A stretch of 64,000 bases of DNA. Origin: Clostridia bacterium. GTDB taxonomy: Bacteria > Bacillota > Clostridia > UBA1381 > UBA9506. A program made the translations under genes and the position numbers. Location: contig JAFYVH010000014.1 of the NCBI GenBank assembly GCA_017549205.1, positions 91,437-155,436 on the forward strand. The letters run 5' to 3'. The number at the start of each line of letters is the position of its first letter. The first letter of the stretch is position 1. Shown here piece by piece: positions 1 to 64,000 of the stretch. The notes under the pieces are model-generated. The model was not told the DNA's origin. It saw only the letters and a program-made list of their open reading frames with translations, and did no database searches.

Positions 1-2
1 TA

Positions 3-1184
3 AACAGCGGTGCAAGCTATGCTGACTGTGCCGTTTTATACCGCACCAACGCCCAATCCCGTGTCATTGAAACCACTTTGAGCACTCATGGCATTCCCTA
101 TCGCGTGCTTGCTGGTTTGCGATTTTATGACCGCAAAGAAGTCAAGGACATATTGGCTTATTTAAGGCTGATTCAAAACCCCAGTGACAACATAAGTTTA
201 TTGCGGGTGGTGAATGAGCCTGCCCGCAAAATCGGCACGGCGACCTTAGAGAAAGTCAGTGAAGTGGCACGGGCAAAAGAAACGGCACTCTTTTCTGTTA
301 TGGAGCAGGCGCAAAACGAGCCTACTTTGGTGCGTTCAGCAGAAAGACTTGTTCTTTTCACCGCCTTAATCCGTCAGTTGCAGGCAAAGGCAGAAGGCAA
401 AATGCCCTCTGAAATTATTGAGTTGGTTATGACAGAAAGCGGTTACCGTGACATGCTCATGGCCGACGATTCTGTTGAAAATCAGACACGTCTGGATAAC
501 CTGCACGAGTTTGTGAATGCCGCAGCAGAATATGAGCGAAACGACGAAGAGCCTACCCTCTCCGGATTTTTAGAGCTAACCGCCCTCATTTCAGATGTGG
601 ATAACTACGACCAAAATGCCGAGAGCGTGGTGCTGATGACTCTGCACAGCGCAAAGGGTTTGGAATTTCCCCGGGTTTTCCTTTGCGGCATGGAAGAAGG
701 ACTTTTCCCCAGTTTAAAATCTATGACAGAAGATGAAGTCGAAGAAGAGCGCCGCCTGTGTTATGTGGGCATTACAAGAGCCAAAAAACATTTAATCATC
801 ACCCATGCCGGATATCGAAATCGGTATGGCAGCGGCGGTTACACCATGCCCTCACGGTTTTTAGAAGAAATCCCTATGGATTGTGTGAATGCCATCGTTA
901 AAGAAACCGAGCCTTTCGTTCAGAAAGACACCAAAAAGCGTGAATATCAATTTTATGATAACACCCAGTCCCTGCTCCGTGCACTTTCCAAAGATAAAGA
1001 AGAGCGCAAAACCGATTCTTTAAACTACGCACCCGGCGATGTGGTAAACCACAAAAAATTTGGTCGGGGTATGGTGATTTCCGTAACACCCACCGGCAGC
1101 GATGTGCAACTGGAAATTGCCTTTGACGACTATGGTACCAAAACGCTCCTCGGCTCTTTTACCAAGTTGGCGAAAGAAAATTAA
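3..1184 (+). CDS. pcrA: ATP-dependent DNA helicase PcrA/UvrD, C-terminal part (5' truncated)
   Basis: This is the C-terminal part of a superfamily 1A DNA helicase of the PcrA/UvrD type, which unwinds DNA in nucleotide excision repair and removes proteins from replicating DNA. The frame is open from base 3, so the gene starts upstream of the window. Visible family signatures are YRTNAQSR near the edge, then GIPYRV and GLRFYDRKEVKD, the late helicase motifs LMTLHSAKGLEFP and EEERRLCYVGITRAKK, and a C-terminal Tudor-like tail starting YAPGDVVNHKKFG that in PcrA contacts RNA polymerase. A perfect terminator hairpin follows about 20 bases after the stop. Identification is firm; only the N-terminal Walker A part is missing. 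Confidence 0.95.
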   Translation, partial: NSGASYADCAVLYRTNAQSRVIETTLSTHGIPYRVLAGLRFYDRKEVKDILAYLRLIQNPSDNISLLRVVNEPARKIGTATLEKVSEVARAKETALFSVMEQAQNEPTLVRSAERLVLFTALIRQLQAKAEGKMPSEIIELVMTESGYRDMLMADDSVENQTRLDNLHEFVNAAAEYERNDEEPTLSGFLELTALISDVDNYDQNAESVVLMTLHSAKGLEFPRVFLCGMEEGLFPSLKSMTEDEVEEERRLCYVGITRAKKHLIITHAGYRNRYGSGGYTMPSRFLEEIPMDCVNAIVKETEPFVQKDTKKREYQFYDNTQSLLRALSKDKEERKTDSLNYAPGDVVNHKKFGRGMVISVTPTGSDVQLEIAFDDYGTKTLLGSFTKLAKEN

Positions 1185-1204
1185 CGATTGAAACTTTAAT
1201 GTTG

Positions 1205-1238
1205 AAAAGCAGGATTGCAAGCGCAATCCTGCTTTTTT
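1205..1238 (+). terminator. Rho-independent terminator of pcrA
   Basis: A perfect 11-bp stem (1208-1218 with 1223-1233) with a 4-base AAGC loop is followed by a run of T. It lies just after the pcrA stop. Confidence 0.9.
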
Positions 1239-1332
1239 AATATTTTTTTCTCTTTATCAATATTTTTTCCATAATTGTTCATACTAACATTGGATTATTT
1301 ATGCTATGTTATCATGAACAGGAGGCACCATT

Positions 1333-3027
1333 TTGTTTAATACCTTTTTAATCATTTTACAGCTGTTTTTAACTTTAGTCATGGGCATATATTTTTTAAA
1401 CTTATTGCGGGGGCAACATAACGGCAAATCTAATTTAGAGCATGATGCGGTCCGCGAACTGGAGAAACTGCACCGTCTTAAACAAATTCATTTAACGCAG
1501 CCCCTGGCAGAAAAAACAAGACCGACAGCACTTAATGAGGTGATTGGACAGGAAGAGGGCTTAAAAGCTTTAAAAGCTGCCTTATGCGGTCCAAATCCGC
1601 AGCATATATTAATTTATGGACCGCCGGGCGTGGGCAAAACCGCTGCCGCTCGTGTTGTGCTAAAAGAAGCTATTGCAGCTGAAAGTTCCCCTTTTCGAGA
1701 GGGTGCCAAATTCATCGAAATGGATGCAACCACCCTGCGTTTTGACGAACGGGGCATTGCCGACCCCTTAATCGGCTCTGTTCACGACCCTATTTATCAA
1801 GGTGCCGGCGCTTACGGTCCGGCAGGTGTGCCACAACCAAAACCGGGCGCCGTTACAAAGGCCCACGGCGGCATTTTGTTTTTGGATGAAATTGGGGAAT
1901 TGCACCCCATGCAAATCAATAAGCTCTTAAAGGTTTTAGAAGACAGAAAAGTCTTTTTAGAAAGTGCATACTATTCGCCGGGGAATCGGGACATCCCACC
2001 ACACATCCACGAAATTTTTCAAAAAGGTCTGCCGGCTGACTTTCGGTTAATCGGTGCTACCACCCGCAGTCCTGAAGACATCCCTCCGGCCATCCGTTCA
2101 CGCTGTGTTGAAATTTTCTTTTCACCCTTAGATGTGCACCATTTAAAAACCATTGCCAAAAATGCAACTTTTAAGGCCGGTTTTTCAATTGAGGATAAAA
2201 CCCTTGATACGCTGTGCAAATACGCACAAAATGGCCGTGATGCCGTTAATATGATACAAACCGCGGCCGGCATAGCACGCCTTGAAAATCGATTTATTAT
2301 TGAAAAATCTGACATCAAGTGGGTGGCAGAAACCGGACGTTATACCCCTCGATATGAAAAGAAAGCAACTGACCGCTTGCATGTTGGTCTGGTTAACGGC
2401 CTCGCTGTTTGCGGTGATGGTCAGGGCATGGTGATGGATGTGGAGGTAACGGCTCTGCCTTGCGCTTGCGGCACGGGAACTTTGACTGTGACCGGTATTG
2501 TGGAAAGTCAGGAACTTGAATCTCGCGGTCAGCGCTTAATCCGAACCAGTTCGGCACGGGCATCTATTGAAAACATGCTGACAGTTTTAAAGCGTTTTTA
2601 TTGCATTGACACAACCGCCTATCATTTACACATTAACTTCCCCGGCGGTACCCCCATTGATGGCCCGTCTGCCGGCACAGCCATTTTGTCTGCTGTTTAT
2701 TCTGCCATATGCCAGTCAGCCATCAGCAACCGAATTGCCATGACGGGAGAAATTTCCATTCACGGCACTGTTTTACCCGTGGGCGGTGTTGCCGCTAAGG
2801 TCGCTGCTGCTGCCAAAGCCGGTGTGAAAACTGTTTTCATCCCCCGGGATAACGCTGAAAACCTATACCACGTTTCTGGCATAGAAATCGTCCCCGTGAC
2901 CCACATCAGCGAAATCTTCAGCCGTCTTTTCGGCAACATCGATAATTCCCAATCGGAAACGGTTGCCGCCGCTTCAGCTGCCTTTAACGTGCATAGCGGT
3001 GAACGTTCTGCTTCACAAACAGCATAA
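1333..3027 (+). CDS. lonB: Lon-like membrane-associated ATP-dependent protease LonB
   Basis: LonB-type AAA+ protease of 564 aa that lacks the N-terminal substrate domain of LonA. An N-terminal membrane segment (about residues 3-25) precedes an AAA+ module with Walker A GPPGVGKT (96-103) and Walker B-like ILFLDEIGEL. The C-terminal S16 protease domain carries the catalytic serine in DGPSAGT (Ser446) and lysine in GGVAAKV (Lys489). The start is TTG, supported by AGGAGG at 1320-1325 with 7-base spacing. In Bacillus LonB is a forespore protease under sigma F, so a sporulation or quality-control role is the family expectation. The gene stands alone between two terminators. A terminator shared with rubrerythrin lies directly downstream. 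Confidence 0.92.
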   Translation: MFNTFLIILQLFLTLVMGIYFLNLLRGQHNGKSNLEHDAVRELEKLHRLKQIHLTQPLAEKTRPTALNEVIGQEEGLKALKAALCGPNPQHILIYGPPGVGKTAAARVVLKEAIAAESSPFREGAKFIEMDATTLRFDERGIADPLIGSVHDPIYQGAGAYGPAGVPQPKPGAVTKAHGGILFLDEIGELHPMQINKLLKVLEDRKVFLESAYYSPGNRDIPPHIHEIFQKGLPADFRLIGATTRSPEDIPPAIRSRCVEIFFSPLDVHHLKTIAKNATFKAGFSIEDKTLDTLCKYAQNGRDAVNMIQTAAGIARLENRFIIEKSDIKWVAETGRYTPRYEKKATDRLHVGLVNGLAVCGDGQGMVMDVEVTALPCACGTGTLTVTGIVESQELESRGQRLIRTSSARASIENMLTVLKRFYCIDTTAYHLHINFPGGTPIDGPSAGTAILSAVYSAICQSAISNRIAMTGEISIHGTVLPVGGVAAKVAAAAKAGVKTVFIPRDNAENLYHVSGIEIVPVTHISEIFSRLFGNIDNSQSETVAAASAAFNVHSGERSASQTA

Positions 3028-3064
3028 AAAAGAGGAGCCACAAAAACTCTGTGGCTCCTTTTTC
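3026..3064. terminator. Bidirectional terminator between lonB and rubrerythrin
   Basis: A 10-bp stem (3033-3042 with 3050-3059) carries T-run on the right for lonB and A-run on the left (3026-3031), which reads as U-run for the convergent rubrerythrin transcript. Confidence 0.88.
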
Positions 3065-3082
3065 ACATTCTTCCTTAGAAGA

Positions 3083-3616
3083 TTAATAGTTCTGCTTGCG
3101 AAGTTCAAAATAGCTCTGGGGATGAGCACAAACAGGGCACACTTCAGGCGCCTTTTTACCCATAACCAAATGACCGCAGTTGCGGCATTCCCAAATCACT
3201 TCTTCACTCTTTTCAAAAACAGCTTGCATTTCAACATTGTTCAAAAGGGCACGATAGCGCTCTTCATGAGTTTTTTCAATAGCTGCTACCATACGGAACT
3301 GCGCTGCCAATTTTGTAAAGCCCTCTTCTTCAGCTTCTTTGGCAAAGCGACTGTACATGTCGGTCCATTCATAATTTTCGCCGTTGGCTGCATGCAGAAG
3401 ATTTTCGGCTGTGTTGCCCAGCTCGCCTAAGGCTTTAAACCAAAGCTTTGCATGCTCCTTTTCGTTATTGGCTGTTTCTTCAAAAATTGCGGAAATTTGC
3501 TGATAACCTTCTTTTTTTGCCACGGACGCAAAGTATGTATACTTATTGCGCGCCTGGCTTTCACCGGCAAATGCCTCCATCAAGTTTTTCTCTGTTTTGC
3601 TTCCCTTTAATTCCAT
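3083..3616 (-). CDS. rbr: Rubrerythrin
   Basis: Non-heme iron peroxidase of 177 aa that reduces hydrogen peroxide in the cytoplasm of anaerobes, using electrons from rubredoxin or NADH oxidoreductases. The N-terminal ferritin-like di-iron domain shows ExxH-type motifs ([32 protein letters not shown]). A C-terminal rubredoxin-like domain binds one iron with Cys144/Cys147 (CRNC) and Cys160/Cys163 (CPVC), ending in the typical HPQSYFEL. Full length for the family. It lies 50 bases downstream of hpf on the same strand, so both may be co-expressed under stress or in stationary phase. It marks the host as an anaerobe exposed to oxygen stress. Confidence 0.95.
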
Positions 3617-3666
3617 TTTCTGTTTTTTCCTCCTTGCAATGTAATTATATTAATTTAAAGAAAATA

Positions 3667-4203
3667 CTAAATCAACTCAATGAGACCGTAGTCGCCATTC
3701 TTTCTCTTATACACAACATTGGGCTCACCGGTTATGTCGTTATTAAAAATATAGAACTGGTGACCCAGAAGGTTCATTTGCAGAATAGCCTCTTCAGCAC
3801 TCATAGGCTTTGTTGCAAACCGCTTCTTGCGAACAATTTTAAATTCCTCTTCCTCCTCAACCGCCTCGCCAAAAGGAATTTGTTCCAAAGCTGCCGCTTC
3901 AAAATTCTCCTTTTTCAGTTTTTTCTCAATTCTGGTTTTGTGCTTACGGATTTGACGTTCTAAAATATCCACAGCATTGTCAATGCTGACATACATATCT
4001 TCTGTTGCCTCTTCAACACGCATAATCAAGCCGCCGGAATGAACAGTTGCTTCAACAACCTGCTTTTCCCTTTGCACAGAAAGAGTGATTATCGCTTCTG
4101 TTTCTTTTTGGAAATATCGATCTAATTTGCTGAAGCGATCTTCGATCCTGTCTTTTAAACCCTGTGTCAATTCAATCTGTTTACCTGTCATCGTTAATTT
4201 CAT
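3667..4203 (-). CDS. hpf: Long-form ribosome hibernation promoting factor HPF
   Basis: Long-type HPF of 178 aa that dimerises 70S ribosomes into inactive 100S particles in stationary phase. The N-terminal domain (about 1-100, starting MKLTMTGKQIELT) has the S30AE/RaiA fold that binds the small-subunit decoding channel. An acidic and lysine-rich linker leads to the C-terminal dimerisation domain (about 120-178: KRFATKPMSAEEAILQM, then GHQFYIFNN and YGLIELI). The start has a good RBS (AGAGGAG, about 8 bases before ATG). Upstream is a candidate alternative-sigma promoter (see 4256-4284) instead of a clear housekeeping one, which would fit stress control. Confidence 0.95.
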   Translation of the reverse strand: MKLTMTGKQIELTQGLKDRIEDRFSKLDRYFQKETEAIITLSVQREKQVVEATVHSGGLIMRVEEATEDMYVSIDNAVDILERQIRKHKTRIEKKLKKENFEAAALEQIPFGEAVEEEEEFKIVRKKRFATKPMSAEEAILQMNLLGHQFYIFNNDITGEPNVVYKRKNGDYGLIELI

Positions 4204-4255
4204 ACGGATCCACTCCTCTTTTTGTATAATAACAAGGAAAATTACCTTGTAACAA

Positions 4256-4284
4256 TTATTTTCCCATCTTTTTTCATTTTAAAC
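4256..4284 (-). promoter_or_regulatory. Candidate alternative-sigma promoter of hpf
   Basis: On the minus strand GTTTA (4284-4280) is separated by 14 bases from GGGAAAATAA (4265-4256). This resembles sigma F/G or sigma B family promoters (GTTTA, then GG-rich -10), not TTGACA/TATAAT. It lies about 50 bases upstream of the hpf ATG. An AT-rich hairpin, ACAAGG/CCTTGT, lies between it and the gene. Inference from motif only. Confidence 0.35.
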
Positions 4285-4401
4285 AAAAAATTTCGTGTTC
4301 CCGTAATTTTTTTATAAATGCTCTGCAAATACCGTAATGTATGACAAAAGACAACCCCTTTGACTGCTAACGGCAGCACTTCTTTACGGCTATATCTCCC
4401 T

Positions 4402-5346
4402 TTAAATTATACCAAAAGAGCCAAACACAAAAATCCATACAAACAAGGTTAAAATGCAGAAGGCAGAGGTGAGCACAACCAGTTGCCCTGCCAGAGTTTT
4501 ATCCCCGCCCATTTGCTGCGCCATGGAAAAAGATGAAACAGCAATGGGGCCGCCAAATGTCACCAAAAGGCAGGCAAAGGCCTCGCCGTGAAAACCAAGG
4601 TATGCCGCAATTGAAAGAATAATGGCAGGCAAAACAACAAGCCGTGCCAAGAGTATAATGACATTTTCTTTAACATAACCCTTAATGCTGGTAAAGGTAA
4701 AGCCCGCGCCCAGTACAACAAGAGCCAGTGGCGAAGACACATGCGCGATGTCTGACACGGTTTTCTCAAGCACCTGTGGCAATTCTATTTTAAAGAGCAA
4801 AAATACCATGCCCGCTACACAACCAATGATTAAAGGATTGGTCACAATGCCCTTTAATATCTTTTTAAAATGAATGTTGCCACCTTTAAAAAGCTCTAAG
4901 CTGATAACACCCAAAACATTGAATAAGGGCACCACCAGCGCAACCATTAAAGAGGACAATCCCGTTGTGTTATCACCGCAAATATAACTGACTAACGGCA
5001 CACCCAAAATGGCAAAATTGGTTCTGAAAAACCCCTGCAGAATGACCCCGCGTTTAGCATTATCCTTTGTGATAAAATAGACCGCCAAAAGTCCAAGCGC
5101 AAACACACAAAGCACGCACACTGTGGTAAAACCAAACAAATCCGCTGCAATGCCAAAGCCTTCGGCAGATTTTGTCTTGTAGATGTTATTAAACAAAAGT
5201 ACAGGCAAAAACACCTTAAAAACCAGCTTGTTGATTGCGTCAAAGACCTTTTCGTCAACAAAATGTATGCCCTTTAGCACATACCCTAAAAGCATCATTA
5301 AAAAAATCGGCGTCACAGCCTCAAGTGACAATGTTAAGCTATCCAT
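4402..5346 (-). CDS. AEC-family (auxin efflux carrier-like) transporter
   Basis: Integral membrane carrier of 314 aa from the AEC family, whose bacterial members move organic acids such as malate or malonate. The sequence is almost continuous hydrophobic segments (about ten), with the conserved N-terminal pattern PIFLMMLLGYVLKG and a central hydrophilic break. The open frame extends 20 codons further upstream, but the internal ATG at 5346 has an AGAGGA site 7 bases before it and gives the family-typical N terminus MDSLTLSLEAV, so I use that start. The substrate cannot be read from sequence. It follows the FTR-like gene by about 74 bases on the same strand. Confidence 0.85.
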   Translation of the reverse strand: MDSLTLSLEAVTPIFLMMLLGYVLKGIHFVDEKVFDAINKLVFKVFLPVLLFNNIYKTKSAEGFGIAADLFGFTTVCVLCVFALGLLAVYFITKDNAKRGVILQGFFRTNFAILGVPLVSYICGDNTTGLSSLMVALVVPLFNVLGVISLELFKGGNIHFKKILKGIVTNPLIIGCVAGMVFLLFKIELPQVLEKTVSDIAHVSSPLALVVLGAGFTFTSIKGYVKENVIILLARLVVLPAIILSIAAYLGFHGEAFACLLVTFGGPIAVSSFSMAQQMGGDKTLAGQLVVLTSAFCILTLFVWIFVFGSFGII

Positions 5347-5420
5347 AAAATTTCCTCTTCGTCTCAAGATTTGAGTCTCACTATGCCCCACATAAAATTC
5401 AAACAAGGCATGGCGCCCTG

Positions 5421-5618
5421 TTACTTTTCTTTATAGTACAGCATACAATGGCAAAAGCCTTCAAAATCGGGGTCTTTGATCTGCTCTTTGAACGCTTTGC
5501 ACATACATTTTGTATCTTCATTTTGTTCCCTAATGCAGGGACAATAGCCCCCTGTCCGCTTAAGACCCTCCTGAACCACTTTCACAATTTCTTCATCAGG
5601 ATTAAACTTGATTTTCAT
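5421..5618 (-). CDS. Small ferredoxin-thioredoxin reductase catalytic-domain-like protein
   Basis: A 65-aa protein that is almost entirely three CxC pairs: CPC (26-28), CMC (38-40) and CHC (56-58). This pattern matches the catalytic (beta) subunit of ferredoxin:thioredoxin reductase, where the cysteines hold a 4Fe-4S cluster beside a redox disulfide. The usual FTR beta subunit is about 110 aa, so this is a minimal version. No variable subunit or ferredoxin is adjacent. The ATG lies 2 bases after the PspC stop, and its RBS (GAGGAGA) lies inside the PspC coding end, so the two are translationally coupled. A disulfide or Fe-S redox role is inferred; the partner is unknown. Confidence 0.8.
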   Translation of the reverse strand: MKIKFNPDEEIVKVVQEGLKRTGGYCPCIREQNEDTKCMCKAFKEQIKDPDFEGFCHCMLYYKEK

Positions 5619-5620
5619 GC

Positions 5621-5812
5621 TTACATCTCCTCAATTTTCGGCATTATAAGTGCAGCAACGATATATGCGATGATGCCGCAACCGCCAAACAAGGTAAACA
5701 AAACCCAAGCCAGACGAACAAGGGTCGAATCCATTTCAAAATATTCGGCAATGCCGCCGCAAACACCGCAGATTTTTTTGTCTACTAATGATTTATAAAG
5801 CTTTTTCTTCAT
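5621..5812 (-). CDS. PspC-domain membrane protein
   Basis: A 63-aa protein with the PspC fold signature: [18 protein letters not shown], then IAEYF and VRLAWVLF, then a single hydrophobic segment [15 protein letters not shown]. Phage-shock-protein C relatives sit in the inner membrane and sense or transmit envelope stress. I chose the ATG at 5812 because TGGAGGT lies 8 bases upstream; the longer frame from 5869 lacks an RBS. It is coupled to the FTR-like gene downstream. The cysteines CGVCGG near the N terminus are common in this family. Confidence 0.88.
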
Positions 5813-5888
5813 AGTATGTACCTCCAAGATTATTTTTATTTTATGTACTGAACGGTTTTGCATGAACACAGCTCAAGCAAAACCGACA

Positions 5889-6779
5889 TTAGTGATGGTG
5901 ATGATGGTGTCCACAATCCTCCACATGTTCAACATGACAATGCTCACAGCTGCAGTATTCATCAGGGCATTCAAGTTCTAAAGTGGCGTGCCCAATGTGG
6001 AACTCTTTAAGCTCTCTTCTTATTTCTTCTTTCAATTCGCTACTTTGATTGTCTGTAACAACATGCATTGTTGCATAATGATTGTTTCCGTCTATGCTCC
6101 AAACATGAACATGATGAACATCCAAAACCCCTTCAATTTCGCGAATGTGTTTTTTCAGCTCCTCCATTTTAATACCTGCGGGAATCTTTTCAAGAAAAAG
6201 GTTTTCAATCTGTTTAAAATTCTTGGTAGCATTAATGAGAATGAAAACCGCCACAACGATTGACAAAATGGGGTCAATAATGGCAAAGTCGGTAAAACGC
6301 ATAACAACCGCACCAATTAAAACAGCAATCCAACCAAGAACATCTTCCAGCATGTGAAGATTAACTGCTTTTTGATTGAGTGAGTCTCCGTCTTTTGTAA
6401 ATACGGCCGCCAAAAAATTAACGAAAGCGCCGATAAGTGCAAAAATTATCATCTTGTCATAATGAATTGTAACAGGATTAAAAATTCTGATTATAGCATT
6501 ATATATAACAACAGCAGACCCCAAAAGCAAAATAACAGTGGTAATTAAACTGCCTGCAACTGAAAACCGCATATAACCATATGTATATATATCATCAGGC
6601 TGTTTTTTACTTTTGCGCTCTAACAGCCACGAACAACCTATGCTTATTGCATCACCTATGTCGTGCACCGCATCTGAAACGATGGCCACACTACCCGTAA
6701 CGGCACCGCCAACAAGCTCAAAAATTGAAAAAATGAGATTGAGAAAAAATGCAATAAAAATCTTTTTTTCCGTTTTCAT
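5889..6779 (-). CDS. Cation diffusion facilitator (zinc/cobalt-type) exporter with native His6 end
   Basis: CDF-family metal/proton antiporter of 296 aa. Six membrane segments carry the family's site A motifs (SDAVHDIGDA in TM2, HMLEDVLGW in TM5), whose Asp/His residues bind the transported divalent metal. The cytoplasmic C-terminal dimerisation domain follows (GVLDVHHVHVWSIDG). The protein ends with a Cys/His-rich tail, EYCSCEHCHVEHVEDCG, and six consecutive histidines. The tail probably buffers or senses metal. RBS GGGAGGG lies upstream of the ATG. No metal riboswitch is evident in the leader. Zinc is the likeliest substrate, but this is inference. Confidence 0.93.
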   Translation of the reverse strand: MKTEKKIFIAFFLNLIFSIFELVGGAVTGSVAIVSDAVHDIGDAISIGCSWLLERKSKKQPDDIYTYGYMRFSVAGSLITTVILLLGSAVVIYNAIIRIFNPVTIHYDKMIIFALIGAFVNFLAAVFTKDGDSLNQKAVNLHMLEDVLGWIAVLIGAVVMRFTDFAIIDPILSIVVAVFILINATKNFKQIENLFLEKIPAGIKMEELKKHIREIEGVLDVHHVHVWSIDGNNHYATMHVVTDNQSSELKEEIRRELKEFHIGHATLELECPDEYCSCEHCHVEHVEDCGHHHHHH

Positions 6780-6964
6780 CTATCGCTTCCCTCCCTAGAC
6801 GCTGATTTTATAAAATTCTACATATATATTCTACCACTTTTTATGCAAAAGGTCAAAGAAAATTCTTCTTTTATGCAATCTTTTTTTTAAAATATCTCCC
6901 GTCTGATTCTAATCTTTTTATGTTGTTTCCTAATTATACACATATCCTCCGCTTTTCTTTTTGG

Positions 6965-6994
6965 TTGACAAAAAAGGTTTGAATATGATATACT
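6965..6994 (+). promoter_or_regulatory. Sigma-A promoter of the nadK operon
   Basis: TTGACA at 6965-6970 and TATACT at 6989-6994 with an 18-base spacer, about 50 bases upstream of nadK. The 265-base gap 6780-7045 holds otherwise only AT-rich sequence and the divergent CDF leader. Confidence 0.8.
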
Positions 6995-7045
6995 TTAAAA
7001 TGAATAAAAATGTAATTTTGTCTGACTTTCGTGAGGATGATATTT

Positions 7046-7900
7046 ATGAATCGAATATTGATCATACCAAATCCCAAACGCGATCCTGATTTTTTTTATA
7101 CAAAACAGGTTATATCCTGTCTTGAAGAACGGCAGCTGTTTGTCAGCGAAGCATATGCCTCTTCTATTGAGGGTCTTGCAACGCCTCTGTCACGCGAATC
7201 AATGTACGAAAATGTTGATTTGGTCATTGCTTTAGGTGGCGACGGCACGCTGCTGGGCGCAGCACGAGAAGCTGCTGTTTATCAGCTCCCCGTTTTGGGT
7301 ATCAATTTGGGGCATTTGGGCTTTTTGGCTGAAATAGAAAAACACGAAATTGCAGAGAGTCTTGCAAAACTTTCTGCCGATGAATTCACCATTGAGAACA
7401 GAATGATGCTCTGTGCCGAGTTACAGCGCGCAACAGGCGAAATCCAAACCCTTGATGCTCTCAATGACATTGTTGTCAGCCGCAGCCACAGCTCACGGCT
7501 GATTTATCTCAATTTGTATGTAAACGGCGAATTTGTTGATAATTATAAAGCCGACGGCATGATTGTGGCCACGCCCACGGGGTCTACCGCTTATTCCATG
7601 TCGGCGGGGGGACCCATTTTAGACCCGGCGGTTAAAAGCTTTGTTATCACCCCTATTTGCCCGCATAAGCTTTATGCAAAAACCGTGGTGGTGCCCGATC
7701 AAGTGGAAATCACCATGACAATTAACAACAAAAACCCCCGTTCTGCTGTTATCAGCAGTGACGGTCAGCGAGGCATCCCTTTTTCAGATGGAGATGTTAT
7801 AAAGCTGAAGCGTTCCGAACATACCGCACGATTGGTTAAAATTAAAGACAGCCGTTTTTACAGCGTTTTGCAACATAAACTGCTGGGAAAGGAAAGATAA
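7046..7900 (+). CDS. nadK: NAD kinase
   Basis: Phosphorylates NAD to NADP in the cytoplasm. The product is 284 aa with the diagnostic GGDGT motif (residues 64-68, in IALGGDGTLL), the following LGHLGFL, and the second conserved block DGMIVATPTGSTAYSMSAGGP. The frame could open at a GTG 15 bases earlier, but that codon is part of the GTGAGG ribosome binding site; ATG at 7046 is 9 bases downstream of it and is preferred. It is the first gene of nadK-argR-recN-QueG-like, an order typical of Firmicutes. Confidence 0.96.
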   Translation: MNRILIIPNPKRDPDFFYTKQVISCLEERQLFVSEAYASSIEGLATPLSRESMYENVDLVIALGGDGTLLGAAREAAVYQLPVLGINLGHLGFLAEIEKHEIAESLAKLSADEFTIENRMMLCAELQRATGEIQTLDALNDIVVSRSHSSRLIYLNLYVNGEFVDNYKADGMIVATPTGSTAYSMSAGGPILDPAVKSFVITPICPHKLYAKTVVVPDQVEITMTINNKNPRSAVISSDGQRGIPFSDGDVIKLKRSEHTARLVKIKDSRFYSVLQHKLLGKER

Positions 7901-7903
7901 GCC

Positions 7904-8347
7904 ATGAAACAAAAGAGACATGCTGCTATTTTAGATTTAATTGCACATCAGGAAATTGTCACACAGGAGGATTTAGCGACTCGTCTGCGCAACAGCGGTT
8001 TTCAGGTGACTCAGGCCACTGTCTCCCGTGATATTAAAGAGCTGAAGCTTACCAAAATTCCCGGTGAGGGCGGCATTTATAAATATGCGCAACCCAAGGC
8101 ATCTGCTGCGGCTCCCAACCGTCAGCTTCTCATTTTGTCCCGCTCTGTTTTTAATGTTAACTTTGCGCAAAACATTGTGGTAATTAAAACCCATGCCGGC
8201 ATGGCGCAGGCAGCAGCCGCTGTTTTAGATGCCCTGTCTATGAAAGAAATCATTGGCACACTGGCTGGTGATGATACCATCTTTTGCGTAACAAAAGATG
8301 AAACTGCCGCCATGCAATTAACAGGACGGATTAAAGCGCTGTTATAA
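7904..8347 (+). CDS. argR: Arginine repressor ArgR/AhrC
   Basis: Hexameric arginine-sensing transcription factor of 147 aa that represses arginine biosynthesis and activates catabolism. The N-terminal winged helix (residues 1-70) contains VTQATVSRDIKEL. The C-terminal hexamerisation and arginine-binding domain carries the hallmark GTLAGDDTIF near residue 120. It starts 3 bases after nadK ends, so it is co-transcribed. In Firmicutes argR commonly sits between nadK and recN, as here. Confidence 0.96.
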   Translation: MKQKRHAAILDLIAHQEIVTQEDLATRLRNSGFQVTQATVSRDIKELKLTKIPGEGGIYKYAQPKASAAAPNRQLLILSRSVFNVNFAQNIVVIKTHAGMAQAAAAVLDALSMKEIIGTLAGDDTIFCVTKDETAAMQLTGRIKALL

Positions 8348-8389
8348 TGTTTTTAAAGCTGATGGGCTGCACTGTTAGGAGGACTATCC

Positions 8390-10072
8390 ATGCTGTTTTC
8401 TCTCCACATTCGAAATATTGCTTTGCTCGATGATGTCCAAATCGAATTTAATAACGGTTTTAATGTACTATCGGGTGAAACCGGCGCTGGCAAATCGATT
8501 TTAATCAGCTCAATTAATCTGTTGCTGGGTGATCGTGCCAATCGGGAGCTGATTCGTCATGGCGCTGACAGAGCCGAAGTGAGCGGTTTATTTTATGTCG
8601 ATAACGCCCAACTGCGTGCATATTTAACGGAGCTTGGCGCTGAAATAGACGAAGACGGAGCACTCTTGATTTCTCGGCAGCTGCTTCGTGACGGAAAAAA
8701 CATCTGTCGCATTGGCAGCCGACCGGCCACTCTTGCTGAACTTAAAACCATAGGGCAGCTTTTGGTGAATATTCATGGTCAGTTGGATAACCAGGCTCTG
8801 CTCAACCCCGGTGAACACATTCATTTTTTAGACAGTTTTTTAAAGGACGAGGGCAAAACTGCCCTTCCTGCCTACACAGAAGCATATCAGAACTGGCGCA
8901 ATCTTTCTAAACAAGCTCTTTCCATGGATATGGATGAGGCAGAGCATCTGCGCAAAATTGATATGCTCTCTTTTGAAGTTGATGAGATAAGAAGTGCCAA
9001 TTTAGACCCTGATGAAGAGGAAGACTTGAAAAGACGCCGCGATGTTATCAACCATCGCAGACAGCTTGAAAAAAACGTAGGACAAGCCATATCCGTTCTG
9101 TGCGACAGCATGGATGGTCAGGATGCCCGTCAAGCTTTGGCCATCGCAGCTGAATCCTTGGAATCGGCTGCTGCATTAGATGGTGAGCTTGCCCCACTGA
9201 GTGACGCACTTTTTTCAATTTTAGATGAAACCGACGAGGTCTCAAAATCTCTTAGGCATTATTTTGACCGATTATCCGACGAGGACTTACCCATTGACGA
9301 AATTGAAGCTCGTCTGGATTTGATATATCGCTTAAAAAGAAAATACGGCAAAACCGTCTCTGAAGTGTTGGCGCACGCCGACGCTTGCGAGGAAGAACTT
9401 ACGACTTTACAAACAATGGAAGCACAAAAAGAACAAATGGCATTACTTGTAAAAGAAGCCGAGCAAAAAGCTGCCGATTGTGCTGCACAGTTAACTTTTT
9501 TGCGCCAAAAGGCTATCCCTGCAGTTGAAAGTGCCATCACAGAAACACTTCATTTTTTAAACATGCCCGATGCTGATTTTCGTGTTGAACTAACCAATAT
9601 CCCTCTCTCTCGATTTGGAGCAGAGGAAATCAGTTTTATGATTACCACCAACTCCGGCGACGAACTGCGTCCGCTGGCTAAAATTGTTTCCGGCGGCGAA
9701 CTTTCCCGCATTATGCTGGCTATTAAATCTGTCCTGACCGACGGCGACAGTACAGACACCTTGATTTTTGACGAAATCGACGCCGGTGTCAGCGGCATTG
9801 CTGCACAAAAAATCGGTCGCAAATTAAAGAGTCTCGCCGCCGGCAAGCAAGTGCTTTGCGTCACACATTTGGCCCAGATTGCCGCCATGGCAGATACACA
9901 CTTTTTGATTAAAAAAGATTCGGTAGACGGTCACACAAAAACAGAGGTCGTGCCCCTTTCGCACAGCGAGCGCATACAGGAGCTGGCACGAATTATCAGC
10001 GGCGAAACCGTAACCGCTACCACATTAAAGCAAGCGGAGGAATTGATTGCTTTTGGAAAAGACAATGGTTAA
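8390..10072 (+). CDS. recN: DNA repair protein RecN
   Basis: SMC-like ATPase of 560 aa recruited early to double-strand breaks. The N-terminal ATPase half has Walker A GETGAGKS (29-36) and the family line LHIRNIALLDDV. A central antiparallel coiled coil (about 150-360) is followed by the C-terminal ATPase half with signature KIVSGGELSRIMLAIK and Walker B TLIFDEIDAGVSG, then VLCVTHLAQIA. Full family length. An RBS (AGGAGG, 8381-8386) precedes the ATG. Its last 26 bases overlap the next gene. Confidence 0.96.
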   Translation: MLFSLHIRNIALLDDVQIEFNNGFNVLSGETGAGKSILISSINLLLGDRANRELIRHGADRAEVSGLFYVDNAQLRAYLTELGAEIDEDGALLISRQLLRDGKNICRIGSRPATLAELKTIGQLLVNIHGQLDNQALLNPGEHIHFLDSFLKDEGKTALPAYTEAYQNWRNLSKQALSMDMDEAEHLRKIDMLSFEVDEIRSANLDPDEEEDLKRRRDVINHRRQLEKNVGQAISVLCDSMDGQDARQALAIAAESLESAAALDGELAPLSDALFSILDETDEVSKSLRHYFDRLSDEDLPIDEIEARLDLIYRLKRKYGKTVSEVLAHADACEEELTTLQTMEAQKEQMALLVKEAEQKAADCAAQLTFLRQKAIPAVESAITETLHFLNMPDADFRVELTNIPLSRFGAEEISFMITTNSGDELRPLAKIVSGGELSRIMLAIKSVLTDGDSTDTLIFDEIDAGVSGIAAQKIGRKLKSLAAGKQVLCVTHLAQIAAMADTHFLIKKDSVDGHTKTEVVPLSHSERIQELARIISGETVTATTLKQAEELIAFGKDNG

Positions 10073-10718
10073 CGAATTAAAAGAGTTATTGTCGACCCAG
10101 GGTATGACCGAGGTGGGTTTTGCAGCTGTTACACCCCCTGAGGAATATGCCGCTTTAACTCATGCCGTCTCTTTGGTGTTGCCTTTATCTGATGCGGTGA
10201 TTGATACCATAAAAACCGCACCCACACATACATATTTTCACCATTACAGAACAGTAAACGCCTATTTGGACCGACTGGCGCTATCCGTGGGACTCTTTTT
10301 GCAAAATCGCGGCTATCGTTATGTTTGTGTTCCTGCTTCACAGAGTATTAATGGTTTTAGCGGATTGTTTTCGCATAAAGAGGCTGCTGTTTCTGCAGGC
10401 TTGGGCGTTATAGGTCGTAATGCTCTTTTTCTTTCTGAAAAATATGGTCCCCGGGTGTGTCTGGCAACCATTTTGACTGACGCTGACCTCTCTTTAGGGT
10501 TTAAAGCCCTCTCAAAAAAAGACCCTTGTGCAAACTGTCAGGCTTGCGTGAGAGCATGTCCTGCCATGGCCATTTCGGGAAAATCCTATAAAGAAGGTAG
10601 CAACGATATTATAGACCGTTCTGCCTGCAGCGAACACATGAAAAGAGCCTATCAAAAAATAGGTCGTGGCGTTGTTTGTGGACTTTGCATGAGTGTTTGT
10701 CCCGCCGGTCGAAAATAA
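10047..10718 (+). CDS. Short QueG-like 4Fe-4S protein
   Basis: A 223-aa cytoplasmic iron-sulfur protein related to epoxyqueuosine reductase QueG. The middle part (ASQSINGFSGLFSHKEAA, GLGVIGRNALFL, PRVCLATILTD) matches the QueG cobalamin-binding core. Two ferredoxin-like clusters follow: CANCQACVRACP and, near the end, CGLCMSVCP with an extra upstream cysteine. QueG is normally over 300 aa with a C-terminal HEAT-like region; that region is absent, so the substrate may differ. The TTG start at 10047 has GGAGG 6 bases upstream and lies inside recN; ATG at 10065 is an alternative. Overlap with recN implies co-transcription. Confidence 0.75.
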   Translation: MLLEKTMVNELKELLSTQGMTEVGFAAVTPPEEYAALTHAVSLVLPLSDAVIDTIKTAPTHTYFHHYRTVNAYLDRLALSVGLFLQNRGYRYVCVPASQSINGFSGLFSHKEAAVSAGLGVIGRNALFLSEKYGPRVCLATILTDADLSLGFKALSKKDPCANCQACVRACPAMAISGKSYKEGSNDIIDRSACSEHMKRAYQKIGRGVVCGLCMSVCPAGRK

Positions 10719-10776
10719 AATTTGAATGAAATTTTTTTAATTATACAAGATAAATATGAATTTGGGAGGGATACTG

Positions 10777-11787
10777 TTGTTTAAATTCGGACAAGACATT
10801 GGCATTGATTTAGGAACCGCTACCATTTTAGTCTATGTAAAAGGAAAAGGCGTTGTGCTGAAAGAGCCCAGTGTTGTCGCCATTGACACCAATACAGGCA
10901 GGGTGCTCAAGGTTGGCAGAGAGGCGCAGGAAATGATTGGCAGAACACCGGGCAACATTGTGGCAATCCGCCCCTTAAAAGATGGTGTTATCTCCGATTA
11001 TGACTCCACGCAAAAAATGATTCGCTATTTTTTGCGGAAAGTTTGCAAAAATCGTTTCTTTAAACCCCGTGTTATGATTTGTGTGCCCAGTCAGGTGACT
11101 GAGGTTGAAGAAAAAGCAGTAAACGACGCCGCCATTCAGGCCGGCGCCAGCAAAGCCTTTATCATTGAAGAGCCTTTGGCAGCTGCCATCGGTGCAGGGC
11201 TTGACATTTCAAAGCCCTATGGTCATATGATTGTAGATATCGGCGGCGGCACTGCCGATGTGGCTGTTATTTCTTTAGGCGAGATTGTCGTTAGCAATTC
11301 TTTAAAGGTTGCCGGCGATAAATTTGATGAAGCTATTGTGAAATACATTCGCAAAAAGCACAACATGATGATTGGCGACCGCACCGCCGAGGAATTAAAA
11401 ATCACAATCGGCGGCGTATATCCCCGCCCTGTCCCCTTAGCTATGGAAGTTAAAGGTCGTTGCCTGATTACAGGTTTGCCTAAGGTGATTACCATTGATT
11501 CTGAAGAGATGTTGGAAGCATTAGAAGAATGTGCCACTCAAATTGTGGAAGCCGTTCGCTCTGTTTTAGAGAAAACACCGCCTGAACTCATTGGTGACAT
11601 CAGCACCGGCGGTATTTTGCTCACCGGTGGCGGCAGCTTGATTTACGGTCTCGATAAGCTCATCTCTCGAGAAACCGGTTTAGAGGTCTTCATCGCCGAA
11701 GATGCGGTACGCTGCGTTGCCAAAGGCACCGGCATGTCAATGGAATATATGGATAGCATGAAACAAGGTACACGCTATAAAATGTAA
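10777..11787 (+). CDS. mbl: Rod-shape actin homologue MreB/Mbl
   Basis: Bacterial actin of about 336 aa that forms membrane-attached filaments guiding cell-wall synthesis. Nucleotide-binding motifs are clear: phosphate 1 GIDLGTATILVYV, connect 1/phosphate 2 region MIVDIGGGTADVAVIS, and adenosine motif ILLTGGGSLIYGL. The longer reading from ATG 10756 runs through its own Shine-Dalgarno GGGAGGG (10765-10771); TTG at 10777 is 6 bases after it and gives the canonical start FKFGQDIGIDLG, so TTG is the likely start. Mbl and MreB cannot be separated with certainty; there is no mreC/mreD downstream, which favours an Mbl-type orphan copy. Confidence 0.9.
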   Translation: MFKFGQDIGIDLGTATILVYVKGKGVVLKEPSVVAIDTNTGRVLKVGREAQEMIGRTPGNIVAIRPLKDGVISDYDSTQKMIRYFLRKVCKNRFFKPRVMICVPSQVTEVEEKAVNDAAIQAGASKAFIIEEPLAAAIGAGLDISKPYGHMIVDIGGGTADVAVISLGEIVVSNSLKVAGDKFDEAIVKYIRKKHNMMIGDRTAEELKITIGGVYPRPVPLAMEVKGRCLITGLPKVITIDSEEMLEALEECATQIVEAVRSVLEKTPPELIGDISTGGILLTGGGSLIYGLDKLISRETGLEVFIAEDAVRCVAKGTGMSMEYMDSMKQGTRYKM

Positions 11788-11842
11788 TATAGACATATAA
11801 AAAGGGACTGCCTGTGCAGTCTCTTTTTATATGTCTATATTA
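11785..11842. terminator. Long symmetrical terminator shared by mbl and the ABC exporter
   Basis: Two 27-base arms (11785-11811 and 11816-11842) pair throughout apart from one G-T position, with a 4-base loop. Both stop codons lie inside: the TAA of mbl is the first three bases of the left arm and the TAA of the convergent exporter is the last three of the right arm. A5 and T5 tracts inside the stem supply the U-runs for both directions. Confidence 0.9.
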
Positions 11843-13597
11843 CTCTTTGTCACTTTCCATGGCCGCCTGATATAAAGAATAGTACATACCTTTCTTTGCC
11901 ATAAGGCTTTCGTGATTACCCTGCTCTACGATGCCTTGGTCAGTCAGCACCAAAATCAGCTGTGCATTACGAATGGTTGAAAGTCTGTGTGCAATGGTAA
12001 AGGTGGTTCTTCCCTTTGCAAGTTCTTCTAAAGACTTTTGAACCAGCCGTTCACTTTCGTTATCAAGGGACGAGGTGGCTTCGTCCAAAATCAAAATGGG
12101 CGGGTTTTTCAGGAAAACACGGGCAATACCTAGGCGCTGTTTTTGTCCGCCCGAAAGCTTAACGCCCCGCTCACCCACATAGGTGTCATATCCATTGGGG
12201 AGCTGCATTATAAAGTCATGAGCACCGGCCATTTTAGCCGCTTCAATAACTGCGTCTAAATCGGCACCGGGCTTTCCATACTCAATGTTTTCAAAAACTG
12301 TTCCGGAGAACATGTAAATGTCCTGCTGCACCACACCAATCTGTGACCGCAAGGATTCTAAAGTGACATCTGAAATGTTGTGACCATCAATGGTGATACT
12401 GCCGGATGTGATGTCATAAAACCGGGGCAAAAGGCTGCATAAAGTGGTCTTTCCACCGCCGGACGGACCAACCAACGCCACGCTCTCACCGGGCGCTATA
12501 GACAAATTGATGTCTGTCAGCACATTGTCCAGGTCATCTGCATACCGAAAGGATACATCTGAAAATGCGATGGCGCCCTGTGCCATCGGCAAGGGATAGG
12601 CATCGTCTTTATCGTGAATCTGCACCGGTTCATCCATAACCTCGCAGAATCTTTCAATGCCCGTAACGCCCCGTTGAAACTGTTCCATAAATTCCACAAT
12701 GCGACGAATGGAGGTAAGTAGCGTGTTCACATACAAAAGATAGGCCACAAGGTCTGCCGGTGCAATATGACCATTAATCATAAATATCGAGCCAGAGACC
12801 AGCACCGCCACATACATAATGCCGTCAAAAGAACGGGTGCTGCTTTGGAACTGCGCCATATATTTATAATTCAATCGTTTAATGCTTAAAAACTTGTTGT
12901 TACCCTTTTTAAACTTCTCATTTTCAACCGTCTCATTGGCAAAGGACTTAACCACACGAATACCCAGCAGGCTGTCCTCCACCTGTGAGTTGAGTTCACC
13001 CACCAGCACACGGGATTCTCTGAATGTTCTGCGCATACGGCGATTTAAGAAAAACGAAACCAAGAACAAAAACGGCAGAAAAGAGAAAATAATCAGTGTG
13101 AGCCACACATTGACCGTGCTTAAAATGCAGAAAGCTGCAACAATCTTAATGCCCGAGATAAAAAACTCTTCAGGACAGTGGTGTGCAAATTCCGTTATGT
13201 CAAACAAGTCACTGGTTATGCGGGACATAAGGGTACCGATTTTTGTATTATCATAAAAAGAAAAGGAAAGCTTGGATAAATGATTAAACAAATCCTTTCG
13301 CATATCGGTTTCAATCCGTGCACCCATCACATGACCCACATCTGCCATAAAGTAGCTAGCAAATGTATCAATAGCGCGTAAAACCAGATAAAAAAGCCCC
13401 ACCGACAAAACAAGCTGCAAGGTTAAAGTCTCCGGTGCCTCGGTGGCGCGACCGGTAATCATACGAACCAAAAGCGGCAAAACAAGTTCGCAAATTGTGG
13501 TTAAAGCGGCACAAAACAAATCAAATATTAAAATCCATTTATACGGCTTAAAATACGGCAAAAAACGCCGAATTAAACCTTTTTTTCTCTTTTTCAT
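11840..13597 (-). CDS. ABC-type multidrug/lipid exporter half-transporter
   Basis: Type IV ABC exporter, fused membrane and ATPase domains, 585 aa. The N-terminal six-helix domain (about 1-310) is followed by an ATPase with Walker A GPSGGGKTT, Q-loop GVVQQDIYMFSGTV, signature LSGGQKQR, Walker B ILILDEATSSLD and H-loop TFTIAHRLSTI. It works as a homodimer, or as a heterodimer if a partner lies elsewhere; the catalytic Glu after Walker B is intact, which supports a homodimer. ATG at 13597 follows AGGAGGG; the GTG at 13612 lies upstream of that site. Substrate unknown. Confidence 0.9.
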   Translation of the reverse strand: MKKRKKGLIRRFLPYFKPYKWILIFDLFCAALTTICELVLPLLVRMITGRATEAPETLTLQLVLSVGLFYLVLRAIDTFASYFMADVGHVMGARIETDMRKDLFNHLSKLSFSFYDNTKIGTLMSRITSDLFDITEFAHHCPEEFFISGIKIVAAFCILSTVNVWLTLIIFSFLPFLFLVSFFLNRRMRRTFRESRVLVGELNSQVEDSLLGIRVVKSFANETVENEKFKKGNNKFLSIKRLNYKYMAQFQSSTRSFDGIMYVAVLVSGSIFMINGHIAPADLVAYLLYVNTLLTSIRRIVEFMEQFQRGVTGIERFCEVMDEPVQIHDKDDAYPLPMAQGAIAFSDVSFRYADDLDNVLTDINLSIAPGESVALVGPSGGGKTTLCSLLPRFYDITSGSITIDGHNISDVTLESLRSQIGVVQQDIYMFSGTVFENIEYGKPGADLDAVIEAAKMAGAHDFIMQLPNGYDTYVGERGVKLSGGQKQRLGIARVFLKNPPILILDEATSSLDNESERLVQKSLEELAKGRTTFTIAHRLSTIRNAQLILVLTDQGIVEQGNHESLMAKKGMYYSLYQAAMESDKE

Positions 13598-13636
13598 ATG
13601 CCCTCCTGTCACACAATTTATCCTAAAAATGCCTAC

Positions 13637-14818
13637 TCATTTTTCTCCAAAATCCAAAGCAGCCTGGCACATCACTATCATGCCTGTTTTAATGCATTGT
13701 TCATCAATCGTAAAGGCTGCATTGTGCCAGGGCATAACTGCACCGATTTTCTCATTGCCGCTACCATAATAAATGTAGGTAGCAGGAACTTCTTTGCTAA
13801 AGTAAGCAAAGTCCTCTCCGCCCATAGACGGCGCCACACCTTCAAGCACATTCTCTTTGCCCAAAATAGCTTCTGCACTTTTGCGCACAGCATCTGTCAT
13901 CGCTTGGTCATTGAGAAGAGGCGGATATAAATAATTAAAATTGAATTCACATTCAGCACCAAAGACAGCTGCAATTTGCTCTGCTATTTCGCCCATTCGC
14001 TTTGCCAGATATTGCCGAACCGTTTCATCAAAGGTCCGCACTGTGCCGCTGATATAGGCATCATCGGGAATCACATTAAAGCAAGTGCCTGCCTGAAACA
14101 TATTGACTGAAATCAGGTGCTTTTCTAAAGGTGTAGTATAACGGGCAGACAAGGCATTCCATGCATTTAAAATCTGAACACCTATTGAGATAGGGTCAAC
14201 ACATTCATGGGGATACGCTCCATGACCGCCCTTGCCGCGAATGGTCATGTTAAAGTCGTCAGGCGATGCCATCACCTCACCATATTTAACCAAAACCTTG
14301 CCAGCAGGAACGCTGTTGATAACATGAGCGCCCACAGCCGCATCCACATGGGGATTTTCCATAACCCCCTCTGCAATCATGGGCTTAGCACCGCCCTCAC
14401 CCTCTTCTGCAGGCTGAAACACCAGCTTTACATTGCAAGAAAGTCTGTCACGCATTTGCATTAAAATAGCTGCCACACCCAGCAAAATTGCAACATGCAC
14501 ATCATGTCCACAGGCATGCATGCATCCGTCAATTTGTGATTTAAAATCGCAATCGGTTTCCTCTTGCACGGGCAGGGCATCCATGTCGGCGCGCAAAAGC
14601 AATGTTTTTGCCTTTGGGTCTACCTCAATCAAGCCCACAACGCCGGTTTTGGCAACGCCCTTTTTATAGGGTATGCCCCACTTTTCTAAATAAGAGCAGA
14701 TTAAATCTGATGTTTTATATTCGCAAAAGCCAAGTTCGGGATGCCGATGAATTGTACGGCGAATCTCAACAATCTCATCAAAAATTTGTTCTGCAAGTTG
14801 TTTTACTGTTTCCAACAA
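13637..14818 (-). CDS. M20-family amidohydrolase (N-acyl-amino-acid deacylase type)
   Basis: Cytoplasmic metallohydrolase of 393 aa from the M20D group, which removes acyl groups from amino acids or hippurate-like amides. Metal and catalytic features are present: RRTIHRHPELGF at the N terminus, LRADMDALPV, HACGHD (101-106), FQPAEEGEGGAK and SMGGEDFAYF. A central dimerisation lid (about 180-300) is normal for the family. The start is TTG at 14818, preceded by AGGAGGG. It begins 9 bases after lexA ends and is co-transcribed with it. This pairing with lexA is unusual and has no obvious functional logic. Confidence 0.88.
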   Translation of the reverse strand: MLETVKQLAEQIFDEIVEIRRTIHRHPELGFCEYKTSDLICSYLEKWGIPYKKGVAKTGVVGLIEVDPKAKTLLLRADMDALPVQEETDCDFKSQIDGCMHACGHDVHVAILLGVAAILMQMRDRLSCNVKLVFQPAEEGEGGAKPMIAEGVMENPHVDAAVGAHVINSVPAGKVLVKYGEVMASPDDFNMTIRGKGGHGAYPHECVDPISIGVQILNAWNALSARYTTPLEKHLISVNMFQAGTCFNVIPDDAYISGTVRTFDETVRQYLAKRMGEIAEQIAAVFGAECEFNFNYLYPPLLNDQAMTDAVRKSAEAILGKENVLEGVAPSMGGEDFAYFSKEVPATYIYYGSGNEKIGAVMPWHNAAFTIDEQCIKTGMIVMCQAALDFGEK

Positions 14819-14827
14819 AACTCCCTC

Positions 14828-15445
14828 CTAGTAAATTCTGAATACGCCGGTAACTTTGCCTAAAATTTTAACATCACGCACCAAAATAGGCGATAACGCC
14901 TCATTTTCCGGCTGCAATCTGATGTAATCACTTTCGCGATAAAAGGTTTTAACGGTGGCCGAATCATCCAAAAGTGCAACTACAATGTCGCCGTTGCGGG
15001 CTGTTTCCTGCTGCTCCACAATCACATAATCGCCGCTTAAAATACCGGCTTCAATCATGCTGTCACCCTTGACCTTTAACATAAACACATTTTTGTTGTG
15101 GGCAAAAACCATAGGAAGCGGAAAGGTGTCGGTCACATTCTCCTGGGCCAAAATGGGTTGACCGGCTGCCACGCTGCCTACCACTGGAACAGACAAATAT
15201 TCCGCAACAGGCTCTGCCATGCGCTCTGCCTCGGTTTCCACCAAGCGGATGGCACGGGTTTTGGAGCCGTCTTTAACCAACAGGCCTTTGTCCTCCAGCT
15301 TTTTTAAATAGGTGTGCACCGTTGAGGGTGAACTGAGCCCCACCGCCGTGCAAATTTCACGAATTGAGGGGGGATAGCCCTTAAGGCGCACCTGTTCGTT
15401 GATAAATTCTAATATTTCATTTTCCCGGTTTGTTCTTTTAGCCAT
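14828..15445 (-). CDS. lexA: SOS repressor LexA
   Basis: Transcriptional repressor of the DNA-damage response, 205 aa. The winged-helix DNA-binding domain (1-70) has [20 protein letters not shown]. The self-cleavage bond is Ala94-Gly95 (VAAGQP), and the S24 dyad is Ser129 in KGDSMIEAG and Lys166 in ATVKTF. The frame extends 24 codons upstream, but ATG at 15445 follows GAAAGGAAA and gives the family-standard [13 protein letters not shown] LexA-box-like dyad at 15523-15534 upstream indicates autoregulation. Confidence 0.96.
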
Positions 15446-15522
15446 ATTCGTTTCCTTTCGTTGTCTTTGCAACAACACATAATCCATATATGTTAATGAT
15501 AACACAAAACTTGGCAAAAATC

Positions 15523-15534
15523 AAACATTTGTTC
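15523..15534 (-). promoter_or_regulatory. LexA operator (SOS box) upstream of lexA
   Basis: Read on the minus strand this is GAACAAATGTTT. It matches the Gram-positive LexA dyad GAAC-N4-GTTC at all core positions but the last. It lies about 80 bases upstream of the lexA ATG. Confidence 0.7.
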
Positions 15535-15550
15535 TGTTTTTTTAAAATTT

Positions 15551-16300
15551 TTATTTTGCTTGTTTTCTAAGCTTTCTGCAATACTGCGTGCAGAGTTTAT
15601 CGGTACATTCTGAACACTTTAAGGCCATATTGCTGTTTTCCCAAAAGCGTTCCGGATAAATAAATACACACAGTTCCCAAATAAGCCAAATAATAAACGA
15701 AAACACAACCAAAGACCAAGAATAAAAACTGTTAACTGCAACGATGGGCAAAAACATCATTAAGTGGTCCCAATTGAAAATTCTGCAGGTAGTGCAGCAT
15801 TTGTTTTTCATAATAAGTCTGAAGGGGCACCAGATTAACACGCAAATTAAATCACAAACATAAAAGAAAATGGAAATGAGAATCATGAGTCCTGTGTCAA
15901 TAATGCCCGTTACATGCAACAGGCTGAGAACGACCGTCAACGCAACCCATATCACCATAACTTCATAGGCCGCTGCGGTCGTATCTTTTATATACTTTTT
16001 CAGATTCTGATGATTAATTTTCTCCTTAATGGGTCTAAAAAGGGATTCAAAAATCTTTTGCGAGCCTATGGAAATATGCGCTTTCACAGGCATGAGCTGC
16101 AAAATCATATCCCACAGCCATATGCCCCAAAGCAGATGCATAAGCGAAAGGGAGTGAAAAAAATTCCAACCCTTTGCTACATCAAATTGTTCTTTATCAA
16201 ATATGTATGTCAAAACGCCAATCAGCAAAATAACAATTCTGCCAAACAACCTTAAAAAATATCTTGCTCTTGTTTTTGACATGGTGCTGCGTCTTTTCAT
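15551..16300 (-). CDS. Polytopic membrane protein with two cysteine clusters, function unknown
   Basis: A 249-aa protein with an N-terminal basic stretch, about five hydrophobic segments and two conserved-looking cysteine groups. The first, KNKCCTTCRIFNWDHLMM, follows a membrane segment. The second, CSECTDKLCTQYCRK, forms a basic cytoplasmic-looking C terminus. The layout suggests metal or redox chemistry at a membrane face. I recall unnamed clostridial membrane proteins with the same CCTTCRI-NWD feature, but I cannot assign a function. It starts about 100 bases upstream of the lexA end region and points away from the DUF4430 gene's 5' side, all on the minus strand. No strong RBS is visible before ATG 16300. 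Confidence 0.7.
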   Translation of the reverse strand: MKRRSTMSKTRARYFLRLFGRIVILLIGVLTYIFDKEQFDVAKGWNFFHSLSLMHLLWGIWLWDMILQLMPVKAHISIGSQKIFESLFRPIKEKINHQNLKKYIKDTTAAAYEVMVIWVALTVVLSLLHVTGIIDTGLMILISIFFYVCDLICVLIWCPFRLIMKNKCCTTCRIFNWDHLMMFLPIVAVNSFYSWSLVVFSFIIWLIWELCVFIYPERFWENSNMALKCSECTDKLCTQYCRKLRKQAK

Positions 16301-16342
16301 GAATTGCTTCTACCTCATTTTAAAATACTTTTTACACCCAAA

Positions 16343-16771
16343 TCATTTTGTATAGACAAGCTCATAGTGTTCGCCGTCATTAAATTCGGCACCGTCCACA
16401 CCGGTCATCATGCCTTCTCCGTTTTTGTTAAAACCCCAATAGCATCCGTTTATGTCATAGTCTGCCGTGATGCCGTTAACCTTTTTAACATAAAGACCAT
16501 AAGCACCCTGCTCGCCCTCAATTAAACCATGCGCCACCAGAGCATCCCCCAGAATTTCTTCATCCGAGTGAATGGTGAAGGTGACGGATTTCTCTTCGGC
16601 AACCACCTCTACCATAACCGTTTTAGCGCCCTCACCAAATTCAGCGTCTTCCGTATAAGTTGCCACGCTCCACACATCTGTCTCGGTGGCAGACTGCATA
16701 CAGCCGGAAAGATTAAGGCACAAAGCAAGCACCAAAAGAACACCAAACGAGATTGTAACTGTTTTTTTCAT
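16343..16771 (-). CDS. DUF4430-domain lipoprotein
   Basis: Surface lipoprotein of 142 aa. A signal peptide with lipobox LSGC (Cys24) is followed by one DUF4430 domain: TVMVEVVAEEKSVTFTIHSD, then LVAHGLIEG, KKVNGITADYD, CYWGFNKNGEGMMTGVD and a final HYELVY. This domain resembles the C-terminal part of transcobalamin-like proteins and is common in Firmicute exported proteins; ligand binding (for example a corrinoid) is possible but unproven. It sits between the Cys-rich membrane protein and an iron alcohol dehydrogenase, all on the minus strand with gaps of about 40 bases. Confidence 0.85.
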   Translation of the reverse strand: MKKTVTISFGVLLVLALCLNLSGCMQSATETDVWSVATYTEDAEFGEGAKTVMVEVVAEEKSVTFTIHSDEEILGDALVAHGLIEGEQGAYGLYVKKVNGITADYDINGCYWGFNKNGEGMMTGVDGAEFNDGEHYELVYTK

Positions 16772-16811
16772 TTCCGTCTCATCCTTTAATAATTAGTTTC
16801 TAAAACTTCAA

Positions 16812-17981
16812 TTATAAACACATTTTAAATATCTCTTTTACCACTTCAAAGTCCATATCTATATAACTCTTAATCTTTCTCTGCTTACCAAAGGTACAAA
16901 GGTCAGCAAGCTTTTCTATGCAGCTTGCATCAAGGCCGAAATCGGCAAGGCAAGTTGGCATGCCGATGGACTTGAAATAGTCTGCCATCTTTTCTATGCC
17001 GGCCAAAGCGGCAGCCTCGTCATCGGCTTGGGTACAATCCCACACCCTGCGTGCAAACTGTGCAAAACGCGGAATATTTTGCTTATAAATATATTTTGCC
17101 CATGCCGGAAAAAGAACCGCAAGGCCTGCACCGTGGGCAATTTCATCATATTCACCACTTAAAGCGTGCTCTAGCTGATGCACTGACAAGGCATTTTCAC
17201 GACCACAGCCGGTAAGGTCGTTATGAGAAAGGCTCGATGCCCACATCATGTTGGCACGGGCATTATAATCCTGCGGATTTTTCATAAGGGTTGTACCTGC
17301 CGCTATGGTAGATTTTAAAACACTTTCAGCAATTCTGTCAGTCAGGTCTGTGGGCTCACAGGGCCGGAAATATCGCTCCATGGTGTGTGCCATAATATCA
17401 ACCACACCACAGGCGGTCTGGTAGGCACTTACAGAATAAGTGAGTTCAGGATTCATAATGGCAAATTTACACCGGTTAAACTCGCTGTTAAAGCCCCGCT
17501 TCATATTAAGTTCCATGTTGGTGATAACGGCTGATGAACTCATCTCGCTACCTGCTGCAGCAATGGTTAAAATACATCCGATAGGCAAAGTATTTTCAAC
17601 TTTTGCTTTTCCTATCGGGAAGTCCCACGGGTCACAATCGGCACAAGCACCTGCAGCGGTATATTTTGAAGAATCAAGCACACTGCCACCACCTACAGCA
17701 AGAATCATTTGCACCTTGTTTTCCTTGGCAACTTTTACTGCTTCACGAACAAATGAAAGTTTGGGATTTGGCTCAACACCGCCCATTTCAACAACCATTA
17801 TGTCGTTTTCGGCAAGAGATGCCATAACCTCATCATAAAGTCCCGATTTTTTTATGCTGCCCTGACCGTATTGCAGCATTATGTTGTCATATCCATATCC
17901 TTTAATGATTGCACCTACATCTTTGTGCTTATCCTTTCCAAAAATCACCTTGGTTGGTGCATGATATATAAAATCATTCAT
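16812..17981 (-). CDS. Iron-containing alcohol dehydrogenase (butanol-dehydrogenase-like)
   Basis: Group III alcohol dehydrogenase of 389 aa that interconverts aldehydes and alcohols with NAD(P)H. The N-terminal nucleotide domain has MLQYGQGSIKKSG and LAVGGGSVLDSSK. The C-terminal helical domain supplies the iron ligands in DIMAHTMERYF and in HQLEHALSGEYDEIAHG. The start FIYHAPTKVIFGKD is typical of the BDH/YqhD branch. Exact substrate cannot be told; in fermenters these enzymes regenerate NAD(P)+ by making alcohols. Confidence 0.9.
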   Translation of the reverse strand: MNDFIYHAPTKVIFGKDKHKDVGAIIKGYGYDNIMLQYGQGSIKKSGLYDEVMASLAENDIMVVEMGGVEPNPKLSFVREAVKVAKENKVQMILAVGGGSVLDSSKYTAAGACADCDPWDFPIGKAKVENTLPIGCILTIAAAGSEMSSSAVITNMELNMKRGFNSEFNRCKFAIMNPELTYSVSAYQTACGVVDIMAHTMERYFRPCEPTDLTDRIAESVLKSTIAAGTTLMKNPQDYNARANMMWASSLSHNDLTGCGRENALSVHQLEHALSGEYDEIAHGAGLAVLFPAWAKYIYKQNIPRFAQFARRVWDCTQADDEAAALAGIEKMADYFKSIGMPTCLADFGLDASCIEKLADLCTFGKQRKIKSYIDMDFEVVKEIFKMCL

Positions 17982-18112
17982 TAATTAAGTCACCTCATAT
18001 TTTACTCATTTTTGTGCTAATACAGTCCGTTTGCTTACCGGCTGATAGTATCACAATTCCGCATACACCAATTATACAATAATTTTTCTTATAAATCAAC
18101 TAAAAGCTCATA

Positions 18113-18148
18113 ATAAAACCCCCACAAAAAGCATTTTGCGGGGGTTTG
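18113..18148. terminator. Terminator downstream of the ComB-like gene
   Basis: A 14-bp stem (18116-18129 with 18134-18147, one G-T pair) with a strong G/C core and loop AGCA. A U-rich tail on the minus strand makes it the terminator of the gene ending at 18179. Confidence 0.85.
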
Positions 18149-18178
18149 GACACATCATAATAGTAGGGATTGAGATAA

Positions 18179-18871
18179 TTACAGTTCAATCTTTTCCATA
18201 TAATCGATATCACAGCAATTCTTTTTAATGCGCATAACAAAATTAAATTTATCAAGGTCTGTGCACATAGCAAAATCAGCCTCGGGGAAAACATCGTTCT
18301 GGGCCTTATCAAAGAACTTTGCACCGGATGTGGTCTTTAAGCTTTCGATTTCTTTTTCCATATCCATGGTGGTGCCTTCAAGCAAGCTCTTTATGTATTC
18401 AGCACAGAGTGTATCCTCTTCTGTTTCCGAAAGTGCCTCAAGTCCCATGCAAACAAGAGAAACATCCTGAGCCCCACTCTTTTTGATATATTCTGCAATG
18501 GCTTTTGCATTCACTAGGCTGCCGCCTAAAATTTCATCGGCATTTTGGGCATTTGCAATACCCTGTGTGCCTGCGCTTGTGGTATGCACAACCACTTTAT
18601 CCTTAACATCAATATTCATAAGCTCTGAAGGTGAGTTGCCTGTATCAAAGCCCGGCATAATTTTGCCGTGACGCTCGCCTGCCAAAATAATGTCAGGATT
18701 TTCTTTTTTCAGTCTATATGCAAGGTCAATATCGCCTACGGGAATAACCTTTTTAGCGCCCTTTGCAAAGCAATAGGCTTCTACCGAAAAGGCTCTGAAA
18801 ACATCAATAACAACGGCGATACCTTTTGCCTGTTTTGCGCCCTCAATCATGTGTAAAATTTGAATGTTCAT
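18179..18871 (-). CDS. 2-phosphosulfolactate phosphatase-like protein (ComB family)
   Basis: Protein of 230 aa from the ComB family, whose characterised members dephosphorylate 2-phosphosulfolactate with Mg2+ in coenzyme M biosynthesis. Family features are the N-terminal VVIDVFRAFSVEA, LAGERHGKIMPGFDTGNSP, VVHTTSAGTQGI and a late FPEADFAMC. No sulfolactate or coenzyme M genes are nearby and Clostridia lack methanogenesis, so the physiological substrate is uncertain; related phosphatase or sulfolactate roles are possible. The gene is monocistronic between two terminators. Confidence 0.8.
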   Translation of the reverse strand: MNIQILHMIEGAKQAKGIAVVIDVFRAFSVEAYCFAKGAKKVIPVGDIDLAYRLKKENPDIILAGERHGKIMPGFDTGNSPSELMNIDVKDKVVVHTTSAGTQGIANAQNADEILGGSLVNAKAIAEYIKKSGAQDVSLVCMGLEALSETEEDTLCAEYIKSLLEGTTMDMEKEIESLKTTSGAKFFDKAQNDVFPEADFAMCTDLDKFNFVMRIKKNCCDIDYMEKIEL

Positions 18872-18955
18872 TATGTATCTTCCTCCTTAAGCTCAATGCT
18901 CATATTGTATCACAAAAGCCAAGTAATTGCAATATAAAACTTTATTTCAAGCAAG

Positions 18956-18985
18956 AAAAAAGCCCTGCAGCGTGGCAGGGCTTTC
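18956..18985 (-). terminator. Terminator of putP
   Basis: A 9-bp stem (18960-18968 with 18975-18983) and an A-run on the left that reads as U-run for the putP transcript. It lies 9 bases past the putP stop. Confidence 0.85.
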
Positions 18986-18991
18986 AAAAAA

Positions 18992-20575
18992 TTACTGACC
19001 TAATTTAACTGCTTCAAAATCTTCTTCAATTTCTTTTGAAGGAGCCTTGGTTAACAAGGACACAACAACAATCAAAATGGAAGAGAAGATGAACGCCGGC
19101 AGAAGTTCATAAATCGCGAACACACCACCAATTTTAGCAATAACCAACTTCCACAGGAAAACCATGCCCGCGCCACCAATCATACCGGCAACGGCACCGG
19201 CTCTTGTTGTTCTCTTCCAGAACAGCGAGAACAGCATTAAGGGACCGAAAGTTGCGCCAAAACCTGCCCAGGCAAAAGATACAACCTGAAAGATAACACT
19301 GTTTTCATCAAGAGCAATGACAATAGCAATTAATGCAATGACTAAGAGCGTGATTCTTGTCATGGTCATAACCTGCTTATCAGATGCTTTTTTATTACAA
19401 ACACCCTGATAGATGTTCTTTGCAAAGGCGGATGCTGCAATGAGCAGATAAGAGTCGGATGAGCTGATGGTTGCTGCCAGAATACCTGCCATAACAAAAC
19501 CGGCAAGAATCGGAGGCAGGAAGCTTGTTGAAAGCTGAATGAAAATGCTTTCAGCAGCACTCTTTGTGAGTAGTGCATCACCGGCTAAAACACTGGGATT
19601 ATTCATAGCAATAATTCTACCTACCAAGCCGATAAACACAGCAACAGCAAGAGAAATTACAACCCAAATCATTGCAATTCTTCTGGAGCTTTTCAGTTCT
19701 TCTTCTTTGCGGATTGCCATAAAGCGCAAAAGAACCTGAGGCATACCGAAGTAGCCCAGACCCCATGCCATCATAGAGAAAATAGTTAAAATGCCGTAGG
19801 GCGCACGGTCACCAAATAAGGGCGCACCATTTTCAACAATCTGCTGACCTGCTTCGTTCACAACCGGTGTTGCAAGGCCAAAGAAATCCAAAAATCCGGG
19901 AATGGCTTTGGCATTTTCAATAACCTGACCAAAACCGCCTGCTGCAACAGTGCCAACAATAACGATAACCGCAAGAGCAATAATCATAACAATGCCCTGC
20001 ATAAAGTCAGATGCACTCTCTGCTAAAAAGCCACCCAAAATTGTGTAGAGCAATACAAAAACAGCGCCAACAATCATCATTGAAATGTACGGCAGACCAA
20101 AAAGCGTTGAGAACAACTTACCGCAGGTTACAAAGCAGCTTGCCGCATAAACAGTAAAGAAAATTAAAATAAAGGCTGCTGCCAGCGTCATAATAACCTT
20201 TTTGTTTTCACGGAATCTATTTGAGAAAAATTCCGGTAAGGTAATCGCGTTATTTGCACGAATGCTGTAACGGCGCAATCTTTTTGAAACTATAAGCCAG
20301 TTTACATAGGTACCGATGGCAAGACCGATGGCTGTCCACGCCGCATCAGCAAGACCGCACCAATATGCCACACCGGGCAAACCCATCAAAAGCCAGCCGC
20401 TCATATCAGAAGCCTCTGCACTCATGGCTGTTACCCAAGGACCCAGTGAACGACCACCAAGATAATAGTTTTCAGAACTTGCATTTGCTTTTTTTGCAAA
20501 CATAATGCCGATCACGATAACCGCTGCCATGTAAATGACCATAGCAAGTAAAATTTGAATTGTGTTACCTGACAT
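18992..20575 (-). CDS. putP: Sodium/proline symporter PutP
   Basis: Sodium:solute symporter of 527 aa with about 13 membrane segments. PutP-specific features include NYYLGGRSLGPWVTAMSAEASDMSGWL (split motif: LGGRSLG then SAEASDMSGW) early in the protein, and the sodium-site segment ISSSDSYLLIAASAF near residue 340. It imports proline with Na+ for use as nutrient or compatible solute. A hydrophobic gene flanked by its own terminator; a TetR-type regulator lies 169 bases upstream in the same direction and may control it. Confidence 0.93.
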   Translation of the reverse strand: MSGNTIQILLAMVIYMAAVIVIGIMFAKKANASSENYYLGGRSLGPWVTAMSAEASDMSGWLLMGLPGVAYWCGLADAAWTAIGLAIGTYVNWLIVSKRLRRYSIRANNAITLPEFFSNRFRENKKVIMTLAAAFILIFFTVYAASCFVTCGKLFSTLFGLPYISMMIVGAVFVLLYTILGGFLAESASDFMQGIVMIIALAVIVIVGTVAAGGFGQVIENAKAIPGFLDFFGLATPVVNEAGQQIVENGAPLFGDRAPYGILTIFSMMAWGLGYFGMPQVLLRFMAIRKEEELKSSRRIAMIWVVISLAVAVFIGLVGRIIAMNNPSVLAGDALLTKSAAESIFIQLSTSFLPPILAGFVMAGILAATISSSDSYLLIAASAFAKNIYQGVCNKKASDKQVMTMTRITLLVIALIAIVIALDENSVIFQVVSFAWAGFGATFGPLMLFSLFWKRTTRAGAVAGMIGGAGMVFLWKLVIAKIGGVFAIYELLPAFIFSSILIVVVSLLTKAPSKEIEEDFEAVKLGQ

Positions 20576-20744
20576 AAAAAATAATCCCTCCTTAAAATTT
20601 CCAACACATTATATCATACATTTTTACAGAATGCAATACAGAATAAAGTACAGAATAAATTCTGTACTTTAAAAAATAAATATATCTTTTTTCTGCTATA
20701 TAAAGCCTTTTATAAACAAGACGAAAGTTTAAACCCAAATTAAA

Positions 20745-21329
20745 TTATTTTTTAAAACTTAATAAAAATACAGGCAAAAGTTCTTCGGCATAGCGACACA
20801 AAGAATAGCTACCGTCAGAAAGACACCAGTCATAAAGAAGAGCGCGCTCGCATAAGGCATAAATTTTGACCATGTCGTTAACGGATTTTTCCTGGGTAAA
20901 CTCCCCTGCTTCCTGCGCCTTTGAAATAATTTTTCGCAAGAGCTTATAGTAGGTTCTGTTGTGGTCAAGCAAGTGCTTTTCACCCTTGGTAACAAGTTGA
21001 GAGGATAAAAGCTTTGCCAGCAAATCGAGAGAGATGCTGTTTTCCACCATGGTAAACAATTCTTTATTTAAATAAAGCAAGGTTTCAAATGCTGACATGT
21101 TTTCAGGCAGTGTTTCGGTTAATTCTTCATATTTTTCATCGAACATGTAAGAAAGCGAAGATAAAAGTGCATCCTTTCCGGTAAAATAGTGATAAAACGA
21201 GCCTTTTGATGTGCCGGATTCTTCAATGATTTCTTCAACAGTCGTATCGTCATACCCTTGCTCATAAAACAACTTCCACGCCGCCACAATAATTTTGCCC
21301 TTTGTGTTCCGCGAGGTTTTTTTAGACAT
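20745..21329 (-). CDS. TetR/AcrR-family transcriptional regulator
   Basis: DNA-binding repressor of 194 aa. The N-terminal helix-turn-helix (about 10-55) reads KIIVAAWKLFYEQGYDDTT, VEEIIEESGTSKGSFYHYF, which is the classic TetR pattern. The C-terminal ligand domain is not recognisable. It lies upstream of putP and downstream of glycerate kinase, all on the minus strand. Its target may be putP or itself. The AT-rich gap 20576-20744 contains near-inverted copies of ACAGAATAAA/TTCTGTACTTT (around 20638-20672), a possible operator. Confidence 0.88.
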   Translation of the reverse strand: MSKKTSRNTKGKIIVAAWKLFYEQGYDDTTVEEIIEESGTSKGSFYHYFTGKDALLSSLSYMFDEKYEELTETLPENMSAFETLLYLNKELFTMVENSISLDLLAKLLSSQLVTKGEKHLLDHNRTYYKLLRKIISKAQEAGEFTQEKSVNDMVKIYALCERALLYDWCLSDGSYSLCRYAEELLPVFLLSFKK

Positions 21330-21462
21330 GGCACCCTACTCCTTTCGTTATATTAATAAAGTACATATTTTAAGTTTTTCCTACAGACTAACATCCCGGC
21401 TGTGTACACATTAAAGACAACTTATATCCGTCAACATTTTTCGCATTAAAAAGATTTACAGT

Positions 21463-22602
21463 TTATCTGCAACTTTTTATTAGTCTAAATACCTGCTCGG
21501 CAGTATCTGACAGATTTTGATAGGCACGCTCCGAGTCCATGGCCTCTTGCAGCGTGCATGGCGTCTTTAAAATTGGGAAAAAGGCATCAATGCCGTGTTC
21601 GTTACAGCTTATCGCATCTTCTGTCACACAGCCCGAAAAGGCGATGACCGGCTTGTTATATTTTTTAGCAAGCCTTGCAACTCCAACAGGCGCCTTACCC
21701 ATGTATGATTGCCTATCCAACCGTCCTTCGCCGGTGATAACAATATCTGCATCTTTTACATATTTTTCTAACTCAATTTCTTTTATAACCAGGTCAATGC
21801 CCGATTGCAAAGTAGCATCTAAATATGATAAGAAAGCAAAGCCCAAGCCACCTGCAGCACCGGTGCCGGGAATGTTTGCATCAGCTGCAGGCAAAACCTT
21901 TTGAATCAACTTGGCATAATCTAAAAGCCACGCGTCCATATCTTTAATCATTTCAGGTGTTGCACCCTTTTGAGGACCATAAACGGCACTGCAGCCATTT
22001 TCTCCGCACAGGGTGTTTTTCACATCGCAGGCAACACAAAAAGAACATTCGCGCAGTTCTTTTATGGCATTATCCGTTTTTATTTCAGCAATCTCTTTAA
22101 GTCCTTTTGCGCCAAAAGCAACCTGACTGCCGTTTTTATCAAGAAATTCAAAACCTAGCGCCTGAAGCATGCCGATTCCGCCGTCGTTGGTTGCACTGCC
22201 GCCTATGCCCACAATAAATTTGCGGTAATCTTTCGAAATCGCATCCCGAATCAGCTCACCAACACCGTATGTGGTTGTGTTTAACGGGTTTCTGTCCTTT
22301 TCATCTATCAGTGTAATCCCCGCCGCAGCTGACATTTCTATGATCGCTGTCTTTCTATGGGGCACAATTCCGTAACTACTTTTAATGAAATCACCTATGG
22401 GATTATGAACTGTTACCTCCACCATTTCACCGCCCGTTGCGGCGATAACAGCATCAAGTGTACCTTCTCCGCCATCAGCAAGGGGACACACCGTTATTTC
22501 GGCTTCAGGGTAAACCTTTCTGATTCCTTCATCTATTGCCTTTCCCGCTTGAAAGGTGGAGAGACTTCCCTTAAATGAATCTATTGCTATTGTTACCTTC
22601 AT
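21463..22602 (-). CDS. glxK: Glycerate kinase (type 1, GarK/GlxK family)
   Basis: Phosphorylates D-glycerate, usually to 2-phosphoglycerate, feeding lower glycolysis. The 379-aa protein shows the family start IAIDSFKGSLS, LADGGEGTLDAV, the glycine-rich GIGGSATNDGGIGML and the C-terminal TGEGRLDRQSYMGKAP. It could work with the 2-hydroxyacid dehydrogenase and isomerase encoded at 41.9-43.7 kb (hydroxypyruvate to glycerate), but they are far apart and this is inference. Monocistronic, with a terminator-type palindrome just upstream belonging to the AGCS gene. Confidence 0.93.
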   Translation of the reverse strand: MKVTIAIDSFKGSLSTFQAGKAIDEGIRKVYPEAEITVCPLADGGEGTLDAVIAATGGEMVEVTVHNPIGDFIKSSYGIVPHRKTAIIEMSAAAGITLIDEKDRNPLNTTTYGVGELIRDAISKDYRKFIVGIGGSATNDGGIGMLQALGFEFLDKNGSQVAFGAKGLKEIAEIKTDNAIKELRECSFCVACDVKNTLCGENGCSAVYGPQKGATPEMIKDMDAWLLDYAKLIQKVLPAADANIPGTGAAGGLGFAFLSYLDATLQSGIDLVIKEIELEKYVKDADIVITGEGRLDRQSYMGKAPVGVARLAKKYNKPVIAFSGCVTEDAISCNEHGIDAFFPILKTPCTLQEAMDSERAYQNLSDTAEQVFRLIKSCR

Positions 22603-22681
22603 TTGTTATCTCCTTTTTCTCAGGCAGACCTTTAGCGTTTCTACAATTGAATACCTGAAAGTATTGTATCACAAATAACAG

Positions 22682-22709
22682 AAAAAGACAACTTATAAGT
22701 TGTCTTTTC
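22682..22709. terminator. Terminator of the AGCS symporter
   Basis: A perfect 26-base palindrome (22683-22708) with A-run left and T-run right. It lies between the AGCS stop and the glycerate kinase start, so it serves the lrp-AGCS transcript. Confidence 0.85.
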
Positions 22710-22743
22710 TCCATATATTTTCAGTTTTAAACCGATTACGCTT

Positions 22744-24084
22744 TTATTTGCCAAAGTGCTCTTTCGTGGCAGTTTTAACCACCTTATGCAGCCCCAGGAT
22801 ACCAATTAAGTTTGGAATGGCCATTAAGCCGTTTAAGGCCTCTGAAATGCCCCAAATGACATCCAAGTTGCCCACGGCACCAACAAACACAACCAAAACA
22901 TAAACACATCGGTAAAGCAGAACGGCTGTTTTGGATTTGTTGGTCAAAAATCCAGCACACACCTCTCCATAATAGGCCCAGCCCAAGATGGTAGACAGAG
23001 CAAAAAAGATGGTGGATAAGGTAACTATAGCGCCGCCAACACCGGGAATGATGGAATTAAAAGATGCAATGCTCAAAGCAGCACCCTGGAAATTGCCCTC
23101 GCTCCAAATCCCGCTGGTTAAAATAACCAACGCTGACAGCGTGCAAATAACAATTGTTGTAAAAAACACTTCAAACATGCCCCAAAGGCCTTGACGAGCC
23201 GGATCTTTTGTGCTGGAGGCAGCATGGGCAATAGGTGCACTGCCAAGACCGGCCTCATTTGAAAAGACACCTCTTGAAAAACCATAATGCATAGCAAGCA
23301 TAATGCCATAGCCCGCACCACCACCGGCTGCTGCTTTAAAATTAAAAGCTTCTTTAAAAATCAGGGCAAAAGCTGCCGGAATTTTATCAAAATTGATAAC
23401 CAGTGCAATTAGAGAACAAACAACATAGAAAACAGCCATAAAGGGCACCAGTTTTTCATTAACAGAAGCAATTCTGCGCATGCCACCCAAAATAACCGCT
23501 GCCGCAATAGCTGTTAACACAACACCCGTAATCCACGGCGCAACACCTGCTGTGCTCTCCAGTGCAATGGCAATGGAATTGGACTGTGTTGTATTGCCAA
23601 TGCCAAGACAGGCAGCCATGGCAAGAACGGCAAAAATTGCTGCAAGCCATTTTAAGTTAAGACCATTCTTTATGTAATACATAGGTCCGCCGACCCATTC
23701 GCCTTTTTCGTTTTTCTCTCTGAATTTCAACGAAAGAACAATTTCTGAATATTTTGTTATCATGCCCAAGAGAGCACTAACCCACATCCAGAACACAGCA
23801 CCGGGGCCACCGGACATAATGGCTGTGGCAAGTCCTGCAATGCTACCTGTTCCAATGGTGCCGGCCATGGCCGTGGCCACCGCCTGAAATGGACTCACGC
23901 CAGATGTATCTTTTTCGTGCTGTTCTTTTGAAAAAACGCCCAAAATTGTCTTCTTTAACATATAACCAAATTTTCCAAACTGCAAAAAACCTATTTTAGC
24001 AGAAAGAAAAATGCCTGTTCCAATTAAAAGCGTAAGCATGATGGGACCCCAAATGACCCCATTGATTTTATCGATTATAACCAT
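22744..24084 (-). CDS. Sodium:alanine/glycine symporter (AGCS family)
   Basis: Membrane carrier of 446 aa, about 11 membrane segments. AGCS features are plain: GTGSIAGLATAI, GGPGAVFWMWVSALLGM, and the signature region GVFSNEAGLGSAPIAHAA around residue 275. Imports alanine or glycine with Na+. It follows an Lrp/AsnC regulator by 38 bases on the same strand, so the regulator probably senses the amino acid carried and controls the pair. Confidence 0.93.
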   Translation of the reverse strand: MVIIDKINGVIWGPIMLTLLIGTGIFLSAKIGFLQFGKFGYMLKKTILGVFSKEQHEKDTSGVSPFQAVATAMAGTIGTGSIAGLATAIMSGGPGAVFWMWVSALLGMITKYSEIVLSLKFREKNEKGEWVGGPMYYIKNGLNLKWLAAIFAVLAMAACLGIGNTTQSNSIAIALESTAGVAPWITGVVLTAIAAAVILGGMRRIASVNEKLVPFMAVFYVVCSLIALVINFDKIPAAFALIFKEAFNFKAAAGGGAGYGIMLAMHYGFSRGVFSNEAGLGSAPIAHAASSTKDPARQGLWGMFEVFFTTIVICTLSALVILTSGIWSEGNFQGAALSIASFNSIIPGVGGAIVTLSTIFFALSTILGWAYYGEVCAGFLTNKSKTAVLLYRCVYVLVVFVGAVGNLDVIWGISEALNGLMAIPNLIGILGLHKVVKTATKEHFGK

Positions 24085-24122
24085 AAATCCAGATATCCCC
24101 TTTTATTCCATAACTGTTTAAA

Positions 24123-24581
24123 TTACATATTTTCATTTTCAGGCAACAAACATAATTCACATTTGTTTGTTGAAAGCACAACGGATGTCCGTGTGAGCGA
24201 AACCCCTTTTGTCGACTTGATGTAGTTCAAAATCTCTTCCAACGGCTTGCCTGATTTTGTAACTACTTTTAAAATAAAATCAAAATCGCCGGCAATATAA
24301 TGACACTCGGTTATAAACCCATTTTCCTTTATCCTTTTCACAAAACCCTCATTAAATTTGGGATGTTCAAGGCTCACATAAATAAAAGCCATAAGTTCTC
24401 TGCCCAAGGCACTCTGATTGATAAGTGTGGTATAGCCCTCAATGACGCCCGAATTTTCAAGCTTTTTAATTCGCTCTATGACGGCCGAGGTGGACAAATT
24501 AATTTTTGCCCCTATGTTCGTTGCATTTTCTCTTGAATTTGTCTTTAAACATTCTAAAATCTGATAATCTATAGCATCCAT
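24123..24581 (-). CDS. Lrp/AsnC-family transcriptional regulator
   Basis: Feast/famine regulator of 152 aa. An N-terminal winged helix (MDAIDYQILECL, then LSTSAVIERIKKLENSGVI) is followed by the RAM ligand-binding domain (EGYTTLI, FDFILKVV). The frame begins 6 codons earlier, but ATG at 24581 has GGGGGAGG 8 bases upstream. It likely binds an amino acid, and its position directly upstream of the AGCS symporter makes alanine or glycine a reasonable guess. The upstream gap 24600-24770 is very AT-rich and includes a short ACCAAA/TTTGGT hairpin; no T-box or riboswitch is seen. Confidence 0.9.
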   Translation of the reverse strand: MDAIDYQILECLKTNSRENATNIGAKINLSTSAVIERIKKLENSGVIEGYTTLINQSALGRELMAFIYVSLEHPKFNEGFVKRIKENGFITECHYIAGDFDFILKVVTKSGKPLEEILNYIKSTKGVSLTRTSVVLSTNKCELCLLPENENM

Positions 24582-24764
24582 ATAAATTACCTCCCCCATA
24601 ATTTTAAATTATATATAAAACAAAAATTATTGTAAAGTTCTTTTTAAAATAACCTATTTTTTTGTTTAGAATACATTTTTAACCAAATTTTTTTTGGTAA
24701 ATTCCCATAGTCGCCAAAATAATAAGGACGCATTTTGCAAGTTTAGATTTCTTTTAAGACGAAT

Positions 24765-24801
24765 AAAAAAAGCGCTGTGATAATTTTTTATCACAGCGCT
24801 C
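24765..24801 (-). terminator. Terminator of the nagB-nagA-ceramidase operon
   Basis: A perfect 13-bp stem (24771-24783 with 24788-24800), TTTT loop, and A-run at 24765-24771 giving U-run on the minus strand. It ends the amino-sugar operon. Confidence 0.9.
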
Positions 24802-24821
24802 TCTGCTATAAATTTAATAGG

Positions 24822-26165
24822 TTATTTAAGGCTTGTTAAAAGTTTTTGTCCTTCCGAAATGATAAATTCAGCAACGCCTGCCTTAAAGTTTGAGCTTCTT
24901 GCCTCGTAGCCACCCTCATCATATGAATCTTGCATAGGGAAATAGCCCTGACTGCCGTTTGTGAGACAGCAAGGCAGAATCATTTCATAACCCTCTGTTT
25001 CTTTTAAACCTCTGCCGATACCTGCAAAAGGCTCACCGGGGATGCCGATGATGGCAATAGGACCAATGACAACAGCTGAAAGACGCATGTCAAAGGCATC
25101 GGGAGCATTTTCAAGCCGAACCATTCTGCCGGCCTCTGCAACAACCGTTGTGAGCATCATGCCCTCATAGGGAAGTTCATTGTCTTTGCCCGCATTGTGC
25201 AAGTCGTTGATGCGGTGTGCCTCGGGCATATCCTTGGGGTCGGGCTTGTGAGAGGGAACATTGATAATTTCCTGCTTGCTGATGAGCTTATCAACATCAA
25301 TATAATGCACCTTGTCAAAAGCCTGTAAGACGCCACCTAATACAACCCGTGCTACATATTCAGCATGAGCATAGCCTCTTGAAACATCGTCAAAATCGTT
25401 GAACATGTTGTTAAAATCGCCCGCTTTGGGATGCACATTAACATGGTTGATATCGCCTTGAGCACCGTTAAAGAAAATACACTTGGTACCATCAAGAATT
25501 ATTTCAACATCTTTTCTTAAAAGACCGGGCCAATCGGCAGAAATCTTGCTGCCACCCACAACATCGGGATGGTTACCAAAGTTAACAAAAACAATGGTGT
25601 CTGCTCCCTCACGGTCAAACCGCAAAACATTAACGCTGTCATCAATATCACCAATAGGGTGAACAATGTTGGGGTTGTTAACGCCGGGGTTTGTGGCAAC
25701 GGAGCCGTCCTTCATTCTGTAACGTCGGACAAATGCCACATTGGGCGCCTTGCCTTTACCAAAACCCATCTTGGCATCTTTAAGGTCGCTAACTGCAAAC
25801 TTTGATACATCGGCAATTCTCCGCTGTACAAAGGTTGTATATTCTTTAATAAGCTCGTTTTCCGTCTCAAGTAAAACTTCCGGTGCAGTGTGGGTATGGG
25901 TTGCAGAAATAAAAACATTATCCGCCGGAACGCCTGAAGCTTCACTTGCGGCATTTCTGAAGGCATCTGTAATTTTCTGCTCAAGACCGCAATGATCAAC
26001 CGTAATAAGAAGTGTTGTTACATCACCCAGTTGAAGCGCCAGAGCATTCACTTCAAGGTCATCTAAAATTGCTTCAGCAAAACGAGGCTTAAAATAACCT
26101 CTGATGGGAATACCCATAGGTGGATTGATATTAGCGCGGCTAAAACCCGCTTTAAGATTACTCAT
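24822..26165 (-). CDS. Neutral/alkaline ceramidase-like hydrolase
   Basis: A 447-aa protein matching the N-terminal catalytic part of neutral/alkaline ceramidases, zinc amidases that release fatty acids from N-acylsphingosines. Seen features: SRANINPPMGIPIRGY at the N terminus, SATHTHTAPE (zinc His pair), FVNFGNHPDVVGG and FFNGAQGDINHV (a third His and active-site region). It has no signal peptide, so it would act in the cytoplasm, and it lacks the long C-terminal domain of true secreted ceramidases. It is third in an operon with nagB and nagA, so an N-acylated amino sugar is an attractive alternative substrate. A cre-like site lies just upstream. Confidence 0.8.
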   Translation of the reverse strand: MSNLKAGFSRANINPPMGIPIRGYFKPRFAEAILDDLEVNALALQLGDVTTLLITVDHCGLEQKITDAFRNAASEASGVPADNVFISATHTHTAPEVLLETENELIKEYTTFVQRRIADVSKFAVSDLKDAKMGFGKGKAPNVAFVRRYRMKDGSVATNPGVNNPNIVHPIGDIDDSVNVLRFDREGADTIVFVNFGNHPDVVGGSKISADWPGLLRKDVEIILDGTKCIFFNGAQGDINHVNVHPKAGDFNNMFNDFDDVSRGYAHAEYVARVVLGGVLQAFDKVHYIDVDKLISKQEIINVPSHKPDPKDMPEAHRINDLHNAGKDNELPYEGMMLTTVVAEAGRMVRLENAPDAFDMRLSAVVIGPIAIIGIPGEPFAGIGRGLKETEGYEMILPCCLTNGSQGYFPMQDSYDEGGYEARSSNFKAGVAEFIISEGQKLLTSLK

Positions 26166-26202
26166 TTTTTACCTCCGTAATTTTTATATTTTACATAAAA
26201 AT

Positions 26203-26217
26203 TGTTATCGTTTCCAT
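26203..26217 (-). promoter_or_regulatory. Catabolite-responsive element (cre)-like site
   Basis: On the minus strand ATGGAAACGATAACA fits the CcpA-site consensus WTGNAANCGNWNNCW at every position. It lies between nagA and the ceramidase-like gene, about 40 bases upstream of the latter's ATG, suggesting glucose repression of at least this gene. Confidence 0.6.
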
Positions 26218-26233
26218 ACTAAAAACACCAAAA

Positions 26234-26262
26234 GCAGAACGAAATATAACGCCTCGTTCTGC
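26234..26262 (-). terminator. Hairpin between nagA and the ceramidase-like gene
   Basis: A 9-bp stem (26234-26242 with 26254-26262) and 11-base loop, followed on the minus strand by a weak U-rich stretch. It could be a leaky terminator or mRNA-stabilising hairpin after nagA. Confidence 0.5.
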
Positions 26263-26277
26263 CTTGTATAATCCTTT

Positions 26278-27450
26278 TTAAATGGCAATTTCCTTGCCGT
26301 CTGCAATAACTGCAGAAACTCTGATGTCATCATCAAAAATGACAATGTCGGCACAGGCACCAACTTTTAAAACGCCCAAATCATCTCTGCCCAGCACTTT
26401 AGCAGGATTCTCTGTCATCAGGCGCACTGCCTCTGAAACAGAAAGACCAACCTTTAAAACCATGGTACGCACCAATCTGTCTGTTGTGGCAACGCTGCCG
26501 GCAAAAGCAGAACGGTCAAGGAGTTTCGCCACGCCATCTTCGATAACGCAGGACATACCTTCACCCTTTCGGCCAATTAAAGATTCCACGCCATCAGGCA
26601 TACCGGCACCCCGCATAGCGTCTGTCACCAGACAGATGCGCTCTGTGCCCAACTGCTTTATAATCAGTTTAAGCAGCGGTGGCGGCAGATGGCAGCCATC
26701 TGCAATCACTTCGGCAATAATATCGTCAGAAAGATAGGTCGCTTCAATCACGCCCAGTTGACGAAAACCGCCACGACGGGTGATGGTGGACATGCTGGAA
26801 TAAAGATGTGTCACCATGCGGCAGCCCGCCTCATAAACAGCCTCGACATCTTCTAAAAGTGCATTGGTGTGTGCAATCGAGGGCAATATGCCGTTTTGGA
26901 CCAAGTGCTTGCAAAACGCCACGCTGCCAGAAAGTTCCGGCGCAAAGCTCCAACGCTTAATGATATGACCATATCTTTCAATAATCGGCTCATATTCTTC
27001 CGGCGTTGGTGCCTTGATATATTCCGGTGGCTGAGCACCGCTTTGGGACAAAGCAAAGTAAGGGCCTTCAAGGTGTGTGCCTACAATGCGGGCATTGGAC
27101 ATTTTTTCATCCATAACCTTTTGCAAGTCTTTTAAAAACTCATGCAAAACCTCGGTTGAGCAGGCTAAGGATGTGGGCAAAATGGTGGTCGTGCCGTGTT
27201 TTAAGTGCAGGTCTGCCGCGCCAATAATAGCCGCAGTTCCCCCGTCCATAAAATCATAACCGCCACCGCCGTGCACATGAATGTCAATGAAACCGGGGGA
27301 CACAAACTGTCCCCCGGCATCAATTTCTTTGTCAAAAGGCAGTTCTTCTTTTGTGATGGCCGTAATTTTGCCCTCTTTAAAATAAAGACTTGCCCCCTCA
27401 TCTATGCACTCTGGCAATAAAAGTTTACCATTTTTGATTTTGGTAACCAT
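26278..27450 (-). CDS. nagA: N-acetylglucosamine-6-phosphate deacetylase
   Basis: Amidohydrolase-superfamily enzyme of about 390 aa that removes acetate from GlcNAc-6-phosphate, giving glucosamine-6-phosphate for NagB. Metal and active-site motifs are present: GFIDIHVHGGGGYDFMD, GTHLEGPYF, PSIAHTNA, MVTHLYSSMS and LVTDAMRGAG. The start may be ATG 27450 or GTG 27459; neither has a strong RBS, and the gene lies directly behind nagB (under 20 bases), so translational coupling is likely. Confidence 0.95.
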   Translation of the reverse strand: MVTKIKNGKLLLPECIDEGASLYFKEGKITAITKEELPFDKEIDAGGQFVSPGFIDIHVHGGGGYDFMDGGTAAIIGAADLHLKHGTTTILPTSLACSTEVLHEFLKDLQKVMDEKMSNARIVGTHLEGPYFALSQSGAQPPEYIKAPTPEEYEPIIERYGHIIKRWSFAPELSGSVAFCKHLVQNGILPSIAHTNALLEDVEAVYEAGCRMVTHLYSSMSTITRRGGFRQLGVIEATYLSDDIIAEVIADGCHLPPPLLKLIIKQLGTERICLVTDAMRGAGMPDGVESLIGRKGEGMSCVIEDGVAKLLDRSAFAGSVATTDRLVRTMVLKVGLSVSEAVRLMTENPAKVLGRDDLGVLKVGACADIVIFDDDIRVSAVIADGKEIAI

Positions 27451-27466
27451 AAACGCCACTCATTTC

Positions 27467-28192
27467 TTACAGTGTGTCACCTGCAGAGTTAGCATCAACA
27501 CACAGATAGATTTCGGGATGTGTTTTTAACAGGGTTGCAGGAACCATGTTGGTTGTGTCGTTTTCCATCATTAATTTGATGGCGTTTGCTTTTGCAGCAT
27601 GGGGCACTGCAGAGATGATAACCTTGCTCTGCATAATGCGATACGGTGTCATGGAGATAGCTTGTGCCGGTACATCTTCAAAACCTGCAAACCAGCCTTC
27701 ACCAACCTGCTGCATACGGCATTTTTCATCTAAGTTTACAACAATGTAGGATTCTTTTGTGTCAAAATCTGCCGGTGGATCGTTAAAAGCGATGTGCGCA
27801 TTTTCACCGATACCGATTAAAGCAACATCAATGGGAGCTTTTTGGATTTCTTCGGTTAAGTAAGCGATGCATTCCTGGGGATGCTCACCATCAACCAAAT
27901 ATGCCTTTTTAGGATTAACAATGTTGATAAAACGCTCTTTTAAGTACTTGCGGAAGCTTGCCGGATGTGTATCGGGCAGACCTACATATTCATCTAAGTG
28001 GAACATTTCAACCTTAGACCAGTCAACATCTTCTTTAACCAGAGTTTCCAAGGTTTCAAACTGAGATGCACCGGTGGATAAAATCAGGCGTGCACTGCCC
28101 TTTTCAGCAATAGCTGCACGCAGTTTTTCTGCAGCCAGTTTGCCTGCAGCTTCGCCTAATTCTTTTGCTGTTGCGCTTTTAATAATTTCCAT
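27467..28192 (-). CDS. nagB: Glucosamine-6-phosphate deaminase
   Basis: Converts glucosamine-6-phosphate to fructose-6-phosphate and ammonia. The 241-aa protein has LSTGASQFETLETLV (sugar-phosphate loop), MFHLDEYVGLPDTHPASFR, GIGENAHIAFNDPP with the catalytic acid/histidine region, and a late AKANAIKLMM. First gene of nagB-nagA-ceramidase. RBS AGGAGG precedes the ATG. A promoter-overlapping dyad upstream (28235-28269) is a probable operator. A divergent AraC-type gene is adjacent. Confidence 0.95.
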   Translation of the reverse strand: MEIIKSATAKELGEAAGKLAAEKLRAAIAEKGSARLILSTGASQFETLETLVKEDVDWSKVEMFHLDEYVGLPDTHPASFRKYLKERFINIVNPKKAYLVDGEHPQECIAYLTEEIQKAPIDVALIGIGENAHIAFNDPPADFDTKESYIVVNLDEKCRMQQVGEGWFAGFEDVPAQAISMTPYRIMQSKVIISAVPHAAKANAIKLMMENDTTNMVPATLLKTHPEIYLCVDANSAGDTL

Positions 28193-28234
28193 TATAAATT
28201 CCTCCTGTATTATAAAATTTAAATTTAATTATGT

Positions 28235-28269
28235 TATAGAATGTATCAGTTTACATCTGATGTTCTATA
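28235..28269. promoter_or_regulatory. Dyad operator overlapping the nagB promoter
   Basis: TATAGAA (28235-28241) and ATCAG (28245-28249) are mirrored by CTGAT (28257-28261) and TTCTATA (28263-28269). On the minus strand it coincides with a plausible promoter: TTGAGA, 17 bases, TAAACT. It is probably a repressor or regulator site for the nag operon. The rest of the 274-base gap to the AraC gene is AT-rich with no other structure. Confidence 0.55.
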
Positions 28270-28466
28270 GTCTCAAATCCTCTTCAATTTTACCATAATT
28301 AGAAGAGAATAACAACTCTATTTTATATAATAAAACAAATTTTAACTAAATTATATAGAAATATTAACTTTTTTCATATTTTATATTCCATTTTTTACTT
28401 TTTTGTGATACAATAGGTGCAGATTCTTTTTTAAAGAATGACAATGTGTGAAAAGGGGGTAACGCT

Positions 28467-29270
28467 ATGGAAACCGCATCTTTATCCAATCAATTATTTG
28501 CCACAGAAATTCACAGTGGCGACAGTTTATCAAACGACCGTCATTTTCACCCTATATATGAATTTTATTATCTATGCAGCGGTGATATCGCTTATTTCAC
28601 AGACGACCGCATCATCACGCTGACAGCCGGAGATTTACTTGTGCTTCCACCCCACACTCTGCACAAAAGTATCCCTCTGGAAAACCCCATAAGAAAGCGA
28701 ATTTTACTCTATGTGGATACCCGTTTTTTGCAAGAGCTGCCCGGTGCTTATTCCCTTTTACCCAAGACATCGGTGGTCTATCATCTGCAGGGGCGGGAAC
28801 AAATTTCACAACTGATTTATAGTCTGAGCCATGAGTATGAAACACAAGGAAACGCCATGATGCTCAAATGTCTGTTTGGCGAGCTTTTAGTCCGTTTGAG
28901 TCGGCAGGCAACCATTGACGTCGCTCCGCCCATTCCCCATGTGACATCAGACCGCATTTTAGAGGTGGTTGCCTATCTTAATGAACAATATGCTCAAGAC
29001 ATCTCTTTATCTAAAACTGCCGAACATTTTTATATGAACCCCTCTTATTTAAGTCGTTTATTTAAGGAAAACACCGGTTTTACTTTTTCAGAATATCTCA
29101 ATAAATATCGAATAAAAAAAGCCGCTGAGCTGCTTTCTGACAAATCGAAAAATGTCACACAAATCGCTCTTTCGGTGGGCTTTAATTCCACTAATCACTT
29201 TTGCAAGATATTTAAGAAAATGATTGGCACCTCTCCCCTTACCTATCGCCGCAAACTACAAGCAGATTAA
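28467..29270 (+). CDS. AraC-family transcriptional regulator with cupin sensor domain
   Basis: A 267-aa regulator. The N-terminal cupin-like domain (about 1-130) has DRHFHPIYEFYYLCSG and LTAGDLLVLPPHTLHK, typical of sugar-sensing AraC proteins. The C-terminal double helix-turn-helix (about 165-265) has AQDISLSKTAEHFYMNPSY, LSRLFKENTGFTFSEYL and VTQIALSVGFNSTNHFCK. The RBS AAGGGGG lies 8 bases before the ATG. It is divergent from nagB and presumably senses an amino sugar or its phosphate. A terminator follows. Confidence 0.92.
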   Translation: METASLSNQLFATEIHSGDSLSNDRHFHPIYEFYYLCSGDIAYFTDDRIITLTAGDLLVLPPHTLHKSIPLENPIRKRILLYVDTRFLQELPGAYSLLPKTSVVYHLQGREQISQLIYSLSHEYETQGNAMMLKCLFGELLVRLSRQATIDVAPPIPHVTSDRILEVVAYLNEQYAQDISLSKTAEHFYMNPSYLSRLFKENTGFTFSEYLNKYRIKKAAELLSDKSKNVTQIALSVGFNSTNHFCKIFKKMIGTSPLTYRRKLQAD

Positions 29271-29286
29271 AATTTGATATAGGAAC

Positions 29287-29323
29287 GAAAAAACGGGCTG
29301 TAGCTTTTGCTACAGCCCGTTTG
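29287..29323. terminator. Bidirectional terminator between AraC gene and ppdK
   Basis: A perfect 14-bp stem (29291-29304 with 29309-29322) with TTTT loop; A-run on the left makes it strongest for ppdK on the minus strand. Confidence 0.88.
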
Positions 29324-29339
29324 AAAATTTACGAATGTT

Positions 29340-31967
29340 TTACTTTGCGTTAATTGCTGCTTGTGCTGCTGCCAAACGCGCGATGGGTACGCGGAAGGGT
29401 GAGCAGGAAACATAGTCAAGACCAATCTTGTGGCAGAATTCAACGCTGGTGGGATCGCCGCCGTGTTCGCCGCAAATACCCACATGCAGATGGGGATTAA
29501 CCGGTTTGCCCAGCTGAATAGCCATTTCCATCAGCTTACCAACGCCTGTCTGATCCAATTTTGCAAAGGGATCGTTTTCGAAAATCTTTGTATCATAGTA
29601 AGCATTTAAGAACTTGCCGGCGTCATCACGGGAGAAACCGTATGTCATCTGTGTTAAGTCGTTTGTACCAAAGCAGAAGAAATCAGCATTAGCAGCAATT
29701 TCATCAGCGGTGAGTGCTGCTCTGGGGATTTCAATCATGGTACCAACTTCATAGGTGAGATTGCTTGATGCTGCTGCAATTTCTGCATCAGCTGTTTCAA
29801 CAACAATATTTTTAACAAACTTCAGCTCTTTCACATCGCCAATCAACGGAATCATGATTTCGGGAGCAACTTTCCAGTCGGAATGCTTTTTCTGCACATT
29901 GATAGCAGCACGGATAACAGCCTTAGTCTGCATTTTGGCAATTTCAGGATAAGTAACAGCCAAGCGGCAGCCACGATGACCCATCATGGGATTGAATTCA
30001 TGGAGAGAATCAATGATGGCTTTAATAGCTTCAACTGTTTTGCCCTGTGCATCAGCCAGTTTTTTAATATCTTCTTCTGTGGTGGGAACAAACTCATGCA
30101 GCGGTGGGTCTAAGAAACGAATGGTAACCGGGTTACCCTCTAAAGCTTCATACAAAGCTTCAAAGTCGCCCTGCTGTACCGGCAGAATCTTATCAAGAGC
30201 CTTTTCTCTTTCTTCAACTGTATCGGAGCAAATCATTTCACGGAAAGCGTCAATTCTGTCGCCCTCAAAGAACATGTGCTCTGTACGGCAAAGACCAATA
30301 CCCTCAGCACCCAGCTCACGAGCTTTTTTAGCATCAGCCGGTGTGTCTGCATTGGTTCTAACCTTTAAGGTTCTGTATTTGTCAGCCCACGCCATAATGC
30401 GACCAAACTCGCCGGAGATAGAAGCATCAACTGTGGGAATTAAACCATCATAGATGCAACCGGTAGAACCATCTAATGACAGGCAATCGCCTTCATGATA
30501 TTCCTTGCCGGCTAAAACAAACTTCTTGTTTTCTTCATCCATAGCGATTTCAGAGCAGCCGGATACACAGCAAGTACCCATACCACGAGCAACAACGGCT
30601 GCGTGAGAGGTCATACCACCACGAACGGTTAAGATACCCTGAGCGGCCTTCATGCCTTCGATATCTTCAGGAGAGGTCTCCAGACGAACCAAAACAACCT
30701 TTTCACCACGAGCTGCCCATTCTTTTGCATCTTCAGCAGTGAATACGATTTTACCGCATGCAGCACCGGGAGAAGCGGCCAGTGCACGACCAACAGGCGC
30801 TGTCTTCTTTAATGCATCAGCATCGAACTGGGGATGCAACAAAGTATCTAAATTTCTGGGGTCAATCATGGCAACTGCCTTTTCCTCAGAAATCATACCC
30901 TCGTCTACTAAATCGCAAGCGATTTTCAAAGCAGCTTTAGCTGTTCTCTTACCATTACGGGTTTGCAGCATGTAGAGCTTTCTGTCCTCAATGGTAAACT
31001 CCATATCCTGCATGTCGCGATAGTGGTCTTCAAGCTTATTGCAGATAGCAATAAATTCATCATAAACTGCAGGCATAACCTCTTTTAACTGGTCAATCTT
31101 CTGCGGTGTACGAACACCTGCAACAACATCTTCTCCCTGTGCGTTCATTAAGAACTCACCCATCAGGTGTTTTTCACCTGTAGCCGGGTCACGAGTGAAG
31201 GCAACACCGGTACCGGAAGTTTCGCCCATGTTACCAAATGCCATCATCTGCACATTAACAGCAGTACCCCAGGAATAAGGAATGTCATTATCACGACGGT
31301 ATACATTTGCACGGGGATTGTCCCATGAACGGAATACAGCCTTAACAGCTTCCATCAACTGTTCCTTCGGGTCTGTGGGGAAATCAGAACCGATTTTTGC
31401 TTTATATTCAGCTTTGAACTGTGTTGCCAGTTCTTTTAAGTCATCAGCTGTCAGGTCAACATCCTGTGTGATGCCCTTAGCTTCTTTCATTTCGTCAATC
31501 AGTTCTTCAAAATATTTCTTGCCGACTTCCATAACAACATCGGAGAACATCTGAATGAAACGACGATAGCAGTCCCAAGCCCAACGGGGATTGCCGGATT
31601 TTTCAGCTAAAACATTAACAACTTCTTCATTTAAACCCAGGTTCAAAATTGTGTCCATCATACCGGGCATAGACGCTCTTGCGCCGGAACGAACGGATAC
31701 CAACAAGGGATTTTCTTTATCACCGAATTTTTTGCCGGTAATCTCTTCCATTTTGCTAATGGCAACCATGATTTCGTTCATAATGCCATCATTGATTTTC
31801 TTGCCATCTTCATAATACTGTGTGCAGGCCTCTGTTGAAATGGTGAAGCCCTGGGGCACCGGCAGACCGAGCTTTGTCATTTCTGCCAGGTTTGCACCTT
31901 TACCGCCCAAAAGGTTCCGCATGGAAGCATCGCCTTCGCTGAATAAATAAACATACTTTTTACTCAT
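29340..31967 (-). CDS. ppdK: Pyruvate, phosphate dikinase
   Basis: Reversibly converts pyruvate, ATP and phosphate to phosphoenolpyruvate, AMP and pyrophosphate; in anaerobes it often runs toward pyruvate to use pyrophosphate. At 875 aa it equals the clostridial enzyme. The N-terminal ATP-grasp domain has FSEGDASMRNLLGGKGANLAEM. The central phosphohistidine domain has GGMTSHAAVVARGMG with the swinging His near residue 455. The C-terminal TIM barrel has GLCRTEHMFF, MGHRGCRLAVTYPEI and the final GICGEHGGDP with a catalytic cysteine. A good sigma-A promoter lies upstream. Confidence 0.97.
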   Translation of the reverse strand: MSKKYVYLFSEGDASMRNLLGGKGANLAEMTKLGLPVPQGFTISTEACTQYYEDGKKINDGIMNEIMVAISKMEEITGKKFGDKENPLLVSVRSGARASMPGMMDTILNLGLNEEVVNVLAEKSGNPRWAWDCYRRFIQMFSDVVMEVGKKYFEELIDEMKEAKGITQDVDLTADDLKELATQFKAEYKAKIGSDFPTDPKEQLMEAVKAVFRSWDNPRANVYRRDNDIPYSWGTAVNVQMMAFGNMGETSGTGVAFTRDPATGEKHLMGEFLMNAQGEDVVAGVRTPQKIDQLKEVMPAVYDEFIAICNKLEDHYRDMQDMEFTIEDRKLYMLQTRNGKRTAKAALKIACDLVDEGMISEEKAVAMIDPRNLDTLLHPQFDADALKKTAPVGRALAASPGAACGKIVFTAEDAKEWAARGEKVVLVRLETSPEDIEGMKAAQGILTVRGGMTSHAAVVARGMGTCCVSGCSEIAMDEENKKFVLAGKEYHEGDCLSLDGSTGCIYDGLIPTVDASISGEFGRIMAWADKYRTLKVRTNADTPADAKKARELGAEGIGLCRTEHMFFEGDRIDAFREMICSDTVEEREKALDKILPVQQGDFEALYEALEGNPVTIRFLDPPLHEFVPTTEEDIKKLADAQGKTVEAIKAIIDSLHEFNPMMGHRGCRLAVTYPEIAKMQTKAVIRAAINVQKKHSDWKVAPEIMIPLIGDVKELKFVKNIVVETADAEIAAASSNLTYEVGTMIEIPRAALTADEIAANADFFCFGTNDLTQMTYGFSRDDAGKFLNAYYDTKIFENDPFAKLDQTGVGKLMEMAIQLGKPVNPHLHVGICGEHGGDPTSVEFCHKIGLDYVSCSPFRVPIARLAAAQAAINAK

Positions 31968-32051
31968 TTGTGTCCCTCCTGTCTAATTTGTGCCGAACGA
32001 TTTGTCCGACGAAGGAATTTCCTAAATTCTTTCTTTTTCTTTATCTAAATC

Positions 32052-32080
32052 ATTTTATCACATAATTCATGAATTGTAAA
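32052..32080 (-). promoter_or_regulatory. Sigma-A promoter of ppdK
   Basis: On the minus strand TTTACA (32080-32075), 17 bases, TAAAAT (32057-32052). About 85 bases of leader follow, including CCTTCG/CGTTCG-type repeats near 32000 of unknown meaning. Confidence 0.65.
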
Positions 32081-32208
32081 TAAAAATTTTTTATTTTTAA
32101 GATTTTATAGCTAAATCCGTGTTTTTCTACAATGATAAACCCCTAATTTTGCATTTGTTATAGAAAAATCCGTTGCCAAAGTTTCCCACGGTAACGGATT
32201 TTAACATC

Positions 32209-32952
32209 TTATAAAACTTTACTCAAAAAGGATTGGGTACGTGGATTTTGCGGATTGTCAAAAATCTCCTGGGGTGTTCCCTCTTCGATAATCTGACCCT
32301 CGTCCATAAAGATAACACGGGTTGCAACCTCACGGGCAAAGCCCATTTCATGTGTTACAACAGCCATGGTCATGCCACTTTCTGCAAGATTTTTCATAAC
32401 ATCAAGCACTTCTCCAACCATTTCGGGGTCGAGTGCTGAAGTGGGCTCATCAAAGAGCATCACATCTGGCTCCATGCAAAGAGAGCGCACAATGGCGACA
32501 CGCTGCTTTTGTCCGCCGGATAATTGGCTGGGATATGCCTCTGCTCGGTCTTCAAGACCAACAAGCTTTAAAAGTTCTCTTGCTTTAGTCTCTGCTTCTT
32601 CAGGGGTCTTTTTCAAAAGTTTAATGGGTGCAATGGTCATATTGCGCAAAACGGTCATGTGAGGAAACAGGTTAAAGTGCTGAAATACCATGCCCATTTT
32701 ACGACGGTAAAGGTTTACATCCAGTTTAGGATTGGTAATATCAACATCCTCAAAGAAAATGTGACCCTTTGTGGGAATTTCAAGCAAGTTAAGTGACCGC
32801 AGCAATGTGGACTTTCCCGAGCCGGAAGGACCAATAACAACAACAACTTCACCTTTTTGAATTTCGACATCAACACCATCTAACGCACGAATAGCGCCGC
32901 CTCTATAATATTTACACAATCCCTCTGTTCTGATGATAACATTATCGTTCAC
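32209..32952 (-). CDS. Polar amino-acid ABC transporter ATPase (GlnQ type)
   Basis: ATP-binding subunit of about 247 aa. Walker [11 protein letters not shown]-loop region [17 protein letters not shown], signature LSGGQKQR, Walker [13 protein letters not shown] and H-loop VVTHEMGFA are all intact. The frame opens at ATG 32973, but that codon precedes an internal AAAGGAGG; GTG at 32952 is 10 bases after it and overlaps the permease stop by 11 bases. It powers uptake through the permease and binding protein encoded just upstream. Specific amino acid unknown. Confidence 0.9.
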
Positions 32953-33637
32953 TCTTGCGCAGCCTCCTTTCAAAAACAGACAATAGTTTTGTCAAACCCA
33001 TCACCAGCGCCAGATAAACAAGCGCCACCAATAAAATGGGATTAATGTGGTCATAGGTTGTGTTTTTAATCTGGTTTGCGGCCTTTGTAATATCCATAAC
33101 TGCCACATAGCCGGCTACGGAAGTTTCTTTTAAAAGTGCAATCATTTCATTGCCAATGGCCGGCAAGATATTTTTAAAAGCCTGAGGCAAGATGATATAT
33201 TGCATGGTGCGCAGTTTCGAAAAACCCAAAGCACGACCTGCTTCCATCTGACCGGAATCCACAGCCATAATGCCGGAACGAATGGTCTCGGCAACATAGG
33301 CGCCCGAATTGACACCAAAGGTGATGATGGCAACCACCGTGCCATCCTTTGACGAAACAAAAATAATAAAAAATGAAATCAAAAGCTGCACAACCACAGG
33401 CGTGCCACGGATAATCGTTAAATAAATGTTGCAGAGAAAGTCCAGGGGACGCAGTTTTTTATTCCCGTCTGCAAATACTTTGATGACAGCCACAATGGTA
33501 CCGATAACAACACCCAAAGCCAAAGCGCCCAAGGTGATGAGAATTGTTTTTTCAAAGCCTGTGATCAATGTTTTATAGCGATCATCGACAATGAATGTAT
33601 TATAAAGAGTGTTTGTCCATTTGTTAAACCATTCCAT
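32942..33637 (-). CDS. Polar amino-acid ABC transporter permease
   Basis: HisM/GlnP-type permease of 231 aa with five or so membrane segments. The EAA loop is clear: [26 protein letters not shown], preceded by [11 protein letters not shown] (split here into its two recognisable parts). It follows the binding protein gene by about 100 bases and overlaps the ATPase gene, giving the order binding protein-permease-ATPase. Confidence 0.92.
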
Positions 33638-33672
33638 AAGCTTTAACCCTTCCGATTACGAGATTCGTTTTG

Positions 33673-33708
33673 AAAAAACGACGCAGTGGAAACCGACTGC
33701 GCCGTTTT
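33673..33708 (-). terminator. Hairpin between binding-protein gene and permease gene
   Basis: A 13-bp stem (33675-33687 with 33696-33708, one G-T pair) and an A-run on the left that reads as U-run on the minus strand. Probably a partial terminator giving more binding protein than permease. Confidence 0.8.
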
Positions 33709-33734
33709 ATAAACTGAATTAATATGTATCAGAC

Positions 33735-34487
33735 TTACTCAGCGTCAAATGCCAGATCATATTCTGCAAAGATAGCAGCCAAAGTGCCGTCTGCCTTTAA
33801 TTCATCCAAAGCCTTGTTGATTTTTTCAACCAGCTCGGTGTTACCCTTCTTGGTAGCAATTGCATAATTTTCTTTTGTTAAAGGCTCATCTAAAACGATG
33901 GTTGCACCGTTTTGCTTGTCAGACAGTGCTTTTGCAACAGCATCGTCAATAACAACAGCCTGTACTTTACCGGTTGTTAAAGCAGAAATAGCTTCAGCGC
34001 CGGTTTTAAAGGACTGGATTGCATATTCGTTATCCAGCAGGTACTGTTCACCGGTTGTGCCTTCCTGGCAGGAAACGGTTTTGCCTTCTAAGTCAGCAGC
34101 AACTTTGATTTCGCTGTCAGCCATAACGATGATAGCCTGAGATGCTTTGTAATAGTCATTGGAAAAGTCCATGTTCTTGCGTCTTTCATCATTTGCTGTG
34201 ATACCGGCAACAGCAACATCATATTTGCCGGTAGCTGCGCCTGTTAAAGCAGCATCAAAATCGATATTGGTGATTTCAAGTTCCATACCCAGTTTTTCAG
34301 CTAAAGCTTTTGCCATGTCTACATCGGCACCAACGATTTCTTCACCTTCTAAATATTCAAAGGGAGGAAATTCAGCGTTTGTAGCCATTGTCAAAACAGC
34401 ATCGCCGCTGCCACCGGAGCAAGCTACCAATACGATTGACAGCATAGCAACCGCCAAGATTAAAGATACAACTTTTGAAATTTTCAT
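33735..34487 (-). CDS. Amino-acid ABC transporter solute-binding lipoprotein (conventional order)
   Basis: SBP_bac_3 lipoprotein of 250 aa. The signal peptide ends in lipobox LVAC (Cys23). Lobe 1 starts TMATNAEFPPFEYLEG, lobe 2 holds AGITANDERRKNMDFS with the arginine that usually binds the ligand carboxylate, and the chain returns to lobe 1 with YAIATKKGNTELVEKINKAL and DGTLAAIFAEYDL at the C terminus. This is the normal segment order of the family and contrasts with the permuted protein at 55309-56118. The ligand is probably a polar amino acid. Confidence 0.93.
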   Translation of the reverse strand: MKISKVVSLILAVAMLSIVLVACSGGSGDAVLTMATNAEFPPFEYLEGEEIVGADVDMAKALAEKLGMELEITNIDFDAALTGAATGKYDVAVAGITANDERRKNMDFSNDYYKASQAIIVMADSEIKVAADLEGKTVSCQEGTTGEQYLLDNEYAIQSFKTGAEAISALTTGKVQAVVIDDAVAKALSDKQNGATIVLDEPLTKENYAIATKKGNTELVEKINKALDELKADGTLAAIFAEYDLAFDAE

Positions 34488-34699
34488 TTTTAGAATCCTC
34501 CTAAAAATTATATTGTTCTGCCACTTATGTGGCGAACATTGACTATATTATATCGTATAATTATGCAATATTCAAGTATAATTTGAAAATTTTTCTTAGG
34601 ATGCTTGTTTTTATAATAAAAACAAACCATAACATGTGCCATTTTCACGGCATCTGTAACGAAATTATTGCCGTATTGTAAACTTTTTATTGAAAGGCT

Positions 34700-34727
34700 T
34701 TGACTTTGATTTTTTTTGTGGTATAAT
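34700..34727 (+). promoter_or_regulatory. Sigma-A promoter of the ClpE-like gene
   Basis: TTGACT (34700-34705), 16 bases, TATAAT (34722-34727). The -35 overlaps a TTTGACTTTGATT stretch that partly resembles a CtsR half-site. The 292-base gap 34488-34779 holds nothing else I can name. Confidence 0.7.
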
Positions 34728-34779
34728 GAACGCATGAAATTAAGGATATTTATTTAATTGGGTATAAAGGATGAATAAC

Positions 34780-37065
34780 ATGTTGTGTGTAAATTGTAAA
34801 GAAAAACCTGCCGTGGTTTTTATTAAAAAATTTGACCCGGTCAATAAAACCGAAAGTACTGACGGCTATTGCCTGCAGTGTGTGAGAGAACTTGGACTTG
34901 GCCCTGTTGATGATGTTTTAAAAGAAATGGGTATCACACCTGAACAGGCCGATGCCCTCTCAAACAGCATGGACCAGCTGATGAATCAGTTTGGTATGGA
35001 TGGCGACGCCGATTTTGATTTAGACGGTGACGATGCCGCCTCCCCCCTGATGATGATGGGCATGGGTAACATGGGTGACTTGTTCGGTCATGGTGAGGAA
35101 AAAGCAAAGGGCGGTACCCAAACCGTTACGAAACAAAAGAAAAAAGAAAAAAAGCGCATTTTGGATACCTACGGCACAAATCTCACCCAAAAGGCACAGA
35201 ATCACCTGATTGACCGCATCGTTGGTCGCGACCGTGAAATCAGCCGCGTGGTGCAGATTTTGAATCGCCGTTCTAAAAACAACCCTGTTTTGTTAGGTGA
35301 ACCCGGTGTGGGCAAAACCGCCATTGCAGAGGGGTTGGCTGTTCGCGTTGCAGAAAAGCGTGTGCCGGCAAAACTGCAAAATGTCGAAATCTATTTGCTG
35401 GATTTCACAGCCATTGTGGCAGGAACCCAGTTCCGCGGTCAGTTTGAGGCTCGCCTTAAAAAGATTTTAGAAGAGGCAAAAGAGCTTGGCAACATCATTT
35501 TGGTCATCGACGAGCTCCACAATATTGTAGGTGCCGGTGATGCCGAGGGTGCTATGAGCGCCGCTAATATTTTAAAGCCTGCTCTCGCCCGTGGTGATGT
35601 GCAGATTATCGGTGCCACCACCTTAAACGAATATCGCAAACACATTGAAAAAGACACCGCTTTAGAGCGTCGTTTTCAGCCTGTTATGGTAGATGAGCCC
35701 TCCATTGAAGATTCTATTGGCATCCTGCAGGGCATTCGTGATTACTACGAAAAATATCACCGTGTGATTATTTCTGATGAGGTTATCCGTCAGGCTGTTC
35801 TCATGTCAGAGCGTTATATCACTGACCGTTTTCTGCCTGACAAGGCCATTGATGTAATTGATGAAGCCGGCTCAAAAGCAAACCTTGAAAATCAGGCTCT
35901 CATCCAGCTGACACAACTGAAAGACCAACTTAAAAAAGTGCAGCTTGAAAAAGACTCTGCTGTTTCAAGCGACTCAACCGAGAACTATCAGCGTGCAGCT
36001 GAACTCAAAGCACAAGAATGTGTTTTGATTGAAAAAATTAATCAATTAGATAGCAGTGGCATTGATAAAGAACTAACCGTGCAGGATATTGCAGGGGTTA
36101 TTGAAGATTGGACTAAAATCCCCGTGAAGAGCATTACCGAGGCAGAAAGTGCCAAGCTTTTAGATTTAGAAAACCGCATTCACAAGCATGTTGTTGGTCA
36201 GGAAGAGGCTGTCAGCCTGATATCACAGGCCATTCGCCGCAACCGTGCACGACTCTCTAAACAGCGTCGCCCTGTTTCATTCATTTTTGTTGGTCCTACC
36301 GGCGTGGGTAAAACAGAGCTTGCCAAAACCCTGGCACGCATTATGTTTGATAACGAAGAAGCCATGATTCGTGTGGATATGTCTGAATATATGGAAAAAC
36401 ACACGGTGTCCAAACTGATTGGCGCACCGCCGGGATATGTAGGTTATGACGAGGCAGGTCAGTTGACCGAGAAAGTCCGTCGCAAGCCCTACTCCATCAT
36501 TTTGCTTGATGAAATTGAAAAAGCGCATCAGGATGTTTTCAATATTCTTCTGCAAATTTTAGACGATGGTCGTGTGGCAGATAGCCATGGTCGTATTGTT
36601 AATTTTGAAAATACGATTATCATTATGACCTCAAATGCCGGCTCTGACTTAAAGAACGGAAGCTATGGCTTTAACAAAACGGAAAACGAAAACATTCGTT
36701 CAAAAGTACAAAGCGCACTTAAAGATATTTTCCGTCCTGAATTTTTAAATCGTGTGGATGAAACTGTCATCTTTAATCAGCTGACCGAAACAGAACTTTC
36801 TTCCATTGTCGATTTAATGCTTTCTGATTTGGCCGAAGAACTGATGAATCGGGACATTGTCTTTTCCGTCACACCCGAGGCAAAGGCACTGATTCTGCAA
36901 AAGGGCTATGACCCCAAATATGGCGCTCGTCCCCTACGGCGTACCATTGAGAAGATGTTACAAAACCCCATTGCAGACATGATGCTGCGGGGCAATCTTC
37001 CTCGTCATGCACAGCTTGTGGCAAAGGCAGTAGACGGAAAAATTGAAATGGAAATTAAAGAATAA
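34780..37065 (+). CDS. clpE: ClpE-like Clp ATPase with N-terminal zinc finger
   Basis: HSP100 unfoldase of about 761 aa. The N terminus is a four-cysteine zinc finger (CVNC then CLQC), as in ClpE, instead of the Clp_N repeats of ClpC. A Met-rich acidic linker (around [14 protein letters not shown]) and a lysine-rich stretch lead to AAA1 ([23 protein letters not shown]), a short middle coiled coil, and AAA2 ([35 protein letters not shown]). A candidate ClpP-docking loop is YGF in the region after TSNAGSDLK. Of two in-frame ATGs, 34780 is 8 bases after AAGGA. Expected to deliver substrates to ClpP. Final naming as ClpE rather than another clostridial Clp type is likely but not certain. Confidence 0.85.
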
Positions 37066-37067
37066 CA

Positions 37068-37104
37068 AAAAGGGAAGCTTTTTAAAGGCAAAAAGCTTCC
37101 CTTC
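37068..37104 (+). terminator. Terminator after the ClpE-like gene
   Basis: A perfect 14-bp stem (37070-37083 with 37090-37103), loop AAAGGC. The T-run after it is weak, so some readthrough into the serine hydrolase gene is possible. Confidence 0.75.
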
Positions 37105-37124
37105 TTACACGTAGGAGGGCAATC

Positions 37125-38252
37125 ATGAACTTTCAGCCGCTGACAAATTTTTTAAACAGCTTACCGGATAAAGGTGTTCCGGGTACCGATTGCATTGTTT
37201 ATCACAAGGGGCAAAAGGTGTATCGGCATCAATCAGGTTATTTGGATATAGAGAAGAAAGTTCCCATGAGTCCCTCTGCCCTGTATAACATTTATTCTGC
37301 AACAAAGCCCGTCACCTGTGTGGCAGCCCTTAAACTCTATGAGCAGGGGCTTTATAAGCTTTCTGACCCTCTCTATGCTTACATACCCGAATATAAAAAC
37401 ATGCATATTGAGGAAAACGGTGATTTGCACAAAGCCGAAAAACCCATTTTAATTCGTGATTTATTCACCATGACCGCCGGGTTTGATTATAACATCCGCT
37501 CAAAGTCCATCGCCCGCGTAAAAAAAGAAACGAATGGTCTTGCCCCCACGCTGCAGGTGGTGCGTGGCTTTGCTGAGGAACCTCTCTCTTTTGAGCCGGG
37601 CACACATTGGCAGTATAGTCTTTGTCACGATGTTTTGGGTGGTTTGATTGAAGTTTTAAGTGGCAAGACCTTGGGTGAGTATTGCAAACAGCATATATTC
37701 GGCCCTCTGGGCATGCAGCACAGCTCATTTTTGGTCACAAAAGAGATTGACGAACAGCTTGCACCTATGTATATGCACTATCCTGAAGAAAACATCACAA
37801 AGCAAATTTCATCTCAAAACATTTTCCGCTTTGGCAGCCTTTATGAAAGTGGCGGCGCCGGTATGATTTCATCCGTTGATGACTATATCCGTTTTGCCGA
37901 CATGCTGGCACGGGGCGGCCGCACAATTGACAACGAACTGATTTTAAGCAAAAGTACCATTGAACTCATGCGGACAAATCAGCTTTCTGCAGAGATTTTG
38001 CCCGATTTCAATTATCCCCACATGCAGGGCTACGGCTACGGTCTGGGTGTGCGCACATTAATCGACAAAGAAAAAAGTGACTCAATCGGTTCTCTTGGCG
38101 AGTTTGGTTGGGGTGGTGCTGCCGGTGCTTATGTGCTGGCAGACCCAAAAGAAGAACTGGCCGTTTATTATGCTCAACACATGCTCGAGAGTATGGAGGT
38201 TTACATTCATCCGCGCCTTAGAAATTTAATATATCAAGGTTTGCATGGTTGA
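37125..38252 (+). CDS. Serine hydrolase (class C beta-lactamase-like fold)
   Basis: A 375-aa protein of the beta-lactamase/EstB superfamily. The nucleophile motif SxxK is SATK near residue 60, followed by a YSL-type tyrosine motif (WQYSLCHDVLGG) near residue 168 and a late GGAGMISSVDDYIRF. There is no signal peptide, so it is cytoplasmic and more likely an esterase or peptidase than an antibiotic-resistance enzyme. RBS AGGAGGG is 9 bases before the ATG. Substrate unknown. Confidence 0.88.
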   Translation: MNFQPLTNFLNSLPDKGVPGTDCIVYHKGQKVYRHQSGYLDIEKKVPMSPSALYNIYSATKPVTCVAALKLYEQGLYKLSDPLYAYIPEYKNMHIEENGDLHKAEKPILIRDLFTMTAGFDYNIRSKSIARVKKETNGLAPTLQVVRGFAEEPLSFEPGTHWQYSLCHDVLGGLIEVLSGKTLGEYCKQHIFGPLGMQHSSFLVTKEIDEQLAPMYMHYPEENITKQISSQNIFRFGSLYESGGAGMISSVDDYIRFADMLARGGRTIDNELILSKSTIELMRTNQLSAEILPDFNYPHMQGYGYGLGVRTLIDKEKSDSIGSLGEFGWGGAAGAYVLADPKEELAVYYAQHMLESMEVYIHPRLRNLIYQGLHG

Positions 38253-38342
38253 CAATAAAAACCCGCATTATCTCCTGTTTTTCTGTCTTTATACAAAAGA
38301 AACAATGGGCTTGAAAAAGTTTGATTCTAAGAAAAAAATCTC

Positions 38343-38371
38343 TTGACAAACACAAAAAAAGTTGGTATACT
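38343..38371 (+). promoter_or_regulatory. Sigma-A promoter of the tRNA-Ser pair
   Basis: TTGACA (38343-38348), exactly 17 bases, TATACT (38366-38371), 20 bases before the first tRNA. A near-consensus stable-RNA promoter. Confidence 0.88.
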
Positions 38372-38391
38372 AATATAGTCGTAAGGAAAAT

Positions 38392-38478
38392 GGAGAGGTG
38401 TCCGAGCGGTTTAAGGAGCTGGTCTTGAAAACCAGTGATGCGAGAGCACCGTGAGTTCGAATCTCACCCTCTCCGCCA
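38392..38478 (+). tRNA. tRNA-Ser (UGA anticodon)
   Basis: Class II tRNA of 87 bases. The acceptor GGAGAGG pairs with CCTCTCC, the discriminator is G and CCA is encoded. The anticodon stem CTGGT/ACCAG encloses CTTGAAA with anticodon TGA. A long variable arm and TTCGAAT T-loop are present. Confidence 0.95.
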
Positions 38479-38520
38479 AAACGCCTATAAATTTCATATT
38501 TTATTATATTAATTCGACAC

Positions 38521-38612
38521 GGAGAAGTACTCAAGTTGGCCGAAGAGGCGCCCCTGCTAAGGGTGTAGGTCGGGAAACCGGCGCGAGAGTTCAAATCTCT
38601 CCTTCTCCGCCA
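38521..38612 (+). tRNA. tRNA-Ser (GCU anticodon)
   Basis: Class II tRNA of 92 bases. The acceptor GGAGAAG pairs with CTTCTCC and CCA is encoded. The anticodon stem CCCCT/AGGG region encloses anticodon GCT. A long variable arm (TAGGTCGGGAAACCGGCG) and TTCAAAT T-loop are present. Shares the promoter and terminator with the preceding tRNA. Confidence 0.94.
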
Positions 38613-38613
38613 C

Positions 38614-38649
38614 AAAAAAGCAAGCATCGTTTGATGCTTGCTTTTTTTG
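38614..38649 (+). terminator. Terminator of the tRNA-Ser transcript
   Basis: A 10-bp G/C-rich stem (38619-38628 with 38633-38642) extended by A/T pairs, loop GTTT, then a T-run to 38648. Confidence 0.92.
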
Positions 38650-38664
38650 TTATATAAACAATTT

Positions 38665-38697
38665 GAGCTCGAACGCCGGCTACCGGCAAGAGAGCTC
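38665..38697. other. GC-rich imperfect hairpin between tRNAs and TRAP genes
   Basis: GAGCTC (38665-38670) and GCCGG (38675-38679) pair with CCGGC (38683-38687) and GAGCTC (38692-38697), leaving a symmetrical 4x4 internal loop and a CTA apex. It has no T-run and is more GC-rich than its surroundings. Function unknown. Confidence 0.6.
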
Positions 38698-38727
38698 CGT
38701 GCACGACCGCCATCATTTAGTTCCAAA

Positions 38728-38765
38728 CAAAAAAACTGCTCAGATGAATCGTCTGAGCAGTTTTC
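38728..38765 (-). terminator. Terminator of the TAXI-TRAP operon
   Basis: A perfect 13-bp stem (38732-38744 with 38752-38764), loop of 7, and an A-run on the left that gives U-run on the minus strand, just past the TRAP permease stop. Confidence 0.88.
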
Positions 38766-38779
38766 GTATTCACAACGAA

Positions 38780-40726
38780 TTATGCAAGGCTGTTGACTTT
38801 CTTTCTTGTAATAAACTGAAGTACAACAATCGCTGCAACAATAACAATACCAACGATATCGGTTGTGGGGTTCGGGTCGATTAAAAGCAAGCCACCCACT
38901 GCCGCAGCAATTCTCTGATACCAAGGCATATTGCTAAACAAATATCCCTCCAGTGCTGCTGAAATACCAAACATGCCAATGAGTGAGGTAATGCTGATCT
39001 GAATAACTGCAAGAGGTGTTGTGTCAATGAACAGCATAGCCGGATTGAGTGCAAAAATGTAAGGCACAATGAAAGCGCCGATTGCAAGTTTAGTGGCTGT
39101 GATAGCTGTCTTCATGGGATTAGCCTGGCCAATGGCCGCACCAGCATAAGCCGCGAGTGCCACCGGCGGCGTTAAATCGGCAACAATGCCGAAATAGAAC
39201 ACAAAGAAGTGAGCCGCAATCATGGGCACGCCCATACGGGTTAAAATGGGTGCACAAGTTGCCGCCATAATGCAATAGTTTGCCGTGGTGGGAACACCCA
39301 TACCCAAAACAATACAGCAAAGCATGGTCAAAACCAGGGCAATAATCACCTGATTACCCGCCAGAGCAACAATGCCGTTAATCATAATATTGGCAAGACC
39401 TGTCATGGTGATGGTGCCGGCAATGATGCCTGCAACACCACAGGCTGCTGCAACAGTAATCATTCCCTGCCCACCGGCTGCAAGTGCTTCAAAAACACGC
39501 TTGGGAGTTATGCGATTGCCTTTGTTAAACATGCTCACAACAATGGTCGAAATAATGGCAATAGCCGCTGCATACTGAATGGAGTTTTTGCTTGTGCCTA
39601 CGAGATAAATCAAAAGCACAAGGGGAATAATCATATAAATCTTCTTCAGTAGCGGTAAAAACTTGGGCAGTTCTTCTCTTGTAAGACCGCGCAGGCCTTT
39701 TTTCTTGGCTTCTAAATGAACGGTAATGAATATGCCTGCAAAGTATAAAACCGCAGGGAGAATGGCTCTTACCACAATGTTGCTGTAAGGCACGCCTACA
39801 TAGTCTGCCATTAAGAAAGCGGCAGCACCCATAATCGGGGGCATAATCTGGCCGCCGGTGGAAGCAGAAGCTTCAGCTGCTGCTGCAAACTCGGGGCTGT
39901 AACCGGTCTTTTTCATCAAAGGAATGGTAACAGAGCCTGAGCCAACGGTGTTAGCAACCGATGAGCCCGAAACCATGCCCTCCAGTGCACTGGCAACAAC
40001 GGCAACCTTAGCCGGTCCGCCTGAAAAACCGCCCACAATAGTGTTAGAAAAGTTAATAAAGAAATCGGCAATGCCTGTGCGCTCCAAAAAAGCACCAAAG
40101 ATAATAAACACAACAATAAACTTAGAGCACACATTGATGGGGGTTGAAAGAATACCCTCTTTGCCATAAAACAGATAGTGCACAATGTAATTGAGTTTGC
40201 CCCAGAAGGTCGGGTTAGATAGACCCCAAATTAAAGCATAACCAATAAAGCAAAGAGCCACGATAACGATGGGCAAACCAACACTTCGGCGACAAACCTC
40301 AACGATGGACACAATACCAATGATACCGATGAGAATCTGATACCAGGTAAAGTTTGCACCTTGCTGAATGATGTCTAAAGCGTTAACGGAATAATAAAGG
40401 AATGCGCCTGTGCCCAAAACCATTAACAAAACATCGTACCAGGGCATGTAATTCACCTTTTGCTTGCCTTTTTTGGCAGGATACATAAGGTATCCGATTA
40501 AAACAATAAAGGCCACAAAGGTGGTTAACCGGAGTTCTTCCAGCCAGCTTGCGAACAAGGTGACATATAAGCAGAATAATGAAAAAGCCGCTAAAACACA
40601 GTTAACTGCAATTTTGGCTTTGCCCTCCCACACTCTTGTATTTGACTCGCGGTCAAATTTTTGCATAACGGCTTCTAAATCCATGGGTTGTTCCGGAACA
40701 GCCGCTTTTTTCTTAAAAAATCTCAC
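38780..40726 (-). CDS. TRAP transporter fused permease (DctQM type, TAXI-associated)
   Basis: Membrane protein of 648 aa that fuses the small (four-helix) and large (twelve-helix) TRAP subunits, as usual for TAXI-type systems. Large-subunit features are FGAFLERTGIADFF, GGPAKVAVVASALEGMVSGSS, GSVTIPLMKKTGY, STGGQIMPPIMGAAAF and late GMGVPTTANYCIMA. It imports an organic anion using an ion gradient together with the TAXI binding protein encoded upstream. Ends the operon at a clear terminator. Confidence 0.93.
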   Translation of the reverse strand: MRFFKKKAAVPEQPMDLEAVMQKFDRESNTRVWEGKAKIAVNCVLAAFSLFCLYVTLFASWLEELRLTTFVAFIVLIGYLMYPAKKGKQKVNYMPWYDVLLMVLGTGAFLYYSVNALDIIQQGANFTWYQILIGIIGIVSIVEVCRRSVGLPIVIVALCFIGYALIWGLSNPTFWGKLNYIVHYLFYGKEGILSTPINVCSKFIVVFIIFGAFLERTGIADFFINFSNTIVGGFSGGPAKVAVVASALEGMVSGSSVANTVGSGSVTIPLMKKTGYSPEFAAAAEASASTGGQIMPPIMGAAAFLMADYVGVPYSNIVVRAILPAVLYFAGIFITVHLEAKKKGLRGLTREELPKFLPLLKKIYMIIPLVLLIYLVGTSKNSIQYAAAIAIISTIVVSMFNKGNRITPKRVFEALAAGGQGMITVAAACGVAGIIAGTITMTGLANIMINGIVALAGNQVIIALVLTMLCCIVLGMGVPTTANYCIMAATCAPILTRMGVPMIAAHFFVFYFGIVADLTPPVALAAYAGAAIGQANPMKTAITATKLAIGAFIVPYIFALNPAMLFIDTTPLAVIQISITSLIGMFGISAALEGYLFSNMPWYQRIAAAVGGLLLIDPNPTTDIVGIVIVAAIVVLQFITRKKVNSLA

Positions 40727-40760
40727 ACCTAATCCTCCAAATGTACTGTGATATTTAAAA

Positions 40761-40787
40761 TGGCTGCGACGAATTTCGCCGCAGCCA
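40761..40787 (-). other. Intercistronic hairpin between TAXI binding protein and TRAP permease
   Basis: TGGCTGCG (40761-40768) pairs with CGCAGCCA (40780-40787), with an inner CGA/TCG. No U-run, so likely an mRNA-stabilising or processing hairpin after the binding protein gene. Confidence 0.65.
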
Positions 40788-40804
40788 CAAGTCTAAGCTC
40801 AAAC

Positions 40805-41764
40805 TTATTCGGCTGCTACTGTAATACCCTTTTCTGCAAAGTATTTAGCAGCACCTGCATGGAAGGGGACGGTGAGACCTTCAGTTGCATTTTCGAGGCT
40901 AAGTTCTGCGCCCTTTGCATTTTCTGCAGCAATTGCCTCGCTATTATCGAAGATAGCGGCTGTTAATTTGTAAACATCTTCTTCAGCAGCAGAAGCGCTT
41001 ACAATCAAAGTTGCCTTAACAGTGATGGTAACAACATCTTCTGTCTGACCATTATAAGTGCCGGCGGGGATTGTGTATGCTGTGTAGAAAGGACAAGCTT
41101 CCATAAGGTTTTCAGCAATAGCACCATCGATGGGCACCAGGTAAGCTGCATTGGTTGTGCAAAGCTCGGTGATTGCAGGTGTGGGAGCACCGGCAACGAT
41201 GAACGCTGCATCAATCTTTTTATCTTTTAAAGCGTCAGCGCTGTCAGCAAAGGACTGATACTGCGCTTTAATATCATTTTCAGTAAGGCCGGCTGCTGTC
41301 AAAACATCAATGGCGTTAAAATATACGCCGGAGCCGGGAGCACCAATGGAAACAGACTTGCCCTTTAAATCAGCAACGGATTTAATAGAGGGGTCCATTG
41401 TTACCAGTTGAACAGATTCTGCATAAAGGCCTGCAACTGTGCGGAAACTGTCAATTTTGCCTTCAGCTTCAAAAGAACGAGTACCTGCCCAAGCATAAGT
41501 CATAACATCGGACTGAACGGTACCCAGCTGATAGTTACCTGCATCAATACCCTGAATGTTAGCCTTAGAACCATCAGTTGAAACAACAGTTACACCAACG
41601 CCTGCATTGTCTTTAATGTACTGGCCGAGAACACCACCGTAACCATAATATGTACCGGAAGTGCCACCTGTACCCATTGTCATTTTTGTTCCGGTTGTGC
41701 CGGCACAGCCAACAAAGGCCAGAGCCATTACCAAAACTAATAAAATTGCTACAATCTTTTTCAT
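40805..41764 (-). CDS. TAXI-family TRAP solute-binding lipoprotein
   Basis: Extracytoplasmic binding protein of 319 aa. The signal peptide ends in lipobox FVGC (Cys20). TAXI hallmark is at the mature N terminus, TMGTGGTSGTYYGYGG, followed by VVSTDGSKANIQGI and the domain MDPSIKSVADLKGKSVSIGAPGSG. TAXI proteins bind glutamate, alpha-ketoglutarate or other organic anions; here the ligand is unknown. It is the first gene of the transporter pair, with an intergenic hairpin before the permease. Confidence 0.93.
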   Translation of the reverse strand: MKKIVAILLVLVMALAFVGCAGTTGTKMTMGTGGTSGTYYGYGGVLGQYIKDNAGVGVTVVSTDGSKANIQGIDAGNYQLGTVQSDVMTYAWAGTRSFEAEGKIDSFRTVAGLYAESVQLVTMDPSIKSVADLKGKSVSIGAPGSGVYFNAIDVLTAAGLTENDIKAQYQSFADSADALKDKKIDAAFIVAGAPTPAITELCTTNAAYLVPIDGAIAENLMEACPFYTAYTIPAGTYNGQTEDVVTITVKATLIVSASAAEEDVYKLTAAIFDNSEAIAAENAKGAELSLENATEGLTVPFHAGAAKYFAEKGITVAAE

Positions 41765-41912
41765 TTTTTCTCCTCCATATTCTTTAATGTTCTTTAAACA
41801 CTATAATATAGCTACATATCATTATATAACATCTTTTTCATTTTTTCAATAACATTTTTTATTTTAGCGAATTTTCTTTTTAGCTCTGTGTTGCAAACCA
41901 TTATTTTGCATT

Positions 41913-42701
41913 TTAAATACCTGCATCAAAAACCATTTTCTGAAGCCGCAACGCACGCTCTTTACACGCCGCCAGAAAAGCCTCTTTTGTGTACTTTTCT
42001 GCATAATCGTTGCCGTAATAAACCTCTAAGGCCAAATCACCCTTATAGCCTAATGATGCTATTTTTTCACACATTGCTTCAAAGTTGAAAGAGCCGTCAA
42101 AGGGAAGCTGATGCAAATCAGAGGTGCCGTCATTATCATGAAGATGGGTGCACAAAAGTCTATCCCCCACCAAATCAAGAAAACGCACCCCGAAATTAAA
42201 GCAAAACTCATGACCACAATCAAAGCAAAATCCCACATGTTCTTCTTTAAAACAGGCCAGCGTGTCAACTAAATATTCTGCTGACTTTATGTTTTCAAAA
42301 GCAATTTTTACACCTTTTTTATAGGCATAGTCAACCATGGGCGTCAAATTTTTAATACCTGTATCAAAACGAGCGCCCTCTGTTTTTGGGTCGACATGCA
42401 CCACTATGACAGGAATACCAAAAGCGCTGCAATTATCAATACCTTTTCCCAAAGCATCAATATATTCTGTACAATCAAGACCGACATCCCACACCGTTTC
42501 CGAGCCGGGAATGGTCGAATGGGCATTGGCACACGCCAGTCTATTTTGCTCTGCAAGAGCTTTAAGGTTTCTGATTTTTTCTGTATCAGCGGAATGGCGA
42601 TGGCTTAAATAAAGCCCGTCAAAGCCCAAGGTTGAAAGCTTGGGGATAAGCTCTTCGTGTTCAATGCCTTTAAAAACATCTATGCAAATTTTATTTTTCA
42701 C
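41913..42701 (-). CDS. Sugar phosphate isomerase/epimerase-like TIM barrel
   Basis: A 262-aa AP-endonuclease-2/xylose-isomerase-like barrel. Metal-ligand motifs are KIAFENIKS (Glu), FCFDCGHEFC (Asp/His), CTHLHDNDGTSD (His/Asp) and a final DLALEVYYG (Glu). Such proteins isomerise or epimerise keto-sugars, hydroxypyruvate or inositol derivatives. It lies between the TAXI gene and a 2-hydroxyacid dehydrogenase on the same strand, so it may act in the same catabolic route. Substrate not assignable. Confidence 0.85.
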   Translation of the reverse strand: MKNKICIDVFKGIEHEELIPKLSTLGFDGLYLSHRHSADTEKIRNLKALAEQNRLACANAHSTIPGSETVWDVGLDCTEYIDALGKGIDNCSAFGIPVIVVHVDPKTEGARFDTGIKNLTPMVDYAYKKGVKIAFENIKSAEYLVDTLACFKEEHVGFCFDCGHEFCFNFGVRFLDLVGDRLLCTHLHDNDGTSDLHQLPFDGSFNFEAMCEKIASLGYKGDLALEVYYGNDYAEKYTKEAFLAACKERALRLQKMVFDAGI

Positions 42702-42741
42702 AAAAATCGTCCTTTCATTTTGTTTTATCTAAAATCTAAAC

Positions 42742-43689
42742 TCACACCACACGATTGCGGGTTTTGCCCGCATAAAAAGCCCTGATGTTTTCAGAAATTT
42801 CCGCAAGACAGCGGCACCTTGATTCATAGGCGCCCCATGCCATGTGAGGTGTCAGATAAACATTGGGCAAATCCTTAATTTTGCAAAAGGGATGCTCTGC
42901 CGGAAAAGGTTCCACTGAATATACATCTGTGCCAAAAGCCCCTATGCGTCCATTTAGCACCGCCTCACAAACCGCTTCTTCATCAGTCACGGCACCTCTT
43001 GCCGTATTCACCAAAATAACATTTTCTTTCATCAGCTCAATTTGTTCTTTGCCAATCATGCCCCGTGTGTCATCGCTTAAGGGCGTGTGAATGGAAATGA
43101 CATCAGATTCACGGCACAGCTCCTCTAAAGTTACACAGTTGCATTCGTCAGAAGGTGTTCTTTTATGAACAAGCACACGACAGCCCAAGGCGTTTGCAAC
43201 AGCACCCACCTCTTTTCCGATGCTGCCATAGCCGATAATGCCCCATGTTTTGCCATAAAGCTCATGATAGATGGGTGTTAGCTTGTTGGCAACACCGCTT
43301 TGGGTGTAAGACCCGCTTGATACATACGCATCATAGGGTTTCAAATGAACAGAAAGGGCTAAAACCATAGCCGCCGTAACCTGCGAAACGCTGTGTGAAG
43401 AATAGCCCACAACATTGCAAACGGCAATGTTATGCTCACGGCAATATTCCAAATCAACATTATCATAGCCCGTTGCCGCAAGGCAAATTAATTTCAGGCT
43501 GGTCGCATCTTTCAAAACGCCGCCATGCAGTTTAACTTTATTAATCAGTACAATCTCAGCGTCCTGTATCCTCTCTGCCACCTGCCAAGGCTCTGTTCCG
43601 TCATAAACCATACATTTGCCTAAAGTTTGAACAGGCTCAAGGGAAAGGTCAGCGCCTAAGGTTTTTGCATCTAAAATAGCTATTTTCAT
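42742..43689 (-). CDS. D-2-hydroxyacid dehydrogenase
   Basis: NAD(P)-dependent dehydrogenase of 315 aa, similar to glycerate dehydrogenase/hydroxypyruvate reductase. The Rossmann motif GIIGYGSIGKEVG is near residue 150; catalytic residues are the Arg in VNTARGAVTDE, a Glu about 25 residues on, and the His in YLTPHMAWGAYE. It probably reduces a 2-oxoacid such as hydroxypyruvate. It lies upstream of a TIM-barrel isomerase; together with glycerate kinase (21463-22602) this would form a hydroxypyruvate route, which is inference. Confidence 0.9.
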   Translation of the reverse strand: MKIAILDAKTLGADLSLEPVQTLGKCMVYDGTEPWQVAERIQDAEIVLINKVKLHGGVLKDATSLKLICLAATGYDNVDLEYCREHNIAVCNVVGYSSHSVSQVTAAMVLALSVHLKPYDAYVSSGSYTQSGVANKLTPIYHELYGKTWGIIGYGSIGKEVGAVANALGCRVLVHKRTPSDECNCVTLEELCRESDVISIHTPLSDDTRGMIGKEQIELMKENVILVNTARGAVTDEEAVCEAVLNGRIGAFGTDVYSVEPFPAEHPFCKIKDLPNVYLTPHMAWGAYESRCRCLAEISENIRAFYAGKTRNRVV

Positions 43690-43723
43690 TTCTCCACCCC
43701 CTAAAACAATACAAAGACTTTCT

Positions 43724-44635
43724 TCACGCCTCTTTTACACAATCAAGTACCATTTTCTTGTCAGGCAGCTGCACCAATACAATGGCCAGGAACATTAAAA
43801 GACAGCCAAAAATTTGTGAAAGATTCATGGCTTCTGATAAAATAATCCAGCCCGAGATGGCTGCAAAAACCGATTCAAAGGACATGATAATGGAAGCGGA
43901 TGTGGGCTCGGCATATTGCTGCCCCACCACCTGCAAAGTATAAGCCACACCGCAAGACATAATGCCTGAATATAAAAGTGCTGTTGTGCAGCTTAAGATG
44001 GCGGTCATGTTGGGTTGTTCAATCAAGAACATAAGAATTAAGTTGATGCCGCCCGAAATTAAAAACTGTGTGCAAGAAAGCTTGATGCCGTCTACCTCAT
44101 GAACAAATTTATCAATAAAGAGAATTTGCCCTGCAAAAAAGATGGCACAAATAATGGTTAAAAAGTCACCCACATTAAAGGTAACATTGTTGCCGAACAG
44201 ACACAAAAAATACATGCCCAAAACCGCTGTTAAAACACCGATGACCATTTTAAAGTTCAGCTTTTTTCCATAGAACAAACCTAAGATGGCAACAAAAATA
44301 ATGTAAAGCGCAGTTAAAAATCCGCTTTTTGCTGTTGTGGTATATTTAAGGCCATAGGTCTGCAAAGTTGAGGCAATGCACAAAAAGACACCGCAGATAG
44401 CACCACAGACCAAAAGCTTTTTAAAGTTTGTCTTTTGATAGGTGCCTTGCTTTTTCTTTCTTCTGTCCGTGAAAAAGATAAAGGGCAAAAGCACCAGACC
44501 ACCCATGGTGGTACGGATGCCCATAAAGGTATTGGGGTCGATATATTCCATGCCCACGCTTTGCGAAACAAAGGATATACCCCAGATAATGGCTGTGAAA
44601 AATAAAATAATATTACCTTTAAGTCGGTTTTTCAT
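43724..44635 (-). CDS. EamA/DMT-family transporter
   Basis: Ten-helix drug/metabolite transporter of 303 aa, made of two five-helix EamA repeats. Repeat 1 begins NIILFFTAIIWGISFVSQ; repeat 2 includes YTLQVVGQQYAEPTSASIIM and FAAISGWIILSEAM. Probably exports or imports a small metabolite. ATG at 44635 follows AAGGAGA by 6 bases; the frame runs 13 codons further up. Two Spo0A-box-like sites and a large inverted-repeat element lie upstream. Confidence 0.9.
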   Translation of the reverse strand: MKNRLKGNIILFFTAIIWGISFVSQSVGMEYIDPNTFMGIRTTMGGLVLLPFIFFTDRRKKKQGTYQKTNFKKLLVCGAICGVFLCIASTLQTYGLKYTTTAKSGFLTALYIIFVAILGLFYGKKLNFKMVIGVLTAVLGMYFLCLFGNNVTFNVGDFLTIICAIFFAGQILFIDKFVHEVDGIKLSCTQFLISGGINLILMFLIEQPNMTAILSCTTALLYSGIMSCGVAYTLQVVGQQYAEPTSASIIMSFESVFAAISGWIILSEAMNLSQIFGCLLMFLAIVLVQLPDKKMVLDCVKEA

Positions 44636-44647
44636 GTATTTCTCCTT

Positions 44648-44664
44648 TTCGACAATATTCGACA
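44648..44664 (-). promoter_or_regulatory. Tandem Spo0A-box-like sites upstream of the EamA gene
   Basis: Two TGTCGAA sequences on the minus strand (44664-44658 and 44654-44648) are spaced exactly 10 bp, one helical turn. They lie immediately before the RBS of the EamA gene, so binding there would block, not activate, unless the promoter is close. Motif-based only. Confidence 0.45.
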
Positions 44665-44788
44665 TTTTTACCATAAGGGATGCAGAGTTTAGATGCCACG
44701 CTTTTTAGCGAAATGCTGATTTTGTCTTCGATGAAATCATTATAGAATTCGTGTACGATTTAGATGTCGCAAAATCATTTTACCAGGT

Positions 44789-44912
44789 GTAAAAATGCTT
44801 GCTTGCAAGGGCATTTTTACGACGCCGTCAATTGGCATACGCAGGCTGAAAGACTGCAGAAAGCCGTCAGGCTTTAGGAATTTAATCCTATTAAATTCCA
44901 TATATGCCAATT
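44789..44912. repeat. 124-bp multi-hairpin inverted-repeat element
   Basis: Outer arms AATTGGCATA (44830-44839) and TATGCCAATT (44903-44912) enclose three hairpins: GCAG/CTGC (44841-44857), AAAGCC/GGCTTT with GTCA loop (44860-44875), and a 10-bp GGAATTTAAT/ATTAAATTCC stem (44877-44899). Directly beside it a fourth hairpin, GTAAAAATGC/GCATTTTTAC (44789-44820), encloses TTGC/GCAA. It lies in the 386-base gap between the EamA and Dabb genes. It could be a leader RNA of the EamA gene or a small non-autonomous repeat; no target duplication is visible. A minus-strand TATAAT (44915-44910) overlaps its edge. Confidence 0.65.
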
Positions 44913-44959
44913 ATAACATGTTTAAAAAGAAAAAACAAGCAAAACAAACCTATAAACAT

Positions 44960-44995
44960 AATCAGGCATATCGCCAAATGCGACATGCCTGATTG
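44960..44995 (-). terminator. Hairpin downstream of the Dabb gene
   Basis: AATCAGGCAT and ATGCCTGATT arms enclose an inner TCGC/GCGA stem. It follows the Dabb stop by about 26 bases on the minus strand; the U-rich tail is weak and delayed. Confidence 0.6.
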
Positions 44996-45021
44996 ATTGC
45001 ATAATTTACTCTGCAGCTTTT

Positions 45022-45324
45022 TTAAATTTCATAGTCAATGCAGTATCTTGCTGATGTAAAGGGGCGCACAAATTCATCGGCTGCCTGCACATGTTTGGGA
45101 TGAACGGCATAGGCTTTTAGTACCTCGGCACTCTCTAAAGTCGAATCCAGCATCATGTCCACATTCGAGCTTTCCATGCATGAAATTTGCAGCTTTAAGT
45201 CTAAAAGTCCGGGCACCTCGCCCACAAGACCTTCTAAAGCCTTTTTGGCGTTCTCTTTAATCGTTGCCTTGGCTGCATCGCTAAACTCGTCTTTTAAATT
45301 CCATAAAATAATGTGCTTAACCAC
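45022..45324 (-). CDS. Dabb-domain (stress-responsive alpha/beta barrel) protein
   Basis: A 100-aa dimeric alpha-beta barrel protein. Family features are the N-terminal VKHIILWNLKDE and the C-terminal YAVHPKHVQAADEFVRPF. Such proteins are seen in stress responses and as small partners or cyclases next to catabolic genes. It lies 20 bases after the CE7 esterase gene on the same strand and is almost certainly in its operon. Biochemical role unknown. Confidence 0.88.
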   Translation of the reverse strand: MVKHIILWNLKDEFSDAAKATIKENAKKALEGLVGEVPGLLDLKLQISCMESSNVDMMLDSTLESAEVLKAYAVHPKHVQAADEFVRPFTSARYCIDYEI

Positions 45325-45344
45325 TTTAATTCTCTCCTTTTCAA

Positions 45345-46634
45345 TTAGTCCAGTTCGTGTAAGCCATCTGTTAAGTCTCTGTATTTATCAGCCAGGCTTA
45401 AATCCCCCAGAGGATACATGTTTTCATCCCAGGGAATGGTGAAAGAATGGACCTTGTTTTGATAAAACTCAACATATTTCGGAGACTTTATTGCGTTAAA
45501 GAGCGACATTTGTGTGCTTGAATTACAGGTAGGGTCGCCAAGGCCGGAAATGAAATATACCGGGCATTTCAAGAACTGTGCCGCAACCGCTGTATCAAAA
45601 TAGGTAACACCATGGCCCTTGGGCATTTTATTGGGTCTTCTGCCGCAAAGCCGTTGTCCGTCAATGTCAGCAAGCCAGGGCACATTCATAATCAGCGCAG
45701 AGGATCTGTCAAAATGAGCTGCGATGTTGCAGGCCTGCATACCACCCTGACTGCTGCCATAGAAGATATAATCTTTTTTATTAAGCAACTCATGGTCTTT
45801 AAAGAAACGAATAGCCTGCAAATCTCTTAAGAGCATCTTAACCCAATAGGTTGTTTCAGGTCTTTTGTTTTCCTCTTCATCATAGCCATAACCCTTAAGC
45901 TGATTATCACGAATATCAGCAAAAAATTCGTCAGTACCGCGATTGGGGATGCTGTGTCCATTCACCAGCAAGGTAAAATATCCTGCGCGAGGTTGCGGAT
46001 TTGTGGGGTATACACCATAACCCTGAAAGTCCATTAAAAATTTCAGGCTGCCCTTTTCCGCATTTTTGGGGTATGCCACCGCAACGCCCACATAGTCGCT
46101 GCCCGGCGCTTTAATGCGCATGTCAAACATTTCAAAATCGGGATGTTTTTCATCCTCAATTTTTTCGCAATATAAAACTTCAGGCTCGGTCGCCTCAACC
46201 TGTGCCTTAAGATTATCCCAAAATTCTACATAATCATCAGGGGTTTTTGTGCCACGCAAAACATTTTTAACATCAGCGCCGGCGCTGCCATTATAGACCG
46301 CAATGCCGGGAATAATTTCTTTATTTTCATCACAGGCTTTTGCCTGCACATAAACAAAACCGCTTTTTGAAATGGAACCTTCAATATAAAACCAGCCATC
46401 ATCTGCCTTTTCCAAGTAGCCCTCGACATTCTGTCCGTCATCACTGAGCAGGTTATACCAGATGTACGGAATGTCAAGGCAATCATCCATGTATCTCACA
46501 CGGATTTTAAACACCATTTTTTCGCCGATTTCATACTCAAGCGGATGTTTCAGCGTTGTGCCAACAAAATATTTATACTCTTCTTTTTTGCTGTTGGTCC
46601 TTTTTTGCATTTCAAGCTGTCTGTATTTGTTCAT
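45345..46634 (-). CDS. Acetyl xylan esterase-like (CE7 family) alpha/beta hydrolase
   Basis: A 429-aa cytoplasmic hydrolase related to CE7 deacetylases, which remove acetyl groups from xylo-oligosaccharides and other acetylated sugars. The C-terminal 300 residues hold the catalytic elements: nucleophile in YGSSQGGMQA, Asp in ISGLGDPTCNSS and His in NKVHSFTIPW. The first 130 residues form an extra beta-rich domain (DIPYIWYNLLSDDG, FVYVQAKACDE) not present in the usual 320-aa CE7 enzyme. No signal peptide. It fits a local sugar-use cluster. Confidence 0.85.
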   Translation of the reverse strand: MNKYRQLEMQKRTNSKKEEYKYFVGTTLKHPLEYEIGEKMVFKIRVRYMDDCLDIPYIWYNLLSDDGQNVEGYLEKADDGWFYIEGSISKSGFVYVQAKACDENKEIIPGIAVYNGSAGADVKNVLRGTKTPDDYVEFWDNLKAQVEATEPEVLYCEKIEDEKHPDFEMFDMRIKAPGSDYVGVAVAYPKNAEKGSLKFLMDFQGYGVYPTNPQPRAGYFTLLVNGHSIPNRGTDEFFADIRDNQLKGYGYDEEENKRPETTYWVKMLLRDLQAIRFFKDHELLNKKDYIFYGSSQGGMQACNIAAHFDRSSALIMNVPWLADIDGQRLCGRRPNKMPKGHGVTYFDTAVAAQFLKCPVYFISGLGDPTCNSSTQMSLFNAIKSPKYVEFYQNKVHSFTIPWDENMYPLGDLSLADKYRDLTDGLHELD

Positions 46635-46738
46635 TAAAACTTCCTCCTTGGGTTTTGCATTACTTTTTAATTATAATCCCGTTTGTGCAGCTGTGTCAAG
46701 CCTTGTGCACAGAGAATTACTGTGTTTTCAATTAAAAA

Positions 46739-47572
46739 CTAACGATTTGCTTCAATCTCACTCACATAGTTAATGCAATCCAGACTGTGTGCCATGTAGC
46801 TTTCCAACATGTCGTTATGAGGATAAATGATTTCAAGGGTATATGCCCCTTCATAAAACGCATTAAAGGCACTCATAAATCTTACCCAGTCAATGGTTCC
46901 TGTTGAGGGCAAAAAGTGAGAATCCTCTGTGCCCATATTGTTATGTATATGGGTTGCCTGTATCCTTTTCCCAACTGCCGTAGCAGCTGTTATATCGTCA
47001 TATGCTGCCATATGTCCATGACCAAAATCCCAGCAAACGCCTATCTCTTCACAATTAAAATAATCATGGACCTTGCATAAATCCTCATAGTCTGTTGAAC
47101 AAAACCGGTAGCCCTCCCAATCCGGATATGGCGGCATATTTTCAACAGCAATGCCTGTGCCATATTGTGCAGCCGCCTTAACCAACGGCTCTAATGCCGC
47201 TTTGGCAAATGCCATTGATTTTTCAGGGTCACCTGAATTTTCAAGCACGGTTCGGGGATGATAAGCACACCATTTAGCACCTAAATAGGCCGAGGCCTCG
47301 GTGCAACGAAGCATAGCTCGTTCCCGTTCCTCATCAATTTCTTCTGCTGAATCACGAAAGCTGTAATAGGGCAAATGGGTTTGAATACATTTTAGGTTGT
47401 GTTTAGACAAAAGCCCCTCTATCCGCTTGATTTCCTGCTGCCAATCGGCTTTGTGAAAACAATCGCTTGAACCAAAGCCCAAAGATACATTTTCATATCC
47501 TACCTTGGCGGCAATTTCCAGGACTTTATCAAAATTATCATCGTGTTGAATTTGTACACTAACCTCTTTCAT
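46739..47572 (-). CDS. Sugar phosphate isomerase/epimerase-like TIM barrel (second copy type)
   Basis: A 277-aa xylose-isomerase-like barrel, distinct in sequence from the one at 41913-42701. Metal-site motifs are GIAVENMPPYPDWEG (Glu), GVCWDFGHGHMAAYD (Asp/His), ATHIHNNMGTEDSH and a final AYTLEIIYPH (Glu). First gene of the esterase-Dabb group on the minus strand. Substrate unknown; a sugar or hydroxypyruvate-like compound is likely from the fold. Confidence 0.85.
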   Translation of the reverse strand: MKEVSVQIQHDDNFDKVLEIAAKVGYENVSLGFGSSDCFHKADWQQEIKRIEGLLSKHNLKCIQTHLPYYSFRDSAEEIDEERERAMLRCTEASAYLGAKWCAYHPRTVLENSGDPEKSMAFAKAALEPLVKAAAQYGTGIAVENMPPYPDWEGYRFCSTDYEDLCKVHDYFNCEEIGVCWDFGHGHMAAYDDITAATAVGKRIQATHIHNNMGTEDSHFLPSTGTIDWVRFMSAFNAFYEGAYTLEIIYPHNDMLESYMAHSLDCINYVSEIEANR

Positions 47573-47652
47573 GTAAAATTCTCCTTTTAGCAGTTAACTA
47601 TTGTAATGTATTTATTATACATCTCAACCTCTCTATTTTCAATCATTTTTTT

Positions 47653-47681
47653 ACATTTTTATGTGAATTCTTTCATACAAT
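47653..47681 (+). promoter_or_regulatory. Candidate sigma-E-type promoter of the D,D-carboxypeptidase gene
   Basis: CATACAAT (47674-47681) is a perfect match to the sporulation sigma-E -10 consensus CATACANT. A partial -35 (ACATTTT, 47653-47659) lies 14 bases upstream. About 36 bases before the ATG. Confidence 0.4.
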
Positions 47682-47717
47682 GTAAAGAAACTTTTTTAGC
47701 TTAAAGGAGAGGTTTTT

Positions 47718-48851
47718 ATGAAACATAGATGGATGCTTTCACTCCTTCTTCTCATACTTTTTTGCATGCCATCGCTACCTGCAAATGCTCTGTCCGTTTC
47801 TGCTCAATATGCCTGCGTGATGGATGCTCAAACCGGTCGGATTTTATATGAAAAAAATGCTTATGCGCAGCACTCAATGGCCAGCACGACCAAGATTATG
47901 ACCGCACTTTTAGCCCTTGAAAACAGCGACCCCGCTGATGTTGTAACCGTCAGCAAAAATGCTGCCGGCACTGAGGGCTCAAGCCTTTATTTAAAGGCCG
48001 GTGAAAAACTCTCCATGGAAACTCTGCTCTATGGCTTAATGTTAAACTCCGGCAACGATGCCGCCATCGCCATTGCAGAGCATATTGGCGGCAATGTGGA
48101 AGCCTTTGCTAAAATGATGACACAGCGTGCTCACGAGATAGGCGCAAAGCAAACACAGTTTAAAAATCCCAATGGATTGGACGAAGAGGGGCATTACACC
48201 ACCGCCTATGATTTAGCTCTGATTACAAAAGCGGCTCTTAAAAATCCCCATTTTGCAGAAATTGTATCAACAAGCAAAAAATCATTTCCGGCCAGTGAAC
48301 TTAAAACCGCCCGCACTTTTGTTAATCACAACAAACTTCTGAATTTATACCCCGGCTGCATTGGAGTGAAAACCGGCTTTACCAAAAAAACAGGGCGTTG
48401 CTTGGTCTCTGCTGCCACCCGTGACCACATGACCCTGATTTGTGTCACCTTAAATGCCCCAAACGACTGGAACGACCATAAGCAACTGTTAGACCATGGA
48501 TTTAGTGCAACAAAAGCACGCCCCTTAGTCATTCGTGACATGGTGCTGAAAACCGTTCCTGTTAAAAACGGTGATGTTAAGGCTTTGGACCTTTTAGCTG
48601 CTGAAGATTTTTACATTCCTTTTAACGACCGGGAGGGACTCAGCAAATACACCCTAGACTATCTTTTGCCCGCCGTGATACCTGCGCCCATATCTGCCGG
48701 TGTTAAACTGGGACATCTGACCATTTGCTATGACGGAGAGGTCGTGCAAAAAATAGATTTATTAGCGGGCACTGATGTGGGTTATATGGAAGAGAAAAAA
48801 GAGGGCTTTTGGGGAAATTTCAAAAAGATAATAACAGATTTTGCCACTTAA
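47718..48851 (+). CDS. D-alanyl-D-alanine carboxypeptidase (DacB/DacF type)
   Basis: Class C low-molecular-weight penicillin-binding protein of 377 aa that trims the terminal D-Ala from peptidoglycan stem peptides. A signal peptide (1-24, ending PANA) is followed by the active-site triads STTK (56-59), SGN (111-113) and KTG (218-220), then a C-terminal PBP5-like domain. An RBS (AAAGGAGAGG) precedes the ATG. The upstream sigma-E-like -10 suggests a mother-cell cortex role like Bacillus DacB, but this is inference. No clear C-terminal amphipathic anchor was verified. Confidence 0.92.
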   Translation: MKHRWMLSLLLLILFCMPSLPANALSVSAQYACVMDAQTGRILYEKNAYAQHSMASTTKIMTALLALENSDPADVVTVSKNAAGTEGSSLYLKAGEKLSMETLLYGLMLNSGNDAAIAIAEHIGGNVEAFAKMMTQRAHEIGAKQTQFKNPNGLDEEGHYTTAYDLALITKAALKNPHFAEIVSTSKKSFPASELKTARTFVNHNKLLNLYPGCIGVKTGFTKKTGRCLVSAATRDHMTLICVTLNAPNDWNDHKQLLDHGFSATKARPLVIRDMVLKTVPVKNGDVKALDLLAAEDFYIPFNDREGLSKYTLDYLLPAVIPAPISAGVKLGHLTICYDGEVVQKIDLLAGTDVGYMEEKKEGFWGNFKKIITDFAT

Positions 48852-49028
48852 AAACATATTGTGTTCGTTCCTCATGCCCTTTCTCTTCTAAAACACACAA
48901 AGAACATAACTTTTTTATAAAATTCGTTGAATTTTGTTGATGTTTGGTTTAAAACATTATATAATAAAAATAGAATATAGTGACAGAAGTGTTCGTAGCA
49001 TCTGCACCTTATCAACAAAGGAGAACCC

Positions 49029-49745
49029 ATGACAGAAGAAATGCGTTTGCAAAAATATCTGGCGCTTTGTGGCGTTGCCTCCCGGCGTGCAGCCGAAGCC
49101 ATGATGGCAGAGGGACGCGTGTTGGTTAATGGTCATCTTGCGCAAACCCCCGGCATCAAGGTGAACCCCGAGACTGACCAGGTCACCGTGGACGGAAAAC
49201 CCGTGAGTCCCCTGCAAAAAAAGATATATATTATGCTGAATAAACCTGTGGGTTATGTTTCCACAGCAAAGGATAACTTTGACCGTCCCACCGTTTTGGA
49301 TTTGGTACCCGATACCTTTGGGCGTCTGTATCCCGTGGGCCGCTTGGACTACGACTCAGAGGGGCTTTTGTTATTAACAAACGACGGCGACCTGACCTAT
49401 CGGCTGACCCACCCCGGTCATGAGGTGTCAAAAACCTATGCTGCCGTGGTGGCAGGCGCACCCTCCGGCGAGGCTTTAAATGCCCTGCGCAACGGAGTTT
49501 TAATTGACGGACAGATGACACATCCCGCCCAGGTGACCGTTAAAACAAAGAGTGGCAAAAACACCTGTCTGCACATCACCATCCACGAGGGACGAAACAG
49601 GCAGGTGCGCAAGATGTGTGCCGCCATCGGACATGCTGTTATCACCCTTTCCCGAATTGCAGAGGGGGGTCTTGCTTTGGGCGATTTGCCTCTTGGCAGC
49701 TGGCGCTTGCTGACAGAGGACGAAATTAAGAAACTGAAAGGATAA
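49029..49745 (+). CDS. rluB: rRNA pseudouridine synthase, RluB/RsuA family
   Basis: Isomerises a uridine in 23S (RluB) or 16S (RsuA) rRNA. The 238-aa protein has an N-terminal S4 RNA-binding domain (RLQKYLALCGVASRRAAE) and a catalytic domain with GRLDYDSEGLLLLTND, where Asp107 is the nucleophile, and the late HEGRNRQVRKM. RBS AAAGGAGA precedes the ATG. RluB is more likely than RsuA in Firmicutes. The next small gene starts 5 bases after its stop. Confidence 0.93.
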   Translation: MTEEMRLQKYLALCGVASRRAAEAMMAEGRVLVNGHLAQTPGIKVNPETDQVTVDGKPVSPLQKKIYIMLNKPVGYVSTAKDNFDRPTVLDLVPDTFGRLYPVGRLDYDSEGLLLLTNDGDLTYRLTHPGHEVSKTYAAVVAGAPSGEALNALRNGVLIDGQMTHPAQVTVKTKSGKNTCLHITIHEGRNRQVRKMCAAIGHAVITLSRIAEGGLALGDLPLGSWRLLTEDEIKKLKG

Positions 49746-49750
49746 AAAAA

Positions 49751-50122
49751 ATGCTGACCATTAAACCCATTGAAAACGAAATCGAAATAAAGGCTTATCT
49801 TTCTGCCCAGGGCATCATTTTAGAAAATGTACCCCGACAGTTTATGGCTATGTACGACGGCAATGAGATTTGCGGTCTTGGTGCCCTTACCTTAGAGGAG
49901 GCAAAGGTATATATGGACTTTTTACATGTTTCAGGAGACACTTCTCTCCTTTTTGGCCTTGCTAAATCCCTGCTCAACATGGCAGATTTGCGGGGTATCA
50001 AAACCATTTATGGCAAAAATCCCGCTTTAGAAAATACATACACAGCCCTACACTTTAAAAAAGATGAGGGTGAATTCGTATTATCTTTAGAGGGATATTT
50101 CACCGTGCCTTGTGCACATTAA
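49751..50122 (+). CDS. Small GNAT-like protein
   Basis: A 123-aa protein whose pattern (N-terminal beta strands with MAMYDGNEICGLGAL, a central MDFLHV strand, a helix GLAKSLLNMADLRG, then TIYGKNP and ALHFKKDEG) resembles a short acetyltransferase fold. The typical acetyl-CoA loop (Q/RxxGxG/A) is not evident, so it may be inactive or use another ligand. It is coupled to the RluB-type gene. Function not assigned. Confidence 0.65.
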   Translation: MLTIKPIENEIEIKAYLSAQGIILENVPRQFMAMYDGNEICGLGALTLEEAKVYMDFLHVSGDTSLLFGLAKSLLNMADLRGIKTIYGKNPALENTYTALHFKKDEGEFVLSLEGYFTVPCAH

Positions 50123-50156
50123 TTTAAATCTAATAACCCCCATTATAAAATAAGCA

Positions 50157-50200
50157 TAGAAAACGGGCTGTTCACCAAACTGTGAACAGCCCGTTTTATT
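50157..50200. terminator. Bidirectional terminator between GNAT-like and anti-sigma genes
   Basis: A perfect 15-bp stem (50161-50175 with 50182-50196), A-run left, T-run right. Convergent gene ends lie on both sides. Confidence 0.9.
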
Positions 50201-50225
50201 ATATAGTTTTCACTTTATTTGTCAA

Positions 50226-51062
50226 TTACTCTATCACTGTAATCATAATCTGCACAAAATCAGAAGTCACCTGTTCCGATGCAGGTTCGTCCCTCCGCTC
50301 AACATAGCCGGATAGGGCCTCAATGCTCTCACAAATGGATTGCACTTCATTTTGAGGGATAAAATATACCATATCCCTTTGTTCATAGCCTGCTAAAACG
50401 ATAACTGCCTGAGAATAGGCAGACTCAGTTAATGTGTATCGTATGGTCGTAAGTGCTTTCCTTTTGTCCGCCGGAACATCTTCAAGGCTTAACCCGACGG
50501 ATTGCACTTCTGCATTCTCACTTGCGGGCTCTATAACATCTTCTTTGTCAATAGAACTTGCTGCGTCATAAACCGGTTTTTGTACCATTTTCGGCGTTAC
50601 CACATCATTTCCATGGTTTATATTGTCGACTTTCTGTTCTTTTTCAGGTGCTGTTTGCGTCATGCGTGGGGTCGGCTCTGATGATAGGGTGCCCTGCTCT
50701 GTCAAGCTGCCCATTTTGGGCAATTGACCAAAAGCCACAACAGAAAGCACAATCACAGCAGCCGCTGCTGCCATACCTGAAAGCGCCTGCCACATGGGTC
50801 GTTTTTTAGGCACATTTACGGCTTCCTTTTCTGCAGCTGCAGAAACAAGCTTATCGCGAAGTGCCTGGTGAAAGTCCTCACCGGCAGAAACAGTTGGCAT
50901 TGTTTCGGCGATTTTAACCACGCCGGATAAAAATGTATATTCATCCTGACAAGCCTGGCAGTCCGCTAAATGCTGGCGAGTTTTTTCCATCTCTTTTAAA
51001 GACAGCTGACCGTCTATGTAAAGAGATAAATTCTGCCGTACTTCATTACATGATTTGCTCAC
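50226..51062 (-). CDS. Membrane anti-sigma factor with zinc-finger domain
   Basis: A 278-aa single-pass protein. The cytoplasmic N terminus has the zf-HC2 anti-sigma signature (HLADCQACQDEY with an earlier Cys in SCNEVRQNLSLYIDG), which clamps the partner sigma factor. A membrane segment (MAAAAAVIVLSVVAFG, about 97-112) leads to an outer domain of about 160 aa rich in Thr/Glu and ending in a compact region without known catalytic motif. It follows the ECF sigma gene by about 60 bases and is its likely inhibitor. The outer signal is unknown. Confidence 0.9.
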   Translation of the reverse strand: MSKSCNEVRQNLSLYIDGQLSLKEMEKTRQHLADCQACQDEYTFLSGVVKIAETMPTVSAGEDFHQALRDKLVSAAAEKEAVNVPKKRPMWQALSGMAAAAAVIVLSVVAFGQLPKMGSLTEQGTLSSEPTPRMTQTAPEKEQKVDNINHGNDVVTPKMVQKPVYDAASSIDKEDVIEPASENAEVQSVGLSLEDVPADKRKALTTIRYTLTESAYSQAVIVLAGYEQRDMVYFIPQNEVQSICESIEALSGYVERRDEPASEQVTSDFVQIMITVIE

Positions 51063-51122
51063 TGTTACCCCTCCCTTCTCTTTCTTTTCTGAGAGATATT
51101 CTCCTACTGCATAAAGACGCCT

Positions 51123-51704
51123 CTATAACAAAAAAAGTTCCCGATGGGGTGCTAAAATTTTTTGCAAGCTTTGTCGTGCCCGGTTAATGCGGGATTTCAC
51201 TGTGCCCACGGCCACACCCACGATTTCGGCAATTTCTTCATAAGAAAGACCCTCAACATCCCGCAGAACAATAACCTGCCTTTGTTCTGCACTCAGCTCG
51301 TTTAGTGCTTTAGCTAAAAAACGCTGTGCTTCACTAAGCTGTGCCTGCTCATAAGGGCCTTTGGCCGTATCTAAAATCGGCATGACATATTCTTCACCGT
51401 CAGCACTTGTTTGATGAATGCTCACTGCGTCAACGGACTGTCTTTTTTTCTTTCTTAAAAAGTCTAAACATACATTGGATGCAATTTTATAAAGCCATGT
51501 TGAAAAAGATGACTGGCCCGTGAAATTTTTCATAAAACGAAAAACCTTAACAAAAACCTCTTGGGCGGCATCTTCCGCATCTGCATGATTTCGAAGCATC
51601 ATATAACAATAATTCACTATTTTATTTTCATATGCGCCAATCAGTTCTTCATAGGCTTCTATGTTGCCCTCCTGACAGCGCTTGATTTGTTCTTGTTCAG
51701 ACAC
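51123..51704 (-). CDS. ECF RNA polymerase sigma factor
   Basis: Group IV sigma factor of about 193 aa. Region 2 has YCYMMLRNHADAEDAAQEVFVKVF (seen as two adjoining parts) and FTGQSSFSTWLYKIASN, region 4 has LNELSAEQRQVIVLRDVEG and SYEEIAEIVGVAVGTVKSRI. An in-frame GTG at 51716 has no RBS; GTG 51704 follows AAAGGTGGTGA and is preferred. It is co-transcribed with the zinc-finger anti-sigma factor downstream. The regulon is unknown; envelope stress is typical for such pairs. Confidence 0.93.
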   Translation of the reverse strand: MSEQEQIKRCQEGNIEAYEELIGAYENKIVNYCYMMLRNHADAEDAAQEVFVKVFRFMKNFTGQSSFSTWLYKIASNVCLDFLRKKKRQSVDAVSIHQTSADGEEYVMPILDTAKGPYEQAQLSEAQRFLAKALNELSAEQRQVIVLRDVEGLSYEEIAEIVGVAVGTVKSRINRARQSLQKILAPHRELFLL

Positions 51705-51744
51705 GGTGCTCACCACCTTTTAAGGTTGTCCGCCTGATGATTTA

Positions 51745-52428
51745 TTATTCACAAACAAAAAGAGGCTGAAAACGCAAATAATCGGCCGAAACCAGTTGAT
51801 AGTCCACACCGCCGCGGACGCCGGTAACCGCCATGGCATGATGGCCGCCGTGAAGGTGGCCATAAAAGCATTTTGACACGCCATAATCCTCTAAGAGCCT
51901 CGCAAAGTCAGACTGCAGACTTGGGGGATAGTGCAGCATAACATAAATGGTTTTAGCCCCCGTGTCTTTTGCCATATCCAAAGAGAGCTTCAGGCGGCTC
52001 ACCTCACGGTTATAAAGCTTTTTATCCTCTTCTGTTTTGCCATTATCGGGATAGCCCTTTGCAGCGCAAATCACCACATCGTTATAGATGTAAACGCTAT
52101 TATGCATAAAGCGGATTGTAGAATAATTCTGTTTCTTCGCCCAGGCGTTTAACTTGCTCAGGGTTTCCCACCAATAGTCGTGATTGCCCTTTGAAATCAG
52201 CTTTGTTCCGGGCAGACTGTTTAAAAAATCAAAATCCGCTTCCGCCCGATCTACATAGGTTGCCCAGGAGGTATCTCCCGGCAGCAGAACAAGGTCATCT
52301 TCGCCTATGGTCTTCTGCCAGTTGTCTTTTAAAATCTCTAGATAGTTTTCCCATCGTGCACCGAAAATATCCATCGGTTTATCAGCCGAAAGTCCCAGAT
52401 GCAAATCGGAAATGGCATAAATGGCCAT
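51745..52428 (-). CDS. Calcineurin-like metallophosphoesterase
   Basis: Cytoplasmic phosphoesterase of about 227 aa. Metal-site motifs are AISDLHLGL, LLPGDTSWA, ISKGNHDYWWE, MLHYPP and YGHLHGGHH. The in-frame ATG at 52428 has GAGGG 8 bases upstream and gives the compact start MAIYAISDLH. It hydrolyses phosphomonoesters or diesters of unknown kind. It precedes the ECF sigma gene by 40 bases and may share its transcript. Confidence 0.9.
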   Translation of the reverse strand: MAIYAISDLHLGLSADKPMDIFGARWENYLEILKDNWQKTIGEDDLVLLPGDTSWATYVDRAEADFDFLNSLPGTKLISKGNHDYWWETLSKLNAWAKKQNYSTIRFMHNSVYIYNDVVICAAKGYPDNGKTEEDKKLYNREVSRLKLSLDMAKDTGAKTIYVMLHYPPSLQSDFARLLEDYGVSKCFYGHLHGGHHAMAVTGVRGGVDYQLVSADYLRFQPLFVCE

Positions 52429-52444
52429 ACTCAATCCCTCACTA

Positions 52445-52481
52445 AGAAAAAAGCCCAAACCTTAACGGAATGGGCTTTTAA
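52445..52481 (-). terminator. Terminator of the rplU-prp-rpmA operon
   Basis: A 9-bp stem (52449-52457 with 52471-52479) with A-run left, giving U-run on the minus strand, just past the rpmA stop. It overlaps the RBS side of the phosphoesterase gene. Confidence 0.85.
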
Positions 52482-52488
52482 AAAATCA

Positions 52489-52767
52489 TTATGCAGAATA
52501 TACGCTAACCTGCTTTTTGTTTTTGCCTTTTCTTTCGAACTTAACATGACCGTCAATCAAAGCAAACAGCGTATCATCGCCGCCTTTGCCCACATTGATA
52601 CCGGGATGAATTTTGGTACCACGCTGACGAACTAAGATGTTACCGGCTAAAACTGCCTGTCCATCACCTTTTTTAACGCCAAGACGCTTTGCTTCACTGT
52701 CACGGCCGTTCTTTGTGCTACCAACACCCTTTTTGTGTGCAAAAAGCTGAATATCAAACTTAATCAT
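52489..52767 (-). CDS. rpmA: 50S ribosomal protein L27 with cleavable N-terminal extension
   Basis: Ribosomal protein of 92 aa near the peptidyl-transferase centre. The N terminus [14 protein letters not shown] carries the Firmicute extension; the protease Prp cuts after Phe9, so that mature L27 begins AHKKG. The body [30 protein letters not shown] is standard. RBS AGGAGGT. Last gene of rplU-prp-rpmA. Confidence 0.97.
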
Positions 52768-52789
52768 GATGAAACCTCCTTTTTAAACA

Positions 52790-52832
52790 GCAACTTGCGT
52801 TGCTTCATTATGTTCTGCGACACTTCGCAGAA
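52790..52832 (-). other. Twin hairpins between prp and rpmA
   Basis: A perfect 8-bp stem TTCTGCGA/TCGCAGAA (52813-52820 with 52825-52832) and a 5-bp stem GCAAC/GTTGC (52790-52803) lie just upstream of the rpmA RBS. Could modulate rpmA translation or mRNA processing. Confidence 0.55.
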
Positions 52833-52841
52833 TTGCCATGC

Positions 52842-53177
52842 TCACACAGCGCTTTCCTCTTTCAAAGTAACAAAAGCAGCATACTGCTCTGTTAAATTTT
52901 CTAAAGTTAAAACCAGACTGTCCAGAAGCAAATCGGCATCGTGCCGCTCTTTTTCTGTAAGTTGTTTCGGCAAAGCACAGGCAACATAGCCCTCACGCAC
53001 TGTTGGCGCAAGCTCGATTTTCGCCACATCGGTAAGGCCATTCACCGTTGTCATAACCGCTGTAGTAACCGCTGCACAAACAATATCTGTGCCGGCATCT
53101 CCAAAGCCTGCATGACCGCTAACGGTAAAGCCCGTAATTTTGTGGCTTTCGTTTCTAAATAAAGAAATTGTAATCAT
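52842..53177 (-). CDS. prp: Ribosomal-processing cysteine protease Prp
   Basis: Small cysteine protease of 111 aa that removes the L27 N-terminal extension in Firmicutes. Catalytic His22 is in SGHAGFG and Cys34 in DIVCAAV. It sits between rplU and rpmA as in Bacillus and Staphylococcus. There is no clear RBS before its ATG, 9 bases after the rplU stop, so it is probably translated by coupling and made in smaller amounts than the ribosomal proteins. Confidence 0.95.
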   Translation of the reverse strand: MITISLFRNESHKITGFTVSGHAGFGDAGTDIVCAAVTTAVMTTVNGLTDVAKIELAPTVREGYVACALPKQLTEKERHDADLLLDSLVLTLENLTEQYAAFVTLKEESAV

Positions 53178-53186
53178 ACGATAGCA

Positions 53187-53498
53187 TTAAGCATTGATCT
53201 TTTCAATGACAACCTTGGTATAGGGCTGTCTGTGACCCTGCTTCTTCGCATAGCCTTTTTTGGGTTTGTACTTAAATACAATAACCTTCTTGGCTTTACC
53301 TTCGCCGGCTACCTTTGCTGTTACGCTGGCACCTTCCACAAAAGGAGCACCAACCTTTAAGTCGCTACCTTCACCAACAGCGATAACTTCGCTGAAAGTA
53401 ACGGTTTCATCAGCAGCAACGCCCAGCTTTTCAACAAAAATTGTATCGCCTTCGCTGACCTTATACTGCTTTCCGCCTGTTTTGATAATTGCGTACAT
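53187..53498 (-). CDS. rplU: 50S ribosomal protein L21
   Basis: Ribosomal protein of 103 aa, with the family start [14 protein letters not shown] and C-terminal [22 protein letters not shown] at 53498 follows GGAGGAGGTG. First gene of rplU-prp-rpmA, under a clear promoter and an L21 leader RNA that likely mediates autoregulation. Confidence 0.97.
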
Positions 53499-53508
53499 GT
53501 TTCGCACC

Positions 53509-53577
53509 TCCTCCATCCTTGCTCGCTGTCACACCAGGGTAAGCATAACGCCGTTTGAGACCCTGTACACGCGGCTA
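53509..53577 (-). ncRNA. Ribosomal L21 leader
   Basis: On the minus strand, the transcribed leader has a stem CAGGGT/ACCCTG (53565-53560 with 53540-53535) and the downstream GGTGTGACAGCGAGCAAGG just before the RBS. These elements and the position match the L21 leader of low-GC Firmicutes as I remember it. In that family the structure is thought to bind L21 for feedback control. Confidence 0.75.
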
Positions 53578-53583
53578 CGAAAT

Positions 53584-53612
53584 AGTATAGCACATTCACC
53601 AAATCTTGTCAA
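53584..53612 (-). promoter_or_regulatory. Sigma-A promoter of rplU-prp-rpmA
   Basis: On the minus strand TTGACA (53612-53607), 17 bases, TATACT (53589-53584): near-perfect. Transcription would begin about 53577, giving an 80-base leader. Confidence 0.9.
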
Positions 53613-53761
53613 GGGTTTTACATAAATTTTTATTTCCACTTCTTTTGGGACTTCTCCCCTTGATATTGCAGAAAAAACAGCCTTTCCCGGACGCCTCAAA
53701 TGGCACACAGAAAAAGCTGTTAATTCATTTTAGAAAATTATGTTTGTATCGTTTTAACGCA

Positions 53762-54517
53762 TTAATACTCGCTGACATTTTTTAAGAAGGCTGCCACACG
53801 CTCGTTGGAAGCGTTGTTAAAGAACTCCTCAGGTGTTCCCTCCTGCAGAACAACACCATCATCCATGAAGATGATTTTATCAGAAACCTCTCTGGCAAAA
53901 TTCATTTCATGGGTAACAATAATCATGGTCGTGTCGTTTTTAGCCAACTGCTTAATAACCTTAAGTACTTCCCCTGTCAGTTCAGGGTCTAAAGCAGAGG
54001 TTGGCTCGTCAAAGCACAAAATGTCAGGGTTGAGCGCCAAGGCTCTTGCAATGGCGACACGCTGTTGCTGACCGCCTGATAATTGGCAGGGGTAATAGTC
54101 CACCTTATCAGAAAGACCAACCTTGTCTATCAATTCCCGCGCCTTTTTCTCGATGTTTTCAGGTGTGTCAAACTTAAGAAGCGTCGGCGCCAGCATAATG
54201 TTCTTTAAAACACTATATTGCGGAAACAGGTTAAAGGACTGAAAAACAAGACCGAAATGCAACCGCATTTCTCTGATGTGTTGCTCGCTCATTTTATTTT
54301 TTTCAGCACCGTTATAAATCACTTTGTCATTAACTGCAATCGTACCGTTTTCAGCAAACTCTAAAAAATTAAGGCAACGCAAAAGGGTGGTTTTTCCGCT
54401 TCCCGATGAACCGATGATGGAAAGCACATCACCCTTTTCAATCGAAAAGCTGATGCCTTTTAAAATCTCCGTTTTTCCAAAGCTTTTTTTCAAATCTTTA
54501 ACTTCTAATATTGGCAT
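53762..54517 (-). CDS. Amino-acid ABC transporter ATPase (second system)
   Basis: GlnQ-type ATPase of 251 aa. Walker A GSSGSGKTT, Q-loop region GLVFQSFNLFPQYSVL, signature LSGGQQQRVA, Walker [13 protein letters not shown] and H-loop IIVTHEMNFA are intact. It starts 4 bases after the permease gene ends. It energises the transporter whose binding protein (55309-56118) has a permuted order, so the coupling machinery itself looks ordinary. Confidence 0.93.
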   Translation of the reverse strand: MPILEVKDLKKSFGKTEILKGISFSIEKGDVLSIIGSSGSGKTTLLRCLNFLEFAENGTIAVNDKVIYNGAEKNKMSEQHIREMRLHFGLVFQSFNLFPQYSVLKNIMLAPTLLKFDTPENIEKKARELIDKVGLSDKVDYYPCQLSGGQQQRVAIARALALNPDILCFDEPTSALDPELTGEVLKVIKQLAKNDTTMIIVTHEMNFAREVSDKIIFMDDGVVLQEGTPEEFFNNASNERVAAFLKNVSEY

Positions 54518-54521
54518 AGCA

Positions 54522-55229
54522 CTAACTCCTGAAATAACTCATTTTCTTTTCGATATAGCCAAACAAAAGGGTCAAAATGCCGCAGAATAATAAGTAATAA
54601 ATCGCCGTATAAAACAGCGGCCACAAAAGACCATCTGACTTAACAAATTTCTGTGCATTCCAAATAATTTCATAAACCATAACCACACGGGCCAAAGAGG
54701 TATCTTTAACCAGAGTGATAATTTCATTACTCATAGGGGGCACGATTCGTTTAAACACCTGAAGCAAAATGACCTTAAAGAAAATTTGAGCCTTTGTCAT
54801 GCCCAAAACTTGACCGGCCTCATATTGACCACGGCTGATGGATTCAATACCGCCACGGTAAATCTCGGAAAAATAGCAGGCATAGTTAATGACAAATGCA
54901 ATCATAACGGCAAAAAAACGGTCGAACACATGCCAGGTGGCAAGCCATTCCACGAAGCCACCGGCAGCTGCACCGGTCGTGAGCAATTTGCTTGCCCAGG
55001 TGCCAATCAAACCGGGACCATAATAAATCACAATCAGCTGCAGCATCAGGGGCGTTCCGCGGATAATCCAGACAAAGATTTTCACAATCCATTTAACCGG
55101 ATTAAAGCGACTCATGGAACCAAAACAAATAACGAGTCCAAGAGGCAGAGAGAACAAAAGCGTTAGTGCAAATAATTTGCAGGTGACCAGCATGCCCTCA
55201 AACAGCTTTAACGATACTTCCACAAACAT
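54522..55229 (-). CDS. Amino-acid ABC transporter permease (second system)
   Basis: HisM/GlnP-type permease of 235 aa. The EAA loop reads GQYEAGQVLGMTKAQIFFK, followed by VILLQVFKRIVPPMSNE; FSEIYRGGIESI precedes it. About five membrane segments. The domain order is conventional. It lies between the permuted binding protein gene and the ATPase gene. Confidence 0.92.
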   Translation of the reverse strand: MFVEVSLKLFEGMLVTCKLFALTLLFSLPLGLVICFGSMSRFNPVKWIVKIFVWIIRGTPLMLQLIVIYYGPGLIGTWASKLLTTGAAAGGFVEWLATWHVFDRFFAVMIAFVINYACYFSEIYRGGIESISRGQYEAGQVLGMTKAQIFFKVILLQVFKRIVPPMSNEIITLVKDTSLARVVMVYEIIWNAQKFVKSDGLLWPLFYTAIYYLLFCGILTLLFGYIEKKMSYFRS

Positions 55230-55249
55230 AAAATTTACCTCATAACTTG

Positions 55250-55286
55250 TGCAAAGGCACCAGGCAAAATGCCTGCTGCCTTTGCA
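55250..55286 (-). other. Strong hairpin between permuted binding-protein gene and permease
   Basis: TGCAAAGGCA (55250-55259) pairs with TGCCTTTGCA (55277-55286), and AGGCA/TGCCT (55262-55274) forms an inner stem over an AAA loop. No U-run. Likely stabilises the binding protein mRNA. Confidence 0.8.
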
Positions 55287-55308
55287 TTAAAATCAATTTA
55301 ATCTAAAA

Positions 55309-56118
55309 TTATTTAACCATTGCATTAGCCATGGTTAAGTCAATGATACAGGCATCGCAGGAACCGCTTGTAACCTCTAAGAGAGCATCGGTCTGTGTGC
55401 CAACTTCTGTCAGGTTAGCAAAACCGCACTCTTCGGCAGCAGCAGCACCGGCAGAACCGGATTCTGCAGCAAAGCTTAAGTCTTTCATGCTTTCAGCGTC
55501 AGCATAATCAGCAGCTTTGTCAGCAGCCATTACAACAACCTGTGCATTTTTAACATAAGCAGCAGAACAGCTTGTGTTCTTTAAAACATCTTCGGAAATT
55601 GTCATGCCGTTCCAGATGCAGTCAATGGCTTTTGATTCCAGTGCAACAAACTTGTTATCCCAGTCAATTTCAACAAATTCAGCGGCAACACCCAGCTTTT
55701 CGCAAACTGCTTCAGCAAATTCGGTGTCAAAACCGGTCCATTTGTCTTCAGCGTCTTTATAGTTCATGGGTTCATAATCGGTGATACCGATAATCAGCTT
55801 GCCATTAGCCTTTACATAGTCAACATCAGCCAGAGTTACCTCTTCTTCTTCAGCGGGCGCTAAATCAGAAAGAGCCAGGTCATATTTTTCAGCAAGAGCT
55901 GCTAAAGTGCCGTCTGCCTCCAGCTCGGCAATGTAATCGTTAACAACAGCTGTCAGGTCAGAACCCTTTCTGAAACCGATGCCATATTCTTCGCTTGTGA
56001 GCTCGCAGGCAATCGCCAGAGAAGCTTCTTCATTGTTTGTTTTTACGGTTGTTGCACAGCCTGTTAATGCCAAAACCAGCATCAGAGAAACCAGTGCAAA
56101 AGACAATACTTTTTTCAT
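55309..56118 (-). CDS. Solute-binding lipoprotein with circularly permuted SBP_bac_3 order
   Basis: A 269-aa lipoprotein (lipobox LTGC, Cys21) that supplies ligand to the adjacent permease and ATPase. Its segments are in an unusual order. Residues 33-83 (LTSEEYGIGFRKGSD, then ADGTLAALAEKYDL) form the module that normally ends SBP_bac_3 proteins. A Glu-rich linker (84-97) follows, then residues 98-269 hold the usual start (KLIIGITDYEPMNY), lobe 2 (IWNGMTISEDV, VKNAQVVVMAAD) and end at IIDLTMANAMVK, where the moved module would normally begin. The termini thus lie in lobe 2 and the old ends are joined in lobe 1. The frame is intact with no stop or shift. The lobe-2 arginine of many amino-acid binders is absent. 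The ligand is unknown. Confidence 0.92.
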   Translation of the reverse strand: MKKVLSFALVSLMLVLALTGCATTVKTNNEEASLAIACELTSEEYGIGFRKGSDLTAVVNDYIAELEADGTLAALAEKYDLALSDLAPAEEEEVTLADVDYVKANGKLIIGITDYEPMNYKDAEDKWTGFDTEFAEAVCEKLGVAAEFVEIDWDNKFVALESKAIDCIWNGMTISEDVLKNTSCSAAYVKNAQVVVMAADKAADYADAESMKDLSFAAESGSAGAAAAEECGFANLTEVGTQTDALLEVTSGSCDACIIDLTMANAMVK

Positions 56119-56256
56119 GTTTAAAATCTCCTTTTTAAAATGAATGTTTACTTATGCCAAGTAACTACTTCATTTTACTATAAAAAAACCGATAAGTAAA
56201 GACTCTTTCCTATTTCTACCTAATTTACAACCGCACGAATGTATCATTTTATTAAA

Positions 56257-56291
56257 CAAAAAAATCTGCCTCAACCATTGTCAAGGCAGAC
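56257..56291 (-). terminator. Terminator of the VanW gene
   Basis: TCTGCCT (56265-56271) pairs with AGGCAGA (56284-56290), with an A-run on the left that reads as U-run. The stem begins inside the last codons of vanW-like gene. Confidence 0.75.
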
Positions 56292-56898
56292 GATATAAGC
56301 TAGCCGAAACCGTATTGGCATCCATGGATACGGCAATTTTAACAGTGCTCTCAGAATCGTTACGAAAACGCATATCCAGACTCCCGTAATTGACAGAGGC
56401 GTCGCTTCCCTCCTGGGCATAGGCTACCGGCTTTTGATGGCTGTGCCGTTCTAAAATTGTCATGCCGGCACCTTGTGCCGCCTGATAAATAGTGGTAGAA
56501 AGCTGACAAACCCCACCACCGCATCCCATCTCTTTTTCTTCATGCACAATAACGGTTGCATCTTTATAGCCCCTCTCCGGTGTCCGCTCGCCCACCACCT
56601 GATTAAAAGAAAAACTCTCGCCCGGCGCAAGCACATAGCCATTAACTGCGCCAATAGCCTGTCGAATGTTGTGCAAACGACTTGCATCTTTGTCAAGCAG
56701 CGTCGTTTCTGCGCTACCCACTAAGACTTCTTTTGGTTTTTCCTCAGGCGTTTCCTCTTTCGTTATGGGTGCCTCTTCCTTTGGAGTTTCTGTCACATCG
56801 GGTACTCTTTCGGGCACAGGGTCTTTCTCCACAGATGCGCATGATGTTAAAAATAGCAAAAGAATCATGCACAAAGGCATTAATTTTTGAACTTTCAT
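56281..56898 (-). CDS. VanW-family lipoprotein
   Basis: A 205-aa exported protein. ATG 56898 follows GAGGG by 9 bases and gives a signal peptide with lipobox LTSC (Cys20). An acidic, Pro/Glu/Thr-rich stalk (about 21-65) precedes a VanW domain: RLHNIRQAIGAVNGYVLAPGE, FSFNQVVG, CGGGVCQLSTTIYQAA and a late HSHQKPVAYA. VanW proteins are linked to the cell wall, but the reaction is not established. Here it is alone, not in a vancomycin cluster. Confidence 0.88.
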   Translation of the reverse strand: MKVQKLMPLCMILLLFLTSCASVEKDPVPERVPDVTETPKEEAPITKEETPEEKPKEVLVGSAETTLLDKDASRLHNIRQAIGAVNGYVLAPGESFSFNQVVGERTPERGYKDATVIVHEEKEMGCGGGVCQLSTTIYQAAQGAGMTILERHSHQKPVAYAQEGSDASVNYGSLDMRFRNDSESTVKIAVSMDANTVSASLYRLP

Positions 56899-57055
56899 TG
56901 TTGATTCCCTCTTTGCTTTCACGTTTATTATATATTGTGATGATTTTTTAAATGAAAATACCATTTATTTTTTTCCTTTTTACAGTTTTAATTTTTAAAA
57001 AGGTGTCACAATAAATAGCAGGATGTTGTAGTACACAAACAAGGAGAGCGTTCTT

Positions 57056-57454
57056 ATGAAAAATTCAAAATCAGCACAGGATTCTGCTGTGGAAATGTCT
57101 GAACTGGTGTTGCCAAATGATGTAAATTTATTAAATAATCTAAAGGGCGGCAGGCTGATGCACTGGATTGATATTGCCGCTGCCATAACCGCATCGCGCC
57201 ATTCCAATCACATTGTGGCCACAGTTGCCATTGATAACCTGATTTTTAAACATCCTGTGCATCTGGGCGAAATGGTAAAGCTGATGGCAAGCTTAGAGTC
57301 TGTGGGCAACACCTCTATGAACATTAAAGTCACAGTCTGGGCTGAAAATTTGCAAACTGGAAAAGTAATTCAAACCAACGAAGCCCATCTTGTTTTTGTT
57401 GCATTGGATGATGATGGCAAGCCCACGCCTGTCCCAAGATTGCGAAACGATTAA
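57056..57454 (+). CDS. Acyl-CoA thioesterase (hotdog fold)
   Basis: A 132-aa YciA/BFIT-type thioesterase that hydrolyses acyl-CoA to free CoA and acid. Family motifs are LVLPNDVNLLNNLKGGRLM, HWIDIAAAITASRHSNH with the catalytic Asp, and HPVHLGEMVKL. RBS AGGAGAG (AAGGAGAGCG) precedes the ATG. It stands alone, ending at a bidirectional terminator facing spoIIE. Specific chain length not predictable. Confidence 0.92.
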   Translation: MKNSKSAQDSAVEMSELVLPNDVNLLNNLKGGRLMHWIDIAAAITASRHSNHIVATVAIDNLIFKHPVHLGEMVKLMASLESVGNTSMNIKVTVWAENLQTGKVIQTNEAHLVFVALDDDGKPTPVPRLRND

Positions 57455-57482
57455 AACCTTCTATTTAATCAAATTGGTTTGC

Positions 57483-57517
57483 AAAAACTCCGACTCATAA
57501 AAAAGTCGGGGTTTTTA
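57483..57517. terminator. Bidirectional terminator between thioesterase and spoIIE
   Basis: A 13-bp stem (57483-57495 with 57504-57516, one G-T pair) with A5 left and T5 right. Convergent gene ends lie on both sides. Confidence 0.88.
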
Positions 57518-57521
57518 AAAC

Positions 57522-59861
57522 TCAGGCTGCTGACATGCGAGCCGCCAGCACGGTCATATCATCTTTGGCTTGTCCGCCTGCCATTTGCAGGGCAAATCGC
57601 AAAATTTCATCGGCCAGTTGTTGCGGTGTTTCACCTGAAAAGTCATCAATTAGTTTTTGTAGTCTATCCGAACCGCTATGCTCTAAAATATCAGAAACGC
57701 CGTCTGTCACCATTACCACATAGTCGCCGTCTTTTGCAAATTTTAAATCGCAATCGGCTTCAACATTGCGGACGATGCCCGCAGGCAAAGAGGTGCACGA
57801 AACCCGCTCAACACCCTCTCGGTTTTTTACATAAGAACTGCTTGCGCCAATCTTAATAAACTCTAAAGCACCGCTATACAAATTTACAAGGCATAAATCT
57901 GCCGTGGCAAAGCTTTCTCTTTCTGTGCTGACCATCAGCATGCTGTTAATGAGTCTGAGCGCCGTTTCTTTATCAAAACCCGCCGCCAAAAGCTGTCTAA
58001 TTAAATGCACCGTCATGTTGCTTTGCTTTTCTGCATCGTCCCCCTGTCCCATGCCATCAGAGAGAGCCAGAATATACCGTCCCTCACCGGATAGTGAAAA
58101 CATGTGATGGTCACCGCAGACAATGCCGTTTTCTCCTGCCACCTGCGCGAAACCCACCGCAACAGAAAACCGTGTTTTTTCCACGAATTTAATCCGGTTA
58201 TCTTCTCCACGGCGCACAGACGGCAGGCGAACCATGGGCACTTCTACGGCACGACTTACAATCTCTGTTAAATGCTGCAGATTTTTATTTTCTTCCACAC
58301 CATCAGAAAGCGCAAGCATGACCTCTAAATTTTCCTGCCCTGTCACACGAACACGCTCTGCCTCAATGCCTTTTCTGTCTAAAGCAGCCATGATGCGTCG
58401 CTCAAGCACAATGCTTTCATCAGGCTCAAGACTCATTTGTTTTTTTAAATGCTCCAAAACCATCGACATGTTGTTAAATTGCTCTGTGACCAGGCTGCGA
58501 CTTTCAGACACTCTGCCCGCCCACATCTGATTGATTTTATGTAATTCATAATGTTTATTTAGGTTCAGTAAAAAGGCATCAAGCCGAATGCATTCATTTT
58601 TGAAAAGCTCAGGTACATCCTCTATTGTTGCTGTGCCCCGATGTTCCATTCGATTATATAAAGTTAAAAGCGACTTTTTAGTGTCGTTATATTCTTTTTG
58701 CCAGCAATATTTCATCAAAGAGCAATCACGACAAACACAATTTGCTGTTTTGTCAAACAAAAGACCCGGATCACGCATTTCGGCATTTACCCTGGATTCT
58801 ACTGCATCATTAAAGGCAGAAGACAGTGCCGCAAAAGATTTAGATGCCTCTGTTAATTTATCTTCCATAATCTCCCGGGCTCTCAAAACAGAATCTTCTG
58901 CCAAATCCGGCGCTTTTACAAGCTGTCCGAAAAGAGATAAAAAATAATCGGGAATCATGCATAAAATCACACCCGCCGCCAGTACATAATAAAAGGCAAC
59001 GACATTATTTGAAGAGGCATTAAAATATAAAACTGCTACGCTATTTGCAATAAAAAAGCCTAAAATGACCCCAATCCTCCCTTTTTTTTGCAACAAGCCA
59101 GCACACAGAGAGCTAACGGCATAAACCGCCACAACTTGTGCCGGCAGCACATCAACTAAGCTGTTCACCAAGCCCAGCACAACACCTGCTGTGCACGCCA
59201 TAGAAAAGCCGCAGGTCATACCGGTAATAAAAATAATTAAAAGACTTATAACATGGGAAATCCCCTGCAAATAGGGCACCAAGCCCAGGCTGATGACAGA
59301 AACGGAAGAAAGCAGCAACAGACTTAAAGTTTCAACGGGCTCAAAAACATGACGGTTTTTCAGGTTCCGTATAAGCCCCGCAGCTCTGTCAAAAGCAAAA
59401 AAGGAAAGGAAAGCTAAAATGGATTCCAAAAGCTGATATAAAATATCATAAAGCATAAAGCCGTCAAATCCAATAAAAACCAGTCCTGTTACGACTAACG
59501 ACCCTGCTGATGTTACGGCATAAAGCCATCGTCTTTCCGAAAATTCTTTTTCCATTAAAATACCAAAGGCACAGGTAATCACCAAAGCCCCTGCATATTT
59601 CATAGCATAAAGACCCATGCCCGCTGTCAAAATGCCTAACCCCACAGCCAAAAAACACAGACTGCGCTTTTGTTTAGAAAAGACTGCGGCAAAATAAGAT
59701 ATGCCAAAAGGCGACATGGCACCAAACAAATAAATCTTACCCAGCAAGAAAGAAAAGACATACTCCACAAATTCATAAATCCCAAAACTTCGTATTTTTC
59801 GTCTGTTTTTCGGCAAGGGAATCTTCATCTCATTGTAAGATTGTATTTCTCGATTTGTCAT
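57522..59861 (-). CDS. spoIIE: Stage II sporulation protein E (SpoIIE phosphatase)
   Basis: Membrane PP2C phosphatase of 779 aa that dephosphorylates SpoIIAA and so activates forespore sigma F. About ten N-terminal membrane segments (roughly 40-300) are followed by a central oligomerisation region with a cysteine group CVCRDCSLMKYC and the C-terminal PP2C domain (about 560-779) with MFSLSGEGRYILALSDGMGQGDDAEKQ (seen as two adjacent parts), GASSSYVKNR and VVMVTDGVSDI. ATG 59861 follows GGAGGG by 7 bases; the upstream extension of the frame lacks support. Upstream are a -10 and Spo0A-box-like sites. This gene is strong evidence that the host makes endospores. Confidence 0.96.
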   Translation of the reverse strand: MTNREIQSYNEMKIPLPKNRRKIRSFGIYEFVEYVFSFLLGKIYLFGAMSPFGISYFAAVFSKQKRSLCFLAVGLGILTAGMGLYAMKYAGALVITCAFGILMEKEFSERRWLYAVTSAGSLVVTGLVFIGFDGFMLYDILYQLLESILAFLSFFAFDRAAGLIRNLKNRHVFEPVETLSLLLLSSVSVISLGLVPYLQGISHVISLLIIFITGMTCGFSMACTAGVVLGLVNSLVDVLPAQVVAVYAVSSLCAGLLQKKGRIGVILGFFIANSVAVLYFNASSNNVVAFYYVLAAGVILCMIPDYFLSLFGQLVKAPDLAEDSVLRAREIMEDKLTEASKSFAALSSAFNDAVESRVNAEMRDPGLLFDKTANCVCRDCSLMKYCWQKEYNDTKKSLLTLYNRMEHRGTATIEDVPELFKNECIRLDAFLLNLNKHYELHKINQMWAGRVSESRSLVTEQFNNMSMVLEHLKKQMSLEPDESIVLERRIMAALDRKGIEAERVRVTGQENLEVMLALSDGVEENKNLQHLTEIVSRAVEVPMVRLPSVRRGEDNRIKFVEKTRFSVAVGFAQVAGENGIVCGDHHMFSLSGEGRYILALSDGMGQGDDAEKQSNMTVHLIRQLLAAGFDKETALRLINSMLMVSTERESFATADLCLVNLYSGALEFIKIGASSSYVKNREGVERVSCTSLPAGIVRNVEADCDLKFAKDGDYVVMVTDGVSDILEHSGSDRLQKLIDDFSGETPQQLADEILRFALQMAGGQAKDDMTVLAARMSAA

Positions 59862-59894
59862 ATGTAAACCCTCCAGGAAAATTTTGGTATTTCC

Positions 59895-59970
59895 ATTATA
59901 TACCAATTTTTGTGCGTAATTTGTCGTCTTTTGCGGGTGTGTCCAAAAAATCTTTCTGCTAAATTCGACA
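59895..59970 (-). promoter_or_regulatory. spoIIE promoter with Spo0A-box-like sites
   Basis: On the minus strand TGTCGAA (59970-59964) is a perfect 0A-box core; a second site (59928-59920) is TTTGTCGTC read on the plus strand, 7 of 9 to consensus, and sits at the -35 position relative to TATAAT (59900-59895). There is no TTGACA, so activation by Spo0A bound at -35 is plausible, as in Bacillus spoIIE. Confidence 0.6.
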
Positions 59971-60120
59971 TTTCTCCATTTAAAAAAGATAATTTTTTGA
60001 TTCTCTGTTTGCATTTAGCCAAGAATGTGGTATACTATAAATTGATAAAGTATGTAGTTATGAAAAACCTTTTAATTTTAAATAAACAATCTTCATAACT
60101 ATACATAACAGGAGGCCGTT

Positions 60121-60831
60121 TTGAAAGAAAAAATTTACACCATTCCCCTGACCGATGCCTTCTCTGAAGGCGGCGAATGTCCCTTTTGCACTTTAGAAAA
60201 AAAGTTAGAGGCAGAACAAGTGAGTTATGCCCTGGGGGCTTCCATGATGGAGCCTGACAGCCGCATTCTCTCTAACGAAAAAGGATATTGCAGACGGCAC
60301 TTTGAACAAATGAGTCATGAATCAAAGGCATTAAGCCTTGCCCTTGTTCTTGATACGCACTTAAATGAACTGATTGAAAAGCTTGAGTCTGTAGCAAAAA
60401 TTCCCGAAGCAAAGGGTGGGCTCTTTAAAAAGACCGTAGACATCGCACCTATTTTAGAGGTTTTGAAGAAAAAGGAAGAGAGCTGTCTGATTTGTGAAAA
60501 AATACAGCACACTTTAGAAAAATTTGCAGAAGTTTTTTGGTATTTATATAAAAACGAGCCGGATTTTAAGGAAAAAGTGCTTGAATGTCAGGGCTTTTGC
60601 CTGCCCCACTTTCAGTTACTGATCACCTGCGCTCAAAGAGAGCTTTCGGGAAAGGCGCTTTCAGAGGGGCTGCGTGACATCACGGCCTTAGAGCTTGACA
60701 ATTTAAAGCGCATAAATGAAGAGGTTAATTGGTTTACCAAAAAGTTTGACTATCGCTATCAAAACGAGCCATGGCACAATTCTAAAGATGCTCCCCAGCG
60801 CGCTATGGAAAAGCTGTCTAAATTTTTATAA
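60121..60831 (+). CDS. DUF6062-like cysteine-rich cytoplasmic protein
   Basis: A 236-aa soluble, largely helical protein with two similar halves. Each half has a CxxC followed later by a CxxH: CPFC and CRRHF in the first, CLICEK and CLPHFQ in the second. This looks like an internally duplicated metal-binding helical domain, as I recall for DUF6062. The start is TTG at 60121 with GGAGG 5 bases before it. It is divergent from spoIIE and heads the run leading to coaE. No function is known. Confidence 0.75.
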   Translation: MKEKIYTIPLTDAFSEGGECPFCTLEKKLEAEQVSYALGASMMEPDSRILSNEKGYCRRHFEQMSHESKALSLALVLDTHLNELIEKLESVAKIPEAKGGLFKKTVDIAPILEVLKKKEESCLICEKIQHTLEKFAEVFWYLYKNEPDFKEKVLECQGFCLPHFQLLITCAQRELSGKALSEGLRDITALELDNLKRINEEVNWFTKKFDYRYQNEPWHNSKDAPQRAMEKLSKFL

Positions 60832-60850
60832 AAAGCAAGGAGGCGAAAAC

Positions 60851-61435
60851 ATGAGCATTATAATCGGTTTAACTGGCGGCACAGGCTGTGGCAAAAGCAC
60901 AGCGGCGGCCTATTTAAAAAGCCGTGGTGCCCATGTGATTGACGCTGACCAAATTGCCCGCCGCATTGTTCTGCCCGGCACCCCTGCTCTTTTTGAGATT
61001 CAAAAAGCCTTTGATGGCGTGGTGACAGAGGACGGAAGCTTAGACCGAAAAAAATTAGGCGTTTTGGTCTTTGCCGATAAAACCGCCCGGGAAACGTTAA
61101 ATAAAATTACGCATAAATACATTTTAGAAGAAATAGAAAATTGCGTTAACACCTCTCAAAGCCCTTTGGTTGTTATTGATGCGCCGCTGCTTTTAGAATG
61201 TAACTTAGACCGTCTTTGCAACGCTTCTATTGCGGTTTTGGCAAACAACGAAAAGCGCAGGGAGCGCATTATGACCCGGGATAATCTTTCAGAGGTTTTA
61301 GCTATTGAGCGCATAGGCGCACAGCCTGATGATGCATTCTATCGGGAGCGATGTCGTTTTATTGTTGAAAACAATGAAGATGCTGTGGCATTAGAAAATA
61401 AATTAGATTTGGTTTTAAAGGAGTTAAACTTGTGA
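60851..61435 (+). CDS. coaE: Dephospho-CoA kinase
   Basis: Last enzyme of CoA synthesis, phosphorylating the 3' hydroxyl of dephospho-CoA. The 194-aa protein has Walker A GLTGGTGCGKSTAA (P-loop 9-16), then DADQIARRIVLPG and VVIDAPLLLECNLD. The frame opens further upstream, but ATG 60851 follows AAGGAGG by 7 bases and gives the family-typical start. It overlaps the transglycosylase gene by 4 bases (GTGA). Confidence 0.96.
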   Translation: MSIIIGLTGGTGCGKSTAAAYLKSRGAHVIDADQIARRIVLPGTPALFEIQKAFDGVVTEDGSLDRKKLGVLVFADKTARETLNKITHKYILEEIENCVNTSQSPLVVIDAPLLLECNLDRLCNASIAVLANNEKRRERIMTRDNLSEVLAIERIGAQPDDAFYRERCRFIVENNEDAVALENKLDLVLKELNL

Positions 61436-62001
61436 AGTCACGAAAATGGAAACATGGGATAATCTGGGCTTTCGTTATCTTGCTTTTATTAAACAGCGCA
61501 AACATTGCCCGTCTTGTTTATCCCGTTAAACATATGAGTTATATTAAGCAATATGCTGCAAAGCACGAGGTTGACCCTTACCTGATTATGAGCATCATAA
61601 AGTCAGAAAGCAATTTCGACCAAAATGCCGTTTCAAGCATGCATGCCACCGGCTTGATGCAAATCATGGAGCCCACAGCCGTTTGGCTTGCTGAGGGCAT
61701 GGGTCTTAACGATTTTCAATATGAAGATATCACCGACCCTGCCTTAAACATAAACATGGGATGCTATTATGTTGCATATCTCCTTCGTTTGTATGACGGC
61801 AATGTAAAAAATGCACTGGCTGCCTATAATGCCGGCGAAGGCACGGTGGATCGCTGGCTTTTGGACGAAAAATGTTCAAAGGACGGAAAGACCCTGCAAC
61901 ACATCCCCTACCACGAAACAAGACACTACATAACCCAAGTAACCAACAATGTTAAAATATATCGGATTTTATATAAAATCCGTCAGGCAACAGAGGTTTA
62001 A
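61432..62001 (+). CDS. Membrane-anchored lytic transglycosylase (SLT domain)
   Basis: A 189-aa cell-wall enzyme that cleaves the glycan strand, leaving 1,6-anhydro-muramic ends. A membrane anchor (about 8-25) is followed by an SLT domain with catalytic Glu59 in IIKSESNFDQNAV, then ATGLMQIMEPTA, INMGCYYVAYLL and LAAYNAGEG. The start is GTG overlapping the coaE stop; AAAGGAG lies before it. This small coaE-adjacent transglycosylase is common in Clostridia. Confidence 0.92.
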   Translation: MKSRKWKHGIIWAFVILLLLNSANIARLVYPVKHMSYIKQYAAKHEVDPYLIMSIIKSESNFDQNAVSSMHATGLMQIMEPTAVWLAEGMGLNDFQYEDITDPALNINMGCYYVAYLLRLYDGNVKNALAAYNAGEGTVDRWLLDEKCSKDGKTLQHIPYHETRHYITQVTNNVKIYRILYKIRQATEV

Positions 62002-62027
62002 GCTTGACATTGTTAAGGAGAAGAAAT

Positions 62028-63026
62028 ATGAAATATTTTAAAGTTATTGCCCCTTTACTGATTCTTCTTTTTTTATTACTGGGCAATCTCTCCACACCTA
62101 TTAAGCATCGTGAGACAGAGTTTTTAATGGATACGGTTGTTACCGTCACCGCTTATGGTAACGAGGGCAAAGCTGCCGTTCAAAAGGTATTTTTGCGTCT
62201 GCGGGAGCTTGATGCAAAGTTTAATGCTCACAGTGAGAAAAGTGAACTTGCCAAAATCAATACTGCCCCTGAAAACACACCCGTTCCTGTTGATAAAGAA
62301 GCTTTTAAACTGATAAAAAGTGCCCATGATTTTTCTATAACAGCAGAGGGATTTTTTGATATAACTCTTTTGCCCCTCAGTAATCTGTGGGGCTTTGGAA
62401 CAGAAAATACTGCTGTCCCCACAGAAAATGAGTTGGAAAACGCCATGAAACAGGTGGGTTTCACCTTTATATCATTAGACCCCGAAAACTGTACCGTCAC
62501 AAAGCACAAAGCCGGCATACAGCTGGATTTAGGTGCGGTTGTTAAAGGCTATGCTGCCGATGAAGCTATGCACATTTTAAAAGAATCCGGAGTGGAAAGT
62601 GCTTACCTTGACTTAGGCGGCAATGTGGCTGTGATGGGTGGCATGCCCCAAAGTCTGTGGAAACGGATTTTGAGCGGTCAAAAAACAAGGCCTTTTGTGA
62701 TTGGTCTGCAAGAACCGGGCGCTCCTTCAGGCACAGCAATCGACACCCTGTCACTCACCGATGGTTTCATTGTCACTTCAGGGGATTATGAGCGATTTTT
62801 TGAAGCAGACGGCATGCGCTATCACCACATTTTAGACCCCGCCACCGGCAAGCCTGCTCAAAGCAGTTTGCGCAGTGTCACCATTGTTTCAAAAAATGGT
62901 CTAATGGCAGATATGCTCTCCACAGCCTTGTTCGTGGCCGGTGAAAAAGAGATGTCTGCACTGTATGATTTGTGCGAACATGTTATAACCATTAACGATG
63001 CTATGGAGCTTACATATGTTAAGTAA
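62028..63026 (+). CDS. apbE: FAD:protein FMN transferase (ApbE)
   Basis: Attaches FMN covalently to threonine in flavoproteins such as Rnf/Nqr subunits, outside the membrane. The 332-aa protein has an N-terminal membrane/signal segment (IAPLLILLFLLLGN), then ETEFLMDTVVTVTAYG, LDLGAVVKGYAADEAMHI, YLDLGGNVAVMGG, and DGMRYHHILDPATGKPAQS. ATG 62028 follows AAGGAGAAG; an earlier in-frame TTG is not supported. No lipobox cysteine is seen, so it may be anchored by its uncleaved N-terminal helix. Confidence 0.94.
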   Translation: MKYFKVIAPLLILLFLLLGNLSTPIKHRETEFLMDTVVTVTAYGNEGKAAVQKVFLRLRELDAKFNAHSEKSELAKINTAPENTPVPVDKEAFKLIKSAHDFSITAEGFFDITLLPLSNLWGFGTENTAVPTENELENAMKQVGFTFISLDPENCTVTKHKAGIQLDLGAVVKGYAADEAMHILKESGVESAYLDLGGNVAVMGGMPQSLWKRILSGQKTRPFVIGLQEPGAPSGTAIDTLSLTDGFIVTSGDYERFFEADGMRYHHILDPATGKPAQSSLRSVTIVSKNGLMADMLSTALFVAGEKEMSALYDLCEHVITINDAMELTYVK

Positions 63027-63042
63027 AGAAAAGAGGTTCAGC

Positions 63043-64000
63043 ATGACAAAACCAAAATTTCTGATTATTGACGCCAACAGCATTATTAACCGTGCTTTTT
63101 ACGGCATTCGTTTATTAACCACAAAAGACGGCACCTACACAAACGCCGTCTATGGTTTTTTGAACATCTTTTATAAGTATTTGGAAGAAATAAAACCCGA
63201 TTACATCGCTGCGGCTTTTGACTTAAAGGCGCCCACCTTTCGCCATAGAATGTTTGATGGTTACAAAGCCACCCGTAAGCCTATGCCCGAGGAACTTCGT
63301 CCACAGCTGCCTTTATTAAAAGAGGTGCTCACTGCCCTTGCCATTCCGGTTTTAGAACTTGAGGGCTACGAAGCGGATGATATCATTGGAACTGTGGCAG
63401 CCCGCTGCACAGAGTCAGACATTGCCTGCATGATTTTAACCGGCGACAAAGACGACTTGCAACTGGCGACAGAAGATAACAAGATTTATTTGGTAACCAC
63501 CCGCATGGGCAACACCGAAACAGAGATTTATGACGCCCAAAAGGTATTTGAAAAATATGGCGTAACCCCTCGCGAATTCATTGATGTTAAAGCCATTATG
63601 GGCGATTCATCTGATAATATTCCCGGTGTAAGGGGCATTGGTGAAAAGGGTGCTCTTTCCTTAATCAGTCAGTTTAAAAGTTTAGATGCAATCTACGAGG
63701 ACATAGAATCACCCCACATCACCAAAGCAAACCGTACCAAACTCGTTGAAAACCGCGAGACCGCTTACCTTTCCCGCACTTTAGCAACCATTGATTGCAA
63801 TGTGCCTATTTGCCTTGATTTTGAGTCTGCCAAGAGACAGGAAGGCGACACAGACGCCCTGCGCGATTTATATACACGTCTTGAGTTTAAAAGCTTTTTA
63901 AAAAAGCTGCCTGCTGCTGTTGGCACAGCAAATGAACAGCAAACACCAGCTTTCACTTTGCAAACACCAAGGGGAGAAGAACTGAAAGAACAGCTTGGTG
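63043..64000 (+). CDS. polA: DNA polymerase I, N-terminal part (3' truncated)
   Basis: The reading frame is open from ATG 63043 to the window edge, giving about 319 residues. It encodes the 5'-3' exonuclease domain: FLIIDANSIINRAFYGI, AAAFDLKAPTFRH, EGYEADDIIGTVA, ILTGDKDDLQL, and the helix-hairpin-helix part MGDSSDNIPGVRGIGEKGA. It removes primers and fills gaps in replication and repair. The polymerase domain lies beyond the window. RBS AAGAGG is weak. It follows apbE by 16 bases. Confidence 0.96.
   Translation, partial: MTKPKFLIIDANSIINRAFYGIRLLTTKDGTYTNAVYGFLNIFYKYLEEIKPDYIAAAFDLKAPTFRHRMFDGYKATRKPMPEELRPQLPLLKEVLTALAIPVLELEGYEADDIIGTVAARCTESDIACMILTGDKDDLQLATEDNKIYLVTTRMGNTETEIYDAQKVFEKYGVTPREFIDVKAIMGDSSDNIPGVRGIGEKGALSLISQFKSLDAIYEDIESPHITKANRTKLVENRETAYLSRTLATIDCNVPICLDFESAKRQEGDTDALRDLYTRLEFKSFLKKLPAAVGTANEQQTPAFTLQTPRGEELKEQLG

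Follow-up and report, generated by a model that had tools for sequence, protein, structure and literature searches.

The window analysed here is a stretch of 64,000 nucleotides from a contig of a Clostridia bacterium of the gut. On its minus strand, at positions 55309–56118, it contains an open reading frame for a 269-residue lipoprotein of the SBP_bac_3 family whose segments are in a permuted order. The frame is intact and starts with ATG, and a ribosome-binding site, AAGGAG, is read in the sequence 5′ of the start codon (56128–56133, minus strand, as are the other features of this operon). Residues 1–20 form a lipoprotein signal peptide (56059–56118) with an LTG|C lipobox (LTGC, residues 18–21). 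Cys-21 (56056–56058), which belongs to the lipobox and is invariant in an alignment of eight proteins, is the predicted lipidated N terminus and membrane anchor. It is followed by a short, fast-evolving spacer of residues 22–32 (56023–56055). The same operon also encodes a permease (54522–55229; PF00528, E = 6e-20) and an ABC ATPase that is TcyN/GlnQ-like (53762–54517; PF00005, E = 2e-34). The intergenic region between the binding-protein and permease genes (55230–55308) holds a strong stem-loop (minimum free energy −30.7 kcal/mol, z −5.3), and this hairpin plausibly sets a higher expression of the binding protein.

To describe the order of the chain, three segments were defined: N, which runs through lobe 1 to the first hinge strand; M, which is lobe 2; and C, in which the second hinge strand is followed by the final lobe 1 helices. 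Canonical SBP_bac_3 proteins have the order N-M-C, whereas both Pfam and a segment scan give C-N-M for the window protein. The C module (residues 33–83, 55870–56022) carries these elements, with which a canonical protein ends. It is recognized by its match to Pfam profile positions 94–129, by the segment scan, and by predicted strands and helices that equal the canonical C-terminal elements. An internal linker (residues 84–97, 55828–55869), assigned from the linker lengths across permutants, leads from the old C terminus to the old N terminus. The N module (residues 98–197, 55528–55827), located by the start of the Pfam profile, spans the initial portion of lobe 1 together with the first hinge strand, elements with which a canonical protein begins. 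The M module (residues 198–269, 55312–55527), located by the segment scan, covers most of lobe 2 and ends in DLTMANAMVK. These boundaries agree with the earlier note on this DNA, which had placed a return module at residues 33–83, a linker at 84–97, and the canonical start at residue 98, in an intact frame behind a lipoprotein signal.

The window protein matches PF00497 with 98.4 bits, compared with a gathering cutoff of 26.4, and the match comes in two pieces. Residues 109–202 align with profile positions 2–95, and residues 29–79, when the N-terminal part is searched alone, align with positions 94–129. Among solved structures, the AncCDT-1 chain reveals the same swap: its start aligns with query residues 94–264 and its end with residues 32–79. 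Both parts of the protein are homologous to a canonical protein, and a single unbroken frame encodes them in exchanged order, as expected of a circular permutant. Since the segment order is not N-M-C, the protein is classed as a permuted variant of SBP_bac_3. The second binding protein of the window (33735–34487) is canonical in Pfam (N-M-C), in agreement with the standard order that had been read from its sequence. Profile tools show permutants of this kind as two partial, order-swapped matches, so they are easily mistaken for truncated or broken proteins.

The mature window protein was modeled with AlphaFold2 using an alignment (A2) of permuted homologues and canonical fragments. The result is one compact fold with a pLDDT of 93.9 and a pTM of 0.83, and the C module is above 90. 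For the canonical relative L045 from Ructibacterium gallinarum, the pLDDT is 94.8. The elements of the window model (E14–19, E23–30, H35–48, H51–58, and then H78–85 onward) are the canonical list in rotated form. With the lobes assigned by homology, all canonical elements are present, and the predicted fold appears complete instead of being two half-lobes, an outcome that, together with missing homologues, the earlier note had considered indicative of an artefact or a broken gene. A sequential structure search also finds SBP_bac_3 proteins, with an alignment that covers residues 76–249 only, as expected of a sequential method. The natural circular permutation that had been proposed is borne out by the swapped Pfam pieces, the collinear homologues described below, and the predicted fold.

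The window-type cut, GEG|TSY, maps to about residue 174 of the canonical model, in the loop between helix 165–171 and the second hinge strand. By homology, this site would fall in lobe 2, and both hinge strands (canonical E92–101 and E181–197) are left uncut. In the window protein, the break in the chain would fall between ...DLTMANAM and TSYDNLAIACELTSEEYG..., within a lobe 2 loop at the surface, and the linker would connect the former termini, which both belong to lobe 1. Since both hinge strands would remain intact, a fold, a ligand cleft, and a docking to the permease of the canonical SBP_bac_3 kind are expected.

A doubled canonical sequence, against which a circular permutant appears as a single match across the junction, was used to screen genomes of the order, class, and phylum to which the window genome belongs. 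From Clostridia and allied classes, 59 distinct permuted SBP_bac_3 proteins entered the tree, in two layouts that were both confirmed by segment scans. In the first (CNM, 32 proteins), the window-type cut precedes the second hinge strand; in the second (MCN, 27 proteins), the cut immediately follows the first hinge strand. No third cut site was found among the 59 permuted proteins. When the canonical paralogue from the window was doubled as a control, its subfamily turned out to be rich in CNM and MCN proteins as well, cut at the two equivalent sites, and all 32 of the second-subfamily proteins that were fetched were confirmed to be permuted. Two of these second-subfamily permutants, L156 and L157, are encoded on chromosomes assembled as one contig, 4.9 and 3.0 Mb long.

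Long matches that were considered as other breakpoints or as CNMC intermediates (G343, G034, G040, G170, G263, G371, and G213) were canonical on re-scanning, which indicates that the segment scan separates the classes. Plasmid records were used as an outside control. With the type-A query, 277 records matched, and in none did a single place cover 80% of the query; the type-B query gave eight records in which 80% is reached, and those among the matches listed consist of two pieces each, as canonical order predicts. In the Protein Data Bank, no permuted SBP_bac_3 protein was present in the top 60 matches of three permuted queries, an absence that is not proof, and the VIA-align rows for structure matches aligned the N-M part only. 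In genome G226 (L168:1633–3243), an MCN binding protein is fused straight to the permease and has a signal peptide but no lipobox. In genome G110, a diverged CNM permutant (L126:102–1109) has a transmembrane helix and a charged linker in place of the lipobox, and a second CNM copy (L125) is found on a different contig.

All sequences were re-ordered to N-M-C before trees were built. The IQ-TREE phylogeny of 111 proteins, comprising the window subfamily and outgroups, requires five order changes, two to CNM and three to MCN. All five are forced by well supported branches, and the bootstrap range is 5–5. Placing all CNM proteins in a single clade costs 156 log units (p-AU 1e-6) and is rejected, and so is a single clade for two MCN groups, which costs 198 log units. 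A tree of the N segment only gives six changes and a tree of M and C only gives five, with the same window clade in both; this agreement suggests a common history for the segments. For the two subfamilies together, a quick tree with 182 proteins gives 10 changes, 7 of them forced, and a careful tree of the second subfamily gives 7, of which 5 are forced. The trees therefore force at least five order changes in each of the two subfamilies. The simplest reading is that about ten independent permutations took place, some of which could in principle be reversions.

A lipobox is present in 31 of 32 CNM and 26 of 27 MCN permutants. In canonical lipoproteins the anchor leads into lobe 1 through a spacer with a median of 26 residues, whereas in CNM and MCN proteins alike it enters lobe 2, with the lobes assigned by homology, and the median spacer before the first segment is 8 residues for CNM and 2 for MCN. 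Because the CNM and MCN cuts are both in lobe 2, the lipid anchor moves from lobe 1 to lobe 2 either way. In the cell, the lipid anchor of the window protein would enter lobe 2 on a short leash.

Two explanations for the recurrence were weighed. In the first, to which we give about an even chance, tandem duplication is frequent, two loops happen to be permissive, and the permutation has no functional consequence. Both cuts are indeed in loops and keep the hinge strands. The window permease is also as close to the permease of an operon with a canonical binding protein (L053, 76% identity) as to those of several operons with permuted ones (75%, among them L044), so that the docking surfaces are probably unchanged by the permutation. 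Such neutrality is harder to reconcile with the observation that in each origin found the anchor ends up on the same lobe and the median leash drops from 26 to 8 or 2 residues, which looks directional. In the second explanation, selection favors a lobe 2 that is tethered near the membrane; this could serve to orient the cleft, for instance, or to free lobe 1. Two cut sites and some ten origins with the same outcome are in its favor, as is the lipobox in 57 of the 59 permutants, and tethering was raised as a possible cause by the authors who described the permuted protein TpMglB-2 (PMC4990184). On the other hand, most lipid-anchored binding proteins in the same genomes remain canonical, and the lobe 2 loops may be the sole tolerant sites. 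We consider selection on the tether a serious candidate with a little over one chance in three, and rate the neutral explanation slightly higher. The broader proposal carries the same tentative weight: that permutation is common, recurrent, and adaptive in clostridial lipid-anchored binding proteins of the amino acid type, is confined to two loops, is driven by selection that shifts the anchor from lobe 1 to lobe 2, and passes through fused tandem binding proteins as a stepping stone.

How a permutant comes about is a separate question. If a permutation arises by duplication, a fused tandem copy should form first and then lose its redundant ends (PMC3320104). For the window protein, an in-frame tandem duplication with fusion, followed by truncation at both ends, would give the observed order, and we regard this route as the most likely. 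The new C-to-N junction has 30 residues in CNM and 34 in MCN proteins, whereas canonical proteins have a C-terminal tail of 5 residues and a spacer of 26 between the lipidated cysteine and the fold. The junction is about as long as the old tail and the old spacer together, as duplication, fusion, and truncation predict, although the span to be bridged could by itself dictate a similar linker length. The old anchor spacer has apparently been reused as the internal linker.

Forms that look like intermediates are also found. At L143:3591–5174 and L152:2901–4490, two canonical SBP_bac_3 copies are fused into one lipoprotein of 528 and 530 residues, respectively, with a permease gene adjacent. Adjacent duplicated binding-protein genes occur within the same operons at L055 and L064, and a 1000-residue protein from genome G142 (L219:706–3705) has a lipoprotein signal, three MCN units in tandem in the permuted register, and a fused permease domain. 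The earlier note had suggested a tandem duplication with partial deletion; the linker lengths and the fused tandem relatives support this as the probable route.

Alternatively, C and N-M could come from different genes that were brought together by fission and fusion or by exchange. Such a modular origin would account for the lack of duplication traces. No leftover C module lies between the window stop codon and the permease gene, no in-frame remnant of a duplicated segment was found past the stop codon downstream of 27 permutants, and no half-truncated CNMC intermediate was found in the segment scans. In contrast, the N-only and the M+C trees place the permuted clade of the window alike, with near-equal numbers of origins, and the linker corresponds to the old C-terminal tail plus the old spacer. 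We judge a modular origin improbable, at roughly one chance in ten, and retain duplication, fusion, and truncation as the preferred route.

The arginine that contacts the ligand α-carboxylate in the TITxxR motif is a feature of amino acid binders and not of the whole SBP_bac_3 family. In the window protein it is absent, with a valine in its place at TISEDV (55585–55602). According to alignment A2, the canonical relatives of the window subfamily also lack this arginine, so its loss is a trait of the subfamily and was not caused by the permutation. The ligand of the window subfamily may not be a plain amino acid. A role for the permutants as sensors or decoys that are no longer transport subunits might be suspected from the diverged protein L126, with its transmembrane helix instead of a lipobox, and from L125, beside which no permease was found. 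Such a role is very unlikely, given that in the window and nearly all relatives the permutant is the first gene of an operon in which the permease and ATPase genes directly follow, and that no canonical orthologue of the window protein was found elsewhere in the window genome, which is 92% complete.

Seven further C-N-M proteins from other genomes are 66–86% identical to the window protein and, like it, are encoded beside permease and ATPase genes, so that the absence of homologues with this order, which would have spoken against the permutation, does not apply. The C-N-M arrangement occurs at 86% identity in one genome from the genus of the window genome and at 68% in another genus within the family. 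Scanning named genome contigs turned up members at 86, 74, 74, 68, 66, and 71%, which come from the SIG and RGIG metagenome-assembled genome (MAG) collections. All eight proteins align collinearly from the signal peptide to the stop codon. Between the window gene and L039, the relative at 86%, dN/dS is 0.11 overall, with 0.18 for the C, 0.03 for the N, and 0.13 for the M module; the codons of each module are under purifying selection. Only the spacer after Cys-21 is free to vary (pN 0.63 compared with L039 over residues 23–32).

A misassembled contig or a decaying duplicate gene as the source of the C-N-M order might be feared from a window genome assembled in 21 contigs and from named type-A relatives that are MAGs. 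Both are ruled out for practical purposes by seven divergent homologues with the same order in separate assemblies, by the dN/dS of 0.11, and by sister-subfamily permutants that lie on single-contig chromosomes. The permutant of the window is real and probably functional, with a transport function that would be unchanged. We conclude with high confidence that the window gene encodes a working binding protein of an ABC importer of the amino acid family, one that is naturally circularly permuted.

The closest known counterpart is TpMglB-2 (Tp0684) of Treponema pallidum, a permuted glucose-binding lipoprotein that binds its ligand, changes conformation, has relatives in Gram-positive gut bacteria, and was proposed as "Type Ic / Cluster Bc" (PMC4990184). 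Like the window protein, it is a natural circular permutant and a lipid-anchored ABC binding protein. However, TpMglB-2 is a type I/cluster B sugar-binding protein with the permuted strands in its N-lobe and an extra fourth crossover, and it was described as one topology (PMC4990184), whereas SBP_bac_3 has two topologies with many origins. The window protein belongs to PF00497 with relatives of the amino-acid-type cluster F and is not of the type I/cluster B class. With canonical SBP_bac_3 proteins (PF00497; type II/cluster F, for example ArgBP, GlnH, and ArtJ) it shares the three segments, the predicted hinge strands, the lipobox, and an operon with a HisM-type permease and a GlnQ-type ATPase; it differs in the C-N-M order, in an anchor that would sit at lobe 2, and in the spacer apparently reused as a linker. 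Engineered circular permutants, such as FRET and cpFP sensors, demonstrate that binding proteins tolerate permutation, but they are man-made, unlike the window protein.

In the literature searched, which included few subscription papers and no preprints, TpMglB-2 was the only natural permuted binding protein, and no report of a permuted SBP_bac_3 protein was found. This agrees with the earlier note, which knew of no described permutant in the family; the window protein is not a one-off, though, since two permutations recur across Clostridia. A natural permuted binding protein of another class was known before, and the surprising part is the recurrence within SBP_bac_3. Most descriptions of natural circular permutations deal with single cases. 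This very common family offers about ten changes of order that recur at the same two positions of the chain, canonical sister proteins at about 55–70% identity for a matched comparison, and fused tandem forms that resemble intermediates. The origin of permutants by duplication or by fission and fusion thereby becomes testable, as does the question of whether the position of the tether on the binding protein matters for ABC import. The natural permutants also offer ready-made scaffolds from which sensors could be designed.

The appearance of a duplication intermediate is illustrated by GlnPQ (SBD1-SBD2, Protein Data Bank code 6h30), in which SBP_bac_3 domains occur in tandem and the permuted queries align across the SBD1-to-SBD2 junction; it differs in that the domains are in the canonical register and fused to the permease. 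Finally, in the operons L055:3398–5205 and L064:2886–4693, two canonical binding-protein genes precede one permease-ATPase pair, and one of the copies lies on a much longer branch.
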